A stretch of DNA of 64,000 bases from Paragemmobacter amnigenus (GTDB lineage Bacteria; Pseudomonadota; Alphaproteobacteria; Rhodobacterales; Rhodobacteraceae). The notes under the pieces were generated by a model. It worked only from the letters and a program-made list of their open reading frames with translations, did no database searches and was not told the DNA's origin. The stretch spans positions 1-64,000 of the forward strand of contig NZ_JAAATX020000002.1 of NCBI RefSeq assembly GCF_009908265.2, read 5' to 3'. The translations under genes and the position numbers were made by a program. Positions within the stretch are counted from its first letter, which is position 1. Each line of letters starts with the position of its first letter. This document shows, piece by piece, positions 1 through 64,000 of this stretch.

Positions 1-412
1 TGCGCCGCGCTCGTCACCCTCGCCGCGCGTGGAGCGGGTCGAGAAGGTCGCCCCCGCCTTCGGCGCGCGGGCGGGACGGGCGGAGTCCTCGCCCCTCGGG
101 CTGCGCGCGGGCCTTGCGGCGCGCTCGTCACCCTCGCCGCGGGTGGAGCGGGTGGAGAAGGTCGCGCCCACCTTCGGCGCGCGGGCGGGGCGGGCGGAGT
201 CCTCGCCCTTCGGGCTGCGCGCGGGCCTTGTGGCGCGCTCGTCGCCTTCGCTGCGGGCGGAACGGGTGGAGACGGTCGCCCCCGCCTTCGGCGCGCGGGC
301 GGGGCGGGCGGTGTCCTCGCCCCTCGGGCTGCGCGCGGGCCTTGCGCCACGCTCGTCACCTTCGCCGCGCGTGGAACGGGTGGAGAAGGTCGCCCCCGCC
401 TTCGGCGCGCGG
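1..412 (-). repeat. 114-bp tandem repeat encoding a 38-residue unit in the rluB tail
   Basis: Copies begin at 29, 143, 257 and 371, exactly 114 bases apart, so each repeat is 38 codons and keeps the frame. The unit on the coding strand contains ARPARSPRGED, ARPARAPKAGAT and STRSTRGEGDER. Copies differ by only a few bases (for example GCG/GTG and AAC/AGC changes), which points to recent duplication. The array enters from the left edge, so copy number is at least about 3.6. Confidence 0.95.
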
Positions 413-1263
413 ATGCTCCGCGATGCCTCGTCGCGGCGCGGCGCGGGTTTGCCCTTGGGGGCGACGGCGTGCTCGTCCGATGCCTCGCCGGTCAGGCCAA
501 GCTGGTCGCGCAGGACCTTGGGCCGCACTTCCTCGACCTCGCCGGGCTGCAACTCGTTCAGCCGGAAGGGGCCATAGCTGATGCGGATCAGCCGGTTCAC
601 CGTTAGCCCGATCGCCGCCATGGCGCGGCGGATCTCGCGGTTCTTCCCCTCGCGCAGGCCCACGGTCAGCCAGGCATTGGCCCCCTGCACTCGGTCCAGC
701 ACGACCTGCATCGGCTGGAACGTCTCGCCCTCGACCGTGATGCCCTTGCGCAGCGGGTCAAGGTCGGGATCGACCGGATTGCCCTTCACCCGCACGCGGT
801 ATTTCCGCAGCCAGCCGGTCGAAGGCAATTCCAGCCGCCGCTTCAGCTCGCCGTCATTGGTCAGGAGCAAAAGCCCTTCGGAATTCAGGTCAAGCCGCCC
901 GATCGACATCACGCGCGGCATATCCTCGGGCAGGTGGTCAAAGACGGTGTCGCGGCCCTTTTCATCGGCGGCGGATGTGACCAGCCCCTCGGGCTTGTAG
1001 TAGAGCCACAGCCGCGCGGGTTCCGGCGCGGCCAGCGGCTTGCCATTGACCGTGATGCGGTCCTTGGGGCCGACATTCAGCGCGGGGCTGTCGATCACCT
1101 TGCCGTTCACCGCAACCTCGCCTGCCGCGATCATCCGCTCTGCCTCGCGGCGCGAGGCGACACCGGCGCGCGACAGCACCTTGGCAATGCGGTCACCTTC
1201 GGCCGCAGCGGCGGGCGCGGCCCCCGTCTTGGGCGGGCGGGTGGGCGGATGCGGTTTTTTCAT
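1..1263 (-). CDS. rluB: rRNA pseudouridine synthase, RluB/RsuA family (C-terminus outside window)
   Basis: Isomerises a uridine of ribosomal RNA to pseudouridine; RluB-type enzymes act on 23S rRNA. The protein starts MKKPHPP at 1263-1261. An S4 RNA-binding domain lies at roughly residues 20-75 (RIAKVLSRAGVASRREAER). The catalytic domain has the family aspartate motif GRLDLNSEGLLLLTNDG and the later GKNREIRR motif. The conserved enzyme ends near residue 245. After it comes a basic, Arg/Pro/Ala-rich tail, built from 38-residue tandem repeats, that runs off the left edge, so full length is unknown. The gene is divergent from tadA. RluB rather than RsuA or RluE is inferred from the long basic tail usual in alphaproteobacteria. 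The exact target uridine is not certain. Confidence 0.9.
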   Translation of the reverse strand, partial: MKKPHPPTRPPKTGAAPAAAAEGDRIAKVLSRAGVASRREAERMIAAGEVAVNGKVIDSPALNVGPKDRITVNGKPLAAPEPARLWLYYKPEGLVTSAADEKGRDTVFDHLPEDMPRVMSIGRLDLNSEGLLLLTNDGELKRRLELPSTGWLRKYRVRVKGNPVDPDLDPLRKGITVEGETFQPMQVVLDRVQGANAWLTVGLREGKNREIRRAMAAIGLTVNRLIRISYGPFRLNELQPGEVEEVRPKVLRDQLGLTGEASDEHAVAPKGKPAPRRDEASRSIRAPKAGATFSTRSTRGEGDERGARPARSPRGEDTARPARAPKAGATVSTRSARSEGDERATRPARSPKGEDSARPARAPKVGATFSTRSTRGEGDERAARPARSPRGEDSARPARAPKAGATFSTRSTRGEGDERGA

Positions 1264-1302
1264 GGGGATCCCCTGCGGCAAGCGTCGGTCCTAGACCAAC
1301 CG

Positions 1303-1342
1303 CCGGGGGTTTTCCACCCCCGGACCCCCGGAGGATATTTGG
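1303..1342 (+). repeat. Dispersed hairpin element, copy 1
   Basis: A GC stem CCGGGGG / CCCCCGG (1303-1309 and 1316-1322) is followed by ACCCCCGGAGGATATTTGG. The same arrangement is found inverted at 20173-20213, and a related one at 6423-6456. It sits in the divergent rluB/tadA intergenic space. Function is unknown. Confidence 0.75.
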
Positions 1343-1397
1343 GGACGGAAAATGGTGCAAGGTTGCGCCGACGGGCAAGGCAGGGCAGGAAAGGCGG

Positions 1398-1847
1398 ATG
1401 GAGTTCCGGTCCCACATGGATATCGCGCTGGAAGAGGCGCGCGCCGCCGCCCTGCGGGGCGAGGTGCCGGTGGGTGCGGTGGTCGTGGCGCCTTCGGGCG
1501 CGGTGGTGGCGCGGGCGGGCAACCGCACGCGCGAGCTGAACGATCCCACCGCCCATGCCGAAATACTTGCCATCCGCGCCGCCTGTGCCGCGGCGGGGTC
1601 GGAGCGGCTGGCGGGACACGACCTGTACGTCACGCTGGAACCCTGTCCGATGTGCGCGGCGGCGATCTCGGCGGCGCGGATCGGGCGGCTCTACTATGGC
1701 GCGGCGGACCCCAAGAGCGGCGGCGTGGCCGTGGGCGCGCGGGTGTTCTCGCACCCCCAATGCCACCACGTGCCCGAGGTCTATGACGGCATCGCCGCGA
1801 CCGAGGCCGGGGCGATGCTCAAGGACTTCTTCGCGGGCAGGCGTTAG
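1398..1847 (+). CDS. tadA: tRNA-specific adenosine deaminase TadA
   Basis: Deaminates adenosine-34 of the anticodon (tRNA-Arg-ACG in bacteria) to inosine, allowing wobble decoding. The 149-residue protein has the zinc deaminase signature: His53 and catalytic Glu55 in [12 protein letters not shown], and the PCPMC motif with Cys83 and Cys86. Length matches the family. The start is ATG 1398 after a GGAAAGGCGG-like ribosome site. It is divergent from rluB. Its stop interlocks with the stop of the convergent hydrolase gene (shared TTAG at 1844-1847). Confidence 0.95.
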
Positions 1848-2536
1848 AGCGGGACCGCCTCCATCACCTGCGGCTCGATCACCCGCACGCCGGGCAGGGC
1901 GTCGACCATCACCTTCGCATCCTGCGCCAGCGCGCCGAAGGTACGGTAATGGCAGGGGATCACGGTGCGGAAGTTGAAATACCGCTTCGCCGCCCATGCC
2001 GCGCGGGCCATGTCCATCGTGTAATGCCCGCCCGCGCAGAGGATGCCGATATCGGGCGCGTGCAATTCGCCCATCCACGCCATATCCGCCATGATGTCCG
2101 TATCGCCCGAGACATAGATCACGTGCCCCTCGCCCGCGATCATGAACCCCGCCTCCGACCCCGCCGCGACCGGCCCCGCCTCGCCCGTGATGGTCGAGGA
2201 ATGGCAGGCGTTGACCATCGTCACCTGCGCCCCGCCAAGGTCCACCGTGCCGCCCTTGTTGAAGCCGATGGTCGAAATCCCCTCGCGCGCCCCGATCCAC
2301 GAGACGAGGTCGTAGATCCCCACCAGCGGGATGCCCTTTTCCTTGCAGATGGCGGCGGCGTCGGCGGAATGGTCGCCATGCCCGTGGGTCAGAAGGACAT
2401 GGGTCGCGCCCTCCACCGCCTCGGCCCGCCGGTCGGTGGGGAACATCGGGTTTCCGGTGAACCACGGATCGACCAGCAGCACCGCGCCCTCGATCCCGAT
2501 CCGGAAGCCGGAATGGCCAAGCCAGATGATCTGCAT
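1844..2536 (-). CDS. Metallo-beta-lactamase fold metal-dependent hydrolase (UPF0173 family)
   Basis: A 230-residue cytoplasmic protein of the metallo-beta-lactamase superfamily. It begins [13 protein letters not shown] and carries the metal-binding HGHGDH motif (about residues 51-56), then a later SGDTDI aspartate and a C-terminal PCHY histidine. Length and start are typical of UPF0173 (YtkL-like) hydrolases, whose substrate is not established. It is divergent from gatC (171 bases between) and convergent with tadA, sharing 4 bases. Family assignment is firm; the reaction is not known. Confidence 0.88.
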
Positions 2537-2707
2537 CGTCAGTTCCTCCCCTCATGTCGCCTGCGACCGTCCTTGCCTGCGAAACTAGCGGGCAAAGCGC
2601 GCGGGGGAATGGCGCTTTGGCCGCTTCTGCCGGTTTTCCGTGGCGCGACAGGCTTGCGGGGCAAGGGGCGCGGGGCTAAACGGGCGGGGATCAGAACGGG
2701 GAAGCCC

Positions 2708-2995
2708 ATGTCCATCGATATCGATACCGCGCGCCGTGTGGCGAAGCTGGCCCGCATCCGGGTCGAGGAGGCCGATCTTCCGGCCCTCGCCGGAGAGTTG
2801 TCGGGCATCCTGACCTTCATGGAACAGCTGAACGAAGTGAATGTCGACGGGGTGGAGCCCATGACCTCGGTCACGCCCATGCGTCTGAAACGCCGCAAGG
2901 ACGTGGTGACGGACGGCAACATCCAGTCCGCCGTCCTGAAGAACGCGCCCGATGCGCGCGAGGGGTTCTTTGCCGTGCCGAAGGTGGTGGAATGA
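2708..2995 (+). CDS. gatC: Asp-tRNA(Asn)/Glu-tRNA(Gln) amidotransferase subunit C
   Basis: Small scaffold subunit of GatCAB, which converts misacylated Glu-tRNA(Gln) and Asp-tRNA(Asn) to the correct amide. The 95-residue protein has the usual GatC pattern: an N-terminal helix [13 protein letters not shown], then [19 protein letters not shown], and the C-terminal RKDVV..G..Q..LKNAPD...GFF.VPKVVE motif. The start is ATG 2708; ATG 2992 of gatA overlaps its stop (ATGA), so the two are translationally coupled. gatB is not in the window. Confidence 0.97.
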
Positions 2996-4470
2996 GCGCG
3001 AACACATGGACCATCGCCGCAGCCCGCGACGCGCTGCGCAAGGGCGAGATTTCGGCAACCGACCTGACCATGTCCTGCCTGACCGCGATCGACGCGGGCG
3101 ACGCGCTGGGCGCCTTTGTCCACAAGACGCCGGAGATCGCGCTGGAACAGGCCCGCGCGGCGGATGCGCGGATCAAGGCGGGCGATGCGCCCGCCATGTG
3201 CGGCATCCCGCTGGGGATCAAGGACCTGTTCTGCACCAAGGGCGTGCCCTCGCAGGCGGCGTCGAACATCCTGCGCGGCTTCAGGCCGGAATATGAATCC
3301 ACCGTCACGACCAAGCTCTTCGATGCGGGCGCGGTGATGCTGGGCAAGCTGAACATGGACGAATTCGCCATGGGGTCCAGCAACGAAACCTCCTGCTATG
3401 GCAACGCGGTCAACCCGTGGAAGGTGGACGGGCGCACCCTGACGCCGGGCGGGTCTTCCGGCGGCTCTGCCGCTGCCGTGGCCGCCGACCTGTGCCTTGC
3501 CGCGACCGGCACCGACACGGGCGGGTCGATCCGCCAGCCCGCCGCCTTCACCGGCATCGTGGGGATCAAGCCCACCTATGGCCGCGTGTCGCGCTGGGGC
3601 ATCGTGGCCTTCGCCTCCAGCCTCGATCAGGCGGGGCCGATGACGAAATCCGTCCGCGACGCCGCGATCTTCCTGCAGGCCATGTCGGGCCACGACCCGA
3701 AGGACAGCACCTCTGCCGACCTGCCGGTGCCGGATTTCGAGGCCGCGCTGACCGGCGACATCCGCGGCAAGAAGATCGGCCTTCCGCGCGAATACCGCAT
3801 GGACGGGATGCCGGCCGAGATCGAAAAGCTCTGGTCCGACGGCGCCGCGATGCTGAAGGATGCGGGGGCCGAGATCGTGGATATCTCGCTGCCGCACACG
3901 AAATACGCCCTTCCCGCCTATTACGTCATCGCGCCGGCAGAGGCATCGTCGAACCTCGCCCGCTATGACGGCGTCCGCTACGGCCACCGCGCCACGCTGT
4001 CCGCAGGCGACGGCATCACCGAGATGTATGAAAAGACCCGCGCCGAAGGTTTCGGCAAGGAAGTGCAGCGCCGCGTCATGATCGGCACCTATGTGCTGTC
4101 GGCAGGCTTCTACGACGCCTATTACAACCGCGCCCGCAAGGTGCGCGCGCTGATCAAGCGGGACTTCGAACAGGTCTTCGCCGCCGGAGTGGACGCGATC
4201 CTGACCCCCGCCACCCCTAGCGCGGCCTTCGGTCTGGGCGAGATGTCCAGCGCCGACCCGATCGAGATGTATCTCAACGACGTCTTCACCGTGACGGTGA
4301 ACCTTGCGGGCCTTCCGGGCGTTGCCGTCCCCGTCGGGCTGGACAAGCAGGGGCTGCCGCTCGGGCTGCAACTGATCGGCCGCCCGTGGGAGGAAGGCGC
4401 ATTGCTGAATCACGCTTATGTGCTGGAACGTGCGGCGGGCTTTGTGGCAAAGCCGCAGAAATGGTGGTAA
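2992..4470 (+). CDS. gatA: Asp-tRNA(Asn)/Glu-tRNA(Gln) amidotransferase subunit A
   Basis: Glutaminase/amidase subunit of GatCAB; it releases ammonia from glutamine and passes it to GatB. The 492-residue amidase-signature protein shows the catalytic Lys in GIKDLF (about 77), the cis-Ser in [13 protein letters not shown] (about 155) and the nucleophile Ser in [10 protein letters not shown] (about 178). Full length for the family. It overlaps gatC by 4 bases, and its stop TAA overlaps a possible ATG (4470) of the following lipoprotein gene. Confidence 0.98.
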
Positions 4471-4499
4471 TGGCGCGGATCGGAATGGGACGGGGCGGA

Positions 4500-5309
4500 A
4501 TGATGCGGCTTCCTGTGATCTGTGTGGTTCTGGGCGGACTTGCTGCCTGTTCGCAAAGCGTGCCGGAGTCCGGCGCGGGCGTCGGGTTTCAGGACTACAA
4601 CAGCTATATGCGCGAACAGGCCGCCGCGGCCCCGCGTACCGCCACGCCGGTCGCGCCCTTCGGCACGGCCACGGCTGCCCCTGCGGGCGGCTTCTCGCCC
4701 GACCTTGCCGCCGCCGCGATCGACCGTGCCACGGGCACGGCCCCCTTGGCCGCGACCGATCCCTTTGCCAGCAACACCCCGCTGGTCACGACCGGCGCGC
4801 CGCTTTCGGCAATCTCGCCCGTGACCCAGCCCACCACCGTCGCCGCCTTCGACCCGAATGATCCGAACCGTCCGCGCGGCAACGCCCCGACGACGATCCA
4901 GGAACAGTCGGGTGAAATGGTGCACAGCGGCACCGGCATCTCGGACGAACAGGACTTCGCCGCCGTGGCCGAACGCGAGACGATCGAATCCGACGCCGAA
5001 CGCATCGCACGCAACCGCGCGCAATATACCGTGATCCAGCCCACCGCCGTTCCCGAACGGACCGAGACGGGCCCGAACATCGTGCAATACGCGCTGTCCA
5101 CGACCCACAATCCCGGCACGCAGATGTACAAGCGGTCCTCGCTGCGCTTTACCGACCCGATGGCGGTCTGCGCGCGCTATGGCTCGCCCGATCTGGCGCA
5201 GCAGGCCTTCCTCGCCGCCGGTGGCCCCGACCGTGACCGCAAGGGGCTGGACCCCGACGGCGACGGCTTCGCCTGCGACTGGGATCCGCGGCCCTTCCGC
5301 CTGCAGTGA
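4500..5309 (+). CDS. Lipoprotein with C-terminal Excalibur-like calcium-binding motif
   Basis: Predicted membrane-anchored lipoprotein. The start MMRLPVICVVLGGLAACSQ gives a short signal peptide and an LAAC lipobox. A low-complexity Pro/Ala/Thr linker follows. The C-terminal 55 residues contain a paired-cysteine region (AVCARYGSPD...DPDGDGFACDWDP) resembling the Excalibur (PF05901) DxDxDGxxC motif. An alternative start at 4470 ([10 protein letters not shown]...) overlaps the gatA stop as TAATG; 4500 puts the signal sequence at the N-terminus. It lies between gatA and an amidase, with overlaps on both sides, so co-transcription is likely. No precise function can be given. Confidence 0.8.
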   Translation: MMRLPVICVVLGGLAACSQSVPESGAGVGFQDYNSYMREQAAAAPRTATPVAPFGTATAAPAGGFSPDLAAAAIDRATGTAPLAATDPFASNTPLVTTGAPLSAISPVTQPTTVAAFDPNDPNRPRGNAPTTIQEQSGEMVHSGTGISDEQDFAAVAERETIESDAERIARNRAQYTVIQPTAVPERTETGPNIVQYALSTTHNPGTQMYKRSSLRFTDPMAVCARYGSPDLAQQAFLAAGGPDRDRKGLDPDGDGFACDWDPRPFRLQ

Positions 5310-5980
5310 CGGCCTTCCCCTCGCCCAATTGCGGCGAAAGACGGGGGGGCGCCACGCCCGACCTTGTGGTGATCCACTACACCGCCATGGCCACCTTGGC
5401 CGAGGCGCGCGCCCGCCTCTGCGATCCCGCGCATGAGGTGTCGGCGCATTGGCTGATCTCGGAACGGGGCGGGGTGGAGCAGCTGGTCGATGAATCCCTG
5501 CGCGCCTGGCACGCCGGGGCGGGGCAGTGGGGCAGCGTGACCGATGTCAATTCCCGCTCCATCGGGATCGAGCTTGCCAATACCGGCGCGCAGCCCTTTT
5601 CCGAACCGCAGATGGCCGCGTTGGAGCGTCTGCTGGCGGGCATCCTGACGCGCTGGTCCATCCCGCCCGAACGGGTGATCGGCCATTCCGACATGGCCCC
5701 CGCCCGCAAATCTGACCCCGGCCCCCGCTTCGACTGGCGCCGCCTTGCGCGCGCGGGCCTGTCGGTCTGGCCCGATGACGCCGCCTCCGCCGACCCCGCC
5801 ACCTTCCCCGCCCATGCCCGCGCCTTCGGCTATCCGCCCGCCGACGACGCCCTTCTCCTGCGCGCCTTCCGCCTGCGCTTCCGCCCGCATGCCGAAGGCC
5901 CGCCCGATGCCACCGATGCGGGCATGGCGGCGGCGCTCGCCGCCCGCTTCCCCGTTGACGCCCCGCCCGCAGGGGCGTAA
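5306..5980 (+). CDS. N-acetylmuramoyl-L-alanine amidase (AmpD/Amidase_2 family)
   Basis: Cleaves the bond between N-acetylmuramic acid and the peptide stem, in cell-wall turnover or recycling. The 224-residue protein carries the zinc amidase pattern: VVIHYTA (first His ligand), a central SAHWLISE segment, SIGIELANTG with the catalytic Glu, and HSDMAPARKSDPGP with the last His and the Lys/Asp pair. There is no clear signal peptide, which suits a cytoplasmic AmpD-like recycling enzyme. GTG start at 5306 overlaps the preceding stop (GTGA), so coupling is likely. AmpD itself is the closest guess but not proven. Confidence 0.88.
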   Translation: MTAFPSPNCGERRGGATPDLVVIHYTAMATLAEARARLCDPAHEVSAHWLISERGGVEQLVDESLRAWHAGAGQWGSVTDVNSRSIGIELANTGAQPFSEPQMAALERLLAGILTRWSIPPERVIGHSDMAPARKSDPGPRFDWRRLARAGLSVWPDDAASADPATFPAHARAFGYPPADDALLLRAFRLRFRPHAEGPPDATDAGMAAALAARFPVDAPPAGA

Positions 5981-5988
5981 GCCCACCC

Positions 5989-6380
5989 CGCGCGGATGGC
6001 CGGATGACCGCGGGGGGCGACCTTCGAGGAAAGTCCGGACTCCATGAAGCAAGGGTGCCGGGTAACGCCCGGCGGGGGCAACCCCAGGGAAAGCGCCACA
6101 GAGAAGAGTCTGCCCCGCTTGCGGGGTGATGGTGAAACGGTGGGGTAAGAGCCCACCGCGGACTTGGCAACAAGGACGGCACGGCAAGCCCCACCCGGAG
6201 CAATGCCGAATAGGGGCCTCGCGCGGAAAGGTCTGGCGATCGTCAGAGACCTCCGCAGGGACGCTTCAGCCCAGAGGCCCGGGTTGGCAGCTTGACCGCC
6301 GTGGCAACACGGACGGCAGAGGAATGGTCATCCAAGGGGGCAACCCCGGGACAGAATCCGGCTTACAGGCTATCCGCGCG
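5989..6380 (+). ncRNA. rnpB: RNase P RNA (bacterial type A)
   Basis: Catalytic RNA of RNase P, which trims tRNA 5' leaders. Conserved blocks are in the right order: GAGGAAAGTCCGGACTCCA near 6028, GGTAAGAGCCCACCG near 6144, and ACAGAATCCGGCTTACAGGC near 6350. The ends pair to form P1: CGCGCGGATGG at 5989-5999 with CTATCCGCGCG at 6370-6380. About 392 nucleotides, normal for alphaproteobacteria. No T-rich terminator follows on this strand. Confidence 0.96.
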
Positions 6381-6400
6381 TTCTTTTCGGTAACCGTCGC

Positions 6401-6420
6401 AAAAAAGGGGGCCAGCCCCC
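6401..6420 (-). terminator. Minus-strand terminator-like hairpin facing rnpB
   Basis: Read on the minus strand: GGGGG, loop CTGG, CCCCC, then TTTTTT. It would stop transcription entering rnpB from the opposite direction. It lies 20 bases after the end of rnpB. The stem is short, so activity is uncertain. Confidence 0.4.
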
Positions 6421-6422
6421 TC

Positions 6423-6500
6423 GCCGCCTGCGGCGGCTCACCCCCGGAGTATTTGGACCGAGATGAAGCAACCTGCCCTTTCACCTTGGCCCAAATACCC
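6423..6500. repeat. Dispersed hairpin element, compound palindromic copy
   Basis: A stem GCCGCC/GGCGGC (6423-6437) is followed by CACCCCCGGAGTATTTGG, related to the elements at 1303 and 20173. A partner arm in the opposite direction follows: GAGTATTTGGACCGAGATGA at 6447-6466 against TTCACCTTGGCCCAAATACC at 6480-6499. The two arms could pair into a long imperfect hairpin. It fills most of the 298-base space between rnpB and rpmG; the rest of that space holds only the rpmG promoter region. Confidence 0.7.
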
Positions 6501-6592
6501 TTGGCGGAGCCAAGCGGCACATGCCGCGCAGGCGACCTGAAAGACTTGCGCCGCAAGGCGCGCAATTTGATGGCGGGCGGGCGGTTTGGCTG

Positions 6593-6620
6593 TTGACTCT
6601 GCCGCTTCCCCAAGTAAAAG
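6593..6620 (+). promoter_or_regulatory. Candidate promoter for rpmG
   Basis: TTGACT at 6593-6598 and TAAAAG at 6615-6620, 16 bases apart, lie about 60 bases before the rpmG start. The -35 is a good housekeeping sigma match; the -10 is weak. Confidence 0.4.
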
Positions 6621-6678
6621 GCGGGCTTCAAGAGATTTCGCGGGGGCCACACGTTTCCCCGTTGCAGGAGAGACGACT

Positions 6679-6846
6679 ATGGCGAAGCCGACGACGATCA
6701 AGATCCGTCTGAACTCGACGGCGGGCACCGGGCACTTCTACGTGACCAAGAAGAACGCCCGCACCATGACCGAAAAGATGGTCGTGAAGAAGTACGACCC
6801 CGTCAAGCGCGAGCATGTGGAATACAAGGAAGGCAAGATCAAGTAA
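6679..6846 (+). CDS. rpmG: 50S ribosomal protein L33
   Basis: A 55-residue large-subunit ribosomal protein, [18 protein letters not shown]..., with the conserved [15 protein letters not shown] and KYDP...H..YKE.KIK segments. It lacks the CxxC zinc pairs, so it is the zinc-independent form. A purine-rich ribosome site (GCAGGAGAG) precedes ATG 6679. A terminator follows at 6871. The gene stands alone. Confidence 0.98.
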
Positions 6847-6870
6847 GATCGCCCTTCCATCCGGAATGCA

Positions 6871-6897
6871 GGGCCGTCCCGTGGGGCGGCCCTTTTC
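6871..6897 (+). terminator. Intrinsic terminator after rpmG
   Basis: GGGCCGTCCC and GGGGCGGCCC pair across a short loop and are followed by TTTTCCTTT. It starts 24 bases after the rpmG stop. Confidence 0.85.
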
Positions 6898-6955
6898 CTT
6901 TGGTCCTTGGCGCTTTTGCCCTTTCCTTCCGGTCCGCTTGCCCTAGTTTCCGGCG

Positions 6956-7495
6956 ATGGACCACACACTCACCCTAAGGCGCGCGCGGATCTCGGATCTG
7001 GATGCGGTCGACGCCCTGCTCGGGCGCAGCTATCCGCGCCTTCTGCGGCCGGATTACCCGCCCTCGGTCATGGTGATGGCCCTTCCCCTCATCGTGCGGG
7101 CCCGGCCCGACCTGCTGGCATCTGGCCGCTATTTTCTGGCCGAGTGCGAGGATGGCACCGTCATCGGCGGCGGCGGGTGGAGCGCGGCCTCGCCCGTGGG
7201 CGGGGACGAGCAGCCCTCGGTCGGGCATGTGCGGCATGTGGCAGTCGATCCCGCCCATGTCCGCCACGGCGTCGGGCGCGCAGTGATGGGAGAGATCATC
7301 GTCGACACCCTGCGCCACGGCATCCGCTGGCTGGACTGCCTGTCCACCCGCACCGCGGTGCCATTCTACGAATCGCTCGGTTTCCGCGTCCTGCACGAGA
7401 TGGACGTGAACCTGCGCCCCGGCATCGTCTTTCCGGCCGTCCGCATGATGCGCCAGATCGCGCCCGACGCGCCGCCCTCGCCCCACACGGCCTAG
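6956..7495 (+). CDS. GNAT family N-acetyltransferase
   Basis: Transfers an acetyl group from acetyl-CoA to an unknown acceptor. The 179-residue protein has an N-terminal RRARISDLDAVDALL strand-helix typical of GNAT proteins, the acetyl-CoA motif A in HVRHVAVDPAHVRHGVGRAV (about residues 85-104), and the C-terminal TAVPFYESLGFRV motif. Single gene after the rpmG terminator. Its stop interlocks with that of the convergent gene in a CTAG at 7492-7495. Substrate unknown. Confidence 0.88.
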   Translation: MDHTLTLRRARISDLDAVDALLGRSYPRLLRPDYPPSVMVMALPLIVRARPDLLASGRYFLAECEDGTVIGGGGWSAASPVGGDEQPSVGHVRHVAVDPAHVRHGVGRAVMGEIIVDTLRHGIRWLDCLSTRTAVPFYESLGFRVLHEMDVNLRPGIVFPAVRMMRQIAPDAPPSPHTA

Positions 7496-7812
7496 TGGCG
7501 CGTGGCCGCGCGGCCCTGATCGTCGCGTTCGAAGTTGAAGACCGCCACCGCCGAGTAATGGTCCATCTTGAACAGCAGGCTGTGGCGCAGGTCGTTGATG
7601 AAATCGCATTTCTCGCGGATGAAATGCTGCAGGTCGGCATTGTTGTCGAACTTCGCCGTGATCGACACATTGCCGTCCTTGCACATCAGCACGGTCATGG
7701 AATGCAGGTCATATTCCGCGATGCAGCCCGCCAGCTGTTCCGAGATATAGGCCGCCGCGATTTTCGCGTCGGTGATATTGGCGAATTTCAGGTTGAAGAC
7801 CTTGACGAACAT
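7492..7812 (-). CDS. Conserved hypothetical 106-residue protein
   Basis: No function recognised. The protein begins MFVKVFNLKFANITDAKIAA and is predicted soluble, mixed alpha/beta. It has two cysteines (LAGCIAEYD and MCKDGN) and a charged C-terminus. ATG 7812 overlaps the stop of a 39-codon upstream ORF as TGATG, which suggests translational coupling. An in-frame extension to 7977 exists but is arginine-rich and lies across the small ORF, so it is not chosen. Convergent with the GNAT gene. Confidence 0.75.
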   Translation of the reverse strand: MFVKVFNLKFANITDAKIAAAYISEQLAGCIAEYDLHSMTVLMCKDGNVSITAKFDNNADLQHFIREKCDFINDLRHSLLFKMDHYSAVAVFNFERDDQGRAATRH

Positions 7813-7931
7813 CACGCCCCCGCGACGGTCGGAACCGGTGCGCGAAGGGACACGCCGACCCGTCCGGCGCGGGCATCGCGCGCGGCATCCTCGGGGCGGT
7901 CCTGAGGGTGACCTGTGGCAGGGCAGGTCAT
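7812..7931 (-). CDS. Small ORF (39 codons) coupled to the downstream hypothetical gene
   Basis: Starts MTCPATGHPQDRPED and ends TVAGA. A good ribosome site, GGAGAAG, lies 4-10 bases before ATG 7931-7929. The TGA stop overlaps the ATG of the next gene (TGATG). It contains no membrane segment. It could be a real small protein or a leader peptide controlling the following gene. The ribosome site and overlap support translation; no homologue is recognised. Confidence 0.5.
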   Translation of the reverse strand: MTCPATGHPQDRPEDAARDARAGRVGVSLRAPVPTVAGA

Positions 7932-8004
7932 CGTCTTCTCCGTTCCGGTGCAGTTTCCTTACTCGTCTTAACGGCACCGCCGCCTGCAGTTTTATAGGCC
8001 CAAG

Positions 8005-8033
8005 GAAAAGGGCCGGTCCTTTCGGACCGGCCC
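8005..8033 (-). terminator. Intrinsic terminator of the Bax-inhibitor-like gene
   Basis: On the minus strand GGGCCGGTCC, loop GAAA, GGACCGGCCC, then TTTTCC. A perfect 10-bp stem 27 bases after the stop codon. Confidence 0.9.
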
Positions 8034-8060
8034 CGCGGAAGCGTCACGATCAGGCCCCGA

Positions 8061-8783
8061 TCACTCGCGGTTACCGAGGAACTGGAGCAGGAACATGAAC
8101 ATGTTGATGAAGTCGAGATACAGGCGCAGCGCCCCCATGATCGCCGACTTGCCCAGCCAGTCCTGATCGCCGTACTGGGCGTGCTGGATGTACTCGTTCT
8201 TGATCGACTGCGTGTCATAGGCGGTCAGACCCGCAAAGATCAGCACGCCGATGACCGAGATCGCAAAGGCAACCGCCGACGAGGCGAGGAAGATGTTGAC
8301 CAGCGATGCGACGATCAGTCCGATCAGACCCATCATCAGGAAGGTACCCATCCCCGACAGGTCCTTCTTCGTCGTGTAGCCGTACAGCGACAGCGACGCG
8401 AAGGCGATGGCGGTGACAAGGAAGGTCTGCGCGATCGACACGCCGGTGTAGGCGGCAAAGATGAAGCTGATCGAAAGCCCCATCAGCGCGGCATAGACAT
8501 AGAAGAACAGCTGCGCCGCGGCATAGGACAGCTTGTTGATCATCGCGCTGAAGGCAAAGACCATGATCAGCGGCGCGAACATCACCACCCATTTCAGCGG
8601 GGTGCCGAAGATGGCCGAAACCATCGCCTCGTTCGTGCCGACGGCCCAGGCCACGCCGCCGGTCAGCAGCATGCCCACGGACATCAGCCCGTAAACCTTG
8701 TTCATATGGGCGCGCAGCCCTGCGTCGATCTGGGCGGTCCGGGCGCCTGCGCCGACCGAACGGATCGTCTGATATTCAGCCAT
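8061..8783 (-). CDS. Bax inhibitor-1/YccA family membrane protein
   Basis: A 240-residue integral inner-membrane protein with about seven hydrophobic helices. It begins MAEYQTIRSVGAGARTAQID, then has a KVYGLMSVGML first helix and ends TAYDTQSIKNEY...YLDFINMFMFLLQFLGNRE, the usual BI-1/UPF0005 C-terminal pattern. Family members are linked to membrane protein quality control (YccA with FtsH) or ion leak; the role here is inferred. GGAGG lies 6 bases before ATG 8783, which decides against the longer upstream start. Monocistronic with its own terminator. Confidence 0.92.
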   Translation of the reverse strand: MAEYQTIRSVGAGARTAQIDAGLRAHMNKVYGLMSVGMLLTGGVAWAVGTNEAMVSAIFGTPLKWVVMFAPLIMVFAFSAMINKLSYAAAQLFFYVYAALMGLSISFIFAAYTGVSIAQTFLVTAIAFASLSLYGYTTKKDLSGMGTFLMMGLIGLIVASLVNIFLASSAVAFAISVIGVLIFAGLTAYDTQSIKNEYIQHAQYGDQDWLGKSAIMGALRLYLDFINMFMFLLQFLGNRE

Positions 8784-8945
8784 GTGAAGCCTCCGATGTT
8801 GCGTGCCGCTGCGGGTTGGCGCCCCCACAGACGGGATGCCGTCAATATCGGGACGTCTTGATCTGTTTTCAAGAAGCCGAAGGCCAAAGGATTCACGGAA
8901 AATGTCTGATTTTTCCGTGCGCCGCCGGGTTTTGCCCGCCCGTCG

Positions 8946-9164
8946 TCACAGCCGCCACGACGGCGGCACGTCCCAGACCGGACGCGCAGCCTCGGCGCGG
9001 GCCCTGTCTTGGGTCAGGCCCACGTCGCGCAGCAGGTGCGCGTCCAGCCGCGCCAGCGCCTGCCGCGAGCGGCGGTTTGCAGCCAGCGCCGCCAGAAGGC
9101 GCAGCGGCGACAGGCGGAGGGCAAGGGGAAGGTGACGGGCGATACGGGCAAGGGCGAGGGTCAT
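8946..9164 (-). CDS. DUF1127 family protein
   Basis: A 72-residue basic protein, MTLALARIARHLPLALRLS..., ending in the DUF1127 (YjiS-like) pattern RQALARLDAHLLRDVGLT..RA..EAARPVW. Small alphaproteobacterial DUF1127 proteins have been tied to RNA turnover and phosphate or stress responses. The longer N-terminal form known from other species is not needed here. GGAGCC precedes ATG 9164. It is divergent from a LysR regulator 126 bases away, which may control it. Confidence 0.85.
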   Translation of the reverse strand: MTLALARIARHLPLALRLSPLRLLAALAANRRSRQALARLDAHLLRDVGLTQDRARAEAARPVWDVPPSWRL

Positions 9165-9290
9165 GGCGGGCTCCGTTTCATGTGTCTGGATGATGGAAAT
9201 GCCGGATTGCATCAGCATGCTTGAAATATGCGCCCACCTGTGGCATTTGGGAAATGAATGATTGTTCTGTCGATCATCAGGAGAATTGAT

Positions 9291-10142
9291 GTGGCGCGCA
9301 CTCTGGATCTGGTGGCCCTGCGGTCCTTCGTGGCGGTGGTCGATGCGGGCGGGGTGACCCGTGCGGCGGGGCTGCTGAACCTGACGCAATCGGCCGTCTC
9401 CATGCAGCTCAAGCGTCTGGAAGAGGGCCTGAATCTCGGCCTTTTCGCCCGTGCCGCGCGCAAGCTGACCCTGACGCCCGAGGGCGAGCAGCTTCTGGGT
9501 TTTGCCCGCCGGATGCTGGCCCTGAACGACGAGGCCCTCTCGCGCCTGACCTCGTCCGGATTCGAGGGCGAAATCCGGCTCGGTGTGCCGCATGACATCG
9601 TCTATCCCGCGATCCCCGGCATCCTGAAGCGGCTATCGGCGCAGTTTCCCCGCGTGCGGATCAACCTCGTCTCCTCCTTCACCCTCCTGCTGAAAGACGC
9701 ATTCCAGCGGGGCGAACTGGACCTGATCCTGACGACCGAGGATGCGGCGGGGCAGGGGGCCGAGGAACTGGCGGCCCGCCCGCTGGTCTGGGTCGGCGCC
9801 GAAGAGGGGATGGTCTGGCAAAAGCGCCCCCTGCGGCTGGGCTTCAAGGACACCTGCATCTTCCGCCGCCGCGCGGTCACCGCGCTGGATGCGGCGGGAA
9901 TTCCGTGGGAAATGGCCGTGGATGGCGAAAGCGAGCAGGCGATCGAGGCGACGGTGGCCGCCGATCTGGCCATCTCGGCCCGCCTGACCAACGCCATGCC
10001 CCCCGGCCTGCACCCGATCGACGTCAAGGGCGTCCTTCCCGATCTGGGGTCGCAGACCATCTGCCTCTATGCGGCCCCCACCCTGCGGGGTGATGCGGCG
10101 GACCTGCTCTGTCAGGAAATCCGCAACGCCTATTGCTGCTAG
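9291..10142 (+). CDS. LysR family transcriptional regulator
   Basis: A 283-residue DNA-binding regulator. The N-terminal winged helix-turn-helix is LVALRSFVAVVDAGGVTRAAGLLNLTQSAVSMQLKRLEEGL (in two stretches), followed by an effector-binding domain (GEIRLGVPHDIVYPAIPG and onward). AGGAG at 9279-9283 is 7 bases before GTG 9291, so this start is preferred to ATG 9258. It is divergent from the DUF1127 gene. Its stop interlocks with the convergent dehydrogenase stop (CTAG at 10139-10142). Target and effector unknown. Confidence 0.9.
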   Translation: MARTLDLVALRSFVAVVDAGGVTRAAGLLNLTQSAVSMQLKRLEEGLNLGLFARAARKLTLTPEGEQLLGFARRMLALNDEALSRLTSSGFEGEIRLGVPHDIVYPAIPGILKRLSAQFPRVRINLVSSFTLLLKDAFQRGELDLILTTEDAAGQGAEELAARPLVWVGAEEGMVWQKRPLRLGFKDTCIFRRRAVTALDAAGIPWEMAVDGESEQAIEATVAADLAISARLTNAMPPGLHPIDVKGVLPDLGSQTICLYAAPTLRGDAADLLCQEIRNAYCC

Positions 10143-11101
10143 GCGGTCTCGATCACCACCTTGCCCGTCGCCGCCCGCGACCGCAGCAGCTCCAGCCCCT
10201 CGGGCAGCCGCTCCAGCGGCAAACGGTGCGAGATATGGGGACGCAGTCCCCCCTCGTCATACCAGCGCATCAGCGTGGCAAGGCTGTCGCGCAGGACCTG
10301 CGGCGCAAAGGCCAGATAGCCGCCCCACCAGAAGCCGATCACGGTGATGTTCTTGACCAGCAGGATGTTCGCCGGCACCTGCGGCACGGTCCCCGAGGCA
10401 AAGCCGATGGCAAGGATGCGCCCGTCCGGCCGCGTGGCGCGCAGCGCCGCGTCAAAGGCATCGCCACCCACCGGATCATAGACCACATCCACGCCCCCCA
10501 GCGCCTTCAGCGCGCCCTTCAGGTCGGGGTGGTCGCTGTCGATCACCTCGTCCGCCCCGGCCGCCCGCGCGATCTGCAGCTTCTCTGCCCCGCGCGCACA
10601 GGCGATCACCCGCGCCCCCATCCGCTTGCCGATCTCCACCGCCGTCAGCCCGACGCCCCCCGCCGCACCCAGCACCAGCAGCGTCTCGCCCTTTTGCAGC
10701 CGCGCCTTGTACTCCAGCGCCAGATGCGAGGTGCCATAGGCGATCTGGAACCCCGCCGCCTCGGCCAGCGTCATGCTGTCGGGAATGGGGATCAGGCTGT
10801 CCACGGGAAAGCACCCCCGCTCGGCCAGACCGCCATGCCCCGCATAGATCGCCACCCGCGTCCCCGCCGCCGGTCCCGCCGTATCGGGCCCAAGATCCGC
10901 CACCGTTCCCGCCAGCTCCAGTCCCGGCACAAAGGGCAGCGCGGGCCTGTCCTGATATTTGCCTTCGGCCATCAGCAGATCGGCGAAGTTCAACCCGCAG
11001 GCTGCAATATCCACCCGCGCCTCGCCCCGGGCGGGATCGCGGTCGGGCAGGGTGACAAGACGGGCAGGGTGGCCAAGGGTGTCGATCTGCCAGCCGCGCA
11101 T
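10139..11101 (-). CDS. NADPH:quinone oxidoreductase / zinc-free MDR family dehydrogenase
   Basis: A 320-residue medium-chain dehydrogenase/reductase. It has the GroES-like domain CGLNFADLLMAEGKY...FVPGLELAGTV, lacks the zinc-binding cysteine cluster, and has the NADPH-binding motif VLGAAGGVGLTAVEIGK (about residues 145-160). It most resembles quinone oxidoreductases (qor-type, NADPH-dependent one- or two-electron reduction of quinones). Start MRGWQIDTLG at 11101, after AGAAGG. Convergent with the LysR gene. The exact substrate is not known. Confidence 0.9.
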   Translation of the reverse strand: MRGWQIDTLGHPARLVTLPDRDPARGEARVDIAACGLNFADLLMAEGKYQDRPALPFVPGLELAGTVADLGPDTAGPAAGTRVAIYAGHGGLAERGCFPVDSLIPIPDSMTLAEAAGFQIAYGTSHLALEYKARLQKGETLLVLGAAGGVGLTAVEIGKRMGARVIACARGAEKLQIARAAGADEVIDSDHPDLKGALKALGGVDVVYDPVGGDAFDAALRATRPDGRILAIGFASGTVPQVPANILLVKNITVIGFWWGGYLAFAPQVLRDSLATLMRWYDEGGLRPHISHRLPLERLPEGLELLRSRAATGKVVIETA

Positions 11102-11252
11102 GTGGTTAACCTTCTTCCTGAGCGTGTCCTGTCGCAATCCAGCTTGCCACTAAGGGGGCGTCAAGCCCGTAATTATTTGCGAAATGCGAACATCGTGCCC
11201 CGTCCTTTGCATTTTGCGATGCGTTTTGCAAAACACCTCATGCGCGAATCTT

Positions 11253-11261
11253 TTATCCACA
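11253..11261 (+). promoter_or_regulatory. Consensus DnaA box
   Basis: TTATCCACA matches the DnaA consensus exactly. It is single, so this is more likely a DnaA-regulated or titrating site than an origin. Confidence 0.45.
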
Positions 11262-11322
11262 CAGACCGTTCAGGCTGTCCTACCGATTCAGACAGGGTCT
11301 TGTTGACCGGTTGTATAACCCG

Positions 11323-11346
11323 ACCTGTCCAAAAAGACAGGTTTTT
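11323..11346 (+). terminator. Terminator-like hairpin upstream of the XRE regulator
   Basis: ACCTGTC, loop CAAAAA, GACAGGT, then TTTT. It has the form of a factor-independent terminator or attenuator about 100 bases before the regulator start. Confidence 0.55.
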
Positions 11347-11444
11347 ACCGGACATTCCAGTTTTTTCCGGAAAATTGACCGCCTCGCCGTTTTGGCACGA
11401 AATATGCTTATTGATACGCAGGGGACGATGTCTAGGAGAAGATT

Positions 11445-11807
11445 ATGAAGCACCCGGTTGACGCCCATGTCGGAAAGCGCATCCGTCATCGGCGCTGGAT
11501 GGTTGGGATGACCCAGCAGCAACTGGCCGACAAGGTCGGCATCAAGTTCCAGCAGATCCAGAAATACGAAACCGGCATGAACCGCGTCTCGGCCTCGCGT
11601 CTTTGGGACATTGCGGATGCCCTCGGCGTGACCATCGGCTTCTTCTTCGAAGGGCTGGATGACAGCCGCGAGAATGCCGCCGCCGCCGAAGGCGATTTCA
11701 TGGCCGACAAAGAGGCGCTGGAACTCGTCCGCTCCTACTACGCCATCCCCGAGGCGCAGCGCCGCCGCCTCTTCGATCTGGCCCGCGTCCTGTCCGACGC
11801 GGCCTGA
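11445..11807 (+). CDS. XRE family helix-turn-helix regulator (PraR-like)
   Basis: A 120-residue regulator beginning MKHPVDAHVGKRIRHRRW. The Cro/C1 helix-turn-helix is MTQQQLADKVGIKFQQIQKY ETGMNRVSASRLWDIADAL at about residues 22-61, followed by IGFFFEGL and a helical C-terminal part LVRSYYAIPEAQRRRLFDLA. The arrangement resembles rhizobial PraR-type regulators, which control biofilm and quorum-related genes; this link is by pattern only. AGGAGAAG precedes ATG 11445. The long AT-rich leader suggests autoregulation. Confidence 0.88.
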   Translation: MKHPVDAHVGKRIRHRRWMVGMTQQQLADKVGIKFQQIQKYETGMNRVSASRLWDIADALGVTIGFFFEGLDDSRENAAAAEGDFMADKEALELVRSYYAIPEAQRRRLFDLARVLSDAA

Positions 11808-11917
11808 GGCCCCGAGGTTCGATGGCCTGACGGACGCCTCCACCGTCAGGCTTGACCCTGTCCCCCCGTGCGGATAGCGCGGGGGGACATTGCTTTTCAT
11901 GGCTTGGGGGCGCTGGC

Positions 11918-12718
11918 ATGGCACGGGTTTCGCAACAGGACGCAGCCGATATCATCGCGACCGCCCACGAACTGGCCGATGCCGCGCGCGAGGCGACGCT
12001 CCTGCATTTCCGCCGCACCGACCTGACCGCCGACACGAAGGAGGCCGAACGCTTCGACCCCGTCACCGTGGCCGACCGCCTGTCCGAGGAACGCATGCGC
12101 GCCATCCTCGCCCGCCGCCGCCCGCAGGACGGCATCCTGGGCGAGGAATTCGGAACCACCGAAGGAACCAGCGGTCTGACATGGGTGCTCGACCCGATCG
12201 ACGGCACGCGTGGCTATCTGTCGGGCACGCCCACATGGGGCGTCCTGATCTCGGTCCGCGATGCGACGGGCCCCGTCTATGGCCTGATCGACCAGCCCTA
12301 TATCCGCGAACGCTTCGAAGGCGGGCTTGGCCGGGCCGAGGTGAACGGTCCGTCGGGCCGCAGCCCCCTGCGCTGCCGCCCGCCCCGCGCCCTGTCCGAA
12401 GCCATCCTCTTCTCCACCTTCCCCGAGGTGGGCACACAGGCCGAGGGCGACGCCTTCCGCCGCGTTGTCCCCAATGTCCGCCTGACCCGCTATGGCACCG
12501 ACTGCTACGGCTATGCCCTGATCGCCGCCGGCATGATCGACCTTGTGATCGAGGCGGGCTTGCAGGCCTATGACGTGCAGGCCCCCATCGCCGTGATCGA
12601 GGCCGCGGGCGGCATCATGACCGACTGGCAGGGCAACCCCTGCCATGACGGCGGGCAGGTGCTGGCCGCCGCCAACCGCGACATCCATGCGGCGGCGCTG
12701 GCACTCCTGAAGGGCTGA
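11918..12718 (+). CDS. hisN: Inositol monophosphatase family protein, probable histidinol-phosphatase
   Basis: Hydrolyses a phosphate monoester; histidinol phosphate is the likely substrate. The 266-residue protein shows the IMPase metal motifs: the DPVTVADR site, GEEFG (Glu), WVLDPIDGTRGYLSG (Asp-Pro-Ile-Asp-Gly-Thr) and YDVQAPIAVIEAAGG at the C-terminus. The GTRGYLSGTPTWG variant is typical of HisN-type enzymes. Start MARVSQQDA at 11918; an in-frame ATG at 11852 gives an unlikely extension. It precedes dnaG by 40 bases and may be co-transcribed. The substrate is an inference. Confidence 0.85.
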   Translation: MARVSQQDAADIIATAHELADAAREATLLHFRRTDLTADTKEAERFDPVTVADRLSEERMRAILARRRPQDGILGEEFGTTEGTSGLTWVLDPIDGTRGYLSGTPTWGVLISVRDATGPVYGLIDQPYIRERFEGGLGRAEVNGPSGRSPLRCRPPRALSEAILFSTFPEVGTQAEGDAFRRVVPNVRLTRYGTDCYGYALIAAGMIDLVIEAGLQAYDVQAPIAVIEAAGGIMTDWQGNPCHDGGQVLAAANRDIHAAALALLKG

Positions 12719-12758
12719 ACCGCTTTACACCCGCCCCCGCCCGCCCGATATAGGGGGC

Positions 12759-14738
12759 ATGTCCCTGCCGCCCGGATTCATCGACGAACTCCGCACCCGC
12801 GTGTCCCTCAGCCAGGTGGTGGGCCGCAAGGTCACATGGGACATGCGCAAGTCGAACATGGCCAAGGGCGACTGGTGGGCGCCCTGTCCCTTCCATCAGG
12901 AAAAGTCCGCCTCCTTCCACGTCGATGACCGCAAGGGGTTCTACTACTGCTTCGGCTGCCACGCCAAAGGCGACGCCGTCACCTTCGTCAAGGAAAACGA
13001 CAACGTCTCCTTCATGGAGGCGGTCGAAATCCTTGCGCGCGAGGCAGGCATGCAGATGCCCGCCCGCGACCCCAAAGCGGCGGAAAAGGCCGACCGCCGC
13101 ACCCAGCTTGCACAAGTGATGGAAGAGGCGGTCAAGTGGTTCCGCCTGCAACTGAAAACCTCTGCCGCCGCCGAGGCGCGCGCCTATCTGGACAAGCGCC
13201 GCATGTCCCCCGCCGCGCAGGACCGCTGGGAAATCGGCTTCGCGCCGGACGGGTGGCATGGCTTGTTCAATGCCATGACCCAAAAAGGCATCGCTCCTGA
13301 ACTTCTTGTTGATGCGGGACTTTGCGCCAAGCCGGATGATGCAAAGCGGGGGCCGTATGATCGGTTTCGCAATCGCATAATCTTCCCGATACGTGATGCT
13401 CGGGGAAAAGCAATTAGCCTTGGCGGGCGTGCCATGTCTGCCAATGATCCGGCCAAATACCTCAACGGCCCCGAAACCGACCTCTTCGACAAGGGCCGCA
13501 ACCTCTATAACCAGGGGCCCGCGCGAGAGGCGGCGGGAAAAGGCCAGCCGCTTATCGTGGCCGAAGGCTACATGGACGTCATCGCGCTGTCCGAGGCGGG
13601 CTTCACCGCCACCGTCGCCCCCTTGGGCACCGCCGTGACCGAAGACCAGCTCCGCCTGCTCTGGCGCATCCATGACGAACCCGTCATCGCACTGGACGGC
13701 GACACCGCCGGTTTCCGCGCCGCGCTGCGCGTCATCGACCTCGCCCTTCCCCTGCTCGAGGCCGGCAAGGGCCTGCGCTTTGCCATCCTTCCCCAAGGGC
13801 TGGACCCCGACGACCTGATCAAGGCGCAAGGCGCCCCCGCGATGAAGGCCGTGCTCGACGCCGCCCAGCCCATGGTCAACCTGCTCTGGCGGCGCGAAAC
13901 CGAAGGCAAGGTCTTCGACAGCCCCGAACGCAAGGCCGCGCTCGACAAGACCCTCCGCGCCGCGCTGAAAAAGATCGCCGACCCCTCGATCCGCGCCCAT
14001 TACGGCGAGGATATCAAGCGTCTGCGCCTCGACCTCTTCGGCCAGAACGCGCGCCCGTTCCGCGAATACACTCCCCGCGCGCAGGGGGGCGCAGGGGGCA
14101 AGGCAGGGGGCCGCTTCCCCTTCCAGCCCGTCGCGCCCATGCCCTCGACGCGCTCTTCCCTGCTCGCCTCCTCCACCGCGCCGGTCGAGGAACTGCTGCG
14201 CGAGGCGGTGATCCTTGCCACCCTCGTCATCCACCCCCGCCTGATCCACCGCTTCGAAACCGCTCTTGAATCCCTCGACTGCACGGGCGAAGGCCACGGC
14301 CTGATCCGCGACCTGCTGCTCGCCCATGCCGACGCCCCCGATCCCCGCGCCGAAATCGCCGCCGCCGCCCCCGCTCCGCTTGACGCGATCCTCTCCCATC
14401 CCCATGTCCGCAACACGCCCGCGATCCTTGACCCGTCCGACGGTGAAAAGGCCGAATTCGCTTTGGCGCAGGATTTCTTCATCCTGCAGGCCGAACGCGG
14501 CCGCCGGCGCGAGATCGAAGAGGCCGCGCAGGATATCGAAGGCGTGGTGGACGAAGGGCTGACATGGCGCATCGCCAAGGCGAACGAGGCGCGCGCCGAG
14601 GCCCATCGCGGCCCGCAGGACAAGACGGGCGAGGCCGTGATCAGCCCCAACGGCGTCGCGCTCGACAAGGAGGAACTGGAAGAGGCGCGCAAGGTCTACG
14701 ACTCCATCCGCTTCGAACGGCCCAACCGCCGCAACTGA
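12759..14738 (+). CDS. dnaG: DNA primase DnaG
   Basis: Makes RNA primers for DNA replication. The 659-residue protein has the N-terminal zinc ribbon CPFH...CFGC (about 47-70), the TOPRIM domain with VAEGYMDVIAL and ALDGDTAG (about 267-315), and a C-terminal helicase-binding region. AGGGGGC precedes ATG 12759. It is followed by rpoD, the usual primase-sigma pair. A stretch at about 13262-13440 (residues 168-228) has lower GC (about 54% by count) and different codon choice from the rest. Confidence 0.97.
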   Translation: MSLPPGFIDELRTRVSLSQVVGRKVTWDMRKSNMAKGDWWAPCPFHQEKSASFHVDDRKGFYYCFGCHAKGDAVTFVKENDNVSFMEAVEILAREAGMQMPARDPKAAEKADRRTQLAQVMEEAVKWFRLQLKTSAAAEARAYLDKRRMSPAAQDRWEIGFAPDGWHGLFNAMTQKGIAPELLVDAGLCAKPDDAKRGPYDRFRNRIIFPIRDARGKAISLGGRAMSANDPAKYLNGPETDLFDKGRNLYNQGPAREAAGKGQPLIVAEGYMDVIALSEAGFTATVAPLGTAVTEDQLRLLWRIHDEPVIALDGDTAGFRAALRVIDLALPLLEAGKGLRFAILPQGLDPDDLIKAQGAPAMKAVLDAAQPMVNLLWRRETEGKVFDSPERKAALDKTLRAALKKIADPSIRAHYGEDIKRLRLDLFGQNARPFREYTPRAQGGAGGKAGGRFPFQPVAPMPSTRSSLLASSTAPVEELLREAVILATLVIHPRLIHRFETALESLDCTGEGHGLIRDLLLAHADAPDPRAEIAAAAPAPLDAILSHPHVRNTPAILDPSDGEKAEFALAQDFFILQAERGRRREIEEAAQDIEGVVDEGLTWRIAKANEARAEAHRGPQDKTGEAVISPNGVALDKEELEEARKVYDSIRFERPNRRN

Positions 14739-14870
14739 CCCCGCCAAACCGCCCTTTGCGGGCCGGTCCCAGAAAGAATCACCGCTCGCACCCTTTTACC
14801 TGACGTGATTCGCGTTATTGATTCGATGCACGGCGACTCGATTCGCCCGCCCCGCCCCCGAGGAGCACAC

Positions 14871-16865
14871 ATGGCACTCAAAGACACCGACGACGCGAAG
14901 CCCGAAGAGCAAGAGGCCGATGTCTCGCTCGACATGAGCCAGGCCGCCGTAAAGAAGATGATCGCCGACGCGCGCGAGCGTGGCTACATCACCTACGAAC
15001 AGCTCAACACGGTGCTGCCGCCCGATCAGGTGTCCTCGGAACAGATCGAGGATGTGATGTCGATGCTCTCGGAAATGGGCATCAACGTGATCGAGGACGA
15101 AGAGGCGGAAGAGGGCGAAAGCGCGGGCGAACTGGTGGAAGCCTCCACCTCGCGCGAAGTGGCGCTGGTAGGCGCGACCTCGGAAACGCTCGACCGCACC
15201 GACGACCCCGTGCGGATGTACCTGCGCGAGATGGGCTCGGTCGAACTCCTGTCGCGCGAGGGCGAGATCGCCATCGCCAAGCGGATCGAGGCAGGCCGCA
15301 ACACCATGATCGCGGGCCTGTGCGAAAGCCCGCTGACCTTTCAGGCCATCACCATCTGGCGCGACGAACTTCTGAACGAAGACATCCTCCTGCGCGACGT
15401 GATCGACCTCGAAGCCACCTTCGGCCGATCGCTTGACGGCGATGACGAGATGGACGGTCCGGTTCTGGACGATGTCGACGTCTCCTCCGCCGCCCCCCGC
15501 CGCGCGGGCGGTGGCGCGTCGGAACCCGAACTCGACGCCGACGGCAACCCCATCATGCGGGCCGAGGAAGAGGACGAGGATGACGAAGCCTCGAACATGT
15601 CGCTTGCCGCCATGGAAGCGGCGCTGAAGCCGAAGGTCCTCGAAACCCTCGACATCATCGCGCGCGACTATGTCAAACTGGCCGAGATGCAGGACCGCCG
15701 CATGTCGGCCACCCTGTCCGAAACCACGACCTATTCCGCCGCCGACGAGGCCGCCTATCAAAAGCTGCGCTCGGAAATCGTGACGCTCGTCAACGCGCTC
15801 CATCTGCACAACAACCGGATCGAGGCGCTGATCGACCAGCTTTACGGCATCAACAAGCGCATCATGTCGATCAATTCCGGCATGGTGAAACTGGCCGACG
15901 CCGCCCGCATCAACCGCCGCGAATTCATCGACGAATATCAGGGCTACGAGCTTGACCCCACATGGCTGGACCGCATGGCCGCCAAGGCGGGTCGCGGCTG
16001 GCAGGCGCTGATGGAAAAGTCGCGCGACAAGGTCGAGGAACTCCGCGCCGAGATGGCGCAGGTCGGCCAATATATCGGCGTCGACATTTCCGAATTCCGC
16101 CGCATCGTCAATCAGGTGCAAAAGGGCGAGAAAGAGGCGCGGCAGGCCAAGAAGGAAATGGTCGAGGCCAACCTCCGCCTCGTCATCTCCATCGCCAAGA
16201 AATACACCAACCGCGGGCTGCAATTCCTCGACCTGATCCAGGAAGGCAATATCGGCCTGATGAAGGCGGTCGATAAATTCGAATACCGCCGCGGCTACAA
16301 ATTCTCGACCTACGCCACATGGTGGATCCGTCAGGCCATCACCCGCTCGATCGCGGATCAGGCCCGCACGATCCGTATCCCCGTGCACATGATCGAGACG
16401 ATCAACAAACTGGTCCGCACCGGCCGCCAGATGCTGCACGAGATCGGCCGCGAACCCACGCCCGAGGAACTGGCCGAAAAACTCCAGATGCCGCTGGAAA
16501 AGGTCCGCAAGGTGATGAAGATCGCCAAGGAACCGATCTCTCTCGAAACCCCCATCGGGGACGAAGAGGACAGCCAGCTCGGCGATTTCATCGAAGACAA
16601 GAACGCCATCCTGCCGCTGGATTCGGCCATTCAGGAAAACCTGAAGGAAACCACGACGCGCGTTCTGGCCTCCCTCACCCCGCGCGAGGAGCGGGTGCTG
16701 CGGATGCGCTTCGGCATCGGGATGAACACCGACCACACGCTGGAAGAGGTCGGCCAGCAGTTCAGCGTCACGCGGGAACGCATCCGCCAGATCGAGGCGA
16801 AGGCGCTGCGCAAGCTGAAGCATCCGAGCCGGAGCCGGAAGTTGCGGAGTTTCCTGGATCAGTGA
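14871..16865 (+). CDS. rpoD: RNA polymerase primary sigma factor RpoD
   Basis: Housekeeping sigma-70. The 664-residue protein has region 1.1 ([20 protein letters not shown]), region 1.2 ([22 protein letters not shown]), an acidic non-conserved insert (about residues 200-260), region 2 ([49 protein letters not shown]), region 3 and region 4 with the [20 protein letters not shown] helix-turn-helix. AGGAG at 14861 is 5 bases from ATG 14871, so the upstream in-frame ATG 14805 is rejected. A terminator follows at 16871. Confidence 0.98.
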
Positions 16866-16870
16866 TTAAG

Positions 16871-16893
16871 GGCGCCCTGCGGGGCGCTTTTTT
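16871..16893 (+). terminator. Intrinsic terminator of dnaG-rpoD
   Basis: GCGCCC, loop TGCG, GGGCGC, then TTTTTT, 6 bases after the rpoD stop. Confidence 0.88.
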
Positions 16894-16906
16894 CGTAGGG
16901 TGCCAC

Positions 16907-17425
16907 ATGAAGCAGGAAGCCGAGAATACAAGCTATTCGGACGCATTGAACTTGAAGGCGGCAATTGAAGAGCTTTTGGGGGCCGATGAGTGGTATCGGT
17001 TAAAGGACACCCGATCTGTTGCTAAGTGGAAGGCGTCGTTTCTTCGGGTAATGAATTCGTCAGAGGTAGCTATCCGCGCTACAATAAAAATTACGGATTG
17101 CGATCAACTAGAAAGCTTACGGTCAATAATTGATCAGGGGCGACATGATGTTCGTAAATCCGCATCATTGATTGATGCATTTTCTGCCTTTTCGGCAACT
17201 TTCCTAAGACTTAGCTTTCAGCAACTCGGACACATGCCTAACCGAAAGGGTCGTCGCACCTCGACACGCGCTATTCCGGCACATTGGAAACTGGATACCT
17301 ATCGCAGCGTCCAATATGTTCAGTCTGACATGCAGGCTCTGTGGGTAGAGTATCGAAAAGACGAAAGAGATATTTCGGAGAAAGCTTCCGACCCGAAATT
17401 TCGAAAGCTACATAGGACTGGTTAG
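16907..17425 (+). CDS. Orphan hypothetical protein, low-GC
   Basis: A 172-residue protein of no recognised family, starting MKQEAENTSYSDALNLKAAI. It looks soluble and mostly helical, with a basic patch MPNRKGRRTSTRAIP in the middle and a charged C-terminus. GC is about 42-47% in counted blocks against about 65% around it, and codon use (AAA, TTA, ATA, TCG/TCA mixed) is unlike neighbours, so it was probably acquired. TAGGG lies just before ATG 16907. It begins 14 bases after the rpoD terminator. Function unknown. Confidence 0.75.
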   Translation: MKQEAENTSYSDALNLKAAIEELLGADEWYRLKDTRSVAKWKASFLRVMNSSEVAIRATIKITDCDQLESLRSIIDQGRHDVRKSASLIDAFSAFSATFLRLSFQQLGHMPNRKGRRTSTRAIPAHWKLDTYRSVQYVQSDMQALWVEYRKDERDISEKASDPKFRKLHRTG

Positions 17426-17450
17426 CAGGATTTTGGCGCTTGCCTACCCC

Positions 17451-17654
17451 TCAAACCTCCACCCACCCCACCACACTCTCCGGCACCGCCAGCGGCCCAT
17501 CCTTCCCCATCCCTTCCAGATGGAACGGGATCGCCTCGGCCAGTTCAGCCTTCACAGCCTCGACCGTCTCGCCCGCCGCTACACAGCCGGGCAAATCCGG
17601 CACATAGCCTGAATACCCGTCCCCCGCCTTTTCGATCACCACGGCATAACGCAT
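17451..17654 (-). CDS. hicB: HicB-like antitoxin
   Basis: A 67-residue protein, MRYAVVIEKAGDGYSGYVPD, with the HicB pattern (A.VPDLPGC.A.GET..E....A.EAI.FHLEGM). HicB neutralises the HicA mRNA interferase and often represses its own operon. This short form ends after the partial RNase-H-like fold and has no helix-turn-helix or ribbon-helix-helix tail, so DNA binding is unclear. It starts 1 base after the hicA stop (TGA G ATG). Ends next to the low-GC orphan gene. Confidence 0.88.
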   Translation of the reverse strand: MRYAVVIEKAGDGYSGYVPDLPGCVAAGETVEAVKAELAEAIPFHLEGMGKDGPLAVPESVVGWVEV

Positions 17655-17655
17655 C

Positions 17656-17856
17656 TCAGTGCCCCTTCAGCCCAGCTTGCTTCAAGATAGAATTGAACGT
17701 CCCGGGTGCCAAGTCATCGCTGTCCTTTCCCGCCACCGTAACCCGCCCTGCTTTGACCGGATGCGCGAATTGCCGATGGCTGCCCCGCGTCGCAACCAGA
17801 ACCCAGCCATCCTCGGCCAACATTCGCAGCACGTGGCGTATCTTGACGACGGGCAT
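17656..17856 (-). CDS. hicA: HicA-like toxin (mRNA interferase)
   Basis: A 66-residue double-stranded-RNA-binding-fold toxin predicted to cleave mRNA when not bound by HicB. It shows the catalytic histidine in the GSHRQFAHP motif and the C-terminal PGTFNSILKQAGLK. ATG 17856 is chosen, with GGAGC 6 bases before it; a TTG start at 17871 would add five residues. Typical toxin-first hicAB order. All the key residues seem intact, so the module may be active. Confidence 0.88.
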   Translation of the reverse strand: MPVVKIRHVLRMLAEDGWVLVATRGSHRQFAHPVKAGRVTVAGKDSDDLAPGTFNSILKQAGLKGH

Positions 17857-18023
17857 GGCGGGCTCCGGCAAGGGTCAAGCCATGAACGCCCCTTATCGTT
17901 AAGAAACTCTGAACACCCCCGTTCAACCTCTCCCGATTGCCAACCCGCCCCCACCCCTGCTTTACTTCCCCCATTCCCCGTGCCCTCGCGTCCCCGTGCC
18001 AAACCCCACCACGGAGTCCCCCG

Positions 18024-18416
18024 ATGCCCGCCACCGTCAAGGATATGCTCGCCGCCGCCAATGCGGCCGTCGAAAAGGTCGACCACGCCACCGCACAGGA
18101 CCTCATCGCGCAGGGCGCGCTGCTCCTCGACGTGCGCGACGCGCCCGAACTTGAAACCTCGGGCAAGATCCCCGGCGCGCTCCACGTCTCGCGCGGGATG
18201 CTGGAATTCCGCGCCGATCCTGCCTCGCCCTATCACAACCCCGCCTTCGACCCCGCGCGCCCGATCCTCGTCTATTGCGCGAGCGGAGGCCGCTCGGCCC
18301 TCTCGGGCAAGACTCTGAAGGATATGGGCTACCCCCGCGTCTACAACATCGGCGGCTTCAAGGACTGGGTCGAGGCGGGCGGTCCCGTCGACCATCCCGT
18401 CGACAGCGGCATGTGA
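18024..18416 (+). CDS. Rhodanese-like domain protein
   Basis: A 130-residue single-domain sulfurtransferase fold. After an N-terminal MPATVKDMLAAANAAVEKV helix it has LLLDVRDAPELETSGKIPGA and the active-site loop LVYCASGGRSAL with the catalytic cysteine, ending VYNIGGFKDWVEAGGPV. Likely cytoplasmic. ACGGAG precedes ATG 18024; an in-frame upstream ATG at 17937 adds a proline-rich stretch and is rejected. Persulfide donor and acceptor are unknown. Monocistronic by spacing. Confidence 0.9.
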   Translation: MPATVKDMLAAANAAVEKVDHATAQDLIAQGALLLDVRDAPELETSGKIPGALHVSRGMLEFRADPASPYHNPAFDPARPILVYCASGGRSALSGKTLKDMGYPRVYNIGGFKDWVEAGGPVDHPVDSGM

Positions 18417-18602
18417 TCCGGCCCCGCCTGCCAAAGGTATGCCTGAGTCTCCGCCGCCACACCCCGCGCGCCCTGCATCTGGGGCCGTCAACTTCCCCCT
18501 AGGCGAAACCTCGCCCCCGCCCCTATAGTTTGCGTATCGGACCGGGGGGCAACACTCCGGCATGAGGCAGGCGTAAACATCCAACAAGCAAGGAGGGGGC
18601 CC

Positions 18603-19070
18603 ATGCGCTGCCCGTTCTGCGGCAATATCGACACCCAGGTAAAGGACTCGCGTCCGGCAGAGGATCACGTCTCGATCCGCCGCAGGCGCTTTTGCCCGGC
18701 CTGTGGCGGCCGCTTCACGACCTACGAGCGCGTCCAGTTGCGCGACCTCGTCGTCATCAAATCCTCCGGCAAGCGCGAGGATTTCGACCGCTCGAAACTG
18801 GAACGCTCCATCCGCATCGCGATGCAGAAACGTCCCATCGACCCCGAACGCATCGACCAGATGATCTCGGGCATCGTGCGGCGTCTGGAAAGCCTTGGCG
18901 AAACCGACATATCGTCCAAGGTCATCGGCGAGATCGTGATGGAATCCCTCGCTCGGATCGACACGGTCGCCTATGTGCGCTTCGCATCGGTCTACAAGAA
19001 CTTCCAGGCCGCCGACGATTTCGACAAATTCGTCAGCGAACTGCGCCCCGGCGCAACCCCGGACGAGTGA
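18603..19070 (+). CDS. nrdR: Transcriptional repressor NrdR
   Basis: Zinc-finger/ATP-cone repressor of ribonucleotide reductase genes. The 155-residue protein has the zinc ribbon [18 protein letters not shown]...[17 protein letters not shown] with its four cysteines, followed by the ATP-cone [21 protein letters not shown]. Full length. AAGGAGGGGG precedes ATG 18603. Its stop overlaps the GTG of ribD (GTGA), an order common in proteobacteria. Confidence 0.98.
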
Positions 19071-20152
19071 CCGACGACGCCCATATGTCCCACGCCCTCG
19101 CGCTGGCCGCGCGGGGGCTTGGCCGCACATGGCCCAATCCGGCGGTGGGTTGCGTGCTGGTCAAGGACGGCCGCATCGTCGGGCGCGGCTGGACGCAACC
19201 GGGCGGGCGGCCCCATGCCGAACGCATGGCGCTGGATCAGGCAGGGCCGCTGGCCGCCGGTGCCACCGCCTATGTCACGCTGGAACCCTGCGCCCATCAC
19301 GGCAAGACCCCCCCCTGCGCCGAGGCGCTGGTCGCCGCCGGCATCGCCCGCGTGGTGACAGCCCAGACCGACCCCGACCCGCGCGTCGCGGGCCGCGGCC
19401 ACGCCATGCTGCGCGCGGCGGGCATCGCCGTGACCGAAGGCATCCTCGAACCCCGCGCCCGCGCGCTGCAGGCGGGCTTCCTCAAACGCGTCACGCAGGG
19501 ACTGCCCTTCGTCACGCTGAAACTCGCGGCCACGCTGGACGGCCGCATCGCCACCCGCACGGGCGAAAGCCGCTGGATCACCGGCCCCGAGGCGCGCCGC
19601 CGCGTGCACCTCATGCGGCTGACCCATGACGCGGTCCTCACCTCCTCGGCCACCGCTCTGACGGACGACCCCGACCTGACCGCCCGCGACATGGGCGCGA
19701 CCCACCAGCCGCTCCGCATCCTGGCTGACGCCCGCCTGCGCGTGCCCGCCACCGCGCGCCTCGGCCAGACCGCAACACGTCACCCCGTCTGGCTCCTCCA
19801 CGGCCCCGACGCCCCCGCCGAGGCCCGCGCCGCATGGTCCATGACCGGCGCCCGCCTCATCACCGCCCCCGCCCACGGCCCGCAGCTCGATCTGACCGGA
19901 ACCTTCCGCCTCCTCGCCGCCGAAGGCCTGACCCGCATCCTGATCGAAGCCGGCGGCGCGCTCGCCGCCGCCCTGATCCGCGCGGGCCTCGTGGACGAAC
20001 TCGCCCTCTTTCAGGCGGGCTGCCTGATCGGCGCCGAAGGCACGCCCGTTCTCGGCCCCCTCGACCTCACCGCACTCAAGGATGCCCCGCGCCCGACCCT
20101 GGTCGAGGCCACGACCTGCGGCCCCGACACCCTCACGCGCTGGGCCTTTTGA
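19067..20152 (+). CDS. ribD: Bifunctional riboflavin biosynthesis deaminase/reductase RibD
   Basis: Catalyses two steps of riboflavin synthesis: deamination of the pyrimidinone and NADPH reduction of its ribosyl chain. The 361-residue protein has the cytidine-deaminase domain with PHAERMAL (His, catalytic Glu) and [12 protein letters not shown] (zinc cysteines), then the reductase domain from about residue 145 ([24 protein letters not shown]). GTG start at 19067 ([20 protein letters not shown]) overlaps nrdR; later genes of the pathway are not in the window. Confidence 0.96.
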
Positions 20153-20172
20153 CCGCCCCGGGTCTTCTCTGT

Positions 20173-20213
20173 CCAAATATCCTCAGGGGGGTCCGGGGGC
20201 AGAATGCCCCCGG
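20173..20213 (-). repeat. Dispersed hairpin element, copy 3
   Basis: On the minus strand CCGGGGG, spacer, CCCCCGG, then ACCCCCCTGAGGATATTTGG. It is nearly identical to 1303-1342 but inverted. It lies between the convergent ribD and gloA genes. Confidence 0.75.
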
Positions 20214-20224
20214 CTCCGCCATCC

Positions 20225-20653
20225 TCACCAATGCCCCGTGCTGGGCATCGACTTCCACGGCTCCACCGGCACCAGCGCGCCGCCCTTCTGCAGCAACTCG
20301 ATCGAGATGTTGTCGGGGCTCCGCACGAAAGCCATCCGCCCGTCGCGCGGCGGGCGGTTGATCACCACGCCATTCGCCTGCAGATGCGCGCAGGTGGCGT
20401 GGATGTCGTCCACCTCATAGGCCAGATGCCCGAAATGGCGGCTGTCGCTCGGCAGCCCGTCATCGCCATCCCAGTTATAGGTCAGCTCCACCGGGCACTC
20501 GGGCTGCCCGGGAGGCGCCATGAACACCAGCGTGAACCGCCCCCCCTCGTTGTCATAGCGCCGCGTCTCCTCCAGCCCCAGCAGCCGGTAGAAGGCAATC
20601 GACTTCTCCAGATCCAGAACCCTCACCATCGTGTGCAGATACCTGATGCCCAT
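20225..20653 (-). CDS. gloA: Lactoylglutathione lyase (glyoxalase I) or close VOC homologue
   Basis: Probably converts the methylglyoxal-glutathione adduct to lactoylglutathione. The 142-residue protein starts [19 protein letters not shown] and has candidate metal ligands in the right order: HTMVRV (His), PVELTYNWD (Glu), HFGHLAYEV (His) and SIELLQ (Glu). The [19 protein letters not shown] and [15 protein letters not shown] segments fit GloA. GGAGG precedes ATG 20653, deciding against the upstream ATG. Convergent with ribD. Confidence 0.9.
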
Positions 20654-20754
20654 CGCATCCTCCTTTTTCCTGCCCCCACAGTACACAGCCCGTCGCCCCC
20701 GACGCCACCGCAAGATATAGTGGTGGCGCGACTCATTCACCCCAAAGCAGGCAC

Positions 20755-21534
20755 ATGCAGCAATATCACGACGCGCTCCGCACCGTCCTGACCCAGGGCA
20801 TCCCCTCGACCGACCGCACGGGCACCGGCACGATCAGCCATTTCGGCCTGCAAGCCCGCTATCCCCTTGCCGACGGCTTCCCGCTGGTGACGACCAAGAA
20901 GCTGCATGTCAAATCCATCATCCACGAACTCCTGTGGTTCCTGAAGGGCGACACCAACATCGCCTATCTCAAGGAAAACGGGGTCAGCATCTGGGACGAA
21001 TGGGCCGACGGAAACGGCGACCTCGGCCCCGTCTATGGCCGCCAGTGGCGCGATTTCGGGGGCGTGGACCAGATCGAAACGCTGATCGACATGATCCGCC
21101 GCAGCCCCGACTCGCGCCGCCTGATCGTGTCCGCCTGGAACCCGCCGGATGTGCCGCAGATGGCGCTGCCCCCCTGCCATACGATGTGGCAGGTCCGCAT
21201 TCTCGGCGGCAAGCTGCACCTGCAACTCTACCAGCGCAGCGCCGACATGTTCCTCGGCGTGCCCTTCAACATCGCCTCCTACGCGCTGCTCCTCGTCATG
21301 CTGGCCCATGTCACGGGCTATGAGCCGGGGGATTTCATCCACTCCATCGGCGACGCGCATATCTATTCCAACCACATGGAACAGGTGGCAACCCAACTGG
21401 CCCGCAACCCGCGCCCGCTGCCGACACTCCGCATCACGCGCGAGGTGACGTCGATCTTCGACTTCCGGTTCGAGGATTTCGAGATCACGGGCTACGACCC
21501 GCACCCCGCCATCAAGGCGCCGGTGGCCGTATGA
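20755..21534 (+). CDS. thyA: Thymidylate synthase
   Basis: Methylates dUMP to dTMP with methylene-tetrahydrofolate. The 259-residue protein has the catalytic Cys141 in [16 protein letters not shown] near the N-terminus, and the phosphate-binding [20 protein letters not shown]. Length fits the short ThyA class. folA follows after 13 bases, so the two enzymes that make and recycle the folate are co-transcribed. A ThyX alternative is not present in the window. Confidence 0.97.
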
Positions 21535-21547
21535 AGGGGGCCGTCCG

Positions 21548-22021
21548 ATGCTGACCCTGATCGTCGCGCGCGCCCGCAACGGGGCCATCGGCAAGGGCAA
21601 CACCATCCCATGGCACGCGCCCGAAGACCTCGCCGCCTTCCAGCGCGAAACGACGGGCGGCGCCGTCATCATGGGGCGGCGCACATGGGAAAGCCTGCCG
21701 TTCAAGCCATTGAAGAACCGTCTGAACATCGTCGTGTCGCGGGATGCATCGGTGTGGGAGACGGTGGCGCCGTCGCCAGAGGCCGCAGTCGCGATGGCGG
21801 CAGGGGCCGGCTATGCACGCATCTACGGGATCGGCGGTCAGGCGATCTATGACGCGCTGCTGCCCTTGGCCCATCGCCTGCTGGTGACCGAGGTGGATGT
21901 GGAGGTGGAGGGGGCGGATGCCTTCTTCCCCGCGTTTGACGAGGGGGCATGGCGGGTGATCTGGGAGCGCCGGTTGAGGGAGAGCGGGCCGGGCTGCGTG
22001 GTGCGGGAGTGGGTGAGGTAG
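21548..22021 (+). CDS. folA: Dihydrofolate reductase
   Basis: NADPH-dependent reduction of dihydrofolate, regenerating the cofactor used by ThyA. The 157-residue protein has the DHFR pattern LIVARARNGAIGKGNTIPWH with the catalytic acidic region AP.DLAAFQRETTGG, VIMGRRTWESLP and the C-terminal YGIGGQAIYDALLPLAHRL. Length is normal. Downstream, low-GC orphan genes begin only 10 bases later on the other strand. Confidence 0.96.
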   Translation: MLTLIVARARNGAIGKGNTIPWHAPEDLAAFQRETTGGAVIMGRRTWESLPFKPLKNRLNIVVSRDASVWETVAPSPEAAVAMAAGAGYARIYGIGGQAIYDALLPLAHRLLVTEVDVEVEGADAFFPAFDEGAWRVIWERRLRESGPGCVVREWVR

Positions 22022-22031
22022 GGTAATCCAC

Positions 22032-22340
22032 TCACTCGTCTTTGTCCGTGCGCTGTGCGCTTGTCCAAATTGCACCTGCGGCGAAGCCTACCAAAGTTGT
22101 CAGAATCTGCCTTGACCAGTCCCTGGTCGTTTCGTCTGTCGACAGCGCAAGCGACAACATCGAAGCGAGCAATACGGCGGCGATCGTGAGGACGCTAAGC
22201 CAGAGAATTATTCTAGCTTTGTGCCACCTGAACATAACTTTGTATCTGCCATCAAGGCGCTCAAGCTCGCCGTCTCCGTAGATCGGCGCTCTCGACGCTT
22301 CTTGCTCAATGTCAACCTGTTCAACTTCGACTGGCTTCAC
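22032..22340 (-). CDS. Small membrane protein, two predicted helices
   Basis: A 102-residue protein of unknown family. It has an acidic N-terminus (MKPVEVEQVDIEQEASRAP), two hydrophobic stretches at about residues 42-65 (ARIILWLSVLTIAAVLLASM) and 80-93 (ILTTLVGFAAGAIW), and a polar C-terminus TSAQRTDKDE. It lies 20 bases after the ribbon-helix-helix gene on the same strand and the two are probably co-transcribed. GC is lower than the surrounding core genes, which suggests gene transfer. Confidence 0.7.
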   Translation of the reverse strand: MKPVEVEQVDIEQEASRAPIYGDGELERLDGRYKVMFRWHKARIILWLSVLTIAAVLLASMLSLALSTDETTRDWSRQILTTLVGFAAGAIWTSAQRTDKDE

Positions 22341-22360
22341 TTGAGCGCCTCTTGTAATCG

Positions 22361-22594
22361 TTAAAAGTTCACGAATGAACGCTCGCGCCGACGTTCAGGC
22401 GTTTCCTGCCAAGCGCCAACGTTCATTCCTTCTTCGCGTGCGTCCCTAGCCGCGGAAAGCAGTTCGATAGCAAGACGAAACACATCTGCCTTGGTCCGAC
22501 CTGTTTCTTTTGCGATGTTTTCGATTTCGTCCGCCAAGCGTTTGGACACGTCTACTGTGAACCGAAAACGAGCATTCTCGGCTGCGTTGCTCAT
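22361..22594 (-). CDS. Ribbon-helix-helix DNA-binding-like protein
   Basis: A 77-residue protein with a likely ribbon-helix-helix (MetJ/Arc) fold: strand RFRFTVDVSKRLADEIENIA, helix ETGRTKADVFRLAIELL, then a charged tail. Such proteins are antitoxins or repressors. It is transcribed ahead of the two-helix membrane protein gene. AGAGAGG-type ribosome site precedes ATG 22594. Lower GC than neighbours. It could be a repressor of this pair; no known toxin is recognised next to it. Confidence 0.75.
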   Translation of the reverse strand: MSNAAENARFRFTVDVSKRLADEIENIAKETGRTKADVFRLAIELLSAARDAREEGMNVGAWQETPERRRERSFVNF

Positions 22595-22856
22595 GGCTTT
22601 CCTCTCTTAAACTCCCAAACATGTTAGACCTGACATTCTGGCCTCAGGCGACCGCGCTGGCTTGCGGTCTTTGGGGGGAGCTAGGCAAGGCTCCCGAGGA
22701 AGTAGATAGCGTGTCCGGTGTAAAATAGCAATGGCGATTACTGACGGGAGGCGGAAAAAATACAGAAAAAACGCTTGACCAAAAGTCTTGTGACCGCCTA
22801 TTTTGTGGGTTGGGAGGAGCATTTGTACATGCGCACGCTACCTATAGGGGGGTAAC

Positions 22857-23219
22857 ATGAAGGCGACTGTTCTCTCGTCCGTGGATGGATGCGGAGGTTC
22901 AAGGCTATACACGCTCTCAGACGAGGCCGCGTTGACGATGAGTTCGCTTGGTGAAGTTGACCAAGAAGAAATTCGAGACGGCTTCATACGCTTCTATGGA
23001 AAGTTCATGCGTCTCTTGGTGCAAATGGCAATGATGCCGTTTTCGCCCTTGGAGATGAACCTCCGCCTCATTCCATTGGCCCAAGAAAACGTAATCGTTG
23101 ATGTTGGTAACCATGTTCTTGTGTGTGAAATTGACCTGTCGGGTGACGCTCCACATGTAACAATCCGTCGAATAAAGAGTAGAGGGTTGCTTGCCCACTA
23201 TACGTCTCAGGCACTCTGA
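22857..23219 (+). CDS. Orphan hypothetical protein, low-GC
   Basis: A 120-residue soluble protein with no recognised family, starting MKATVLSSVDGCGGSRLYTL. It has an acidic helix DQEEIRDGFIRFYGKFMRLL, a methionine-rich stretch VQMAMMPFSPLEMNLRLIP and predicted beta strands NVIVDVGNHVLVCEIDL. A strong GGGGGG ribosome site is 4 bases before ATG 22857. The 262 bases before it (22595-22856) are AT-rich and hold no supported gene. Codon use differs from the core genome, suggesting acquisition. Confidence 0.7.
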   Translation: MKATVLSSVDGCGGSRLYTLSDEAALTMSSLGEVDQEEIRDGFIRFYGKFMRLLVQMAMMPFSPLEMNLRLIPLAQENVIVDVGNHVLVCEIDLSGDAPHVTIRRIKSRGLLAHYTSQAL

Positions 23220-23270
23220 CAAAGGCTTGATCCGATGCATGAGCGCGAGCGTTTGGCCGTCATCACTAAC

Positions 23271-23579
23271 TTATTGTGCCGGACTAATCATACCCACCCC
23301 CCGCCGCGCCGCCACCGCCAACTCCCACCGCATCTGCAAGCCCATCCAGAACTCCGCCGACGTGCCAAAGGCCGCCGCCAGCCGCAGCGCGGTGTCGCCC
23401 GTGATGTTGCGCCGTCCCGCGACGATTTCGGACACGCGGTTGGCGGGCACGCCGATATGCCGCGCCAGCGCCGCCGCGCTGAGGCCCTTGGGGGCAAGGA
23501 ATTCCTCGGCCAGCACCTCGCCGGGGTGGACGGGGTCCAGCGCGTCAGTGGTAGTCGGTGAGTTCAACGTCTGAAGCAT
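23271..23579 (-). CDS. higA: HigA-type antitoxin (XRE family)
   Basis: A 102-residue addiction-module antidote with PVHPGEVLAEEFLAPKGLS and the helix-turn-helix AAALARHIGVPANRVSEIVA GRRNITGDTALRLAAAFGTS. It should bind the HigB toxin and repress the operon. ATG 23579 has GGAGGG 6 bases upstream; ATG 23585 is too near that site. It overlaps higB by 35 bases. The C-terminal tail (AVAARRGVGMISPAQ) is variable in the family. Confidence 0.9.
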   Translation of the reverse strand: MLQTLNSPTTTDALDPVHPGEVLAEEFLAPKGLSAAALARHIGVPANRVSEIVAGRRNITGDTALRLAAAFGTSAEFWMGLQMRWELAVAARRGVGMISPAQ

Positions 23580-23823
23580 TCCCATCCCTCCAGCGGAAGC
23601 AGAGCCGCCATTGATCATTGACGCGGATGGACCATTGGCCCGCCCGGTCGCCGCGCAGCGCCTCCAGCCGGTTGCCGGGCGGGGCGCGCAGGTCTTCGAC
23701 CCGGATCGCCGCATCCAGCATCGCGAGCTTCCTCAATGCCACCCGCTCCACACCGTGGAACCGCGCCACCCGTTCCAGCCGGAAAAGCCGCTCCGTGTCC
23801 CGATCCGCAAAGCCGAGAATCAT
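23545..23823 (-). CDS. higB: HigB-type toxin (RelE-like mRNA interferase)
   Basis: A 92-residue toxin that in characterised HigBA systems cuts mRNA on the ribosome. It starts MILGFADRDTERLF and has the HigB pattern ALRKLAMLDAA, DLRAPPGNRLEALRGDRAGQ and the C-terminal WSIRVNDQWRLCFRW...V.L.DYH. An alternative ATG at 23841 adds six residues. An inverted repeat lies across the chosen start. Toxin-first order with overlap to higA is typical of this family. Confidence 0.9.
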   Translation of the reverse strand: MILGFADRDTERLFRLERVARFHGVERVALRKLAMLDAAIRVEDLRAPPGNRLEALRGDRAGQWSIRVNDQWRLCFRWRDGNASDVELTDYH

Positions 23824-23836
23824 ACGTTGTACGTAT
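23822..23836. promoter_or_regulatory. Candidate HigA operator
   Basis: Perfect inverted repeat ATACGT TGT ACGTAT at the higB start. Its position fits autorepression by HigA. The 9-mer GTACAACGT from this site recurs at 24368-24376, ahead of the ArsC-like gene. Confidence 0.5.
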
Positions 23837-23941
23837 CCCATACTGACTGCTACCTGTCCATCCACCCTCCCATCCCTTGGTTAACAACCCCTTTCCCCCA
23901 CCGCCCCCCGCGCTACCTGTGCCCCCTAACCGGAGCGCCCC

Positions 23942-24337
23942 ATGCAGATCGCCGTCCTCTACCTGTCCACCGCCGCCGTCTTCCTGATCCTCGACGCGAT
24001 CATGCTGACCCTCGTGATGAAGCCGCTCTTCTCCCGCCATATCGGGCCGCTGATGCTGGACAACATCCGCGCCCTTCCGGCGGCGGCCTTCTACCTTGCC
24101 TATGTGGCGGGGCTGCTCTGGCTCGTTTCGATCCCCGCGCTGCGGACAGGGGCGCCGGTGCTGCTGCCTGCGGCGGTGATCGGGGCCATGGCCTATGGCA
24201 CCTACGAATTCACCTCCTATGCCATCATGAAGGACTGGCACTGGCAGATGGTGGCGACCGATACGCTCTGGGGCACGGTTCTGACGGCGCTGTCGGCCTG
24301 GGCGGGGGTGGCGATCACGCGGGCCGTCACCGGTTAG
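23942..24337 (+). CDS. DUF2177 family membrane protein
   Basis: A 131-residue inner-membrane protein with four hydrophobic helices: MQIAVLYLSTAAVFLILDAI, NIRALPAAAFYLAYVAGLLW, VLLPAAVIGAMAYGTYEFTS and LWGTVLTALSAWAGVAITRA. The LDAIML start, AYGTYEFTSYA and DTLWGTVLT motifs are DUF2177 hallmarks. The function of the family is unknown. It starts the return to core, GC-rich sequence after the islet. Confidence 0.9.
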   Translation: MQIAVLYLSTAAVFLILDAIMLTLVMKPLFSRHIGPLMLDNIRALPAAAFYLAYVAGLLWLVSIPALRTGAPVLLPAAVIGAMAYGTYEFTSYAIMKDWHWQMVATDTLWGTVLTALSAWAGVAITRAVTG

Positions 24338-24417
24338 GAACTGGCCAAGCCGCCGCGCGCTGCGTATGTACAACGTGCGGCACAACCGGCGGCACGGCGA
24401 ACGGCACAGGAAGACCC

Positions 24418-24741
24418 ATGATCCTTTACGGCATCCCCACCTGCGACACCTGCAAGAAGGCCATCCGCGCGCTCGAGGGCGCGGGGCATGACGTCACCTT
24501 CCGCGACATCCGCGCCAATCCCCTGTCCGATGCGGAAATAGCGGAAATCGTGACCGAATTCGGCGACCGCGTGATCAACAAGGCGTCGACCACCTATCGC
24601 GGCTTCAACGATTTCCTGAAAGCCTCCGAGCCCGAGGCGCAGATTGCCGCCCAACCCACGGTGATGAAGCGCCCGCTGATCAAGAACGGGTCCGACTGGC
24701 ACCTTGGCTGGGACGACGCGGTTCAGGCCAAGCTGTTGTAG
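24418..24741 (+). CDS. ArsC/Spx/YffB family thioredoxin-fold protein
   Basis: A 107-residue protein of the ArsC-like family: MILYGIPTCDTCKKAIRALE with a CDTC active-site-like motif, and the C-terminal MKRPLIKNGSDWHLGW segment. It fits the YffB/Spx-like branch better than true arsenate reductases, as there is no arsenic operon. GGAAG precedes ATG 24418. Its stop codon lies inside a 12-bp hairpin stem. Substrate unknown. Confidence 0.85.
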   Translation: MILYGIPTCDTCKKAIRALEGAGHDVTFRDIRANPLSDAEIAEIVTEFGDRVINKASTTYRGFNDFLKASEPEAQIAAQPTVMKRPLIKNGSDWHLGWDDAVQAKLL

Positions 24742-24765
24742 GATGGGCATTTTTGCCCATCCTAC
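24738..24765. terminator. Symmetric hairpin between convergent genes
   Basis: GTAGGATGGGCA (24738-24749), loop TTTT, TGCCCATCCTAC (24754-24765). Perfect 12-bp stem that contains the TAG stop of the ArsC-like gene. No T-run follows, so it may act as an mRNA end-stabiliser or a bidirectional terminator. Confidence 0.65.
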
Positions 24766-24774
24766 GGTCTGATT

Positions 24775-24981
24775 TCACAGCAATTTCAAATCGCTGGCCG
24801 AGGCGCGCCCGTCGCGGCCCGACTGCAGTTCATAGCCGATCTTCTGGTTGTCGTTCAGGCCCTTCAGCCCGGCGCGTTCCACCGCCGAGATATGGACGAA
24901 CACGTCCTTGCCACCATCATCCGGCGCAATGAACCCGTAGCCCTTCGTCGTGTTGAACCATTTAACGGTGCCGGTCGGCAT
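24775..24981 (-). CDS. cspA: Cold-shock domain protein
   Basis: A 68-residue single-strand nucleic-acid binding protein, MPTGTVKWFNTTKGYGFIAP, with the RNP1 motif KGYGFIAP and RNP2 motif DVFVHISAV. Acts as an RNA chaperone. The name cspA is by family, not by proven cold induction. GGAGACGC precedes ATG 24981. The 289 bases between its start and the end of thrS may hold a long structured 5' leader, as is usual for csp genes; no other gene is seen there. Confidence 0.92.
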   Translation of the reverse strand: MPTGTVKWFNTTKGYGFIAPDDGGKDVFVHISAVERAGLKGLNDNQKIGYELQSGRDGRASASDLKLL

Positions 24982-25270
24982 GCCGCGTCTCCTTCATCTA
25001 CCTCCCTGCGGCGTTATTGCCGTCAGGCCGTGCAGCCAGGTCTTACGTGTCCGGCTGCCTGTGCGTTGCAGGAGGCGGTCGAAAGTCTGTCGTCACTGGG
25101 CAAAATCATGCCAAAGCGCGCTTGAAAATCAAGCCAGAAAAGGGCCACGGGACGCGCCCCGCAACCCAATGAAACAAGGGGAAAAACTGCGTATCAGCCG
25201 GTTTGCGCGGTGCCGCGCAGCCTCGCGCCAAAGGCGGAAAAGACGCGCATCCGCGCCTTTTCCACCCGTC

Positions 25271-27217
25271 TCAGCGGCGGTCGGGCGGCAGGGCGGCGGT
25301 GGCCATTTCGGCCACCACGGCCTCCAGCGCGACCGTCTCGGTCCGCGTCTCGCCCAGCCGGCGGACGGACACCGTGCGCTCCTCGACCTCCTTCATCCCG
25401 ATGGCAAGGATGACCGGAACCTTGCCCACGGAATGTTCGCGGACCTTGTAGTTGATCTTCTCGTTGCGCACATCCGCTTCGGCCCGGACCCCCGCCGCGC
25501 GCAGGGCGGCGACCACCTCGGCCACATAAGAATCGGCATCCGACACGATGGAGGCGACGACCACCTGACGCGGCGCCAGCCAGAAGGGCAGCTTGCCCGC
25601 ATGGCTTTCGATCAGGATGCCGATGAATCGTTCGAACGACCCCAGCGTCGCGCGGTGCAGCATGACGGGCCGGTGCTTGGCCCCGTCCTCGCCGATATAG
25701 GACGCATCCAGCCGTTCGGGCAGAACGAAATCCACCTGCAGCGTGCCGCACTGCCAGTCGCGCCCGATGGCGTCGGTCAGCACGAATTCCAGCTTTGGCC
25801 CGTAAAAGGCCCCCTCGCCGGGGTTCAACTGGAACTCGTAACCCGCTGCGGTGGTCGCGTTGGCCAACGCCGCCTCGGCCTTGTCCCATGTCTCGTCGGT
25901 GCCTGCCCGCTTTTCCGGCCGGTCCGAGAATTTGATCTTGAACGCCTCGAACCCCAGATCGCGATAGACCGAGGACAGGAATTCGATGAACCGCTTCGTC
26001 TCGGCCTCGATCTGGTCCTCGCGGCAGAAGATATGGGCGTCGTCCTGCGTGAAGCCGCGCACCCGCATGATCCCGTGCAGCGCGCCCGACGGTTCATAGC
26101 GCGCGCAGGACCCGAATTCGGCCATCCGCAAGGGCAGGTCGCGATAGGATTTCAGACCGACGTTGAAGATCTGCACATGGCAGGGGCAGTTCATCGGCTT
26201 CAGCGCGTTGATGACCTTTTCCCGCGCGCCTTCCTCGTCCACCTCGACGATGAACATGTTTTCCTGATATTTTTCCCAGTGACCCGAGGCTTCCCACAGC
26301 TTGCGGTTCACCACCTGCGGGGTGTTCACCTCGACATAGCCGCCCGCCATCTGGCGACGGCGCATATAGTCCTGCAGCGTGGTATAGATCGTCCAGCCGT
26401 TGGGGTGCCAGAACACCTGACCGGGGGCTTCCTCCTGCATGTGGAACAGGTCCATCTCGCGGCCCAGCTTGCGGTGGTCGCGCTTGGCGGCCTCTTCCAG
26501 CATGGTCAGATGCGCCTTCAGGTCGTCGCGGTTCTTGAAGGCCACGCCATAGATGCGCTGCAGCATCGGGCGCGAGCTGTCGCCCAGCCAGTAGGCCCCC
26601 GCCACGTTCATCAGCTTGAACGCATCCGCCGGAACCTGCCCCGTATGCTGGAAATGCGGCCCGCGGCACAGGTCCTGCCAGGCCCCGTGCCAATACATGC
26701 GGATGTCCTGATCGGCCGGAATCCGGTTGACCAGCTCCACCTTGTAGGGCTCGCCCGCCTTTTCGTAATAGGCGATGGCGTCCGCGCGGCTCCAGACCTC
26801 GGTCTTCACGGGGTCGCGGGCGTTGATGATCTGCTTCATCTTCGCCTCGATCTGGCCAAGGTCTTCGGGCGTGAAGGGCTCGGCGCGGTCAAAGTCGTAG
26901 AACCAGCCGTAATCGCGCACGGGGCCGATGGTGACCTTCACATCCGGCCAGATCTCCTGCACCGCGCGGGCCATGATATGGGCCAGATCGTGGCGGATCA
27001 GTTCCAGCGCGGGGCCGTCATCCTTCATGGTGTTGATGGAAATGCGGGCATCTTCCGTGATCGGCCATGCCAGATCCCAATGCGCGCCGTTCACCTGCGC
27101 CGAAATCGCGGCCTTGGCCAGCGACGGCGCGATGGAGGCGGCCACTTCGGCCGCCGTCACGCCCGCGTCATAGACACGCTTGTTGCCATCGGGAAAGGTC
27201 AGGGAAATCTGGCTCAT
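25271..27217 (-). CDS. thrS: Threonine--tRNA ligase
   Basis: Charges tRNA-Thr. The 648-residue class II synthetase has the N-terminal TGS domain ([20 protein letters not shown]), the editing/SAD domain ([16 protein letters not shown], and the DLCRGPH motif), the catalytic core with motif 2 [20 protein letters not shown] and the zinc-site cysteine in MNCPCHVQ, and an anticodon domain ([19 protein letters not shown]). AGGAG is 7 bases before ATG 27217. It is divergent from three hydrolase genes. Confidence 0.98.
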
Positions 27218-27389
27218 GGCCATGCTCCTCGTCGGTTTGGCGCCCACGGAACGCCCGGTTGCGGGTTATGTCGCGCCTTTCCTGCGCGGGGCGGGGGCGA
27301 TTGTCAACAGCCCGCCACCGGCGCCGCCATGCCCTGTGGCATGCCCGCCCGTCACCCGCTATGACAGGGCGCAAAACGCGGAGCATGCC

Positions 27390-28130
27390 ATGACCGACAC
27401 CCTGACCACCCCCCAAGGCCGCCGCATCGCCTATCACCGGACGGCGGGGCAGGGGCCGGGCGTCGTCTTCCTTGGCGGCTTCATGTCCGACATGACGGGG
27501 ACCAAGGCGGTCTATCTTCAGGACTGGGCCGAACGGACAGGCCGCGCCTTCCTGCGCTTTGACTATTCCGGTCACGGCCAATCCTCGGGCGCCTTCACCG
27601 ACGGCTCTATCGGCGACTGGTTCGAGGATGCGCTGGCTGCCGTCACCACCCTGACCGACGGGCCGCAGATCCTTGTGGGGTCCTCCATGGGCGGGTGGAT
27701 CTCGCTCCTGCTGGCCCGCGTCATCCCGGACCGCATCGCGGGGCTGGTGGGCATTGCCCCCGCGCCGGACTTCACCGAAGACAGCATGTGGGCAGGCTTC
27801 TCCCCCGCACAGCGCGAGGCGCTGCTGGCACAGGGGCAGATCACCATCCCGTCGGACTATTCGCCCGAAGGCTATCCCGTCACCCGCCGCCTGATCGAAG
27901 AGGGGCGGTCGCGCCTTGTCCTGCGCGCGCCGCTGCCTTTGCCCTTTCCCGTCCGCATCCTGCAGGGCACGGCAGATACCGACGTTCCCCCCGCCGTCGC
28001 GCTGCGCCTGATGGACCATGCCGATTGCCCCGACCTGCGCGTCACGCTGGTCAAAGGGGCCGATCACCGCTTTTCAACGCCCGCCTGTCTTGCCATGATC
28101 GCGGCAGCGGTGGACGAGGTAAGCGGGTAA
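27390..28130 (+). CDS. Alpha/beta hydrolase
   Basis: A 246-residue cytoplasmic hydrolase. The nucleophile elbow is GSSMGG (Ser about residue 96 in LVGSSMGGWIS), the acid is probably in TADTDVPP and the final His in GADHRFS. The N-terminal RIAYHRTAGQGPGVVFLGGF is a typical oxyanion-hole region. It begins a run of three overlapping hydrolase genes (28128-28130 TAATG). Substrate unknown; the nearby PHA genes make an ester or lipid substrate plausible but not proven. Confidence 0.88.
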   Translation: MTDTLTTPQGRRIAYHRTAGQGPGVVFLGGFMSDMTGTKAVYLQDWAERTGRAFLRFDYSGHGQSSGAFTDGSIGDWFEDALAAVTTLTDGPQILVGSSMGGWISLLLARVIPDRIAGLVGIAPAPDFTEDSMWAGFSPAQREALLAQGQITIPSDYSPEGYPVTRRLIEEGRSRLVLRAPLPLPFPVRILQGTADTDVPPAVALRLMDHADCPDLRVTLVKGADHRFSTPACLAMIAAAVDEVSG

Positions 28131-29110
28131 TGCGGGCATTCGGCAAGATGCTGGGGCGGGTGCTGGCGGGTCTGGCCGTCCTGCTGCTGGCCCTGTGGTT
28201 CGGGATGCCGCGACCGGGTGTCGACCGCAGCATCCCCTTTTCCGAAACGGACATTCCCGCCGACCCCGAGGCATGGCTGATCGGGCGTGAACAGCAGTTT
28301 TCCGACATCCGCCCCGGCGACGCCAAGCGCATCATCTGGGCGGGGGTGAAGGGCGCCAAAACCCCACTGTCCATCGTCTATATCCACGGATTTTCCGCCA
28401 GCCCCGCCGAAATCCGCCCCGTCCCGGACGAGGTGGCGCGGGAACTGGGTGCCAACCTCTTTTTCACCCGCCTTGCCGGTCATGGCCGCGACGGGGACGC
28501 ACTGGCGCAGGCCAGCGCCGAGGACTGGCTTTTCGACATGGCCGAGGCGATGGCCATCGGCCGCCGTCTGGGCGAGCGGGTGGTGGTCATCGGCACCTCG
28601 ACCGGCGGCACGCTGGCGGCACTGGCGGCGACGGACCCCGCGCTCAATCAGGGGCTGGCGGGGACGGTGCTGATCTCGCCCAATTTCGGGGTCCATGCGC
28701 CTGCGCAATGGCTGCTCGACGCGCCCTTTGCCGAACATTGGGCGACGGCCGTCGCGGGCGAAAGGCGCAGCTTCACCCCGCTCAATGCCGAACAGGGGCG
28801 GCACTGGACGACCGAATACCCCACCGCCGCCCTGTTCCCCATGGCGCGGCTGATCCGCGCCGCCCGCGCGGCGGATTACGCGCAGGCCAGGACGCCCGCG
28901 CTGGTCCTCTACGCCCCCGCCGATCAGGTGATCGACCCCGCCCGCATCCCGCCGGTGATCGACGCATGGGCCGGCCCCGTGCAGGTGGAACAGCGGCAGA
29001 TGCAGGGCGACGACGACCCCTTCGCCCATGTCATCGCCGGCGACATCATGAGCCCCGGCCAGACCGAGGAGACCATCCGCATCCTGACCGACTGGGCGCG
29101 CGGGCTGTGA
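28130..29110 (+). CDS. Membrane-anchored alpha/beta hydrolase
   Basis: A 326-residue protein with an N-terminal hydrophobic anchor (FGKMLGRVLAGLAVLLLALW, residues 3-22) and an alpha/beta hydrolase domain: IVYIHGFSASPAEI, the elbow VIGTSTGGTLA, and later LVLYAPADQVIDPA (Asp) and a histidine in DPFAHVIAGD. The domain is probably outside the cytoplasm. ATG 28130 overlaps the previous stop (TAATG); the next gene overlaps its stop (GTGA). Substrate unknown. Confidence 0.85.
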   Translation: MRAFGKMLGRVLAGLAVLLLALWFGMPRPGVDRSIPFSETDIPADPEAWLIGREQQFSDIRPGDAKRIIWAGVKGAKTPLSIVYIHGFSASPAEIRPVPDEVARELGANLFFTRLAGHGRDGDALAQASAEDWLFDMAEAMAIGRRLGERVVVIGTSTGGTLAALAATDPALNQGLAGTVLISPNFGVHAPAQWLLDAPFAEHWATAVAGERRSFTPLNAEQGRHWTTEYPTAALFPMARLIRAARAADYAQARTPALVLYAPADQVIDPARIPPVIDAWAGPVQVEQRQMQGDDDPFAHVIAGDIMSPGQTEETIRILTDWARGL

Positions 29111-29838
29111 CGGAACCGCTGCTCTTCATCCCCGGCCTGATGTGCGACGCCCGCATCTTCCTGCCGCAGATCGTGCATCTGGGCGCGAAACACCCCGTCC
29201 ACATCGCCCTTCCCGTGCAGGGCGAGACGGTGGAACAGATGTCCGAGGCGATCCTTGCCACCGCGCCGCCGAAATTCGTGCCCATCGGCCACGGGCTGGG
29301 CGGGGATGTCGTGCTCGACCTGTTGCGCCGCGACAATGGCCGCACCAGCCGCGCCGTGCTGATCGGGACGGACCCGCTGGCCGAACCCCCCGCCACCGCC
29401 GCCGCGCGCGAGGCGCGGGTGGTCGCCGCCAAATCGGGCCGCCTGCGCGAGGCGGTGGCGCAGGACTATCCCGCCACGGCCTTCGCCGCCAGCGACTGGC
29501 GGGACGAGATCATGGCGCTGATCCACGACATGGCCATGGGTCTGGGCGAGGGTGTCTATCAGCGCCAGATCCGTGCCCTGCAACGCCGCCCCGACCAGCA
29601 AAAGACGCTGCGCCGCGCCAACCTGCCCATTCTGGTGATCGCGGGGGCCGAGGACCGTTTGGTCCCCGTGCGGCGTCAGGACTTTGCCGCGCAGCTTGCG
29701 CCCCACGGCCGGACCGAGGTGATCGCAGGCGCGGGCCACCTGCCCACGCTGGAACAGCCCGAGACCGTGTCGCAGGTGATCGCGGACTTCCTGAACGGCC
29801 CGATGATGCTGCGGACTATTGCGAAGCCGCGAGGCTGA
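29107..29838 (+). CDS. Alpha/beta hydrolase-like protein lacking the nucleophile serine
   Basis: A 243-residue alpha/beta hydrolase fold protein. Strand and loop LLFIPGLMCDARIFLPQI is typical, but the nucleophile elbow reads IGHGLGG: Gly63 (codon GGG at 29293-29295) stands where Ser is expected. Asp183 in GAEDRLVP and His211 in GAGHLP are kept. It may be a non-catalytic homologue or use another mechanism. GTG start overlaps the previous stop (GTGA). It overlaps the convergent phaZ by 23 bases. Confidence 0.85.
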   Translation: MTEPLLFIPGLMCDARIFLPQIVHLGAKHPVHIALPVQGETVEQMSEAILATAPPKFVPIGHGLGGDVVLDLLRRDNGRTSRAVLIGTDPLAEPPATAAAREARVVAAKSGRLREAVAQDYPATAFAASDWRDEIMALIHDMAMGLGEGVYQRQIRALQRRPDQQKTLRRANLPILVIAGAEDRLVPVRRQDFAAQLAPHGRTEVIAGAGHLPTLEQPETVSQVIADFLNGPMMLRTIAKPRG

Positions 29839-31093
29839 TCTTTGCCGCCTTCGCCTTGGGCGCGCCGGAATTCGCGTCGATGAAGTTCAACACCAGCGGC
29901 CGGATGTTCAGACGCCAGCTCTTGCCCGCGAAGATGCCGTAATGCCCCGCGCCGGGTTCCAGATGCGACGCCTTCTTCTCCTCGGGCAGGCCGGTCAGCA
30001 GCTTCAGCGCCGCCACGCATTGCCCGGGGGCCGAGATGTCGTCATTCGCGCCCTCGACCGTCTTGACGGCCACCTGCGTGATGGCGCCGATATCCACCTT
30101 CTTGCCGTTCACGGTGAATTCGTTCTTCGCGATCTCGCGGTTCTTGAAGATGCGCTCGACCGTCGACAGGTAGAATTCCGCCGTCATGTCCATGACCGCA
30201 AGGTATTCGTCATAGAACCGGTTATGGGCGTCGTGATCCGACGCCTCGCCGCGCGCCACGCGCATGATCTGTTCGGCAAAGGCCTTGGAATGCCGCTCGG
30301 CGTTCATCGACATGAAGCTCTGCAGCTGCATCAGGCCCGGATAGACCATCCGCCCCGCGCCCTTGTACTTGAACCCCACGCGCTGGATCACGGTCTGCTC
30401 CAGCTGGCCCATCGTCACGCGGCGGCCGAAATCGGTGACTTCGGTCGCGGCGGCATCCGGGTCGATCGGCCCCCCGATGAGGGTAAGGGACCGCGGCTGC
30501 GCGTCGGGGTCCTCCCCCGCCAGATAGGCCGTCGCGGCCAGCGTCAGCGGCGCAGGCTGGCAGACGGCGATGACATGCGTATCCGGCCCCAGCGCCCGCA
30601 TGAAATCCACAAGGTAAAGCGTATAGTCCTCGACATCGAACTTGCCCGCCGACACCGGAATGTCGCGCGCATTGTGCCAGTCGGTGACATAGACATCCGC
30701 ATCCGGCAGCAGCGAGGCGACGGTGGACCGCAACAGCGTCGCGTAATGCCCCGACATGGGCGCGACCAGCATGATCTTGCGCGCCATGGGCGCACGGCGG
30801 CGGACGAAGAACTGCACCAGATTGCCGAAGGGCCGTTCCACCACGGTCTTGACGTCGACCAGATGGTCCTGCCCGTCAGGCCCGACGATGGACCGGATGC
30901 CCCAGTCCGGTTTCGCCACCATGCGGCTGAAGGTGCGCTCGGTCACCTCGCCCCAGGCAGCCATCATCGGCAGCATCGGGTTCATCGACAGCGCGAAGGC
31001 CGGATAGGACGCCATGGCACGCGCGGTGGCACCCAGCCACTCGTTCGTGTTGCGTGCCGTCTCCATCAGGTCGTAAGTCATCATGTAGCGCAC
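29816..31093 (-). CDS. phaZ: Intracellular polyhydroxyalkanoate depolymerase
   Basis: Degrades stored polyhydroxybutyrate granules to oligomers. The 425-residue protein is full length for the PhaZ family, starting VRYMMTYDLMETARNTNEW. It has APMSGHYATLLRSTVASLLP, DVYVTDWHNARDIP, the nucleophile region HVIAVCQPAPLTL with the cysteine typical of this family, and the C-terminal GAGHYGIFAGKSWR with the catalytic histidine. GTG 31093 with AAGGAG 7 bases upstream is preferred to the ATG at 31129. Divergent from phaC. Confidence 0.94.
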   Translation of the reverse strand: MRYMMTYDLMETARNTNEWLGATARAMASYPAFALSMNPMLPMMAAWGEVTERTFSRMVAKPDWGIRSIVGPDGQDHLVDVKTVVERPFGNLVQFFVRRRAPMARKIMLVAPMSGHYATLLRSTVASLLPDADVYVTDWHNARDIPVSAGKFDVEDYTLYLVDFMRALGPDTHVIAVCQPAPLTLAATAYLAGEDPDAQPRSLTLIGGPIDPDAAATEVTDFGRRVTMGQLEQTVIQRVGFKYKGAGRMVYPGLMQLQSFMSMNAERHSKAFAEQIMRVARGEASDHDAHNRFYDEYLAVMDMTAEFYLSTVERIFKNREIAKNEFTVNGKKVDIGAITQVAVKTVEGANDDISAPGQCVAALKLLTGLPEEKKASHLEPGAGHYGIFAGKSWRLNIRPLVLNFIDANSGAPKAKAAKISLAASQ

Positions 31094-31198
31094 GTGCGTC
31101 TCCTTGTCCGGGTGGGCCAACACCGGCATTCACAGCTTTCCCCCCCGGACGGGCGGCGGTATGCTGCACAGCGGCGAGGATAGGGGGGAAATATTCGC

Positions 31199-33004
31199 AT
31201 GACAACGGATGAGAATGGCACAAGTGACGCAGGCGACCGATTTGCAAAGCTGAACGACAATCTGGCCAAGCTTGACGAGCTGAACAAACGCCTCATGGTT
31301 GCGCTGGCGGCCCGCAAGCAGGTGGACAACTCGCTGCACGGACCTGCCCCCGAAGTCTACATGAAGGCCGCCGCCGCCTATGTGGCCGAGATGATGCAGA
31401 ACCCCGCCAAGATCCTCGAGCATCAGATCAACTACTGGGGCAAAAGCCTGAAGCACTATGTCGAGGCGCAGCAGGCATTGGCCAGCGGCGAACTCAAGGC
31501 CCCCGAGGACCACACCCCGAACGACCGCCGCTTCTCCAACCCCCTGTGGCAGTCGCACCCCTTCTTCAACTACCTCAAACAGCAATACCTGATGAATGCC
31601 GAGGCCGTCGCCGCCGCGGTCAAGGACATCGAGACGCTGGACCCGTCCGAAAAGAAGCGCGTCGAATATTTCACGCGCCAGATCGTCGACATGTTCTCGC
31701 CCACCAACTTCCTCGGCACCAATCCCGACGCGCTGGAAAAGGCGGTGCAGACCGATGGCGAAAGCCTTGTGAAGGGGCTGGAAAACCTCGTCCACGATAT
31801 CGAGGCGAATTCGGGCGATCTCGTGGTCACGCTGGCCGACAAGGAGGCGTTCCATGTCGGGCAGAACATCGCCACCACCCCCGGCGCGGTGGTCTACCGC
31901 AACCGCATGTTCGAACTGATCCAGTACACGCCGACGACCGAAAAGGTCTACCAGACGCCCCTGCTGATCTTCCCGCCCTGGATCAACAAGTTCTACATCC
32001 TCGACCTGAAACCCGCCAACAGCCTGATCAAATGGGTTGTGGATCAGGGCTTTACCGTCTTCGTCGTGTCCTGGGTCAACCCCGACAGCAGCTATCGCGA
32101 CGTGGGCATGGATGACTACATCCGCGACGGCTATCTGCGCGCCATGGCCGAGGTGCGCCGCATCACCGGCGAAAAGCAGATCAACGCCGTGGGCTATTGC
32201 ATCGCGGGCACGACCCTGTCGCTGACGCTGGGCCATCTGCAAAAGGCGGGCGATACATCCGTCAAATCCGCCACGCTTTTCACCACGCTGACCGACTTCT
32301 CGGACCCGGGCGAGGTGGGGGTCTTCCTCGACGACGATTTCGTCGACGGCATCGAACGCCAGTCCATGCATGACGGCATTCTGTCCAAATTCTTCATGAG
32401 CCGGACCTTCAGCTTCCTGCGCTCGAACGACCTGATCTACCAGCCCGCCATCAAGAGCTACATGATGGGCGAGGCGCCGCCCGCCTTCGACCTGCTTTTC
32501 TGGAACGGCGACGGCACCAACCTTCCGGCAAAGATGGCCGTCGAATATCTGCGCGGCCTCTGCCAGAAGGACGAATTCGCCACGCAGGGCTTCCCCGTCT
32601 TCGGCAACCGCGTCACCCTGTCGGACGTGAAACTGCCGCTCTGCGCCATCGCCTGCGAGACGGACCACATCGCCCACTGGCGCGGCAGCTTCAACGGAGT
32701 GAAGCAGATGGGGTCCGCCGACAAGACCTTCATCCTGTCCGAAAGCGGCCATATCGCGGGGATCATCAACCCGCCGTCCAAGGGCAAGTACGGCCATTAC
32801 ACCAATGACGGCCCTGTCGACGGCCAGCCCGAGGAGTGGAAGGCCGCCGCCACCTACAATCAGGGCAGCTGGTGGCCCCGCTGGGGCGAATGGCTGGCGG
32901 CGCGGTCCGGCAAGAAGATCAAGGCCCGGGTTCCCGGTGATTCGGGGGCCGAAGTCCTGGCCGCTGCGCCGGGCACCTATGTGACCGCCACGCCAAGCGA
33001 TTGA
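31199..33004 (+). CDS. phaC: Class I poly(3-hydroxyalkanoate) synthase
   Basis: Polymerises hydroxyacyl-CoA into PHA on the granule surface. The 601-residue protein has the PhaC N-terminal domain (FSNPLWQSHPFFNYLKQQYL), the lipase-like box GYCIAG with the catalytic cysteine (about residue 330), WNGDGTNLPAKM with the Asp region, and SGHIAGIINPPSKGKYGHY with the histidine. Length is normal for class I. A candidate PhaR half-site (CTGCACAGCGG, one mismatch) is at 31164. Followed by a perfect 8-bp hairpin and phaP. Confidence 0.97.
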   Translation: MTTDENGTSDAGDRFAKLNDNLAKLDELNKRLMVALAARKQVDNSLHGPAPEVYMKAAAAYVAEMMQNPAKILEHQINYWGKSLKHYVEAQQALASGELKAPEDHTPNDRRFSNPLWQSHPFFNYLKQQYLMNAEAVAAAVKDIETLDPSEKKRVEYFTRQIVDMFSPTNFLGTNPDALEKAVQTDGESLVKGLENLVHDIEANSGDLVVTLADKEAFHVGQNIATTPGAVVYRNRMFELIQYTPTTEKVYQTPLLIFPPWINKFYILDLKPANSLIKWVVDQGFTVFVVSWVNPDSSYRDVGMDDYIRDGYLRAMAEVRRITGEKQINAVGYCIAGTTLSLTLGHLQKAGDTSVKSATLFTTLTDFSDPGEVGVFLDDDFVDGIERQSMHDGILSKFFMSRTFSFLRSNDLIYQPAIKSYMMGEAPPAFDLLFWNGDGTNLPAKMAVEYLRGLCQKDEFATQGFPVFGNRVTLSDVKLPLCAIACETDHIAHWRGSFNGVKQMGSADKTFILSESGHIAGIINPPSKGKYGHYTNDGPVDGQPEEWKAAATYNQGSWWPRWGEWLAARSGKKIKARVPGDSGAEVLAAAPGTYVTATPSD

Positions 33005-33007
33005 TAA

Positions 33008-33027
33008 GCAGCCGCTTTTGCGGCTGC
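33008..33027 (+). terminator. Hairpin after phaC
   Basis: GCAGCCGC, loop TTTT, GCGGCTGC, starting 4 bases after the phaC stop. There is no T-run, so it may be an mRNA-stabilising hairpin or weak terminator. Confidence 0.55.
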
Positions 33028-33051
33028 CCCATCCATTCCGCAATTGCAATG

Positions 33052-33062
33052 CTGCATTGCAG
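33052..33062. promoter_or_regulatory. PhaR operator 1 upstream of phaP
   Basis: CTGCATTGCAG fits the CTGC-N3-GCAG site known for the Paracoccus PhaR repressor. It lies just upstream of the phaP -35. Confidence 0.8.
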
Positions 33063-33070
33063 AATAAATC

Positions 33071-33099
33071 TTGAAATGCTGCACTGCAGCATGTATATC
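33071..33099 (+). promoter_or_regulatory. phaP promoter
   Basis: TTGAAA at 33071-33076 and TATATC at 33094-33099 with an ideal 17-base spacer. The second PhaR site fills that spacer. Confidence 0.75.
33079..33089. promoter_or_regulatory. PhaR operator 2 within the phaP promoter
   Basis: CTGCACTGCAG, a perfect CTGC-N3-GCAG site, lies between the -35 and -10. PhaR bound here should block RNA polymerase. Confidence 0.85.
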
Positions 33100-33146
33100 T
33101 TGCTCATCAGGAAACGGGCCCGACCCGGAACGCCAGGAGCAAAGAA

Positions 33147-33596
33147 ATGACCAAGACCACCGATTTCACCAAAGTCGTGCAGGACATGATGGCGTCCTTC
33201 CCGGTTGACGCATCGGCCCTCCAGAACGCCTTCAAGACCCAGGCCGCGATGGGCGAGAAGCTGTCGAAAGTGGCCCTCGAAGCCGCCGAGAAGTCGACCG
33301 AGATCACCGCCAAGTGGACCAAGGACACCATCGCCAAGCTGGGCGACGTCTCCAAGGCCAAGACCGAACCGACCGACTACACCAAGTCGGTGACCGATTT
33401 CGCCTCGGCCGCTGCCGAAATGGCTGCCGAAAACATGGCCGCCTTCGCCGAAGTCGCCAAGAAGGTCCAGATGGAAACGGTCGAGCTGATGCTCGCCGCC
33501 GGCAAGGACTTCTCGGAAGACGCGACCGCCGCCGTGAAGAAGGCGACCGCGGAAGTCTCCTCGGTGGCCAAGAAGGCCGCTGCGGCTGCGAAGTGA
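33147..33596 (+). CDS. phaP: Phasin, PHA granule-associated protein
   Basis: A 149-residue amphipathic helical protein that coats PHA granules. It starts MTKTTDFTKVVQDMMASFPV, is rich in Ala/Lys/Glu heptads (about 20-130), with LMLAAGKDFSEDATAAVKKA, and ends in an AKKAAAAAK low-complexity tail, typical of phasins. AGGAG precedes ATG 33147. Two PhaR sites control the promoter, and a strong terminator follows. Confidence 0.93.
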   Translation: MTKTTDFTKVVQDMMASFPVDASALQNAFKTQAAMGEKLSKVALEAAEKSTEITAKWTKDTIAKLGDVSKAKTEPTDYTKSVTDFASAAAEMAAENMAAFAEVAKKVQMETVELMLAAGKDFSEDATAAVKKATAEVSSVAKKAAAAAK

Positions 33597-33648
33597 TCTG
33601 ACGGATATACGCGTCTCCAACTCCTCCCTGTCGGATTGACGCGCTCTC

Positions 33649-33678
33649 GGGCGGGCCCTGTGCCCGCCCTTTCTTTTT
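33649..33678 (+). terminator. Intrinsic terminator of phaP
   Basis: GGGCGGGC, loop CCTGT, GCCCGCCC, then TTTCTTTTT-rich tail. Confidence 0.9.
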
Positions 33679-33701
33679 GTAAATGCCTGCCCTAGACTTC
33701 T

Positions 33702-33712
33702 CTGCAATGCAG
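33702..33712. promoter_or_regulatory. PhaR operator upstream of phaR
   Basis: CTGCAATGCAG, a perfect CTGC-N3-GCAG site 37 bases before the phaR start, suggests autorepression. Confidence 0.75.
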
Positions 33713-33748
33713 CCATTGCAACTGCGAAAAGAACAGGGAGGGGGCCGC

Positions 33749-34312
33749 ATGGCCGATACCGACAAGCCGCTGCTGATCAAGCGTTACGCCAGCCGTCGCC
33801 TCTACAACACCGAGACGTCGGATTACGTCACGCTGGAAGACATCGCAGGCTTCATCCGCGCAGGGCGCGAGGTGCAGATCGTCGACCTGAAATCCGGCGA
33901 TGACCTGACGCGCCAATACCTTCTCCAGATCGTGGCCGAGCATGAGGCGAAGGGCGAGAATGTCCTTCCCATCAACGTGCTGACCGACCTCGTCCGCTCC
34001 TACACGACCGAGATGCAGTCGGTGGTGCCGCAATTCCTTGCCGCCTCCTTCGAGATGCTGCGCGACGGCCAGTCCAAGATGATGGAAAACCTGACCAAGA
34101 TCCCCAACCCGATGGCCGCCATGCCGGGGTTCGAGGCGATGCGAAAGCAGCAGGAAGTCTTCATGCAGGCCTTCATGGGCGGCATCCCGGGCTGGGGCGC
34201 CTCCGGCCCCGCGAAAGAGGACACCCCCGCCGAGGCCGCATCGAAGGATGACGAACTCGCCCAGATCAAGAAACAGCTGGCCGAGCTTCAGAAGAAGCTG
34301 TCCAAACTCTGA
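33749..34312 (+). CDS. phaR: PHA synthesis repressor PhaR
   Basis: Binds both DNA and PHA granules; releases phasin genes when polymer appears. The 187-residue protein has the PHB/PHA accumulation regulator N-terminal DNA-binding domain (LLIKRYASRRLYNTETSDYV, TLEDIAGFIRAGREVQIVD) and the PHB-binding region with LLQIVAEHEAKGENVLP. The C-terminus is a coiled helix ending LAELQKKLSKL. AGGGAGG precedes ATG 33749, so the ATG at 33683 is rejected. Followed by a LysR gene after 17 bases. Confidence 0.96.
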   Translation: MADTDKPLLIKRYASRRLYNTETSDYVTLEDIAGFIRAGREVQIVDLKSGDDLTRQYLLQIVAEHEAKGENVLPINVLTDLVRSYTTEMQSVVPQFLAASFEMLRDGQSKMMENLTKIPNPMAAMPGFEAMRKQQEVFMQAFMGGIPGWGASGPAKEDTPAEAASKDDELAQIKKQLAELQKKLSKL

Positions 34313-34329
34313 CCGCAGAGGGGCGGCCC

Positions 34330-35277
34330 ATGACCGAAGGGCAGGGGCGCGTCACGCTCTGGGGGATCGAGGTGTTTCTGGCCGCCGCCGAGGAAGGCGC
34401 GATTTCCGCCGCCGCGCGCAGGCTGGGGGTCAGCCCTTCGGCGGTCAGCCAGCAGTTGGCCTCGCTCGAATCCGCGCTGGGTACGGTGCTTCTGGACCGT
34501 GGCGCGCGGCCCATGACCATGACCCCCGCCGGAACCATGTTCCGCCGCCACGCGCAAGTCATCCTGAACGCCGAGGCCGAGGCGCGCGCCGAACTGGCCC
34601 TGTCCGACCTGTCGGGTCTGACGACCCTGCGTCTGGGCATGATCGAGGATCTCGATGCCGAGGTGACGCCGCAGCTTCTGGCGGAACTGGCGGGCGGGCT
34701 GAAAGGCTGCCGCTTCCTGCTGGAAACGGGGGCAAGCCACCACCTGCTGGAACAGTTGTCGAACCGCGCGCTGGATATCGTCGTGGCCGCCGATGCCGCG
34801 CTCGACTCGCCCGAAGGCTGGCGCGAGGTGCATCCCATCCTTGCCGAACCCTTCGTCGCCGTGGCCCCGCGCGGGGCAGGGGATGTCACGGCCCTGCCGC
34901 TGATCCAGTACACCACCCGCCACCTGATGGGCCGCCAGATCGCCGCCCATCTGGCACGCCAGAACATCCGCATCGGCACCCGCTTCGAACTGGACAGCTA
35001 CACGCCCATCCTTGCCATGGTCGCCGCCGGTGCGGGCTGGACGATCCTCACCCCCCTCGCGCTGCACCACGCCGCCCGCTTCCGCGACGCGGTCGAGGTG
35101 CGGCCCTTGCCCTTTGATCCCTTTGGCCGGACCCTGTCGCTCCATGCCCGCGCGGGCGTGCTGCGCGACATGCCGGCCGAGGTGGCAGCACGCCTGCGCC
35201 GCCTGCTGCAAGGACAGGTGGTGGACCCCTCCCGCGCCGCGTGGCCGTGGCTGGGCGAGGCGTTGCGGACCCTGTAA
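34330..35277 (+). CDS. LysR family transcriptional regulator
   Basis: A 315-residue regulator. The N-terminal helix-turn-helix is GIEVFLAAAEEGAISAAARR LGVSPSAVSQQLASLESALG, followed by an effector domain (TTLRLGMIEDLDAEVTPQLL). It lies 17 bases after phaR, so it may be co-transcribed with it; a role in PHA or carbon metabolism is only a guess. It ends at the tandem hairpin array at 35282. Confidence 0.88.
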   Translation: MTEGQGRVTLWGIEVFLAAAEEGAISAAARRLGVSPSAVSQQLASLESALGTVLLDRGARPMTMTPAGTMFRRHAQVILNAEAEARAELALSDLSGLTTLRLGMIEDLDAEVTPQLLAELAGGLKGCRFLLETGASHHLLEQLSNRALDIVVAADAALDSPEGWREVHPILAEPFVAVAPRGAGDVTALPLIQYTTRHLMGRQIAAHLARQNIRIGTRFELDSYTPILAMVAAGAGWTILTPLALHHAARFRDAVEVRPLPFDPFGRTLSLHARAGVLRDMPAEVAARLRRLLQGQVVDPSRAAWPWLGEALRTL

Positions 35278-35281
35278 CCGC

Positions 35282-35396
35282 AAGATTTTTCTGGCGAAAA
35301 ATCTTCAACCGATCCTTCTGGCGAAGGATCGCCACCGCCTGCGCCCGATCTTTCGCAAGAAAGATCGTCGCAAGGAAATTCGCCAGAATTTCCTTG
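35282..35396. repeat. Tandem array of four hairpins with CTGGCG-type loops
   Basis: Four perfect hairpins in 115 bases: AAGATTTTT loop CTGGCG (35282-35305), GATCCTT loop CTGGCG (35311-35330), GATCTTT loop CGCAAG (35347-35366), CAAGGAAATT loop CGCCAG (35371-35396). Stems differ; loops repeat, and the last is the reverse complement of the first two. It fills the convergent gap between the LysR and DegT genes, the last stem touching the DegT stop. It could end transcription from both sides. Confidence 0.85.
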
Positions 35397-36584
35397 TTAG
35401 GCCTTCACCTCGCGCGCCGCATCGACCAGCGCGGTGGCGATGTAATCCAGCTCCGCTTCGGTCAGCCGCGCGGGCAGGCGCACATCGCAGGCCCGCATCA
35501 GCATGGCGCGCGTCTTGGGCAGGTCCGGCACCTCCCCCAGAAACTGCCAGTTCCAATAGGCCCGCGCATTGCCCTCGGACAGGCCGAAGACCTGCACCGA
35601 CACGCCGCGCCGTTTCGCGGCCTTCTGGAATTCGCGCGCATGATCGTCGGACCAGTCGCCCGCAAGGTTGAACTGAATCGAATCCGGCGCGCGGCTTTCC
35701 TGCGGCAGGGCAGGGGGGACGGACAGCAGACCGCAGGCATTCAGCCGCTCTGCCACCCAGTCATGGTTCGCCAGACCCTGCGACACCCGCCGCGCCACCT
35801 CGGGCAGTTGCGGGCGGATCACCGCCGCCGACAGGTTCTGCATCCGCAGGTTATAGAGCGGCAGCTTGTTCTGCCAATGCGCGCAGGAATTGGACAGCCC
35901 CGGATGCTTTTTCCAGTTTTCCTCATAGGCGCCCGACATGATGATGGCCCGCGCGGCGATTTCGGGATCATCGGTCACCATGATCCCGCCTTCGCCCGCA
36001 TTCACCAGCTTGTAGGACTGGAAGCTGAAGCAGCCGACCTTGCCGATGGTGCCGATATTCCGCCCGTTCCAGGTGGTGCCCAGCGAATGGGCCGCATCCT
36101 CGATCACCGGAATCCCGCGCGCCTGACACAGCGCCATGATCGCATCCATGTCCGAGGTATGGCCGCGCATGTGGCTGATCATCACCGCCGCCGCATCGTC
36201 CAGCTTCGCCTCGAAATCGGCCATGTCAACGCGGTAATTCCCGCCCACTTCCACCAGAACCGGCTCACAGTCGGCATGGACGATGGACGACGGCACGGCG
36301 GCAAAGGTGAAGGCGGGGATCAGCACCTTCGCGCCCCGCGGCAGGTCCAGCGCCTTCAGTGACAGGAACAGCGCCGCCGAACAGGACGACACCGCCAGCG
36401 CATAGCGCGACCCCAGCAGGGCCGCGAATTCCGCCTCCAGCAGGGCCACGGGCGCGTTCTCGGGCGCGGTATAGCGGAACAGGTCGCCCGAACTCAGCAG
36501 CCTGTCGATCTCGGCCCGCGCGGCCTCGGGGATCGGTTCGGCATCATAGACATTGGGGGCGAGCGTCTGTCCGTCCGGAGCCAT
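35397..36584 (-). CDS. DegT/DnrJ/EryC1/StrS family aminotransferase
   Basis: A 395-residue PLP-dependent aminotransferase. It has the substrate/PLP pattern SSCSAALFLSLKAL, VIEDAAHSLGTTWNG, and the PLP lysine in CFSFQSYKLVNAGEGG. The family usually aminates keto-sugars, but here it ends a block of amine-metabolism genes. ATG 36584 follows AAGGTGCAGGG; the in-frame upstream extension to 36989 overlaps the neighbouring gene and is rejected. A 128-base gap separates it from the oxidoreductase gene, so it may have its own promoter. Substrate unknown. Confidence 0.85.
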   Translation of the reverse strand: MAPDGQTLAPNVYDAEPIPEAARAEIDRLLSSGDLFRYTAPENAPVALLEAEFAALLGSRYALAVSSCSAALFLSLKALDLPRGAKVLIPAFTFAAVPSSIVHADCEPVLVEVGGNYRVDMADFEAKLDDAAAVMISHMRGHTSDMDAIMALCQARGIPVIEDAAHSLGTTWNGRNIGTIGKVGCFSFQSYKLVNAGEGGIMVTDDPEIAARAIIMSGAYEENWKKHPGLSNSCAHWQNKLPLYNLRMQNLSAAVIRPQLPEVARRVSQGLANHDWVAERLNACGLLSVPPALPQESRAPDSIQFNLAGDWSDDHAREFQKAAKRRGVSVQVFGLSEGNARAYWNWQFLGEVPDLPKTRAMLMRACDVRLPARLTEAELDYIATALVDAAREVKA

Positions 36585-36712
36585 CCCTGCACCTTTTCTG
36601 AAACTCTTGTTCTGTTTTTCTGTAAAGGGGCGCGTGCCACATTTCCAGTGACAAGTGCAGGGCAGAAGGATTTTCCCCACGTCACCCTGCAGGAAACCGC
36701 CGACAGGCAGGG

Positions 36713-38014
36713 CTACAGCCCCAACCTGTCGCGCATGGAATACCACGTCATCGCAAGGACTAGCAGCGGCCAGCGCAGCGCCACCCCGCCGGGAAAGCGC
36801 GGCGTGGGCAGGCGCGCCATCAGGTCGAAGCGTTCCGCCTGACCCGCCACCGCCTCGGCCAGTATCCGCCCCGCGAGCGTTGCCAGCGCGACGCCATGGC
36901 CGGAATAGCCCGAGGCCGACAGGACATTCGGCGCCACCCGCAGGAAGCAGGGGTTGCGCGTCATGGTGATCGCCAGCGTGCCCCCCCATGCGTGGTCGAT
37001 CCTCACGTCCCGCAGGGCGGGGTAGATCTCCAGCATAGGTTTGCGGACGGTCCTGATGATGTCGGGAAAGCGGTAGCCATAGCTTTCCCCGCCACCGAAA
37101 AGCAGGCGGTTATCCTCGGACAGCCGCCAGTAGTTCACGACGAATCTTGTATCCGCCACCGCGACGGGTTCGGACAGAACCTCGCGCGCGCGGTCGCCCA
37201 GCGGTTCGGTCGCCACGATGAAGTTGTTGATCGGCATGACGCGCGCCGCCACCTGCGGTTCCAGCCCGCCCATATAGCCGTTGCAGGCAAGGATCAGGTG
37301 GTCGCAGGTGACGCGCCCCCCCGCCGTTTCCACCACCGGCTGCGCGCCATGGGTGATCTTCGTGACCTCTGACCGTTCCTGGATCACCGCCCCCGCCGCC
37401 AGCGCCGCCCGCGCCAGCCCGATGGCATAGTTCAGCGGATGCACATGCCCCGCGCCGCGGTCGATCTCGCCGCCCGCAAAGACGCCGGACGGGATCAGCC
37501 GCTCGATTTCCTCTTTCGACAGCGGCTCCACCTGATCGTAGCCGTAATCGCGGCGCAGCTTCTCGGCATAGGCATGGGCGTCCCGCACCTCGCTGGCCTG
37601 CCAGCAGGCGTGCGCAATGCCCGGATGGAACCGCACCGGCATGTCATGCGCCGCGATCAGCCCGCGCACCATGTCCTTCGCCTCTTGCGCGAAGTCCCAC
37701 AGCTTGCGCGCATCGTCCAGACCCACCGCCGCCTCCAGCGCGTCCTGATCCAGCCGCTGCCCGCTGCCCACCTGCCCGCCATTGCGCCCCGATGCGCCAA
37801 AGCCCACGCGATGCGCCTCGAGCACGATAACCGAAAGCCCCCGCTCCGCCAGATGCAGCGCGGCGGAAAGCCCCGTATAGCCGCCCCCCACGATGCAGAC
37901 ATCCGCCCGCACCGCCCCCGCAAGGGCGGGCTGCGGCGGGAAGTCGGCGCGTGTGGCGGCGTACCAGGACGGGGGATATTCCCCCGCCCTGTCATTCACA
38001 TGCAGCAGGTTCAT
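36713..38014 (-). CDS. FAD-dependent amine oxidoreductase (PuuB-like)
   Basis: A 433-residue DAO-family flavoprotein. It has the FAD-binding motif VCIVGGGYTGLSAALHLAER (about 39-58), GFGASGRNGGQVGSGQ, and a C-terminal YSGHGVALATLAGRILAEAV typical of gamma-glutamylputrescine oxidase and related amine oxidases. Next to glutamine synthetase-like genes, oxidation of a gamma-glutamyl amine is likely. It starts 3 bases after the stop of the ligase gene, so it is co-transcribed. Substrate not proven. Confidence 0.88.
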   Translation of the reverse strand: MNLLHVNDRAGEYPPSWYAATRADFPPQPALAGAVRADVCIVGGGYTGLSAALHLAERGLSVIVLEAHRVGFGASGRNGGQVGSGQRLDQDALEAAVGLDDARKLWDFAQEAKDMVRGLIAAHDMPVRFHPGIAHACWQASEVRDAHAYAEKLRRDYGYDQVEPLSKEEIERLIPSGVFAGGEIDRGAGHVHPLNYAIGLARAALAAGAVIQERSEVTKITHGAQPVVETAGGRVTCDHLILACNGYMGGLEPQVAARVMPINNFIVATEPLGDRAREVLSEPVAVADTRFVVNYWRLSEDNRLLFGGGESYGYRFPDIIRTVRKPMLEIYPALRDVRIDHAWGGTLAITMTRNPCFLRVAPNVLSASGYSGHGVALATLAGRILAEAVAGQAERFDLMARLPTPRFPGGVALRWPLLVLAMTWYSMRDRLGL

Positions 38015-38017
38015 GCG

Positions 38018-39373
38018 TCACACGTTCAGCAGAAGATGCTCGCGCTCCCACGGGCTGATGACCTGCAGGAATTCCTTGTATTCGTTGCGCTTCACGCTGT
38101 CATAGACGTTGCAGAACTCCACCCCCAGCGCCTCGCGCAGGGCGGCGTCCTCTTCCAGCAGGTCCAGCGCATCGCCAAGGTTGTAGGGCAGGTCGGTTTC
38201 CATGTTATAGGCGTCCTGCGTGCATTCCGCGCGGGGCATCTTGCCCGCCTTCAACCCCAGATAGCCGCAGGCAAGGCTGGCCGCGATGCCGAGGTAAGGG
38301 TTGCAATCCATCCCCGCCAGACGGTTCTCCAGCCGCCGCGCCTCTGGTCCCGAAATCGGGACGCGCAGACCGGTCGTGCGGTTGTCGCGGCCCCATTCCA
38401 GATTGATCGGCGCGGCGAAGTCCGGCACGTAACGGCGATAGCTGTTGACGTAAGGTGCCAGCAGCGCCACGGCGGCCGGAAGATGCGTCTGCATGCCTGC
38501 GATGAAATGCATGAATTCCGGCGTCTCGCCGCCCTTGCGGTCGGAAAAGATGTTCTTGCCGGTCTTCTTGTCCACCACCGAATGGTGGATATGCATCGCG
38601 CTGCCCGGTTCGCCCTCGATCGGCTTGGCCATGAAGGTGGCGAAACAGTCATGCCGCAGCGCCGCCTCGCGGATCAGGCGCTTGAAGAAGAAGATTTCAT
38701 CCGCCAGCGCGACGGGGTCGCCATGGGCAAGGTTGATTTCCACCTGCCCCGCGCCGCCTTCCTGCAGGATGCCGTCGATCTCGAACCCCTGCGCCTCGGC
38801 GAAGTCGTAGATGTCGTCGATCACCTTGCCATATTCGTCCACCGCGCTCATGGAATAGGCCTGTTTGCCCGCCGCGCGGCGGCCCGACCGGCCCATGGGC
38901 GGGATGATCGGCATGTTGGGGTCGATGTTGCGCGCGACGAGGAAGAATTCCATCTCGGGCGCGACGATGGGCTGCCAGCCCTCGGCGTTGTAAAGCTCCA
39001 CGATCCGCTTCAGCACGTTGCGCGGCGCTGTGGGGACGGGGCGGCCCGCCTGATCCTCGGCATCATGGATGACCTGCAACGTCACATCCGCCGTCCACGG
39101 CGCGGCGGTGGCCGTGCTGAAATCCGGCACGAGGATCATGTCCGGTTCGGTGAACGACCCCGCCGGATTGTCCGCCCATTCCCCCGTGATCGTCTGAAGG
39201 AAGATCGAATTCGGCAGGAAGTAATTGGCCTGCTTGGCGAATTTCGAGGCGGGCATCGCCTTGCCCCGCGCCACGCCGGCGATGTCGGCGATGATGCATT
39301 CCACCTCGTCCACGCGGCGGCCTGCGATGAATTCGCGCGCTGCCTCGGGCAGTTTCTCGGTCCATTTGGACAT
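38018..39373 (-). CDS. Glutamine synthetase family gamma-glutamyl amine ligase (PuuA-like)
   Basis: A 451-residue class of glutamine synthetase-like enzyme that probably joins glutamate to an amine. Conserved parts are EMEFFLVARN, GGAGQVEINLAHGDP, AMHIHHSVVD (ATP-site histidines) and NRLAGMDCNPYLGIAASLAC. It does not carry the adenylylation tyrosine loop of GlnA. The context (amine oxidase, amidotransferase, second ligase) favours gamma-glutamylputrescine synthetase-like activity. The 3-base gap to the oxidase gene shows co-transcription. Confidence 0.88.
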   Translation of the reverse strand: MSKWTEKLPEAAREFIAGRRVDEVECIIADIAGVARGKAMPASKFAKQANYFLPNSIFLQTITGEWADNPAGSFTEPDMILVPDFSTATAAPWTADVTLQVIHDAEDQAGRPVPTAPRNVLKRIVELYNAEGWQPIVAPEMEFFLVARNIDPNMPIIPPMGRSGRRAAGKQAYSMSAVDEYGKVIDDIYDFAEAQGFEIDGILQEGGAGQVEINLAHGDPVALADEIFFFKRLIREAALRHDCFATFMAKPIEGEPGSAMHIHHSVVDKKTGKNIFSDRKGGETPEFMHFIAGMQTHLPAAVALLAPYVNSYRRYVPDFAAPINLEWGRDNRTTGLRVPISGPEARRLENRLAGMDCNPYLGIAASLACGYLGLKAGKMPRAECTQDAYNMETDLPYNLGDALDLLEEDAALREALGVEFCNVYDSVKRNEYKEFLQVISPWEREHLLLNV

Positions 39374-39414
39374 GTGTCACACTATGTTTTTGCGGTTGCC
39401 CGCGCGGCCCATGA

Positions 39415-40095
39415 TCAGGCGCGCGGTTCCTTGAAGAAGGCGGCAATACGGCCCGCCATGGTCCTGTCCTGGATGGGCAGCGACAGACGGGCGGCGGCCT
39501 CTGCCATCACCTCGTCGGGCACCAGACCCTTGCCCCGCGTCCTCATCAACCCATCGACGAATTCGGGGCGGAATTCGGGATGGGCCTGCACCGTCAAGGC
39601 GCGGTCGTCATAGATCAGCGCCGCATTGGTGCAGAAATCGTTGGTGGCGATCACCCGCGCCCCTTCGGGCACCTTGACCACCTGATCGCGGTGCCACGCG
39701 TTCAGCCGCAGGGTTTCGCCGCCGAAATCATACTCGGTCGCCCCCACCGCCCAGCCGCCTGCATGGCGTTCGACCTTGCCGCCCATGGCCTGCGCCACGA
39801 TCTGGTGGCCAAAGCAGATGCCCACCACCGGCACCCGCGCCGCAAAGGCGTCGCGGATGAACTGCTCCAGCGGCGGGATCCACGGATGGTCCTCATAGAC
39901 CCCGTGCCGCGATCCGGTGATCAGCCAGCCGTCGGCATCGTGGACGCTGGCCGGAAACTCCTCCTCCACCACGCGCCACGTGCGGAAGGTGAAGCCGTGC
40001 CCGTCCAGCAGGCGGGCGAACATGTCGGGATAATCCCCCATCTCGGGGGCCAGCGCCTCGGGCGCCAATCCGGTCTGAAGGATGCCGATCCGCAT
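39415..40095 (-). CDS. Class I glutamine amidotransferase
   Basis: A 226-residue GATase1-fold protein. It has the nucleophile cysteine in VVGICFGHQIVAQAMGG, the His/Glu pair in TVQAHPEFRPEF, and SVHDADGWLITGSRHGVYED at the N-terminal half. In its cluster it may hydrolyse gamma-glutamyl intermediates like PuuD, although PuuD belongs to a different branch (peptidase C26). Start ATG 40095. It lies between the two ligase genes; a CTGGCG-loop hairpin precedes it. Confidence 0.85.
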   Translation of the reverse strand: MRIGILQTGLAPEALAPEMGDYPDMFARLLDGHGFTFRTWRVVEEEFPASVHDADGWLITGSRHGVYEDHPWIPPLEQFIRDAFAARVPVVGICFGHQIVAQAMGGKVERHAGGWAVGATEYDFGGETLRLNAWHRDQVVKVPEGARVIATNDFCTNAALIYDDRALTVQAHPEFRPEFVDGLMRTRGKGLVPDEVMAEAAARLSLPIQDRTMAGRIAAFFKEPRA

Positions 40096-40156
40096 GTCCT
40101 GCCTGCCTGTCCGTTCCCTGAAAGGTAGTCACTTGGCCCTGCCTTGGGCAAGGGGG

Positions 40157-40180
40157 CCGAATTTTCTGGCGAAAATTCGG
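40157..40180. repeat. Single hairpin with CTGGCG loop
   Basis: CCGAATTTT (40157-40165), loop CTGGCG, AAAATTCGG (40172-40180). Same loop as in the array at 35282. It lies between the amidotransferase start and the ligase stop. Confidence 0.8.
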
Positions 40181-40189
40181 GCGCCCCGC

Positions 40190-41533
40190 TCAGACCGTGT
40201 CGAGGTACAGCTCCACCCGCTCGCTCTCGCTCAATTCCCCGATGTAATGCAGTTCCTGCCGCTTGGTGTGGATCAGGTTCTTGATCAGCTCGGGATGGAT
40301 GAAGCGCGGCACGATGGTGGATTTTTCCAGCGCCTCGATCGCGCCCTCCCATGTGGCGGGGATCTGCGGCAGGTCTTCCATCGCATAGGCATTGCCGGTG
40401 ATCGGCGCGGGCGGCTCCATCGCCTGCGTGATCCCGTCCAGTGCCGCGCCAAGGATGGCGGCCAGCATGAGATAGGGGTTCACGTCGCCCCCCGCCACGC
40501 GATGCTCGATCCGCCGCGCCGCCGGATTGCCCGCCGGAATCCGGATCGCGCCCGTGCGGTTCTCGTATCCCCAGCAGATGGCGGTGGGCGCGTGCTTGCC
40601 GGGCACCAGCCGTTCATAGCTGTTCTGGTGCGGCGCAAAGATCAGCGTGCTGTCATGCATCGCGTTCAGGCACCCTGCCACGGCCGATTTCAGCGTTGCC
40701 GTGCCCTTCGGACCGCCCGAGTCAAAGACGTTCTTGCCGTCCTCGTCCACCAGCGAGAAATGCGTATGCAGGCCCGAGCCGGAATATTCCGGATAGGGTT
40801 TCGCCATGAAACTCGCGGCAAAGCCGTGCCGCCGCGCCAGACCCTTGACCAGCATCTTGAACAGCCACGCATCATCGGCGGCGCGCAGGGCGTCGTCGCA
40901 ATGCATCAGGTTCACCTCGAACTGGCCCAACCCCGTTTCCGACGTGGTCGTGTCGGCGGGAATGTCCATCGCCTCGCAGGCGTCATAAAGATCGGTGAAG
41001 AAGGTGTCGAAGGCATCCAGCGCGCGGATCGACAGCGTCTCTGCCGCCTTCCGGCGCTTGCCCGAACGGGGGCTGGGCGGAACCTGCAGGGTCTTGCCGG
41101 AATCGTCGATCAGGAAGAATTCCAGCTCCATCGCCACCACGGGCGTCAGGCCGCGTTCCTTGAACTTCTCCACCACCGCGCGCAGGGCGTGGCGGGGGTC
41201 GCCCTCATAGGGCGTGCCATTCTCGCGGAACATCCAGATCGGCAGCAGCGCGGTCGGCGCCTCCAGCCATGGCATGGGCATGAAGCCCCGCTCGGTCGGT
41301 TTCAGCACCCCGTCTTGATCGCCCTGTTCGAACACCAGCGGGCTGTCGTCGATATCCTCGCCCCAGATGTCGAGGTTCAGGACAGAGAAGGGGAACCGCG
41401 TCCCGTTCTTCGTCACGTTCTCTGCAAAGCGCGCCGGAATGCGCTTGCCGCGCGCCTGTCCGTTCAGGTCGGCAGCGGCCACGCGGATGGTCCGCACGTC
41501 CGGATGCTTCCTCAGCCAATCCTTCATCGTCAT
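40190..41533 (-). CDS. Glutamine synthetase family ligase, second paralogue
   Basis: A 447-residue glutamine synthetase-like enzyme starting MTMKDWLRKHPDVRTIRVAA. It has MELEFFLIDD, ETGLGQFEVNLMHCDD, GLHTHFSLVDEDG and EHRVAGGDVNPYLMLAAIL. It is distinct in sequence from the paralogue at 38018, so the two ligases may act on different amines or successive steps. ATG 41533 and 41527 are both possible; a longer start to 41611 is rejected. It is downstream of the ABC transporter genes. Confidence 0.88.
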   Translation of the reverse strand: MTMKDWLRKHPDVRTIRVAAADLNGQARGKRIPARFAENVTKNGTRFPFSVLNLDIWGEDIDDSPLVFEQGDQDGVLKPTERGFMPMPWLEAPTALLPIWMFRENGTPYEGDPRHALRAVVEKFKERGLTPVVAMELEFFLIDDSGKTLQVPPSPRSGKRRKAAETLSIRALDAFDTFFTDLYDACEAMDIPADTTTSETGLGQFEVNLMHCDDALRAADDAWLFKMLVKGLARRHGFAASFMAKPYPEYSGSGLHTHFSLVDEDGKNVFDSGGPKGTATLKSAVAGCLNAMHDSTLIFAPHQNSYERLVPGKHAPTAICWGYENRTGAIRIPAGNPAARRIEHRVAGGDVNPYLMLAAILGAALDGITQAMEPPAPITGNAYAMEDLPQIPATWEGAIEALEKSTIVPRFIHPELIKNLIHTKRQELHYIGELSESERVELYLDTV

Positions 41534-41676
41534 ATGTTTTTCAGGCGGGGGAGCAGTTGCCCGGCCCCGATCCTTCCCCTGTGTTTCGACCCCATATCCA
41601 CAGGGCCCCATGCCCCGCGCCGCCCGTCTGGCGGACCCGGAAACAGGTTCCGGGGAATTTGATCAAATATAGGCTA

Positions 41677-42504
41677 CTATCGGATCAGTTGAGGACGCAA
41701 GCGAATTCTGCCGCGCATGTTTGACGGCAGGTGCCGGTTCAGATGCCTGTTCACGCGCCCAAAGACCCAGATCAAGAGCAGCGTCAGGCAGATGAAGTAG
41801 AAGCCGACGATGGGATAGGGGATGAAGGGGTTGAAGGTCTTGTCCGCAAAGTAGTTCGCGTAATAAAGCGCGTCGCCGCGCTGCTGGAACGCCGGAAAGC
41901 CCGAAAAGAACACCAGCGTCGTCGCATGGAACAGGAAGATCGCCTCGTTCGTATAGGCGGGCCAGCCAAGGCGCAGCATGGTCGGCCACAGGATGCGGCG
42001 GAACCGCGTCCAGCCGGTGATGCCATAGGCATCCGCCGCCTCCACATCCCCCTTGGGCACCGATTTCAGCGCGCCGTGGAAGATTTCCGCCGAATAGGCT
42101 GCCGTGTTCAGGAACAGCACGAACAGCGCCCCCGCCCATGCCTTCGTCGTCCATGATGTCGCGACCGTGATCCCCAGAACCTCGATCCCCGCCTTGGGCA
42201 GCAGGACCAGCATCTCGTAGGCAAGGAAGAACTGGATGAAGAGCGGCGATCCCCGGAACAGGAAGATGAACCATTCGGCCGGTTTGCGGAGCCACGGCGA
42301 ATGCGCGGCCTTTGCCAGCGCCAGCGCATTGGCAAGGAAGAACCCGAACAGCAGCGCCAGCACGCCGAAATAAACGTTCCAGATCAGCCCCGACCCGATC
42401 AGCGTGAAATGCTGGCACAGCGTGAAGTCGTCGCGCGGCAAAAGCCGCTCGCCGATCCCGATGGACCGCAGGGCATAGGCCTGGATGGTCTCGATACAGG
42501 TCAT
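41677..42504 (-). CDS. Amino acid ABC transporter permease (HisM-type)
   Basis: Inner-membrane channel subunit of a polar amino-acid uptake transporter. The 275-residue protein has about five or six membrane segments and the EAA loop EAADAYGITGWTRFRRILWP that contacts the ATPase. ATG 42504 is used; a GTG at 42510 is also possible. It follows the other permease after a few bases. Given the cluster, the substrate may be an amine or basic amino acid rather than histidine. Confidence 0.9.
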   Translation of the reverse strand: MTCIETIQAYALRSIGIGERLLPRDDFTLCQHFTLIGSGLIWNVYFGVLALLFGFFLANALALAKAAHSPWLRKPAEWFIFLFRGSPLFIQFFLAYEMLVLLPKAGIEVLGITVATSWTTKAWAGALFVLFLNTAAYSAEIFHGALKSVPKGDVEAADAYGITGWTRFRRILWPTMLRLGWPAYTNEAIFLFHATTLVFFSGFPAFQQRGDALYYANYFADKTFNPFIPYPIVGFYFICLTLLLIWVFGRVNRHLNRHLPSNMRGRIRLRPQLIR

Positions 42505-42513
42505 TGCCACGGC

Positions 42514-43398
42514 CTATGCCCCCGCCTTGCGCAACTGCTCGCCGCCCAGCGTGGCCTGCCCGTGCGACAGGCGGCGCGTCAGGCGCGACAGGAAGATTTC
42601 CGACACGCGGGTGAAGGCAAGATAGAAGACCAGCAGGCCAAGGAAGTAGAACACCCGCCAGTCGCCATGCGGATAGGGGTTGTTCCCGCTCGTCTTGGCG
42701 CTGCCCAGTTCGCGCGCCCAATAGACGATGTCCTGTATCCCCAGCAGGAACAGCAGCGGCGTCGCCTTGATCAGGATGAGCCACAGGTTCGACAGGCCGG
42801 GCAGGGCATAGACCCACATCTGCGGCACGAGGATGCGGCGGAACACCTGCCGCTGCGTCATGCCATAGGCTTCGGCCGTTTCAAGCTGCGCGCGCGGCAC
42901 CGCCTGCATCGCGCCGTAAAGGACGTTGGCTGCAAAGGCCCCGAAGACCAGCGCGAAGGTGAACACGGCCAGCGCGAAGGCATAGGCCGAATGCCAGATC
43001 GCCGAGGATGTCGCCAAGGGCACCTTGGCCGCCGCGCAGACCTTGAATTCCGACCCGTTCCAGACCGGCTGCGAAAGGTCGTCACAGACGAACAGGTGCT
43101 TGGCCCATTCCACGCCCTGATCCAGCGCGATGACGAAGAACAGGAAATAGACGATGTCGGGCACGCCCCGCACCGCCGCGATATAGCCCTTGCCGATCAG
43201 GGACAGCGGCGTCAGATGCGACCGCGCCGCCATAGCGCCGCCAAATCCGAAGGCCAGCGCCACGGGCGCCGTCACGGCCAGCAGCATCAGCACTGTCACG
43301 AAGGACCAATAGAAATTGAAATGCGTCCCCGTGGTCAGGTAGCAGCTCAGCCACGCAAGGCCGGACAGTTGGCTGGGATCGACGCAATATTCGAACAT
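42514..43398 (-). CDS. Amino acid ABC transporter permease (HisQ-type) with a cysteine-bearing insert
   Basis: A 294-residue inner-membrane subunit. It has the ETAEAYGMTQRQVFRRILVP EAA loop, about six helices and a hydrophilic insert at about residues 100-140 with two cysteines (FVCDDLS and FKVCAAAK) not usual for HisQ. The insert is probably periplasmic. It is linked with the binding protein by a 39-base gap holding a strong hairpin. Confidence 0.9.
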   Translation of the reverse strand: MFEYCVDPSQLSGLAWLSCYLTTGTHFNFYWSFVTVLMLLAVTAPVALAFGFGGAMAARSHLTPLSLIGKGYIAAVRGVPDIVYFLFFVIALDQGVEWAKHLFVCDDLSQPVWNGSEFKVCAAAKVPLATSSAIWHSAYAFALAVFTFALVFGAFAANVLYGAMQAVPRAQLETAEAYGMTQRQVFRRILVPQMWVYALPGLSNLWLILIKATPLLFLLGIQDIVYWARELGSAKTSGNNPYPHGDWRVFYFLGLLVFYLAFTRVSEIFLSRLTRRLSHGQATLGGEQLRKAGA

Positions 43399-43407
43399 CT
43401 CTGGGCT

Positions 43408-43429
43408 GGGGCGGCCCGAAGGCCGCCCC
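43408..43429. terminator. Hairpin between binding-protein and permease genes
   Basis: GGGGCGGCC, loop CGAA, GGCCGCCCC. On the minus strand no T-run follows, so it fits the mRNA-stabilising hairpins found after binding-protein genes, raising their level relative to the permeases. Confidence 0.7.
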
Positions 43430-43437
43430 CTTTTTCC

Positions 43438-44169
43438 TTAGAAGGTCTGGGTATCGTCGCCGAACCACTTCTTGAGCATGGTGTTCAGCGTGCCGTCATC
43501 CTTCATCGACTGGATGGCTGCGTTGATCTTTTCTTTCAGTTCAGTATCGGTTTCGCGCAGACCGACGCCGACCCCACCGCCAAGGGGTACTTCATTGGCC
43601 AGCACGACCAGTTCACCGTTGGAGTCGGCAGCGATCGGGGCCAGATAGTCCTTGTCGGCAAAGACCGCATCCGCCTCGCCGTTCTTCACGGCTGCCACGG
43701 TTTCGTCCGGCGTCGCGAATTCCAAGAGCGTCGCGCCCGACTCTGCCACATAGCCCGCCTGAATCGTGCCGGTCTGGGCCGACACCACCGCGCCTTCGCC
43801 GACATTCTGGTCGGCTGAAAGCGCAAGGTAGATCGACGCGGTCGGCGGGTAATAGTTCTGCGTGAAGTCGATGACTTCCTCGCGCTCTTCGGTGATCGAC
43901 ATGCCGGCCATGATCATGTCGTAGTTGCCCGACTGCAGGTTCGGGATGATCGAATCCCACGCGTTCTGCACGAATTCGCACTTCAGCTCGGCGCGCTTGC
44001 ACAGCTCGTTGCCCAGCTCGATCTCGTAGCCGGTCAGTTCGCCGGTCGCCTGATCGATATAGTTGTAGGGCTCATAAGCGCCCTCGGTGCCGATCCGCAC
44101 CACGTCCTGCGCCAGCGCGGCACCGGCCGTCAGCGCCATCACGGCGGTGGCAAGCATCATAGTCTTCAT
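43438..44169 (-). CDS. Amino acid ABC transporter substrate-binding protein
   Basis: A 243-residue periplasmic protein (SBP_bac_3 family). The signal peptide is MKTMMLATAVMALTAGAALA, followed by the mature QDVVRIGTEGAYEPYNYID. It has the family signature GYEIELGNELCKRAELKCEF, DMIMAGMSITEEREEVIDFT and an acidic C-terminal region. GGGAG lies before ATG 44169, so the in-frame TTG at 44175 is not chosen. Binds polar or basic amino acids by family; here perhaps an amine. Confidence 0.93.
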   Translation of the reverse strand: MKTMMLATAVMALTAGAALAQDVVRIGTEGAYEPYNYIDQATGELTGYEIELGNELCKRAELKCEFVQNAWDSIIPNLQSGNYDMIMAGMSITEEREEVIDFTQNYYPPTASIYLALSADQNVGEGAVVSAQTGTIQAGYVAESGATLLEFATPDETVAAVKNGEADAVFADKDYLAPIAADSNGELVVLANEVPLGGGVGVGLRETDTELKEKINAAIQSMKDDGTLNTMLKKWFGDDTQTF

Positions 44170-44213
44170 GGTCAAGCTCCCATCTTGGATTGTTATGCCC
44201 CTCGTGGCCCGTC

Positions 44214-44993
44214 TCAGGCGGTTGCCGACAGGAATCCGCGCAGACGCTCGGTCTGCGGGTTCCCGAACAGCCGCTCTGGCGGCCCTTCTTCCTCGATCCT
44301 GCCCTTGTGCAGGAAGATCACATGGTCCGACACATCGGCGGCCAGTTTCATGTCATGCGTCACAAGGATCATGGTCCGGCCTTCCTCGGCCAGCGCCTTG
44401 ATGACCTTCACGACCTCCTGCTCCAGCTCCGGGTCCAGCGCCGATGTCGGTTCATCGAACAGCAGCGCCCGCGGTTCCATGCACAGCGCCCGCGCGATCG
44501 CCGCCCGCTGCTGCTGCCCGCCCGACAGTTGCGCGGGCCAGGCATCGGCCTTTTCCGCGATGCCCACCTTGGCCAGGTAGCCGCGCGCCGTCTGCTCCAC
44601 CTCTTTCGGATCGCGGCGCAGCACCGTCACCGGTGCCTCCATCACGTTCTGCAGGATGGTCATGTGGGACCACAGGTTGAACTGCTGGAACACCATCGAC
44701 AGGTTCGTGCGCATCCGCATCACCTGCGCCTTATCGGCGGGGTGGCGGTCCATCCCCTTGCCGCGCCAGCGCACCGCCTCGCCCTCGAACTCGATCTCGC
44801 CGTCTTGGCTTTCTTCCAGCAGGTTGCAGCAGCGCAGGAGCGTCGACTTCCCCGACCCCGACGACCCGATCAGCGACACGACATGTCCCTTGGGCGCGGT
44901 CAGGTCCACACCCTTCAACACCTCGAGCTGGCCATAGCTCTTGTGCAGGTTGCGGATGCGGATGACGGGCGTATCGTTCGGTGTTGCGGTCAC
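44214..44993 (-). CDS. Amino acid ABC transporter ATP-binding protein
   Basis: Cytoplasmic ATPase driving the transporter. The 259-residue protein has Walker A GSSGSGKST, Q-loop MVFQQFNLW, signature LSGGQQQR, Walker B ALLFDEPTSALDPE and H-loop VTHDM. It is the first gene of the minus-strand block, with a GTG start at 44993. The 104 bases upstream to 45098 should hold the promoter; no clear consensus was found. Confidence 0.94.
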   Translation of the reverse strand: MTATPNDTPVIRIRNLHKSYGQLEVLKGVDLTAPKGHVVSLIGSSGSGKSTLLRCCNLLEESQDGEIEFEGEAVRWRGKGMDRHPADKAQVMRMRTNLSMVFQQFNLWSHMTILQNVMEAPVTVLRRDPKEVEQTARGYLAKVGIAEKADAWPAQLSGGQQQRAAIARALCMEPRALLFDEPTSALDPELEQEVVKVIKALAEEGRTMILVTHDMKLAADVSDHVIFLHKGRIEEEGPPERLFGNPQTERLRGFLSATA

Positions 44994-45097
44994 GAGTCTG
45001 TGCAGGCTGATGATCTATGACGGACGAGTAAGGCGCAACGAACGGCGCTTTGCAACGCCCATTCGGTATAGCCGCCGCCGCGTCATGAACATTTTGA

Positions 45098-45865
45098 TCA
45101 ATTTTCTTGCGCGATCCGGTCAGGTGCGGGCGGGATCGGAACGGCAAGGTAATCCTCCGCCGCGATCCGCACGATGCCGCGCAGCCGCAGGCGGGCGCGG
45201 TCGGCCGGATCGAGCGCCGCGATGGCCTCGGCCACGGCATCATGGATGGCCGCCGCATCACGGCCCCGCGCGGTAATATAGGGCAGGGCGGGGGTCGGGT
45301 CGGTCGCTCCCACCACCTTCACGGCAGAGACATCCTCGAACTCCGAAATCAGTGACCATGTCAGCGCGTCGATGGCGGCCAGATCGGCCCGCCCCTCGGC
45401 CACCGCCATGAACGAGGCACGGTGCGACCCCGTCTCCACCCCCGCCACAAGGCGGATGCCCCGCGCCGCGGCATGGTTCACCGGCGCTGCCCATCCCGAC
45501 TGCGACAGCCCGTCATTATAGGCCAGCCGCGCGCCGTCGAAGGCGGCGAAATCCCCGCGCGGATCGTCGGCCCGCGCGATCAGCACCGACCGGTAGTACC
45601 CTGCAGGACAGCCCTCGTTGCCGAAATCGGGCGTGCCCACCAGATCCACCCGCCCGTGCAGCCTTGCGCGATAGGGAAAGCCGCAGGTCTGCGACAGGAC
45701 CAGCGCGGGGTCCTCCCATTGCGGCATCAGCACCGCATCCCCCCGCCGCAGCGCCTCGGGCGCGTCGATCCCGCGCGCCACCAACCCCTTGCGGATCAGC
45801 GCCCAGTAACGGTCCGTCTCGCCCCGCAATTCGGGGCGGTCATACATCGGCAACGACGCGATCAT
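45098..45865 (-). CDS. Phosphate/phosphonate-type ABC substrate-binding-like protein (PhnD family)
   Basis: A 255-residue protein resembling PhnD/PF12974 periplasmic proteins: MIASLPMYDRPELRGETDRY, YRSVLIARADDPRGD, RLAYNDGLSQSGW, ETGSHRASFMAVAEGRADLA and AIDALTWSLISEFED. No signal peptide is visible, so it may be cytoplasmic or have lost export. ATG 45865 overlaps the stop of the TerB-like gene (ATGA). There are no transporter genes beside it. Ligand unknown. Confidence 0.8.
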   Translation of the reverse strand: MIASLPMYDRPELRGETDRYWALIRKGLVARGIDAPEALRRGDAVLMPQWEDPALVLSQTCGFPYRARLHGRVDLVGTPDFGNEGCPAGYYRSVLIARADDPRGDFAAFDGARLAYNDGLSQSGWAAPVNHAAARGIRLVAGVETGSHRASFMAVAEGRADLAAIDALTWSLISEFEDVSAVKVVGATDPTPALPYITARGRDAAAIHDAVAEAIAALDPADRARLRLRGIVRIAAEDYLAVPIPPAPDRIAQEN

Positions 45866-46311
45866 CCCCGTTCGGCCCCCCGTTCGGCCCGCTGCCGCGC
45901 CAGCCCCGACTCCACATCCGTCAACCCCAGAAGCGAGGCCACCATCCTCAGCAGCCGGTCCTCCTCGGCATCGCGCACCCCGTCGGCCAGCGCCACTTTC
46001 CACAACGCCTCCATCAGCGCGGCGCGATCCTCCACCGCCGTCGCGGATTTCAGCGCGCGGGTAAAGCGCACCGTGTCGGGCGCCACCGCCTCCAGCTCCT
46101 CCGCCTCGGCACGCAGCCTTGCCACCTCGAACGGGCCAAGCCCGTGATGCGCCATGAGGACGCGGTTGATATGTTCGACCTCCTCGGCGGAATACAGGCC
46201 GTCGGTCTTGGCCACGCGCACCAGCAGCGCCGCAAGGGCAAGGCGCGCATCGGGTTCGGGCAGTCGGGCGGGTTCGGGCGCGCTCAGGGCGCGAAGGATG
46301 GCTTGCAGCAT
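45862..46311 (-). CDS. TerB-like family protein
   Basis: A 149-residue cytoplasmic helical protein like the TerB tellurite-resistance family: LALAALLVRVAKTDGLYSAE, EEVEHINRVL, and VALADGVRDAEEDRLLRMVA with acidic residues that could bind metal. TerB proteins bind metals and appear in stress systems, but no other ter genes are nearby except the separate TerC gene. ATG 46311 is used; the upstream extension to 46452 is Pro/Arg-rich and unlikely. Confidence 0.82.
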   Translation of the reverse strand: MLQAILRALSAPEPARLPEPDARLALAALLVRVAKTDGLYSAEEVEHINRVLMAHHGLGPFEVARLRAEAEELEAVAPDTVRFTRALKSATAVEDRAALMEALWKVALADGVRDAEEDRLLRMVASLLGLTDVESGLARQRAERGAERG

Positions 46312-46381
46312 GCGGCGCAGGATAGGCGGGCGCGGCGGGGGCGGCAAGACGGGGTCACGCAGCCGTGCTGCCCCGCCGCCC

Positions 46382-47167
46382 TCATCCCCTCGCGATCTCC
46401 GCGAAAATCCGGTCCAGCCGCGCGCATTCCGCCTCGATCCCGAAAGGCGCATTCAGCATCCACATGCCGCTGCCCACCATCCGGTGCCCGTCCCGCACCG
46501 GCGGAAAGCGGACCTCGTGCCGGACCGCCTGCGGATGCGCCTCCATCAGCGTCTCGAGCATCGGGCGGTGCGCCGCGTCAGTCAGGATCGGATACCACAG
46601 ATAGACCAGCCCCACGTTCCACTTGCGCACCACCTGCGCGATGAATTTCGGGATCGTCTGGTAATCCGCCTTCACCTCGTAGGACGGATCAATCAGCAGC
46701 ATCCCCCGCCGCGGTGTCGGCGGTGTGACCGCCAGCGCCATCTCGAACCCGTCCCGCTTCTGCACATGCGCGCCCCACGGCCCCAACAGCGCCACCAGCG
46801 CCGCATGTTCCTGCGGGTGCAGTTCCGCCAGATGCATCACGTCGCCCTCGCGCAGCGCCATCGCGGCCAGCACGGGCGATCCGGGATAGGCCGCCGCCCC
46901 GTGCAGCGCCCGCACCCCCGCCAGCGACCGCCGGTAGGGATGATCCGCCGGAAATCCGTTCTCGACCCGCGCGATGCCCTGCGCGGCCTCGCCCGTCTTT
47001 TCCGCCTCGGCACTGTCCAGCGCATAAAGCCCGCGCCCCGAATGCGTCTCGATATAGGACAGCGGCTTGTCCTTGCGCGTCAGATAATCCAGCGTCCAGC
47101 ACAGCAGCGCGTGCTTCTGGACATCGGCAAGGTTTCCGGCGTGATAGCTGTGCTGATAGGAAAGCAT
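46382..47167 (-). CDS. rlmJ: 23S rRNA (adenine(2030)-N6)-methyltransferase RlmJ
   Basis: Methylates A2030 of 23S rRNA using S-adenosylmethionine. The 261-residue protein begins MLSYQHSYHAGNLADVQKHA, the invariant RlmJ N-terminus, followed by YIETHSGRGLYAL, LLIDPSYEVKADY with the DPxY catalytic motif, and the C-terminal MVGSGMWMLNAPFGI. Length is normal. Divergent from the TerC gene. RlmJ is not essential. Confidence 0.95.
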   Translation of the reverse strand: MLSYQHSYHAGNLADVQKHALLCWTLDYLTRKDKPLSYIETHSGRGLYALDSAEAEKTGEAAQGIARVENGFPADHPYRRSLAGVRALHGAAAYPGSPVLAAMALREGDVMHLAELHPQEHAALVALLGPWGAHVQKRDGFEMALAVTPPTPRRGMLLIDPSYEVKADYQTIPKFIAQVVRKWNVGLVYLWYPILTDAAHRPMLETLMEAHPQAVRHEVRFPPVRDGHRMVGSGMWMLNAPFGIEAECARLDRIFAEIARG

Positions 47168-47169
47168 CC

Positions 47170-47243
47170 CCCCGCCTAACCCGGAACCCCTGCGCGGCGC
47201 AACGCCTCCTGATGCGGCGGCGCTGCAAGGCGGGGCTTTTCTT
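47170..47243 (+). other. Long hairpin in the rlmJ/terC intergenic region
   Basis: CCCCGCCT (47170-47177) pairs with AGGCGGGG (47228-47235), with inner GC-rich arms, followed by CTTTTCTT. It starts 3 bases upstream of rlmJ and, on the plus strand, looks like an attenuator before the TerC gene. A second stem GGCGTA/TACGCC lies at about 47284-47334. Confidence 0.4.
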
Positions 47244-47348
47244 CCAGCGCGACGAAGCGACCGGTTTACAGCTTACCCCCCGAGGCGTAGCCAGCCCCCA
47301 ATGCACAGGGCCGCAAAGGCCGGGCCATACGCCACGAGGGACACGGAA

Positions 47349-48011
47349 ATGCTGGAACTCTTCACCGCCGAAGGGCTGGGTGCCCTTGCTCAGGTGATTG
47401 CGATCGACCTCGTCCTTGCGGGCGACAATGCGGTCGTGATCGGCCTCGCCGCCGCCGGCCTGCCGCGCGAGCTTCGCACAAAGGCGATCCTTGTCGGCAT
47501 CCTTGCCGCCACCCTGCTGCGGATATTCTTCGCGCTGATCACCACACAGCTGATGGCGGTCACCGGACTTGTCCTCGCGGGGGGCGTTCTGCTGCTCTGG
47601 GTCTGCTGGAAGATGTGGCGCGAACTGCGCGTCGGGCACGAGGCCGACGAACAAACCGCGCAAGAGGCCCTTGCCGATGCCGACCTGAACCGCGACGGAA
47701 CCATCGCCCCCGCCCCGCGCAAGACCTTCCGTCAGGCCGCCATCCAGATCGTGGTGGCCGATGTGTCGATGAGCCTCGACAATGTCCTCGCCGTGGCCGG
47801 TGCCGCGCGGGAACATCCGTCCGTGCTGATCATCGGCCTTGCCCTGTCCATCGCGCTGATGGGCCTTGCCGCCAGTTTCATCGCCCGCCTTCTGGGCCGG
47901 TACCGCTGGATCGCCTATGTCGGACTGGCGATCATCCTCTATGTCGCGCTCAAGATGATCTGGGAGGGCTGGCACGAGGTCGGGCCCGCGATGGCCCACA
48001 TGATGGGGTGA
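47349..48011 (+). CDS. TerC family integral membrane protein
   Basis: A 220-residue membrane protein of the TerC (YjbE/Alx) family, implicated in metal (manganese) export or metallation of secreted proteins. The ligand motifs VIAIDLVLAGDNAVVIGLAA and VVADVSMSLDNVLAVAG carry the conserved Asp/Asn residues. About seven helices. A hydrophilic loop at residues 110-119 reads DADLNRDGTI, an EF-hand-like calcium or metal loop. Start ATG 47349. A structured leader lies upstream. Ends before the hairpin array at 48068. Confidence 0.9.
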   Translation: MLELFTAEGLGALAQVIAIDLVLAGDNAVVIGLAAAGLPRELRTKAILVGILAATLLRIFFALITTQLMAVTGLVLAGGVLLLWVCWKMWRELRVGHEADEQTAQEALADADLNRDGTIAPAPRKTFRQAAIQIVVADVSMSLDNVLAVAGAAREHPSVLIIGLALSIALMGLAASFIARLLGRYRWIAYVGLAIILYVALKMIWEGWHEVGPAMAHMMG

Positions 48012-48067
48012 CCCCGTCCGCCCTGCCGCGCGCCGATGGGACGTTGAAGAACGCATGGTTGCAACAG

Positions 48068-48178
48068 GCGATTTCTGACGCAGAAATCGCCACGGAATTT
48101 GACACAAATTCCGGTCACCCTCGGCTGCCGACCGATTTCTGCGTCAGAAATCGGCGCGAAATCTGCGTCAGATTTCGC
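48068..48178. repeat. Tandem array of four hairpins with CTG-ACG-CAG-type loops
   Basis: Four hairpins: GCGATTTCTG loop ACG (48068-48090), CGGAATTT loop GACAC (48093-48113), CCGATTTCTG loop CGT (48132-48154), GCGAAATCTG loop CGT (48156-48178). The ACG and CGT loops are reverse complements. The array fills the 168-base convergent gap between the TerC and pyrG genes, parallel to the array at 35282. Confidence 0.85.
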
Positions 48179-48179
48179 C

Positions 48180-49823
48180 CTATACCAACCGGCTCACATC
48201 CACCGCCGCCCGCACGAAATCGGCAAACAGCGGATGGGGGGCAAAGGGCTTCGACTTCAGCTCGGGGTGGAACTGCACGCCGATGAACCACGGATGGTCC
48301 TTGACCTCCACGATCTCGGGCAACCGCCCGTCGGGCGACATGCCCGAAAAGATCAGCCCGCATTTCTCCAGCTTGTCGCGGTACTGGATGTCGACCTCGT
48401 AGCGGTGGCGGTGCCGCTCCTCGATCACCGGCGCGCCATAGACGCCTGCCACACGCGACCCGTCCTTCAGATGCGCGGTATAGGCCCCCAGACGCATCGT
48501 GCCGCCCTTGTCATCGGTCAGCTTGCGCGCCACGACATGGTTGCCCTGCACCCATTCCTTCAGGTGATAGACGACCGGCGTGAACCGCTTTTCGCCCGCC
48601 TCGTGGTCGAATTCCTCGGACCCTGCGTTCTTCACACCGGCAAGGTTCCGCGCCGCCTCGATCACCGCCATCTGCATGCCAAGGCAGATGCCCAGATAGG
48701 GAATCTTCTTCTCGCGCGCGAATTGCGCGGCCTTGATCTTGCCTTCCGTCCCCCGTTCGCCGAAGCCGCCGGGCACGAGGATGGCGTGGAAATTCTCCAG
48801 CCACGGCGCCGGATCCTCGCGCTCGAAGATCTCGGCATCGATCCATTCGGCGCGCACCTTCGTCCGGTTCGCCATGCCGCCATGGGTCAGCGCCTCGGCG
48901 ATCGACTTATAGGCATCCTCCAGCTGCGTGTACTTGCCCACGATGGCCACCCGCACCTCGCCCTCGGCATGGGTCAGGCGGTCCATCACATCTTCCCAGC
49001 GCGCAAGGTTGGGCTTGGGCGCGGGCGTGATGCCAAAGGCATCCAGCACCGCCTGATCCAGCCCCGCGCGGTGATAGGCAAGCGGCGCCTCGTAGATGGT
49101 TTTCAGGTCATAGGCCGGAATGACCGCATCCTTCCGCACGTTGCAGAACAGCGCGATCTTCTCGCGCTCGCGGTCGGGGATCGGATGTTCGGACCGGCAG
49201 ACCAGAACGTCGGGCGCCAGACCGATCGATTGCAGCTCCTTCACCGAATGCTGCGTGGGCTTCGTCTTCAACTCCCCGCTCGCCGCCAGATAGGGCAGCA
49301 GCGTCAGGTGCATCAGGATCGACTGGCCGCGCGGGCGTTCGTGGATGAACTGGCGGATCGCCTCGAAGAAGGGCAGCCCCTCGATGTCGCCCACCGTGCC
49401 GCCGATCTCGCACAGCATGAAATCGACCTCGTCATCCCCGATCCGCAGGAAATTCTTGATCTCGTTGGTGACGTGCGGGATCACCTGGATCGTCTTGCCA
49501 AGGTAATCCCCCCGCCGCTCCTTCTCCAGCACGTTGGAATAGATCCGGCCCGACGAGATGGAATCCGTCTGCCGCGCCGAAACGCCGGTAAAGCGTTCGT
49601 AATGGCCAAGGTCCAGATCGGTTTCCGCCCCGTCATCGGTGACGAAGACCTCGCCATGCTCGAACGGCGACATCGTGCCGGGATCGACGTTCAGATAGGG
49701 GTCCAGCTTCCGCAGCCGCACCGTATAGCCCCGCGCCTGCAACAGCGCCCCCAGCGCGGCCGAGGCCAACCCCTTGCCAAGGGACGAGACCACGCCGCCA
49801 GTGATGAAGATATAGCGTGCCAA
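48180..49823 (-). CDS. pyrG: CTP synthase
   Basis: Makes CTP from UTP with glutamine. The 547-residue protein has the synthetase domain ([40 protein letters not shown]) and the class I amidotransferase domain with [10 protein letters not shown] (nucleophile Cys) and VQFHPE. The start codon is TTG at 49823, with GGGAG 7 bases upstream; no nearby in-frame ATG or GTG is better. It follows secG, a common alphaproteobacterial order. Confidence 0.98.
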
Positions 49824-49981
49824 GGTGGGTCTCCCGTGAATTCGTGTCGCTAGGGGCGATCCGATTCGCCCGCAGGGAATCGCATCATCACGGGAGTTAA
49901 GCTGTAACGCAGGATCGCCCTGCGCGCAACCGGACCGCTAGATGCAGTCCCGCCCGTGGCATTTCAGTCAATACGTGGTGG

Positions 49982-50368
49982 TCAGTCGTTCGCAGCCGGC
50001 GGCGTTGCAGGCGCATCCGCAGCCGGCGGGGCCAGCGGCGCATCTGCCGGAGCGGGCGGCAGCAGGTCGGACCCTGCCGGTGCCTCGCCCTCTTGCGCGG
50101 CCGGAGCATCGGCCCCGATCTGGTCGAGGACCGAGGCCGAATCCGCCTTGCGCGCCGCCATGATCGTCAGCGTGAGCGAGGTCACGATGAAAGCCGCAGC
50201 AAAGATCCAAGTCAGTTTCTGCAGCGCGGTCGACGCACCGCGTCCGGTCATCACCGAATTGCCGCCGCCGCCCATGCCCAGACCGCCGCCTTCGGACCGC
50301 TGCAGCAGCACGACGCCGACCAGCAGCAGGGCAAGGATCAGGTGGATGGTAAGGACGACGTTTTCCAT
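49982..50368 (-). CDS. secG: Preprotein translocase subunit SecG
   Basis: A 128-residue inner-membrane accessory subunit of SecYEG. Two helices: VVLTIHLILALLLVGVVLLQ and LTWIFAAAFIVTSLTLTIMA, separated by the conserved RSEGGGLGMGGGG loop. The C-terminal tail is an Ala/Pro-rich low-complexity stretch, longer than in Escherichia coli. Upstream of pyrG with a 158-base gap; may be transcribed together. Confidence 0.95.
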   Translation of the reverse strand: MENVVLTIHLILALLLVGVVLLQRSEGGGLGMGGGGNSVMTGRGASTALQKLTWIFAAAFIVTSLTLTIMAARKADSASVLDQIGADAPAAQEGEAPAGSDLLPPAPADAPLAPPAADAPATPPAAND

Positions 50369-50433
50369 AAGGGCGCTTTCCGGAACTGACGCGCCTATCT
50401 AGGCGCAAGCCGGATAGGGCGCAAGTGGGCGCG

Positions 50434-50811
50434 TCATTCCTCGCAGACGGCCGACAGCTTGTTGCCGTCGGGATCGCGCACGTAACAGGCATAGAAGGAC
50501 GCCCCGAAGGGCCGCAGACCCGGCGCGCCCTCGTCCGTCCCGCCATGCACCAGCGCCGCGCGGTGGAAGGCATCGACCGCCGCGCGGCTGTCGGCCACCA
50601 GCGCGGGCATCGACCCGTTGCCAACCGTGGCCGGTTTCCCGTCGAAGGGCCGCGTCACCCACAGCCTGCACCGCACATCCCCCGGCGCGGCATAACCCGC
50701 CTCCGTCTCCAGCGTCCGCGCCCGCACCAGACCCAGCGTCGCCATGACGGGATCATAAAAGCGGATCGCGCGATCCAGATCGTTGGTGCCAAGCGTGATG
50801 TACAGGAACAT
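50434..50811 (-). CDS. VOC family (glyoxalase-like) protein
   Basis: A 125-residue single VOC-fold protein: MFLYITLGTNDLDRAIRFYD, LWVTRPFDGKPATVGNGSMP, VHGGTDEGAPGLRP and ACYVRDPDGNKLSAVCEE. It resembles glyoxalase/bleomycin-resistance and dioxygenase-superfamily proteins. The metal ligands are not obviously complete, so the reaction is unknown. ATG 50811; longer starts rejected. Divergent from purA. Confidence 0.85.
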   Translation of the reverse strand: MFLYITLGTNDLDRAIRFYDPVMATLGLVRARTLETEAGYAAPGDVRCRLWVTRPFDGKPATVGNGSMPALVADSRAAVDAFHRAALVHGGTDEGAPGLRPFGASFYACYVRDPDGNKLSAVCEE

Positions 50812-50850
50812 GCCCGCCACCCTGCCGCCGCCCCGCGCCCGCCGCAAGGT

Positions 50851-50896
50851 GCAAATTCCTTCGGGGAAACCTGCAAATCCGTTCCGACGAATTTGC
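50851..50896. other. Inverted repeat between divergent VOC and purA genes
   Basis: GCAAATTC (50851-50858) and GAATTTGC (50889-50896), perfect 8-bp arms 30 bases apart. It could be a shared operator or a hairpin in the purA leader. Confidence 0.4.
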
Positions 50897-50993
50897 TCCC
50901 CACCCCCGCCGCCGCGACCTTTTCCCCGTTTCCATCCCCCCATGACCCCGCTATAGGACGCACGGTTTCACCGGACCGAAAAGGACAGTCCCG

Positions 50994-52286
<1,293 letters not shown>

Positions 52287-52298
52287 CGAAAGGCCCCC

Positions 52299-52532
52299 AT
52301 GACGCTTGGCTACAAGACCCGCCGCCGCCTGTCGCTCCTGATCCTGCTGGTCGGGCTGCCGCTTTACATCGTGGTGGCGGTCAATGTGGTGGGCCTCTTC
52401 GACCGCCCGCCGATCTGGCTGGAGCTTCTGGTCTATGTGGGCCTCGGCATCCTCTGGGCGCTGCCTTTCAAGGCGGTGTTCAAGGGTGTGGGACAGGCCG
52501 ACCCCGACGCGCCGGACCGGAACGACGACTGA
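52299..52532 (+). CDS. DUF2842 family membrane protein
   Basis: A 77-residue protein with two hydrophobic helices (LSLLILLVGLPLYIVVAVNV and IWLELLVYVGLGILWALPFK), basic N-terminus GYKTRRR and an acidic C-terminus. DUF2842 is small, alphaproteobacterial and of unknown function. It lies 12 bases downstream of purA, as in related genomes, and shares its terminator. Confidence 0.9.
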   Translation: MTLGYKTRRRLSLLILLVGLPLYIVVAVNVVGLFDRPPIWLELLVYVGLGILWALPFKAVFKGVGQADPDAPDRNDD

Positions 52533-52543
52533 CGCGCAGACAG

Positions 52544-52574
52544 AAAAAGGCGGACCCGCAAAGGTCCGCCTTTT
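52544..52574. terminator. Bidirectional terminator
   Basis: AAAAAGGCGGACC, loop CGCAAA, GGTCCGCCTTTT. The arms carry A and T runs, so it can end transcription from both sides. It ends the purA operon and the convergent 763-residue gene. Confidence 0.92.
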
Positions 52575-52619
52575 CCCTGGGGCCCGAGTGGCAGCTCCCG
52601 GCCCGCGATCCCTTTGCGC

Positions 52620-54911
52620 CTATCCGGCGATCTTGCGCGCCTCGGCCAGATAGGCCGATCCGTCCGACAGGGTGAACAGGCCGCGCCGCACCTTGGCGAT
52701 GCGCCCGTCGCGCAGCAAGGTGCCAAAGCTGCGAAGCCCGTCCTCGCGTTGCAGCGTGCCGCCCGGCATCACGGCACTCACGCGGCGCATCAGTTGTGGA
52801 CGGCTGAACTGCGGCAGGCCCTCGACACCCGCCAGATAGGCCGCCGATGCCTCCAGCACCTCTTCCAGCGACTGCGCGCCCACCTTTTCGACAAATTCGG
52901 CAAAGCCTTGCGGCACGGCGGCGACATCCGCCGCCCCCGTCTGATCGTCCTCGTCCTCTTCCTCTTCCATGGCAAGCTGGGCAATCTCGCCCGCAGCGCG
53001 CAGTCCGCCCATGGCCGCCGTCACGCGGCGCGGGCGGATCGGGCCGGCCGCGGCAGAGGGCTGGGCCGTGGGAAGGGCGCGCGGCCGGTCGATCCGCTGC
53101 TCGGACACCAGAACCAGCGGGGCAGGGCGGTCGCCCGACGGTGCCGCGGTCGTCGCGCCACGACCCGGCAGGGCGGATTTCACCACCCGCGCCAGATCGT
53201 CGCGATAGCGCGCCAGCCGCGACACCGTCGCCGTATCATTCGCGGCCTCGCCCGTCACCTTGCGCTCGGCCACGGTCGCGGCGACGGCGGCCTTCAGATG
53301 GGCAATCGCCGACTGGCGGCGCTTGATGTCGCTGCCCTCCATTTCGGTATCGGTCTGCTGCATCAGCCGACCCAGCGCCTCGTCCGCCGACGGCCCGTCA
53401 AAGCCCCGTCGCGATTCCTGCTGGATCACAAGGCGCGAAACCTCGTCGGGCGTATCCGCCACGATATCCTGATCATTCGCGCGCAGTGCGGCCAACTCGC
53501 GCTGCAACTCCGCCTCGTCCTCGGCCGAAAGCAGGGCTTCGATGCCGGCGGCTGCGGTCTCCTCGGCCACAACGGGCGCGGCCTTGGCGGGTGCAGGCTC
53601 GTCCTCCACCTCGGCAAAGATCGACAGGGGCGCGGCTTCGGCCTCCGGATCGGGTTCGCCACGGCGGATGCGGATCACCCGCGCCCGCGCCCGCTGCGCC
53701 TTTTCCACCGCACCGGGGCGGGTTTCCGTCGCGACCGATGTCTCGCCGGCGTCGATGGCGGGGATTTCGTCCGCCGCGTCCGGAACCGTCTCTCCGGCGG
53801 GGGGATGGGCAAGACCCTCGATCACCCCGGCGGGCACAGGCTCCTCTGCATCCGCATCTTGCAGGTCATCGGCGACCGCGTCCACCTCCGCAAGCTCTGC
53901 CTGAGAGGGCGCGACAGGGGCCGCGTCCTGCGGGGCCGCCGCCATATCGTCCAGACCGCCGATCGCTGCCAGCAGCGCCGCGTCATCCTCTGCCGACCCG
54001 TCCTCGGCCACATCCGGCAGGGAAACAGGGGCAGGGGCGGCCAGCTCGGCCATGTCAGGCTCGGACGACACGCCTTCGCCCTCATCCGCCCCGATCGCCT
54101 CTTCCGCCGATGCTGCCAAAGCAGCCAGAACCGAACCGGGCAACGCGTCCGCCGCCTCGCCAAGGTCGGTCTCCTCGGGCAGGACGGGCGCGGGTCGCGC
54201 CTCTGCCGCCTCATCCGCCGCCAGCGCAAGCGCCAGATCATCGGTCAGAGCCAGCCCCTCCTCCGGCGCATCGCCGGACCATGCCTCTGGCAGATAATCC
54301 TCGTCCGCCGTCTCCGCCGCGGCAATCCCCTCTGCCGCCGTGGCGGCCGGTTCTTCCGGCCGGGTCGTGGCCACCAGATCGGAAACGTCATCCTCGACAT
54401 AATCCGGAATGGCAAAGCTCACCGCGGGCATCGTCACGGCAGGCGGCTGCACCGCAGGCTGTGCCGCCACTTCCGACCGCAGGCGCGACAGCTTTTCCGC
54501 CACCGTCTCGGCCATCGCGGCCGAAGCGGGCTGCACCGCCGGTGCTTCAGGCTGCACGACCGGCGCTGAGACCGGCGCCGCCACGGCCGCGACCGGATCG
54601 GCCGCCACCGCCGGTACCGCTGCAACCGGCACCGGCGCGGCCAAAGGCTCCGCCCCGTCCGAGGCGCGCAGCACCACGCCGTTTTCCTGTATCTTCGCCT
54701 CGACCCTGCGCTGGATCTCGCGCTCGGCGATCCGGTGCAGCATCGCGGCATCCGGTGTCGGCGGTTCGGCCCCGAAATACCGGTCCCCTGCCGCGAGGTC
54801 GCGGAAGTATTCGGCAATCGCCTTCATCGTGTTGAAGGGATCGTCGAACCCTTCAAGGGTACAGGAGAAGGTCCCGTATGAGACCGTAAGAATCTTACTC
54901 GCCCCGTTCAT
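52620..54911 (-). CDS. Conserved 763-residue protein of unknown function, largely disordered
   Basis: No function recognised. The first 80 residues look folded: LTVSYGTFSCTLEGFDDPFN, AIAEYFRDLAAGDRYFGAEP, HRIAEREIQRRVEAKIQE. Then about 480 residues rich in Ala/Glu/Asp/Val/Pro look disordered. The C-terminal 130 residues are folded again (FAEFVEKVGAQSLEEVLEAS, RRVSAVMPGG and AKVRRGLFTLSDGSAYL) and may be helical or winged-helix. No signal peptide or membrane segment. Start ATG 54911, weak ribosome site. Divergent from thiN. Confidence 0.85.
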   Translation of the reverse strand: MNGASKILTVSYGTFSCTLEGFDDPFNTMKAIAEYFRDLAAGDRYFGAEPPTPDAAMLHRIAEREIQRRVEAKIQENGVVLRASDGAEPLAAPVPVAAVPAVAADPVAAVAAPVSAPVVQPEAPAVQPASAAMAETVAEKLSRLRSEVAAQPAVQPPAVTMPAVSFAIPDYVEDDVSDLVATTRPEEPAATAAEGIAAAETADEDYLPEAWSGDAPEEGLALTDDLALALAADEAAEARPAPVLPEETDLGEAADALPGSVLAALAASAEEAIGADEGEGVSSEPDMAELAAPAPVSLPDVAEDGSAEDDAALLAAIGGLDDMAAAPQDAAPVAPSQAELAEVDAVADDLQDADAEEPVPAGVIEGLAHPPAGETVPDAADEIPAIDAGETSVATETRPGAVEKAQRARARVIRIRRGEPDPEAEAAPLSIFAEVEDEPAPAKAAPVVAEETAAAGIEALLSAEDEAELQRELAALRANDQDIVADTPDEVSRLVIQQESRRGFDGPSADEALGRLMQQTDTEMEGSDIKRRQSAIAHLKAAVAATVAERKVTGEAANDTATVSRLARYRDDLARVVKSALPGRGATTAAPSGDRPAPLVLVSEQRIDRPRALPTAQPSAAAGPIRPRRVTAAMGGLRAAGEIAQLAMEEEEDEDDQTGAADVAAVPQGFAEFVEKVGAQSLEEVLEASAAYLAGVEGLPQFSRPQLMRRVSAVMPGGTLQREDGLRSFGTLLRDGRIAKVRRGLFTLSDGSAYLAEARKIAG

Positions 54912-55051
54912 CGGATGCTCGCTTTGCCCAGGTTCGGTGTCCCAAACTTGCCGTTGTCCTGATCCTTTTCATGGACAGATGGGGGTAATTTGAAGGATTG
55001 ATTATGGCCCACGAACGCTCGATTTGCCTCAATTCGGAAAACAGTATCGCC

Positions 55052-55765
55052 ATGAACGCCCCCATTGTCGAATCTTCCGGTGGGGTCACGCTTGTCGGCG
55101 GCGGTCCCGTCTCGCGCGCCGAATTCCGCCTTGCCCTTGCCCGCGCCCCAAGGATTCTTGCCGCAGACGGCGGGGCGGACCGCGCCTTGGCGGCCGGATA
55201 CAGGCCCGACGCCGTGGTGGGCGATTTCGATTCGATCTCGGACATGGCGCGCGCGGCCCTTTCTGGACGTCTGTTCCCTATCGCGGAACAATTGACGACA
55301 GATTTCGACAAGGCGTTACGGTCCGTAGCCGCCCCCTTCACGCTGGCACTGGGATTCGCGGGGGCCAGAATCGATCACGGACTGGCCGTGTTCAACGCGC
55401 TCGTCCGCCATCCCGACCGGCGCTGCATCGTCATCGGCCCGCGCGACGTGGTGTTCCACGCCCCGCCACGGCTCGACCTGTCGCTGCGCGCGGGCGACCG
55501 GCTGTCGCTCTTTCCCATGGCCGCCGTGACGGGGCGCAGCACGGGGCTCGAATGGCCCATCGACGGGCTGGCCTTCGCGCCCGACGGCATGATCGGCACC
55601 TCGAACCGCGTCAGCGCCCCCCGCGTGCGGCTGGACTTCGACGGGTCGGGGATGCTCGTGATCCTGCCCCGCGCGCGGCTTGACGCGGCGCTCAGATCGC
55701 TTCTGGGGCCGGATTGGCAGCCGCCCGCCGCTTCGCCTTTGCCCCGATCCGCTCGCGGTGGATGA
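55052..55765 (+). CDS. thiN: Thiamine diphosphokinase
   Basis: Transfers pyrophosphate from ATP to thiamine, making thiamine diphosphate. The 237-residue protein has VTLVGGGPVSRAEF, ILAADGGADRALAAGYRPDA, VVGDFDSIS (metal-binding Asp) and LTTDFDKALR (Asp pair), then ARIDHGLAVFNAL and GTSNRVSAPRV at the C-terminus. ATG 55052 matches the usual start of the domain; ATG 55004 has a better ribosome site (GAAGGA) and would add 16 residues. Overlaps the convergent DMT gene by 74 bases. Confidence 0.9.
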   Translation: MNAPIVESSGGVTLVGGGPVSRAEFRLALARAPRILAADGGADRALAAGYRPDAVVGDFDSISDMARAALSGRLFPIAEQLTTDFDKALRSVAAPFTLALGFAGARIDHGLAVFNALVRHPDRRCIVIGPRDVVFHAPPRLDLSLRAGDRLSLFPMAAVTGRSTGLEWPIDGLAFAPDGMIGTSNRVSAPRVRLDFDGSGMLVILPRARLDAALRSLLGPDWQPPAASPLPRSARGG

Positions 55766-56627
55766 TGTAAAGCCCCGAGGACACGATCACCACGATCCCC
55801 GCCCATGTCATCGCGTTCGGGAAATCCCCGAAGATCAGATAGCCCAGCGCCACCGCCGCCACGATCTCCGTATAGTGCAGCGGTGCCAGCGTGGCCGAAG
55901 GCGCGAATTTCAGCGCATAGGTCATGCACATGTGGCTGACCCCCGCCCAGAACCCGACCCCGAACAGCCACAGCCAGTTCAGCCCCGCAGGCATCACCGG
56001 ATCCAACTCGCCCCAGCCCGTCCCGTCAAAGACGACCATCAGCGGCACGCAGATCACGATCCCCGCCAGCGAGGTATGAAGCTGCATCGTAACGGGATGC
56101 ATATAGGCCGCCATCGCCCGCGTCACGAGCATGTAGAAGGCAAAGAAGAACGCCGTCCCCAGCGGCCACAGCGCCACATAGCCAAAGGCCGCCAGCGACG
56201 GCTGGATCACCAGCAGCGCGCCCCCGAAACCCACCGCGCTCGCCGCGATCCGGCGCGGGCCAACCTCGTCGCCAAAAATCAGGCTGCCAAGGATCAGCAG
56301 GATGAACGGCTCCACAAAGGCGATGGCCAGTGCATCGGCAACCGGCATCACCTCGATCCCCGACACGAAGGAAAAGGTGGACAGGATCAGGAACACCGCC
56401 CGCAGGAAGACAAAGCCCAGCACCCGCGGGCTGACCGCCCATGGCAGATGCATCCACAGCACCACGGGCAGCATCAGCGCGCCCTGCACGACAAAGCGCG
56501 CAGCGGTGATCTGGCCGACGGGAATGCCATTCTCCGCCGCCAGCTTGGATGCGACATCCAGAAGCGGCGCCAGCGCGCAGAAGGCAAGCATCAAGACGAT
56601 GCCGGGGAAGGTGCGGTCCTGTGTCAT
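55692..56627 (-). CDS. DMT/EamA family transporter
   Basis: A 311-residue inner-membrane protein with about ten helices in two EamA repeats. Conserved features are FPGIVLMLAFCALAPLLDVA, AADALAIAFVEPFILLILGS-like (VADALAIAFVEPFILLILGS) and ATLAPLHYTEIVAAVALGYL. It probably exports a metabolite; substrate unknown. Convergent with thiN, overlapping it by 74 bases. The C-terminus is a short basic tail. Confidence 0.88.
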   Translation of the reverse strand: MTQDRTFPGIVLMLAFCALAPLLDVASKLAAENGIPVGQITAARFVVQGALMLPVVLWMHLPWAVSPRVLGFVFLRAVFLILSTFSFVSGIEVMPVADALAIAFVEPFILLILGSLIFGDEVGPRRIAASAVGFGGALLVIQPSLAAFGYVALWPLGTAFFFAFYMLVTRAMAAYMHPVTMQLHTSLAGIVICVPLMVVFDGTGWGELDPVMPAGLNWLWLFGVGFWAGVSHMCMTYALKFAPSATLAPLHYTEIVAAVALGYLIFGDFPNAMTWAGIVVIVSSGLYIIHRERIGAKAKRRAAANPAPEAI

Positions 56628-56676
56628 GCCACCGGCCTAGCCGCCCGTCCCCCGCCCGTCCATCCCGAAACCGACA

Positions 56677-58056
56677 TCAGCAGTTCGGCACGTTCACGGC
56701 CAATCCGCCAAGGCTGGTTTCCTTGTATTTCTCGTGCATGTCGCGGCCCGTCTGGCGCATCGTCTCGATGCAGACATCCAGACTGACCAGATGGATGCCA
56801 TCCCCGCGCAGCGCCAGCGATGCCGCCGACACCGCCTTGATCGCGCCCAGACCGTTCCTTTCGATGCAGGGCACCTGCACCAGACCCTTCACCGGATCGC
56901 AGGTCATGCCCAGATGGTGCTCCAGCGCGATTTCCGCCGCATTCTCCACCTGCTCGGGCGTGCCGCCCAGCACGGCACACAGCCCCGCCGCCGCCATCGC
57001 CGCGGCAGACCCGACCTCTGCCTGACAGCCGCATTCCGCGCCCGAGATGCTGGCATTGTGCTTGACCAGACCGCCAATCGCCGCCGCCGTCAGCAGGAAC
57101 TCCCCCACACGGCTGGACGACGCCCCCGGCACATGGTCCAGCCAATAGCGGATCACCGCAGGCACCACGCCTGCCGCGCCATTGGTGGGCGCGGTCACGA
57201 CCTGCCCGCCCGCCGCGTTCTCCTCGTTCACCGCCATGGCATAAAGCGACATCCAGTCGTTGATCGTATGCGGCGGCGTCATGTTCAGCCCGCGCTCGGC
57301 CATCAGCGCGTCATGGATGCCCTTGGCGCGGCGGCGCACCTTCAACCCGCCGGGCAGGATGCCTTCGCCCGCCATCCCGCGCGTGATGCAGTCGTTCATC
57401 ACCTGCCAGATCCGCTCCATCCCGCGGTCCAGATCGGTGGCAGAGCGGAACTTCAACTCGTTCGCCCGCTTCATCGCGGCAATCGACAGACCCGACGCCT
57501 TGGCCATGGCCAGCATCTCGTCGGCCTTTTCAAACGGATAGGGCACATCCGCCCGCGCCTTGGCCTTGGACCCGCCCGCCTCGGCCAATTCCCCTGCGGT
57601 CAGAACGAAGCCCCCGCCGATGGAATAATAGGTCTCTTCCATGATCACGTCGCCCTGCGCGTCCGTGGCCTTCAGGATCATCCCGTTGGCATGGCCCGCC
57701 AGCGCGGGGCCATAGTCGAAGACCAGATCCTTGCCCGGATCAAAGACCAATTCGCCCATCCCCGGCACGTTGATCACCTTGCGCGCCTTGATATCGGCCA
57801 GGGTCGCCTCGGCCTTTGCCGCGTCATAGGTCGCAGGCTCGAACCCCGCCAGACCAAGGATCGTCGCGCGGTCCGTCGCATGTCCCACGCCCGTGAAGGC
57901 AAGCGAGCCATGCAGCGACGCCCGCAGCCCGTGGAAATGGAAGGGCGAGGCGCGCATCTTCTCCAGAAACCGCGCCCCGGCCACCATCGGGCCCATTGTG
58001 TGGCTCGATGACGGGCCGACGCCCACCTTGAACATGTCGAAGACCGACAGAAACAT
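56677..58056 (-). CDS. sdaA: L-serine ammonia-lyase
   Basis: Deaminates L-serine to pyruvate with a 4Fe-4S cluster. The 459-residue single-chain enzyme begins [20 protein letters not shown], and has the cluster cysteines in [20 protein letters not shown] and [18 protein letters not shown]. Serine-binding [15 protein letters not shown] is present. ATG 58056 follows GGAGGG; the in-frame upstream extension overlaps the next gene and is rejected. The transferase gene ends 2 bases before, so the two are co-transcribed. Confidence 0.95.
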
Positions 58057-58058
58057 CC

Positions 58059-58718
58059 CTAACCCTCCGGATCGGTGAAGAACCGCCCCGACAGCCCGTT
58101 GGCTGCGGCGGCCCTGATTGCGGCAGGCCGCGCCTCGCAGGCGGCGGCGATGGCATGGAGCGCAGGGAAGTCCTGCGCGGAAATGGCAAGATCGGCCGCC
58201 CAAGGGAAGGCCCGCATCCAGCGCAGGAGCATGGAAATGTATATCCCCAGCACCCCCGGCTGTGCGGGGTCCAGCCAGCGCGGGCGGGTTCCGGCCACTG
58301 CCTCCAGCGCGGCCAGTCGCTCCACCAGCCGCGCGCGGGCGACCCCGGCCACGATGCGGGCATGCTCCTCGCTGACGCGATAGGGATGGATCAGATCCAT
58401 CACCACCGGATGCAGCCCGTTGTTGACGAAGACGAACCACGACAGGAAGGCCGCGCGGTCGCTTGCCCCCTGCGACGGCGCCAGCCCGTGCCGCTCGCCC
58501 AGATACAGAAGGATCGCCCCCGTCTCGAACATCGGGCCGTCCGGCGTGTCCAGCGCGGGCACCAGCCCCATCGGATGGCGCGCGACATGGTCAGGGGATT
58601 TCAGCGCGCCCGAGTCAGGGTCCAGAAAGACCGCCTCATAGGCCACGCCCGCTTCCTCCAGCGCCACATGGGCGGCCAGATTCGCGAAATCCTGAACTCC
58701 ATACAACCGGTACGCCAT
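58059..58718 (-). CDS. Glutathione S-transferase family protein
   Basis: A 219-residue thioredoxin-fold plus helical-domain protein. The N-terminal domain is YRLYGVQDFANLAAHVALEE, with VPALDTPDGPMFETGAILLY (cis-Pro and the Glu/Thr glutathione contacts). The C-terminal domain is all helical. No clear catalytic Ser or Cys at the usual place is obvious. First gene of the pair with sdaA; a weak promoter region lies in 58719-58901, shared with the divergent EF-hand gene. Confidence 0.85.
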   Translation of the reverse strand: MAYRLYGVQDFANLAAHVALEEAGVAYEAVFLDPDSGALKSPDHVARHPMGLVPALDTPDGPMFETGAILLYLGERHGLAPSQGASDRAAFLSWFVFVNNGLHPVVMDLIHPYRVSEEHARIVAGVARARLVERLAALEAVAGTRPRWLDPAQPGVLGIYISMLLRWMRAFPWAADLAISAQDFPALHAIAAACEARPAAIRAAAANGLSGRFFTDPEG

Positions 58719-58901
58719 GATAATTCCCGCGCCTCCCTGCGCCGCGACAAGATGCGACGCCACAATATGGTGCGTGGTGCGGAAAGCGACAGTCTTGCGA
58801 CCTATTCCGCACGAAGGACCGCTTTGCCCCCGCGCGCGTTCACCTTGCGTTAACCCGATGCGCGCACCCTCCGCGCAGACCCCTCCAGAACGGAGCCGCC
58901 G

Positions 58902-59465
58902 ATGATCCGCCCCCTGCTTGCCCTATTCCTCCTCCTCCCCGCCCTGCCCGCCACTGCCCAGCAGGCCGATGTGCAGACCGCCCTTGCCACCCTGCCGCCG
59001 GATGTGGCCGAACGCATCGCCGCCCGCCCCGACCGCTTTGCCGATACTGCGATCGACCTCATCCACGGCCATGGCACGGGCGGGGCCATAGACGCGGCGG
59101 GGATCGACCGCGCCCTCGCTCTCGACCGCGCCTTCTTCCGCACCCGCGCGCTGCGGTCCTTCCACGAATCCGACCTTGACGCCGACGGTGCCGTCGCCCT
59201 GCCCGAAATCACCGCCCGCGCCGCCACCCTGACACCCCCCGCCCGCGCCCGCCTGCTGCGCGACCGCGACGCCGCCGACACGGATGCCGACGGCACCCTG
59301 ACGCCCGACGAACTCCGCGCCCATGCCACCGCCGAAGCCGCCCGCGCCACCCGCCCCGAGGACGAGGCGCTCCTGCGCGCCATCCTTGCCTTCGACGGCG
59401 ATGGCGACGGGCGGGTCACCGCGGCGGAAATCCGGCAGGCCACCGACGCCCTTTCACAGGGCTGA
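58902..59465 (+). CDS. Secreted EF-hand protein
   Basis: A 187-residue protein with a signal peptide (MIRPLLALFLLLPALPATAQ). Three EF-hand loops are seen: DLDADGAVALPE (91-102), DTDADGTLTPDE (126-137) and DGDGDGRVTAAE (165-176), each with Asp at positions 1, 3, 5 and Glu at 12. It should bind calcium in the periplasm. No catalytic domain. GC-rich and typical of the genome. rpiA follows about 95 bases later. Confidence 0.88.
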   Translation: MIRPLLALFLLLPALPATAQQADVQTALATLPPDVAERIAARPDRFADTAIDLIHGHGTGGAIDAAGIDRALALDRAFFRTRALRSFHESDLDADGAVALPEITARAATLTPPARARLLRDRDAADTDADGTLTPDELRAHATAEAARATRPEDEALLRAILAFDGDGDGRVTAAEIRQATDALSQG

Positions 59466-59559
59466 CCGCGGCGCGGCAGCGGGGCAGGGCGGCAATTCGC
59501 CCTTACACCACCCGCCCGCTTTGCCTATAAGCATGGGCACGACCGCGAAGGAGTTGCCC

Positions 59560-60345
59560 ATGCCCGCCGAACTTTCCCCCATCGACAAGGCAAAATTCGT
59601 CGCCGCCAAGCGCGCGACCGAATTCGTCGAGGACGGCATGAAACTGGGCCTCGGCACGGGGTCGACCGCCGCATGGATGGTGCGCTGCCTTGCCGAACGC
59701 ATCCGCGAGGAAGGGCTGAAGGTCGTGGGGGTTCCCACCTCCACCCGCACCGCCGAACTCGCCTCTTCGCTGGGCGTGCCGATCGCCTCGCTCGACGATG
59801 TCAAATGGCTTGACCTGACCATCGACGGGGCCGACGAATTCGACCCCAACCTCGCGCTCATCAAGGGCGGCGGCGCGGCGCTGTTGCAGGAAAAGATCGT
59901 CGCCACCGCCTCGGACCAGATGATCGTCATCGCCGATGCCGCCAAAGAGGTGGCCCAGCTCGGCGCCTTCCCCCTGCCCGTGGAAGTCATCCCCTTCGGC
60001 TGGCAGACCACCAAGGCCCTGATCGAGGAGACGCTGGTTTCCCTCGACGTCCTCCACCGCGACTGCACCCTTCGCATGAACGGCGACCGCCCGCTGGTGA
60101 CGGACGAGGCCAACTTCATCATCGACCTGCACCTCAAACGCATCGGCAACCCGCGCCAACTTGCACTGGTGCTGAACCAGATCCCCGGTGTGGTGGAAAA
60201 CGGGCTCTTCATCGACATCTGCGACATCGTGGTGATCGGCCATGGCGACGGCCGCGTCACCGTGCGCGACATCAATCAGGGGACCGAGGGCGAAGAACAG
60301 GTCCACTTCGCCCCGACCGACAACATCTTCGCGGATATGGAATGA
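59560..60345 (+). CDS. rpiA: Ribose-5-phosphate isomerase A
   Basis: Interconverts ribose 5-phosphate and ribulose 5-phosphate. The 261-residue protein has KLGLGTGSTAAWMV (phosphate loop), VPTSTRTAELA, LTIDGADEFDPNLALIKGGG with the catalytic Asp, and LVTDEANFIIDL. AAGGAG at about 59548 is followed by ATG 59560. It overlaps gor by 4 bases (ATGA), so the two are co-transcribed. Confidence 0.97.
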   Translation: MPAELSPIDKAKFVAAKRATEFVEDGMKLGLGTGSTAAWMVRCLAERIREEGLKVVGVPTSTRTAELASSLGVPIASLDDVKWLDLTIDGADEFDPNLALIKGGGAALLQEKIVATASDQMIVIADAAKEVAQLGAFPLPVEVIPFGWQTTKALIEETLVSLDVLHRDCTLRMNGDRPLVTDEANFIIDLHLKRIGNPRQLALVLNQIPGVVENGLFIDICDIVVIGHGDGRVTVRDINQGTEGEEQVHFAPTDNIFADME

Positions 60346-61700
60346 CGTTCGACACCGACCTTTTCGTCATCGGCGGCGGGTCCGGCGGGGTCCGCGCCGC
60401 CCGCATCGCGGCGGCCGAGGGCGGCGCGCGTGTGGCACTGGCCGAGGAAAGCCGCATGGGCGGCACCTGCGTCATCCGCGGCTGCGTGCCGAAAAAGCTG
60501 ATGGTCTTCGCCTCCGCCTTCCCCGAACTGGTCGAGGATGCCGCCGCCTATGGCTGGCGCGTGAAATCCGAAGGTTTCGACTGGCCGAAATTCCGCACCT
60601 CGCTGGAAGCGGAACTCGACCGTCTGGAAAACGCCTATCGCAACACGCTGAAATCGGCAGGCGTGACCATCCACGACGCCCGCGCCACCGTGGTGGACCC
60701 CCACACCGTCCGCCTGTCCACCGGCGAGACGGTCACGACCAAGCACATCCTCATCGCCACCGGCGGCTGGCCCTTCGTCCCCGACATCCCGGGGCGCGAG
60801 CTTGCCATCACCTCGAACGAGATCTTCCACCTCGACACCCTGCCGAAACGCGCCCTTGTTGTGGGCGGCGGCTACATCGCGTCGGAATTCGCCTGCATCC
60901 TGCACGGCCTTGGCGTGGAAACCACCCAATACTACCGCGGCGCGGCGATCCTGCGCGGCTTTGACGACGAATCCCGCGGCCATGTCGCCAATGCCATGCA
61001 GGCGCGCGGCATCGACATCCATTGCGGCACCGATGTCCTGCGTCTGGAACAGACCGCCACCGGCATCCGTGCCGTGGCGACCGACGGGACGGAACGGGAA
61101 TTCGACCTCGTCCTCTACGCCACCGGCCGCCGCCCGAATTCGGTGGGGCTGGGCCTCGAAGAACTCGGCGTCAAATTCGGCCGCAATGGCGAGATCCTCG
61201 TGGATGACTGGTCCCAGACCGCCGTCCCCTCGATCTATGCCGTGGGCGACGTGACCGACCGCGTCAACCTCACCCCCGTCGCCATCCGCGAAGGCCACGC
61301 CTTCGCCGACACCGTCTTCCGCGGCGTGCCCACGCGCTTCGACCACGACCTGATCCCCTCTGCCGTCTTCACCCAGCCCGAACTCGGCAGCGTCGGCCTG
61401 ACCGAGGAACAGGCGCGCGAGCAGGAAGAGATCGAGGTCTATTCCGCCACCTTCCGCCCGATGAAGACGCTGTTTGCAGGCCGCCCCGACCGCGTGCTGA
61501 TGAAGCTGATCGTCAGCGCCGCCACCCGCAAGGTTCTGGGCTGCCACATCGTCGCCCCCGACGCGGGCGAGCTGATCCAGCTTGCCGCCATCGCCATCCG
61601 CATGGGTGCGACCAAGGAAGACTTCGACCGCACCGTCGCCGTCCATCCCACGATGGCCGAGGAACTCGTGACGATGCGAAAGCCGACCCGAAAAGCCTGA
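60342..61700 (+). CDS. gor: Glutathione-disulfide reductase
   Basis: Reduces oxidised glutathione with NADPH. The 452-residue flavoprotein has the FAD motif VIGGGSGGVRAARIAA, the redox disulfide GGTCVIRGCVPKKL, the NADPH motif VVGGGYIASEFACIL and the C-terminal His-Glu dyad AVHPTMAEELVTM. It is coupled to rpiA; both support NADPH and pentose-phosphate flow. Confidence 0.97.
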   Translation: MTFDTDLFVIGGGSGGVRAARIAAAEGGARVALAEESRMGGTCVIRGCVPKKLMVFASAFPELVEDAAAYGWRVKSEGFDWPKFRTSLEAELDRLENAYRNTLKSAGVTIHDARATVVDPHTVRLSTGETVTTKHILIATGGWPFVPDIPGRELAITSNEIFHLDTLPKRALVVGGGYIASEFACILHGLGVETTQYYRGAAILRGFDDESRGHVANAMQARGIDIHCGTDVLRLEQTATGIRAVATDGTEREFDLVLYATGRRPNSVGLGLEELGVKFGRNGEILVDDWSQTAVPSIYAVGDVTDRVNLTPVAIREGHAFADTVFRGVPTRFDHDLIPSAVFTQPELGSVGLTEEQAREQEEIEVYSATFRPMKTLFAGRPDRVLMKLIVSAATRKVLGCHIVAPDAGELIQLAAIAIRMGATKEDFDRTVAVHPTMAEELVTMRKPTRKA

Positions 61701-61777
61701 CGCGGGGCATCGACTGCTTGAATTCGCCGCGCGCATGACCAGTTTAAAGCCGGAAGACAAGAAAAAGGGTACGATCT

Positions 61778-62983
61778 ATGGCAGGTAGCGGAGGTCCGTG
61801 GGGCGGCGGTGGCGGCCCGGGCGACGACGACCGGAACAATGGCGGCGGGCGCGGCGGCGATGATCGCCGCGGCGGCAACCGCAGGCCCGGCGAAGGCGGC
61901 CCCCAGATCCCCGAGATCGACGAGATCATGAAGAAGGGTCAGGAACAGCTGCGCGTCCTGATGGGCGGTCGCAACCGCGGCGGCTTCAATGGCGGCGGTG
62001 GCGGCGGCGGGCGCGATCCGAACGGCCCGCTCCTCACGAAGCAGGGCCTGATGCTCGGCGCGCTGGCAGCGGTCGGCCTCTGGGCCTTCATGTCTTTCTA
62101 CACGGTCCGGCCCGAAGAACGCTCGGTCGAACTTTTCCTTGGCGAATTCTCGGCTGTGGGCAATCCGGGCCTCAACTTCGCGCCCTGGCCCGTGGTCACT
62201 GCAGAAATCGTGTCGGTGACGGGCGAACGCACCACCGACATCGGTGCCGTGGGCGACGGGGCCATCGGTGACGGGCTGATGCTGACCCGCGATCAGAACA
62301 TCGTCGACATCGGCTTTCAGGTGGTCTGGAACGTGGCGGACCCCTCCGCCTTCCTCTTCAATCTCGCCGATCCTGACGACACGATCCGCGCGGTGTCGGA
62401 ATCCGCCATGCGTGACATCATCGCGCGCTCGGAACTCTCGCCCATCCTTAACCGCGACCGCGGCGTCATCGCGACCGACCTTCAGGCCGCCGTGCAAGGC
62501 ACGCTCGACAGCTATCAGGCGGGCATCAGCGTGATCCGCGTCAACCTGCAACGCGCCGCCCCGCCCCGCGAAGTCATCGACAGCTTCCGCGAAGTGCAGG
62601 CCGCCCAGCAGGAACGTGACCGGCTGGAGAAAGAGGCGGATGCCTATGCCAACCGCGTGACGGCAGGCGCACGGGGTGAGGCCGCGCGTCTTCTGGAAGA
62701 AGCCGAAGCCTACCGCGCGCAGGTCGTGAACGTGGCACAGGGTGAAGCGTCCCGCTTCCTGTCGGTCTACGAGGAATATGTGAAGGCGCCGGAAGTGACC
62801 CGCCGCCGCATGTATCTGGAAACGATGGAAAAGGTGCTGGGTGGCATGAACAAGGTCATCCTCGATGGCGTCGCCTCCGGCGAAGGTGGCGGTCAGGGCG
62901 TCGTGCCCTTCCTGCCGCTCAACGAACTCAACCGTCCGGCCCCGGCACAGGGCGCTGCCGCTACCACCGGAGGGACCAACTGA
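61778..62983 (+). CDS. hflK: FtsH protease modulator HflK
   Basis: A 401-residue SPFH/stomatin membrane protein that with HflC binds and regulates FtsH. The N-terminus is an unusual Gly/Arg/Asp-rich cytoplasmic stretch (GGGGGPGDDDRNNGGGRGGD, and more), followed by one helix LMLGALAAVGLWAFMSFYTV and the SPFH domain (VELFLGEFSAVGNPGLNFAP, to AEAYRAQVVNVAQGEASRFL coiled). Overlaps hflC by 1 base (TGATG). Confidence 0.96.
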   Translation: MAGSGGPWGGGGGPGDDDRNNGGGRGGDDRRGGNRRPGEGGPQIPEIDEIMKKGQEQLRVLMGGRNRGGFNGGGGGGGRDPNGPLLTKQGLMLGALAAVGLWAFMSFYTVRPEERSVELFLGEFSAVGNPGLNFAPWPVVTAEIVSVTGERTTDIGAVGDGAIGDGLMLTRDQNIVDIGFQVVWNVADPSAFLFNLADPDDTIRAVSESAMRDIIARSELSPILNRDRGVIATDLQAAVQGTLDSYQAGISVIRVNLQRAAPPREVIDSFREVQAAQQERDRLEKEADAYANRVTAGARGEAARLLEEAEAYRAQVVNVAQGEASRFLSVYEEYVKAPEVTRRRMYLETMEKVLGGMNKVILDGVASGEGGGQGVVPFLPLNELNRPAPAQGAAATTGGTN

Positions 62984-63885
62984 TGAAAAGCGCGATCCTT
63001 CTACCCATCGTCGCCATCCTCGGCGCCGCGGCCCTTTCATCGGTCTTCATCGTGGACGAGCGCGAAAAGGTGCTGGTGCTGCAATTCGGTCAGGTCAAGC
63101 AGGTCAAGCAGGACCCCGGTCTGGGCTTCAAGCTTCCCCTGATCCAGGAAGTCGTCCGCTACGACGGACGCATCCTCGGCCTGCCGACTGCCCCGGTCGA
63201 AGTCACCATGCTCGACGACCGCCGCCTCGTCGTCGATGCCTTCGCGCGCTGGCGCATCACCGATCTCGTGGAATTCCGCGAAGCTGTCGGCGCGGGGGGC
63301 GAGCTTCAGGCGCTCCGCCGTCTTGAAGGCATCGTGAACCCCGCGATCCAGCAGGTTCTGGGTTCCGTCCCCTCCAGCCGCGTGCTGTCCGAGGACCGGA
63401 CCGCCCTGATGAACCAGATCCGCGACATCGCACGCCGTCAGGCGGCCGCACTGGGGATCGAAGTCATCGACGTCCGCCTCACCCGCACCGACCTGCCCGA
63501 ACAGAACCTCGAGGCGACCTTCGCCCGGATGCGCGCCGAACGCGAACGCGAGGCGGCGGATGAAATCGCCCGCGGTGGCGAAGCCGCGCAGCGCGTCCGT
63601 GCCAGTGCGGACCGGACGGTCGTCGAACTCACCTCCGACGCCCGCCGTCAGGCCGATGTCATCCGGGGTGAGGCCGACGCCGAACGTAACGCCATCTATG
63701 CCGAAGCCTTCGGCCGCGATCCGGAATTCTTCGCCTTCACCCGCTCGCTCACCTCCTACGAACGCGCGCTGCAATCGGGGAATTCGTCGATCGTCATGCA
63801 GCCCGATAGCGAATTCTTCGACTATCTTCGCTCTGACGGTGGCCGCGGCAACCCGCCCGGCGGGGCCGCGCCCGTTCAGGAATGA
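62983..63885 (+). CDS. hflC: FtsH protease modulator HflC
   Basis: A 300-residue partner of HflK. N-terminal membrane anchor ILLPIVAILGAAALSSVFIV, SPFH domain (VLVLQFGQVKQVKQDPGLGF) and coiled C-terminal part (ERNAIYAEAFGRDPEFFAFT). ATG 62983 overlaps the hflK stop; its own stop overlaps the DUF2065 start (ATGA). All three genes are one transcription unit. Confidence 0.97.
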   Translation: MKSAILLPIVAILGAAALSSVFIVDEREKVLVLQFGQVKQVKQDPGLGFKLPLIQEVVRYDGRILGLPTAPVEVTMLDDRRLVVDAFARWRITDLVEFREAVGAGGELQALRRLEGIVNPAIQQVLGSVPSSRVLSEDRTALMNQIRDIARRQAAALGIEVIDVRLTRTDLPEQNLEATFARMRAEREREAADEIARGGEAAQRVRASADRTVVELTSDARRQADVIRGEADAERNAIYAEAFGRDPEFFAFTRSLTSYERALQSGNSSIVMQPDSEFFDYLRSDGGRGNPPGGAAPVQE

Positions 63886-64000
63886 GCTGGGTCCTCCTCG
63901 GCCTTGGCCTTGTCTTCGTGACAGAGGGGCTGGCGCTTGCGCTGGCCCCTTCGCGTGTCGAACAGGCGCTGGCCTTCCTCGCCTCCCTTCCGGCCGAACG
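63882..64000 (+). CDS. DUF2065 family membrane protein (start only)
   Basis: MSWVLLGLGLVFVTEGLALA is the first predicted helix, then APSRVEQALAFLASLPAER before the right edge. This matches DUF2065 (YjeT-like) proteins, small two-helix membrane proteins usually found after hflKC. Function unknown. The C-terminal part lies outside the window. Confidence 0.85.
   Translation, partial: MSWVLLGLGLVFVTEGLALALAPSRVEQALAFLASLPAE

Follow-up and report, generated by a model that had tools for sequence, protein, structure and literature searches.

REP/BIME elements are extragenic palindromes that occur in inverted pairs and are associated with a RAYT transposase, and transcript ends at sites lacking a T-tract in GC-rich alphaproteobacteria are, to our knowledge, poorly described. 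Among the systems closest to the locus reported here, hairpin-cluster terminators comprise at least two hairpins that are separated by less than 15 bases and lie close after a stop codon, and they are reported not to need poly A/U trails (Gupta and Pal 2021, PMC8355165). Stem-loops are more frequent in convergent than in divergent gaps and favour the 50 bp that follow a stop codon, and members of an AT-rich class in low-GC firmicutes mostly carry four Ts at their 3' border (Petrillo et al. 2006, PMC1590033). ANTAR target RNAs consist of two tandem hairpins with conserved loops that are held at a limited distance and read by a dimeric protein; these antiterminators occur in 5' leaders and have short stems and hexaloops with A1 and G4 (PMC3369931).

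The gap between two convergent genes in the window (the whole 64,000-nucleotide stretch of Paragemmobacter amnigenus DNA that was analysed) is filled by four hairpins at 35282-35396:

34330..35277, + strand: LysR-type regulator gene (HTH_1, LysR_substrate), which stops 4 nt before hairpin 1
35282..35305, + strand: hairpin 1 (outer, sense for the LysR gene), AAGATTTTTC-TGGC-GAAAAATCTT, 10 bp stem
35310..35331, + strand: hairpin 2 (inner, sense for the LysR gene), CGATCCTTC-TGGC-GAAGGATCG, 9 bp stem
35346..35367, - strand: hairpin 3 (inner, sense for the DegT gene), 9 bp stem, loop GCAA on the + strand and TTGC on the - strand
35371..35396, - strand: hairpin 4 (outer, sense for the DegT gene), 11 bp stem, loop GCCA on the + strand and TGGC on the - strand
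35397..36584, - strand: DegT/DnrJ/EryC1/StrS aminotransferase family gene, whose stop codon is abutted by hairpin 4

The first-pass annotation had described four perfect hairpins in 115 bases, and they are present with stems of 9-11 bp and loops TGGC, TGGC, GCAA and GCCA. Its six-base loops CTGGCG and CGCCAG contain these core loops with the closing C-G pair counted in, and the true loops are 4 nt. The + strand of 35275-35405 folds at -55 kcal/mol (z = -6.8), and the - strand of the array has z = -5.2 with a lowest-energy fold in which the two middle hairpins are merged into a different structure; for each strand, none of 200 shuffles is equally stable. The hairpins have a GC content of 29-59%, compared with 65.8% for the window, so the GC-rich stem of a canonical intrinsic terminator is not found here. 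Under covariance model R1, hairpins 1 and 2 score as a twin element at 70.0 bits (E = 1.7e-16) and hairpins 3 and 4 at 66.4 bits (E = 1.8e-15), scores that include self-recognition because both twins belong to the 41 training sequences of R1. The only Rfam match at gathering score in the whole window is a bacterial class A RNase P RNA (5992-6381, 267.8 bits). The array has no match at this score, and a known Rfam RNA was rejected; below it, two miRNA models are hit (E = 0.026 and 0.3).

The loop search proposed in the first-pass annotation shows that this loop recurs: the genome (4.14 Mb) contains 99 copies of TTCTGGCGAA, versus 5 of the reversed control. These copies group into 55 clusters: 46 clusters with 90 sites are intergenic, and the other 9, with one site each, fall within called genes, where each of pairs 4-8 is Watson-Crick in only 2-3 of the 9. 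We call this system A; its unit is a pair of hairpins, or twin. When the loop is relaxed to T, 0-2 bases and GC, 60 twin elements and 30 single hairpins are counted, both in genome stretches mostly picked around TTCTGGCGAA sites. Either twin position can carry TGGC, TGC, TCGC or TTGC. The loop-to-loop distance (arm + gap + arm) is 24 in 47 twins and 23 in the other 13, with a standard deviation of 0.41 versus the 1.76 expected if the parts varied independently; outer stem and gap lengths differ among twins while this distance is maintained. Contrary to the earlier claim that the stems are unrelated in sequence, their vocabulary is narrow. Outer stems resemble [CG]AAGAWTTTTC and inner stems resemble CGATCCTTC, with paired changes elsewhere, and the three apical pairs TTC/GAA are identical in 60/60 twins, although the twin filter itself required only the last two of them. 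A simple chance origin was rejected: tight arrays (at least two hairpins with stem >=8, loop 3-5, gap <=12 and GC <=66%) number 22 in a 380-kb portion of this genome and 4 in the window, and none was obtained from any of ten first-order Markov sequences modelled on those 380 kb or from any of ten random sequences of equal length at 50% GC.

System A elements are concentrated at gene ends. The 46 intergenic clusters lie in 27 convergent, 18 tandem and 1 divergent gaps, and across stretches of this genome and genomes G130 and G120, arrays occupy 16/83 convergent versus 2/119 divergent gaps (p = 1.7e-5), which bears out the enrichment at convergent gene ends that had been predicted. Genes were called with a home-made caller that was trained on the genes recognised in the window and applied to the relatives too. 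In the same three genomes, the median distance from the stop codon is 5 nt to an array edge (n = 42) and 22 nt to a GC-rich hairpin (n = 120). Convergent gaps of at least 25 bp in the 380 kb (39 gaps) contain system A in 6 cases, a second system (B, below) in 3, other hairpins in 23 and none of these in 7. Exclusion of arrays by GC-rich hairpins in convergent gaps is not significant (4/16 vs 31/67, p = 0.16).

The array had also been suspected of mirror symmetry with two hairpins for each strand, and the same arrangement recurs across the genome. Among 41 arrays with at least two system A hairpins, F hairpins precede R in 38, R hairpins stand alone in 3, and the opposite order never occurs. 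Complete FFRR tetrads, which are two twins placed inverted and head to head, account for 22 of the 41, with 16 in convergent gaps, 5 in tandem gaps and 1 inside a called gene. On both strands, transcripts consequently meet sense-type loops first. The second half of each of the five tandem-gap tetrads follows no called gene on its strand. One single hairpin in the window violates the orientation rule, its loop being GCCA on the sense strand of its genes:

40157..40180, + strand: single TGGC-loop hairpin between two - strand genes

A T-tract (>=4 T in 8 nt) follows the inner or outer hairpin in none of the 60 twins, which again departs from a canonical intrinsic terminator. The AT-rich stems are weak; one test hairpin has a stability of about -10 kcal/mol.

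Like REP/BIME elements, the arrays are extragenic and inverted palindromes, and they differ in having neither a fixed stem sequence nor a Y1 transposase over cut-off in the genus genomes. With gaps of 2-8 nt between the hairpins of all 60 twins, and with 34 twins starting no more than 6 nt past the upstream same-strand stop codon (a few overlap it), they fit the spacing and placement of hairpin-cluster terminators. The accessible portion of the description of that group mentions neither a common loop nor a set distance between loops, and neither loops that differ by lineage nor tetrads of inverted twins (PMC8355165), and judged from sequence features the arrays are best read as a new variant of this group. 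Stem-loops of the kind surveyed by Petrillo et al. share the preference for convergent gaps and stop codons, but as far as the accessible text goes they include a T-bordered AT-rich class and have no loop or spacing rule (PMC1590033). Compared with ANTAR RNAs as portrayed in the available part of PMC3369931, the arrays have loops of 3-4 nt, stems mostly of 8-13 bp and a location at gene ends; an ANTAR target was rejected since the loops are TGGC, TGC, TTGC, TCGC and ACG variants rather than A1/G4 hexaloops. Intrastrand-triplex repeats (PMC4666352, accessible portion) were set aside on arm composition alone, because the array arms mix purine and pyrimidine runs. A search of open-access literature, which covers no preprints and few subscription papers, returned no title or opening of an abstract that describes the arrays and no paper for CUGGCG, and a search of PMC11109978 for Rhodobacter and for tandem hairpins gave no match.

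The covariance analysis suggested at the outset finds paired changes. In alignment A2 of 41 system A copies, 97.6% of cells are paired and 13 of 20 pairs have double changes, compared with 80.6% of cells and 9.2 pairs in shuffled versions, and the system B alignment has 99.5% of cells paired with double changes in 12 of 19 pairs, although part of the pairing in both systems is by construction because their elements were selected as hairpins. With double-sided changes at this frequency, the conserved palindrome sequence of a REP element is not found. The 90 intergenic TTCTGGCGAA sites, which were selected by the loop and three pairs alone, provide a fairer test; of the 450 pairs at positions 4-8, 444 are Watson-Crick, 1 is G-U and 5 are mismatched. 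G-U pairs would be unusable if the hairpin is needed on both strands. Model R1 was built from 41 of the 60 twins and is limited to those with an outer tetraloop, because the MAFFT alignment A1 misplaced outer triloops. Its genome scan, in which 150 of 2848 candidates were scored, gives at least 121 matches at E <=0.1, with some places counted once per strand, and at least 76 at E <=1.3e-7. No special loop stability was seen, as F, R, GTAC and control tetraloops fall within 1.3 kcal/mol of each other on one RNA stem. Loops of the GNA/GNNA type are stable in DNA, and the R strands of arrays carry what we take to be loops of this type.

A second system occurs in the window after pyrG, again in a convergent gap:

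47349-48011, + strand: TerC-family gene, which flanks the system B array
48067..48178, no strand assigned: system B array of four hairpins, with + strand loops ACG, ACA, CGT and CGT
48180-49823, - strand: CTP synthase gene pyrG, which flanks the system B array

The B twins collected from this genome and relatives (gaps up to 4, stems >=8) have an arm + gap + arm sum of 21 in 27/27 cases, and 20 of them were used to build model R2 after 7 with a four-base loop had been excluded. Downstream of pyrG in 17 genus genomes there is a B twin in 11, a different single hairpin in 5 and neither in 1; the strict B pattern finds 10 of these and misses a slightly altered copy in G129. The 17 are drawn from 19 genomes, G126 and G133 being left out for partial pyrG matches, and the copy of the genome under study (G000) was read from the window. 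Among the 10 strict copies hairpin 1 is nearly constant; double changes affect two pairs of hairpin 2, which also contains a G-U pair in G135. Two Paracoccus stretches of 41.6 kb each around pyrG contain no array.

The LysR/DegT gap was compared in 18 genomes, leaving out a second LysR copy of G129. It holds A-like arrays in 8 of them and a B-like twin in one more; two have GC-rich hairpins, and the remaining 7 have no array. Orthologous ends, both here and after pyrG, are consequently equipped with different devices, and arrays seem able to replace single GC-rich hairpins at some gene ends. In G125, G121 and G127 the gap contains tetrads with identical stems in hairpins 1, 2 and 4, and the loops vary: they read, in that order of genomes, GTAC, ATCC and ATCC in hairpin 1, GAC, GCA and TCC in hairpin 2, and AGT, GACT and GGAT in hairpin 4. 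Hairpin 3 of G121 has a paired T-A to C-G change. The proposal that loops are kept while stems vary therefore describes this genome and fails as a general rule, since the reverse holds at the LysR/DegT gap of these three relatives.

Neighbouring hairpins (gap <=9) in other genera carry the same or reverse-complementary loops in 57/94 pairs, versus a shuffled mean of 7.2, at loci found with R1 and R2, which are biased to some loops. Taking one pair per genome leaves 24/39 matches against a mean of 2.75, a value reached in 0 of 5000 shuffles, and among 22 genomes with other loops 14 pairs match and 8 do not. The loop string of the whole array is an exact reverse complement of itself in merely 30 of 77 arrays from other genera. 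In G149, GTAC occupies 20/20 twin hairpins at 10 loci with a distance of 22 in 10/10, and a single TCAG hairpin appears at one site under looser settings. G303 has mostly CTAG at 6 loci, which comprise one twin and five triads. GCGC loops occur in 2/2 arrays of G018, 4/5 of G301 (partly with GTGC) and 1/3 of G264, and one G018 array combines a GCGC twin with an ATAT twin. Complementary loop pairs are GCC/GGC and GAC/GTC at 2/4 loci of G363, and GCC with GGC and TGC with GCA in G233.

These loops could tentatively be viewed as a lineage-specific code, in which paired hairpins at a fixed distance would be read on both strands by a putative dimeric factor that defines mRNA 3' ends, an idea that we regard as doubtful. 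The lineage loops would be TGGC/TGC, ACG, GTAC, CTAG, GCGC, GCC with GGC, and others. One twin would suffice for self-complementary loops, and other loops would call for either a complementary pair or two twins in inverted orientation. This one-twin idea arose after three GTAC loci had been seen, and the G149 loci that were fetched afterwards agree with it; the G303 triads and the TGC-TGC twins of G365 and of one G402 locus fit poorly.

Arrays appear so far to be confined to one bacterial family, as judged by genome scans whose counts are lower bounds wherever more than 40 genomes were scanned, since stricter filters were used there. R1 matches 80/394 sampled family genomes at E <=1e-4 and all 19 genus genomes at E 0.001 (2 to 103 matches apiece), and R2 matches 22/388 sampled family genomes. 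Of 289 genomes sampled from the class, 2 are matched by R1 and 1 by R2, every one in the same family. G128, a 1.5-Mb genome of the genus, has just 2 R1 matches, and its pyrG is followed by a single 17-bp hairpin and no B array. Same-strand twin TTCTGGCGAA occurs in 50 stretches of other organisms' contigs, a set that may exclude records near this genome, and F then R on both strands is found only in two stretches of Rhodobacteraceae bacterium Prado181. The remainder come mainly from Granulicella and Planctomycetes and mostly have 3-5 bp stems. In these contigs TTCTGGCGAA lies at similar spacing in one-strand tandem repeats, mostly without matching stems; certain Planctomycetes repeats have stems of 7-8 bp yet are confined to a single strand. 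Three viral contigs with twin TTCTGGCGAA have 3-bp stems. Plasmids outside the family yielded nothing beyond partial matches of 22-35 bases when searched with the arrays.

We favour, with a probability of roughly 0.6, the reading that the array is a bidirectional gene-end module, a function predicted from sequence patterns. Arrays would probably mark or protect message ends on both strands, a role supported by stop-codon proximity, the convergent excess, the F-before-R order, the paired changes and the differing devices at orthologous ends. Once the ribosome has cleared the stop codon, the nascent or released RNA could fold into the first twin, and the paired hairpins might destabilise the elongation complex, block 3'-to-5' exonucleases after Rho-dependent release, or both. 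Each facing gene would gain a defined 3' end, and overlapping antisense RNA would be limited. The common loop and fixed spacing suggest a loop-reading factor, possibly a dimeric one, and it is a guess that such a factor reads two loops; a protein with this role would, if there is one, be a new gene-end factor. The tandem-gene tetrads, the absence of an array in 7/18 relatives, the non-significant exclusion between arrays and GC-rich hairpins, and the modest share of exactly self-complementary loop strings in other genera (30/77) count against the gene-end module, as do the missing T-tract and the weak AT-rich stems. These last two features would suit a sub-case whose odds overlap with those of the module, namely that Rho stops transcription elsewhere and the hairpins merely block exonucleases. 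Protection alone is rather improbable, as it leaves the fixed loop-to-loop distance and the matched loops of neighbours unexplained.

G-U pairs are nearly absent from the 90 intergenic sites (1/450), whereas they make up 23/317 interior pairs of GC-rich T-tailed hairpins in this genome and two relatives, which were chosen by other criteria and are a rough control. This difference favours an element that acts in DNA, such as a cruciform, a single-strand hairpin or a site for a palindrome-binding or nucleoid protein, which might for example form a boundary that absorbs supercoiling between facing genes. The linear loop-to-loop distance that is fixed regardless of stem lengths and the complete tetrads between tandem genes also agree with this alternative. 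It is nonetheless unlikely, because the strict F-before-R order and the short distance to stop codons point to transcription, and a dimer bound to double-stranded DNA would arguably have no need of matched double changes. Transposase-driven spread of a REP-like family of miniature mobile elements would fit intergenic, inverted arrays whose presence differs among close relatives; the nearest relative by LysR and DegT proteins (G123, 93% and 92% identity) has the two stop codons only 4 nt apart. Such mobility is very improbable given that stems vary between copies with paired changes, that the pyrG array is in place in 11/17 relatives, and that Y1_Tnp (PF01797), the RAYT-type family and the sole transposase family searched, is over cut-off in 0/19 genus genomes (with one weak sub-cut-off match in G125) and in 5/14 control genomes; REP/RAYT mobility was rejected on this last count. 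In contrast to these alternatives, the gene-end module remains our preferred reading, and the arrays are countable, modelled (R1 and R2) and precise in geometry, with loops that change by lineage.

Other hairpins were also noted. A GC-rich hairpin pair recurs on contig C1 of this genome at 36963-37017, 130315-130368 and 147298-147353, with one hairpin of the form gcgcac...gtgcgc or similar and the other ..gtggc/gccac.., and this pair is possibly a third array type. Hairpins with TCGA loops, at some sites in adjacent pairs, occur on contig C1 at 6240, 175485 and 364463 and also in G130, and they possibly represent a further self-complementary loop type. Outside these array types, a 12-bp perfect hairpin, GTAGGATGGGCA-TTTT-TGCCCATCCTAC, is located at 24738-24765 of the window.
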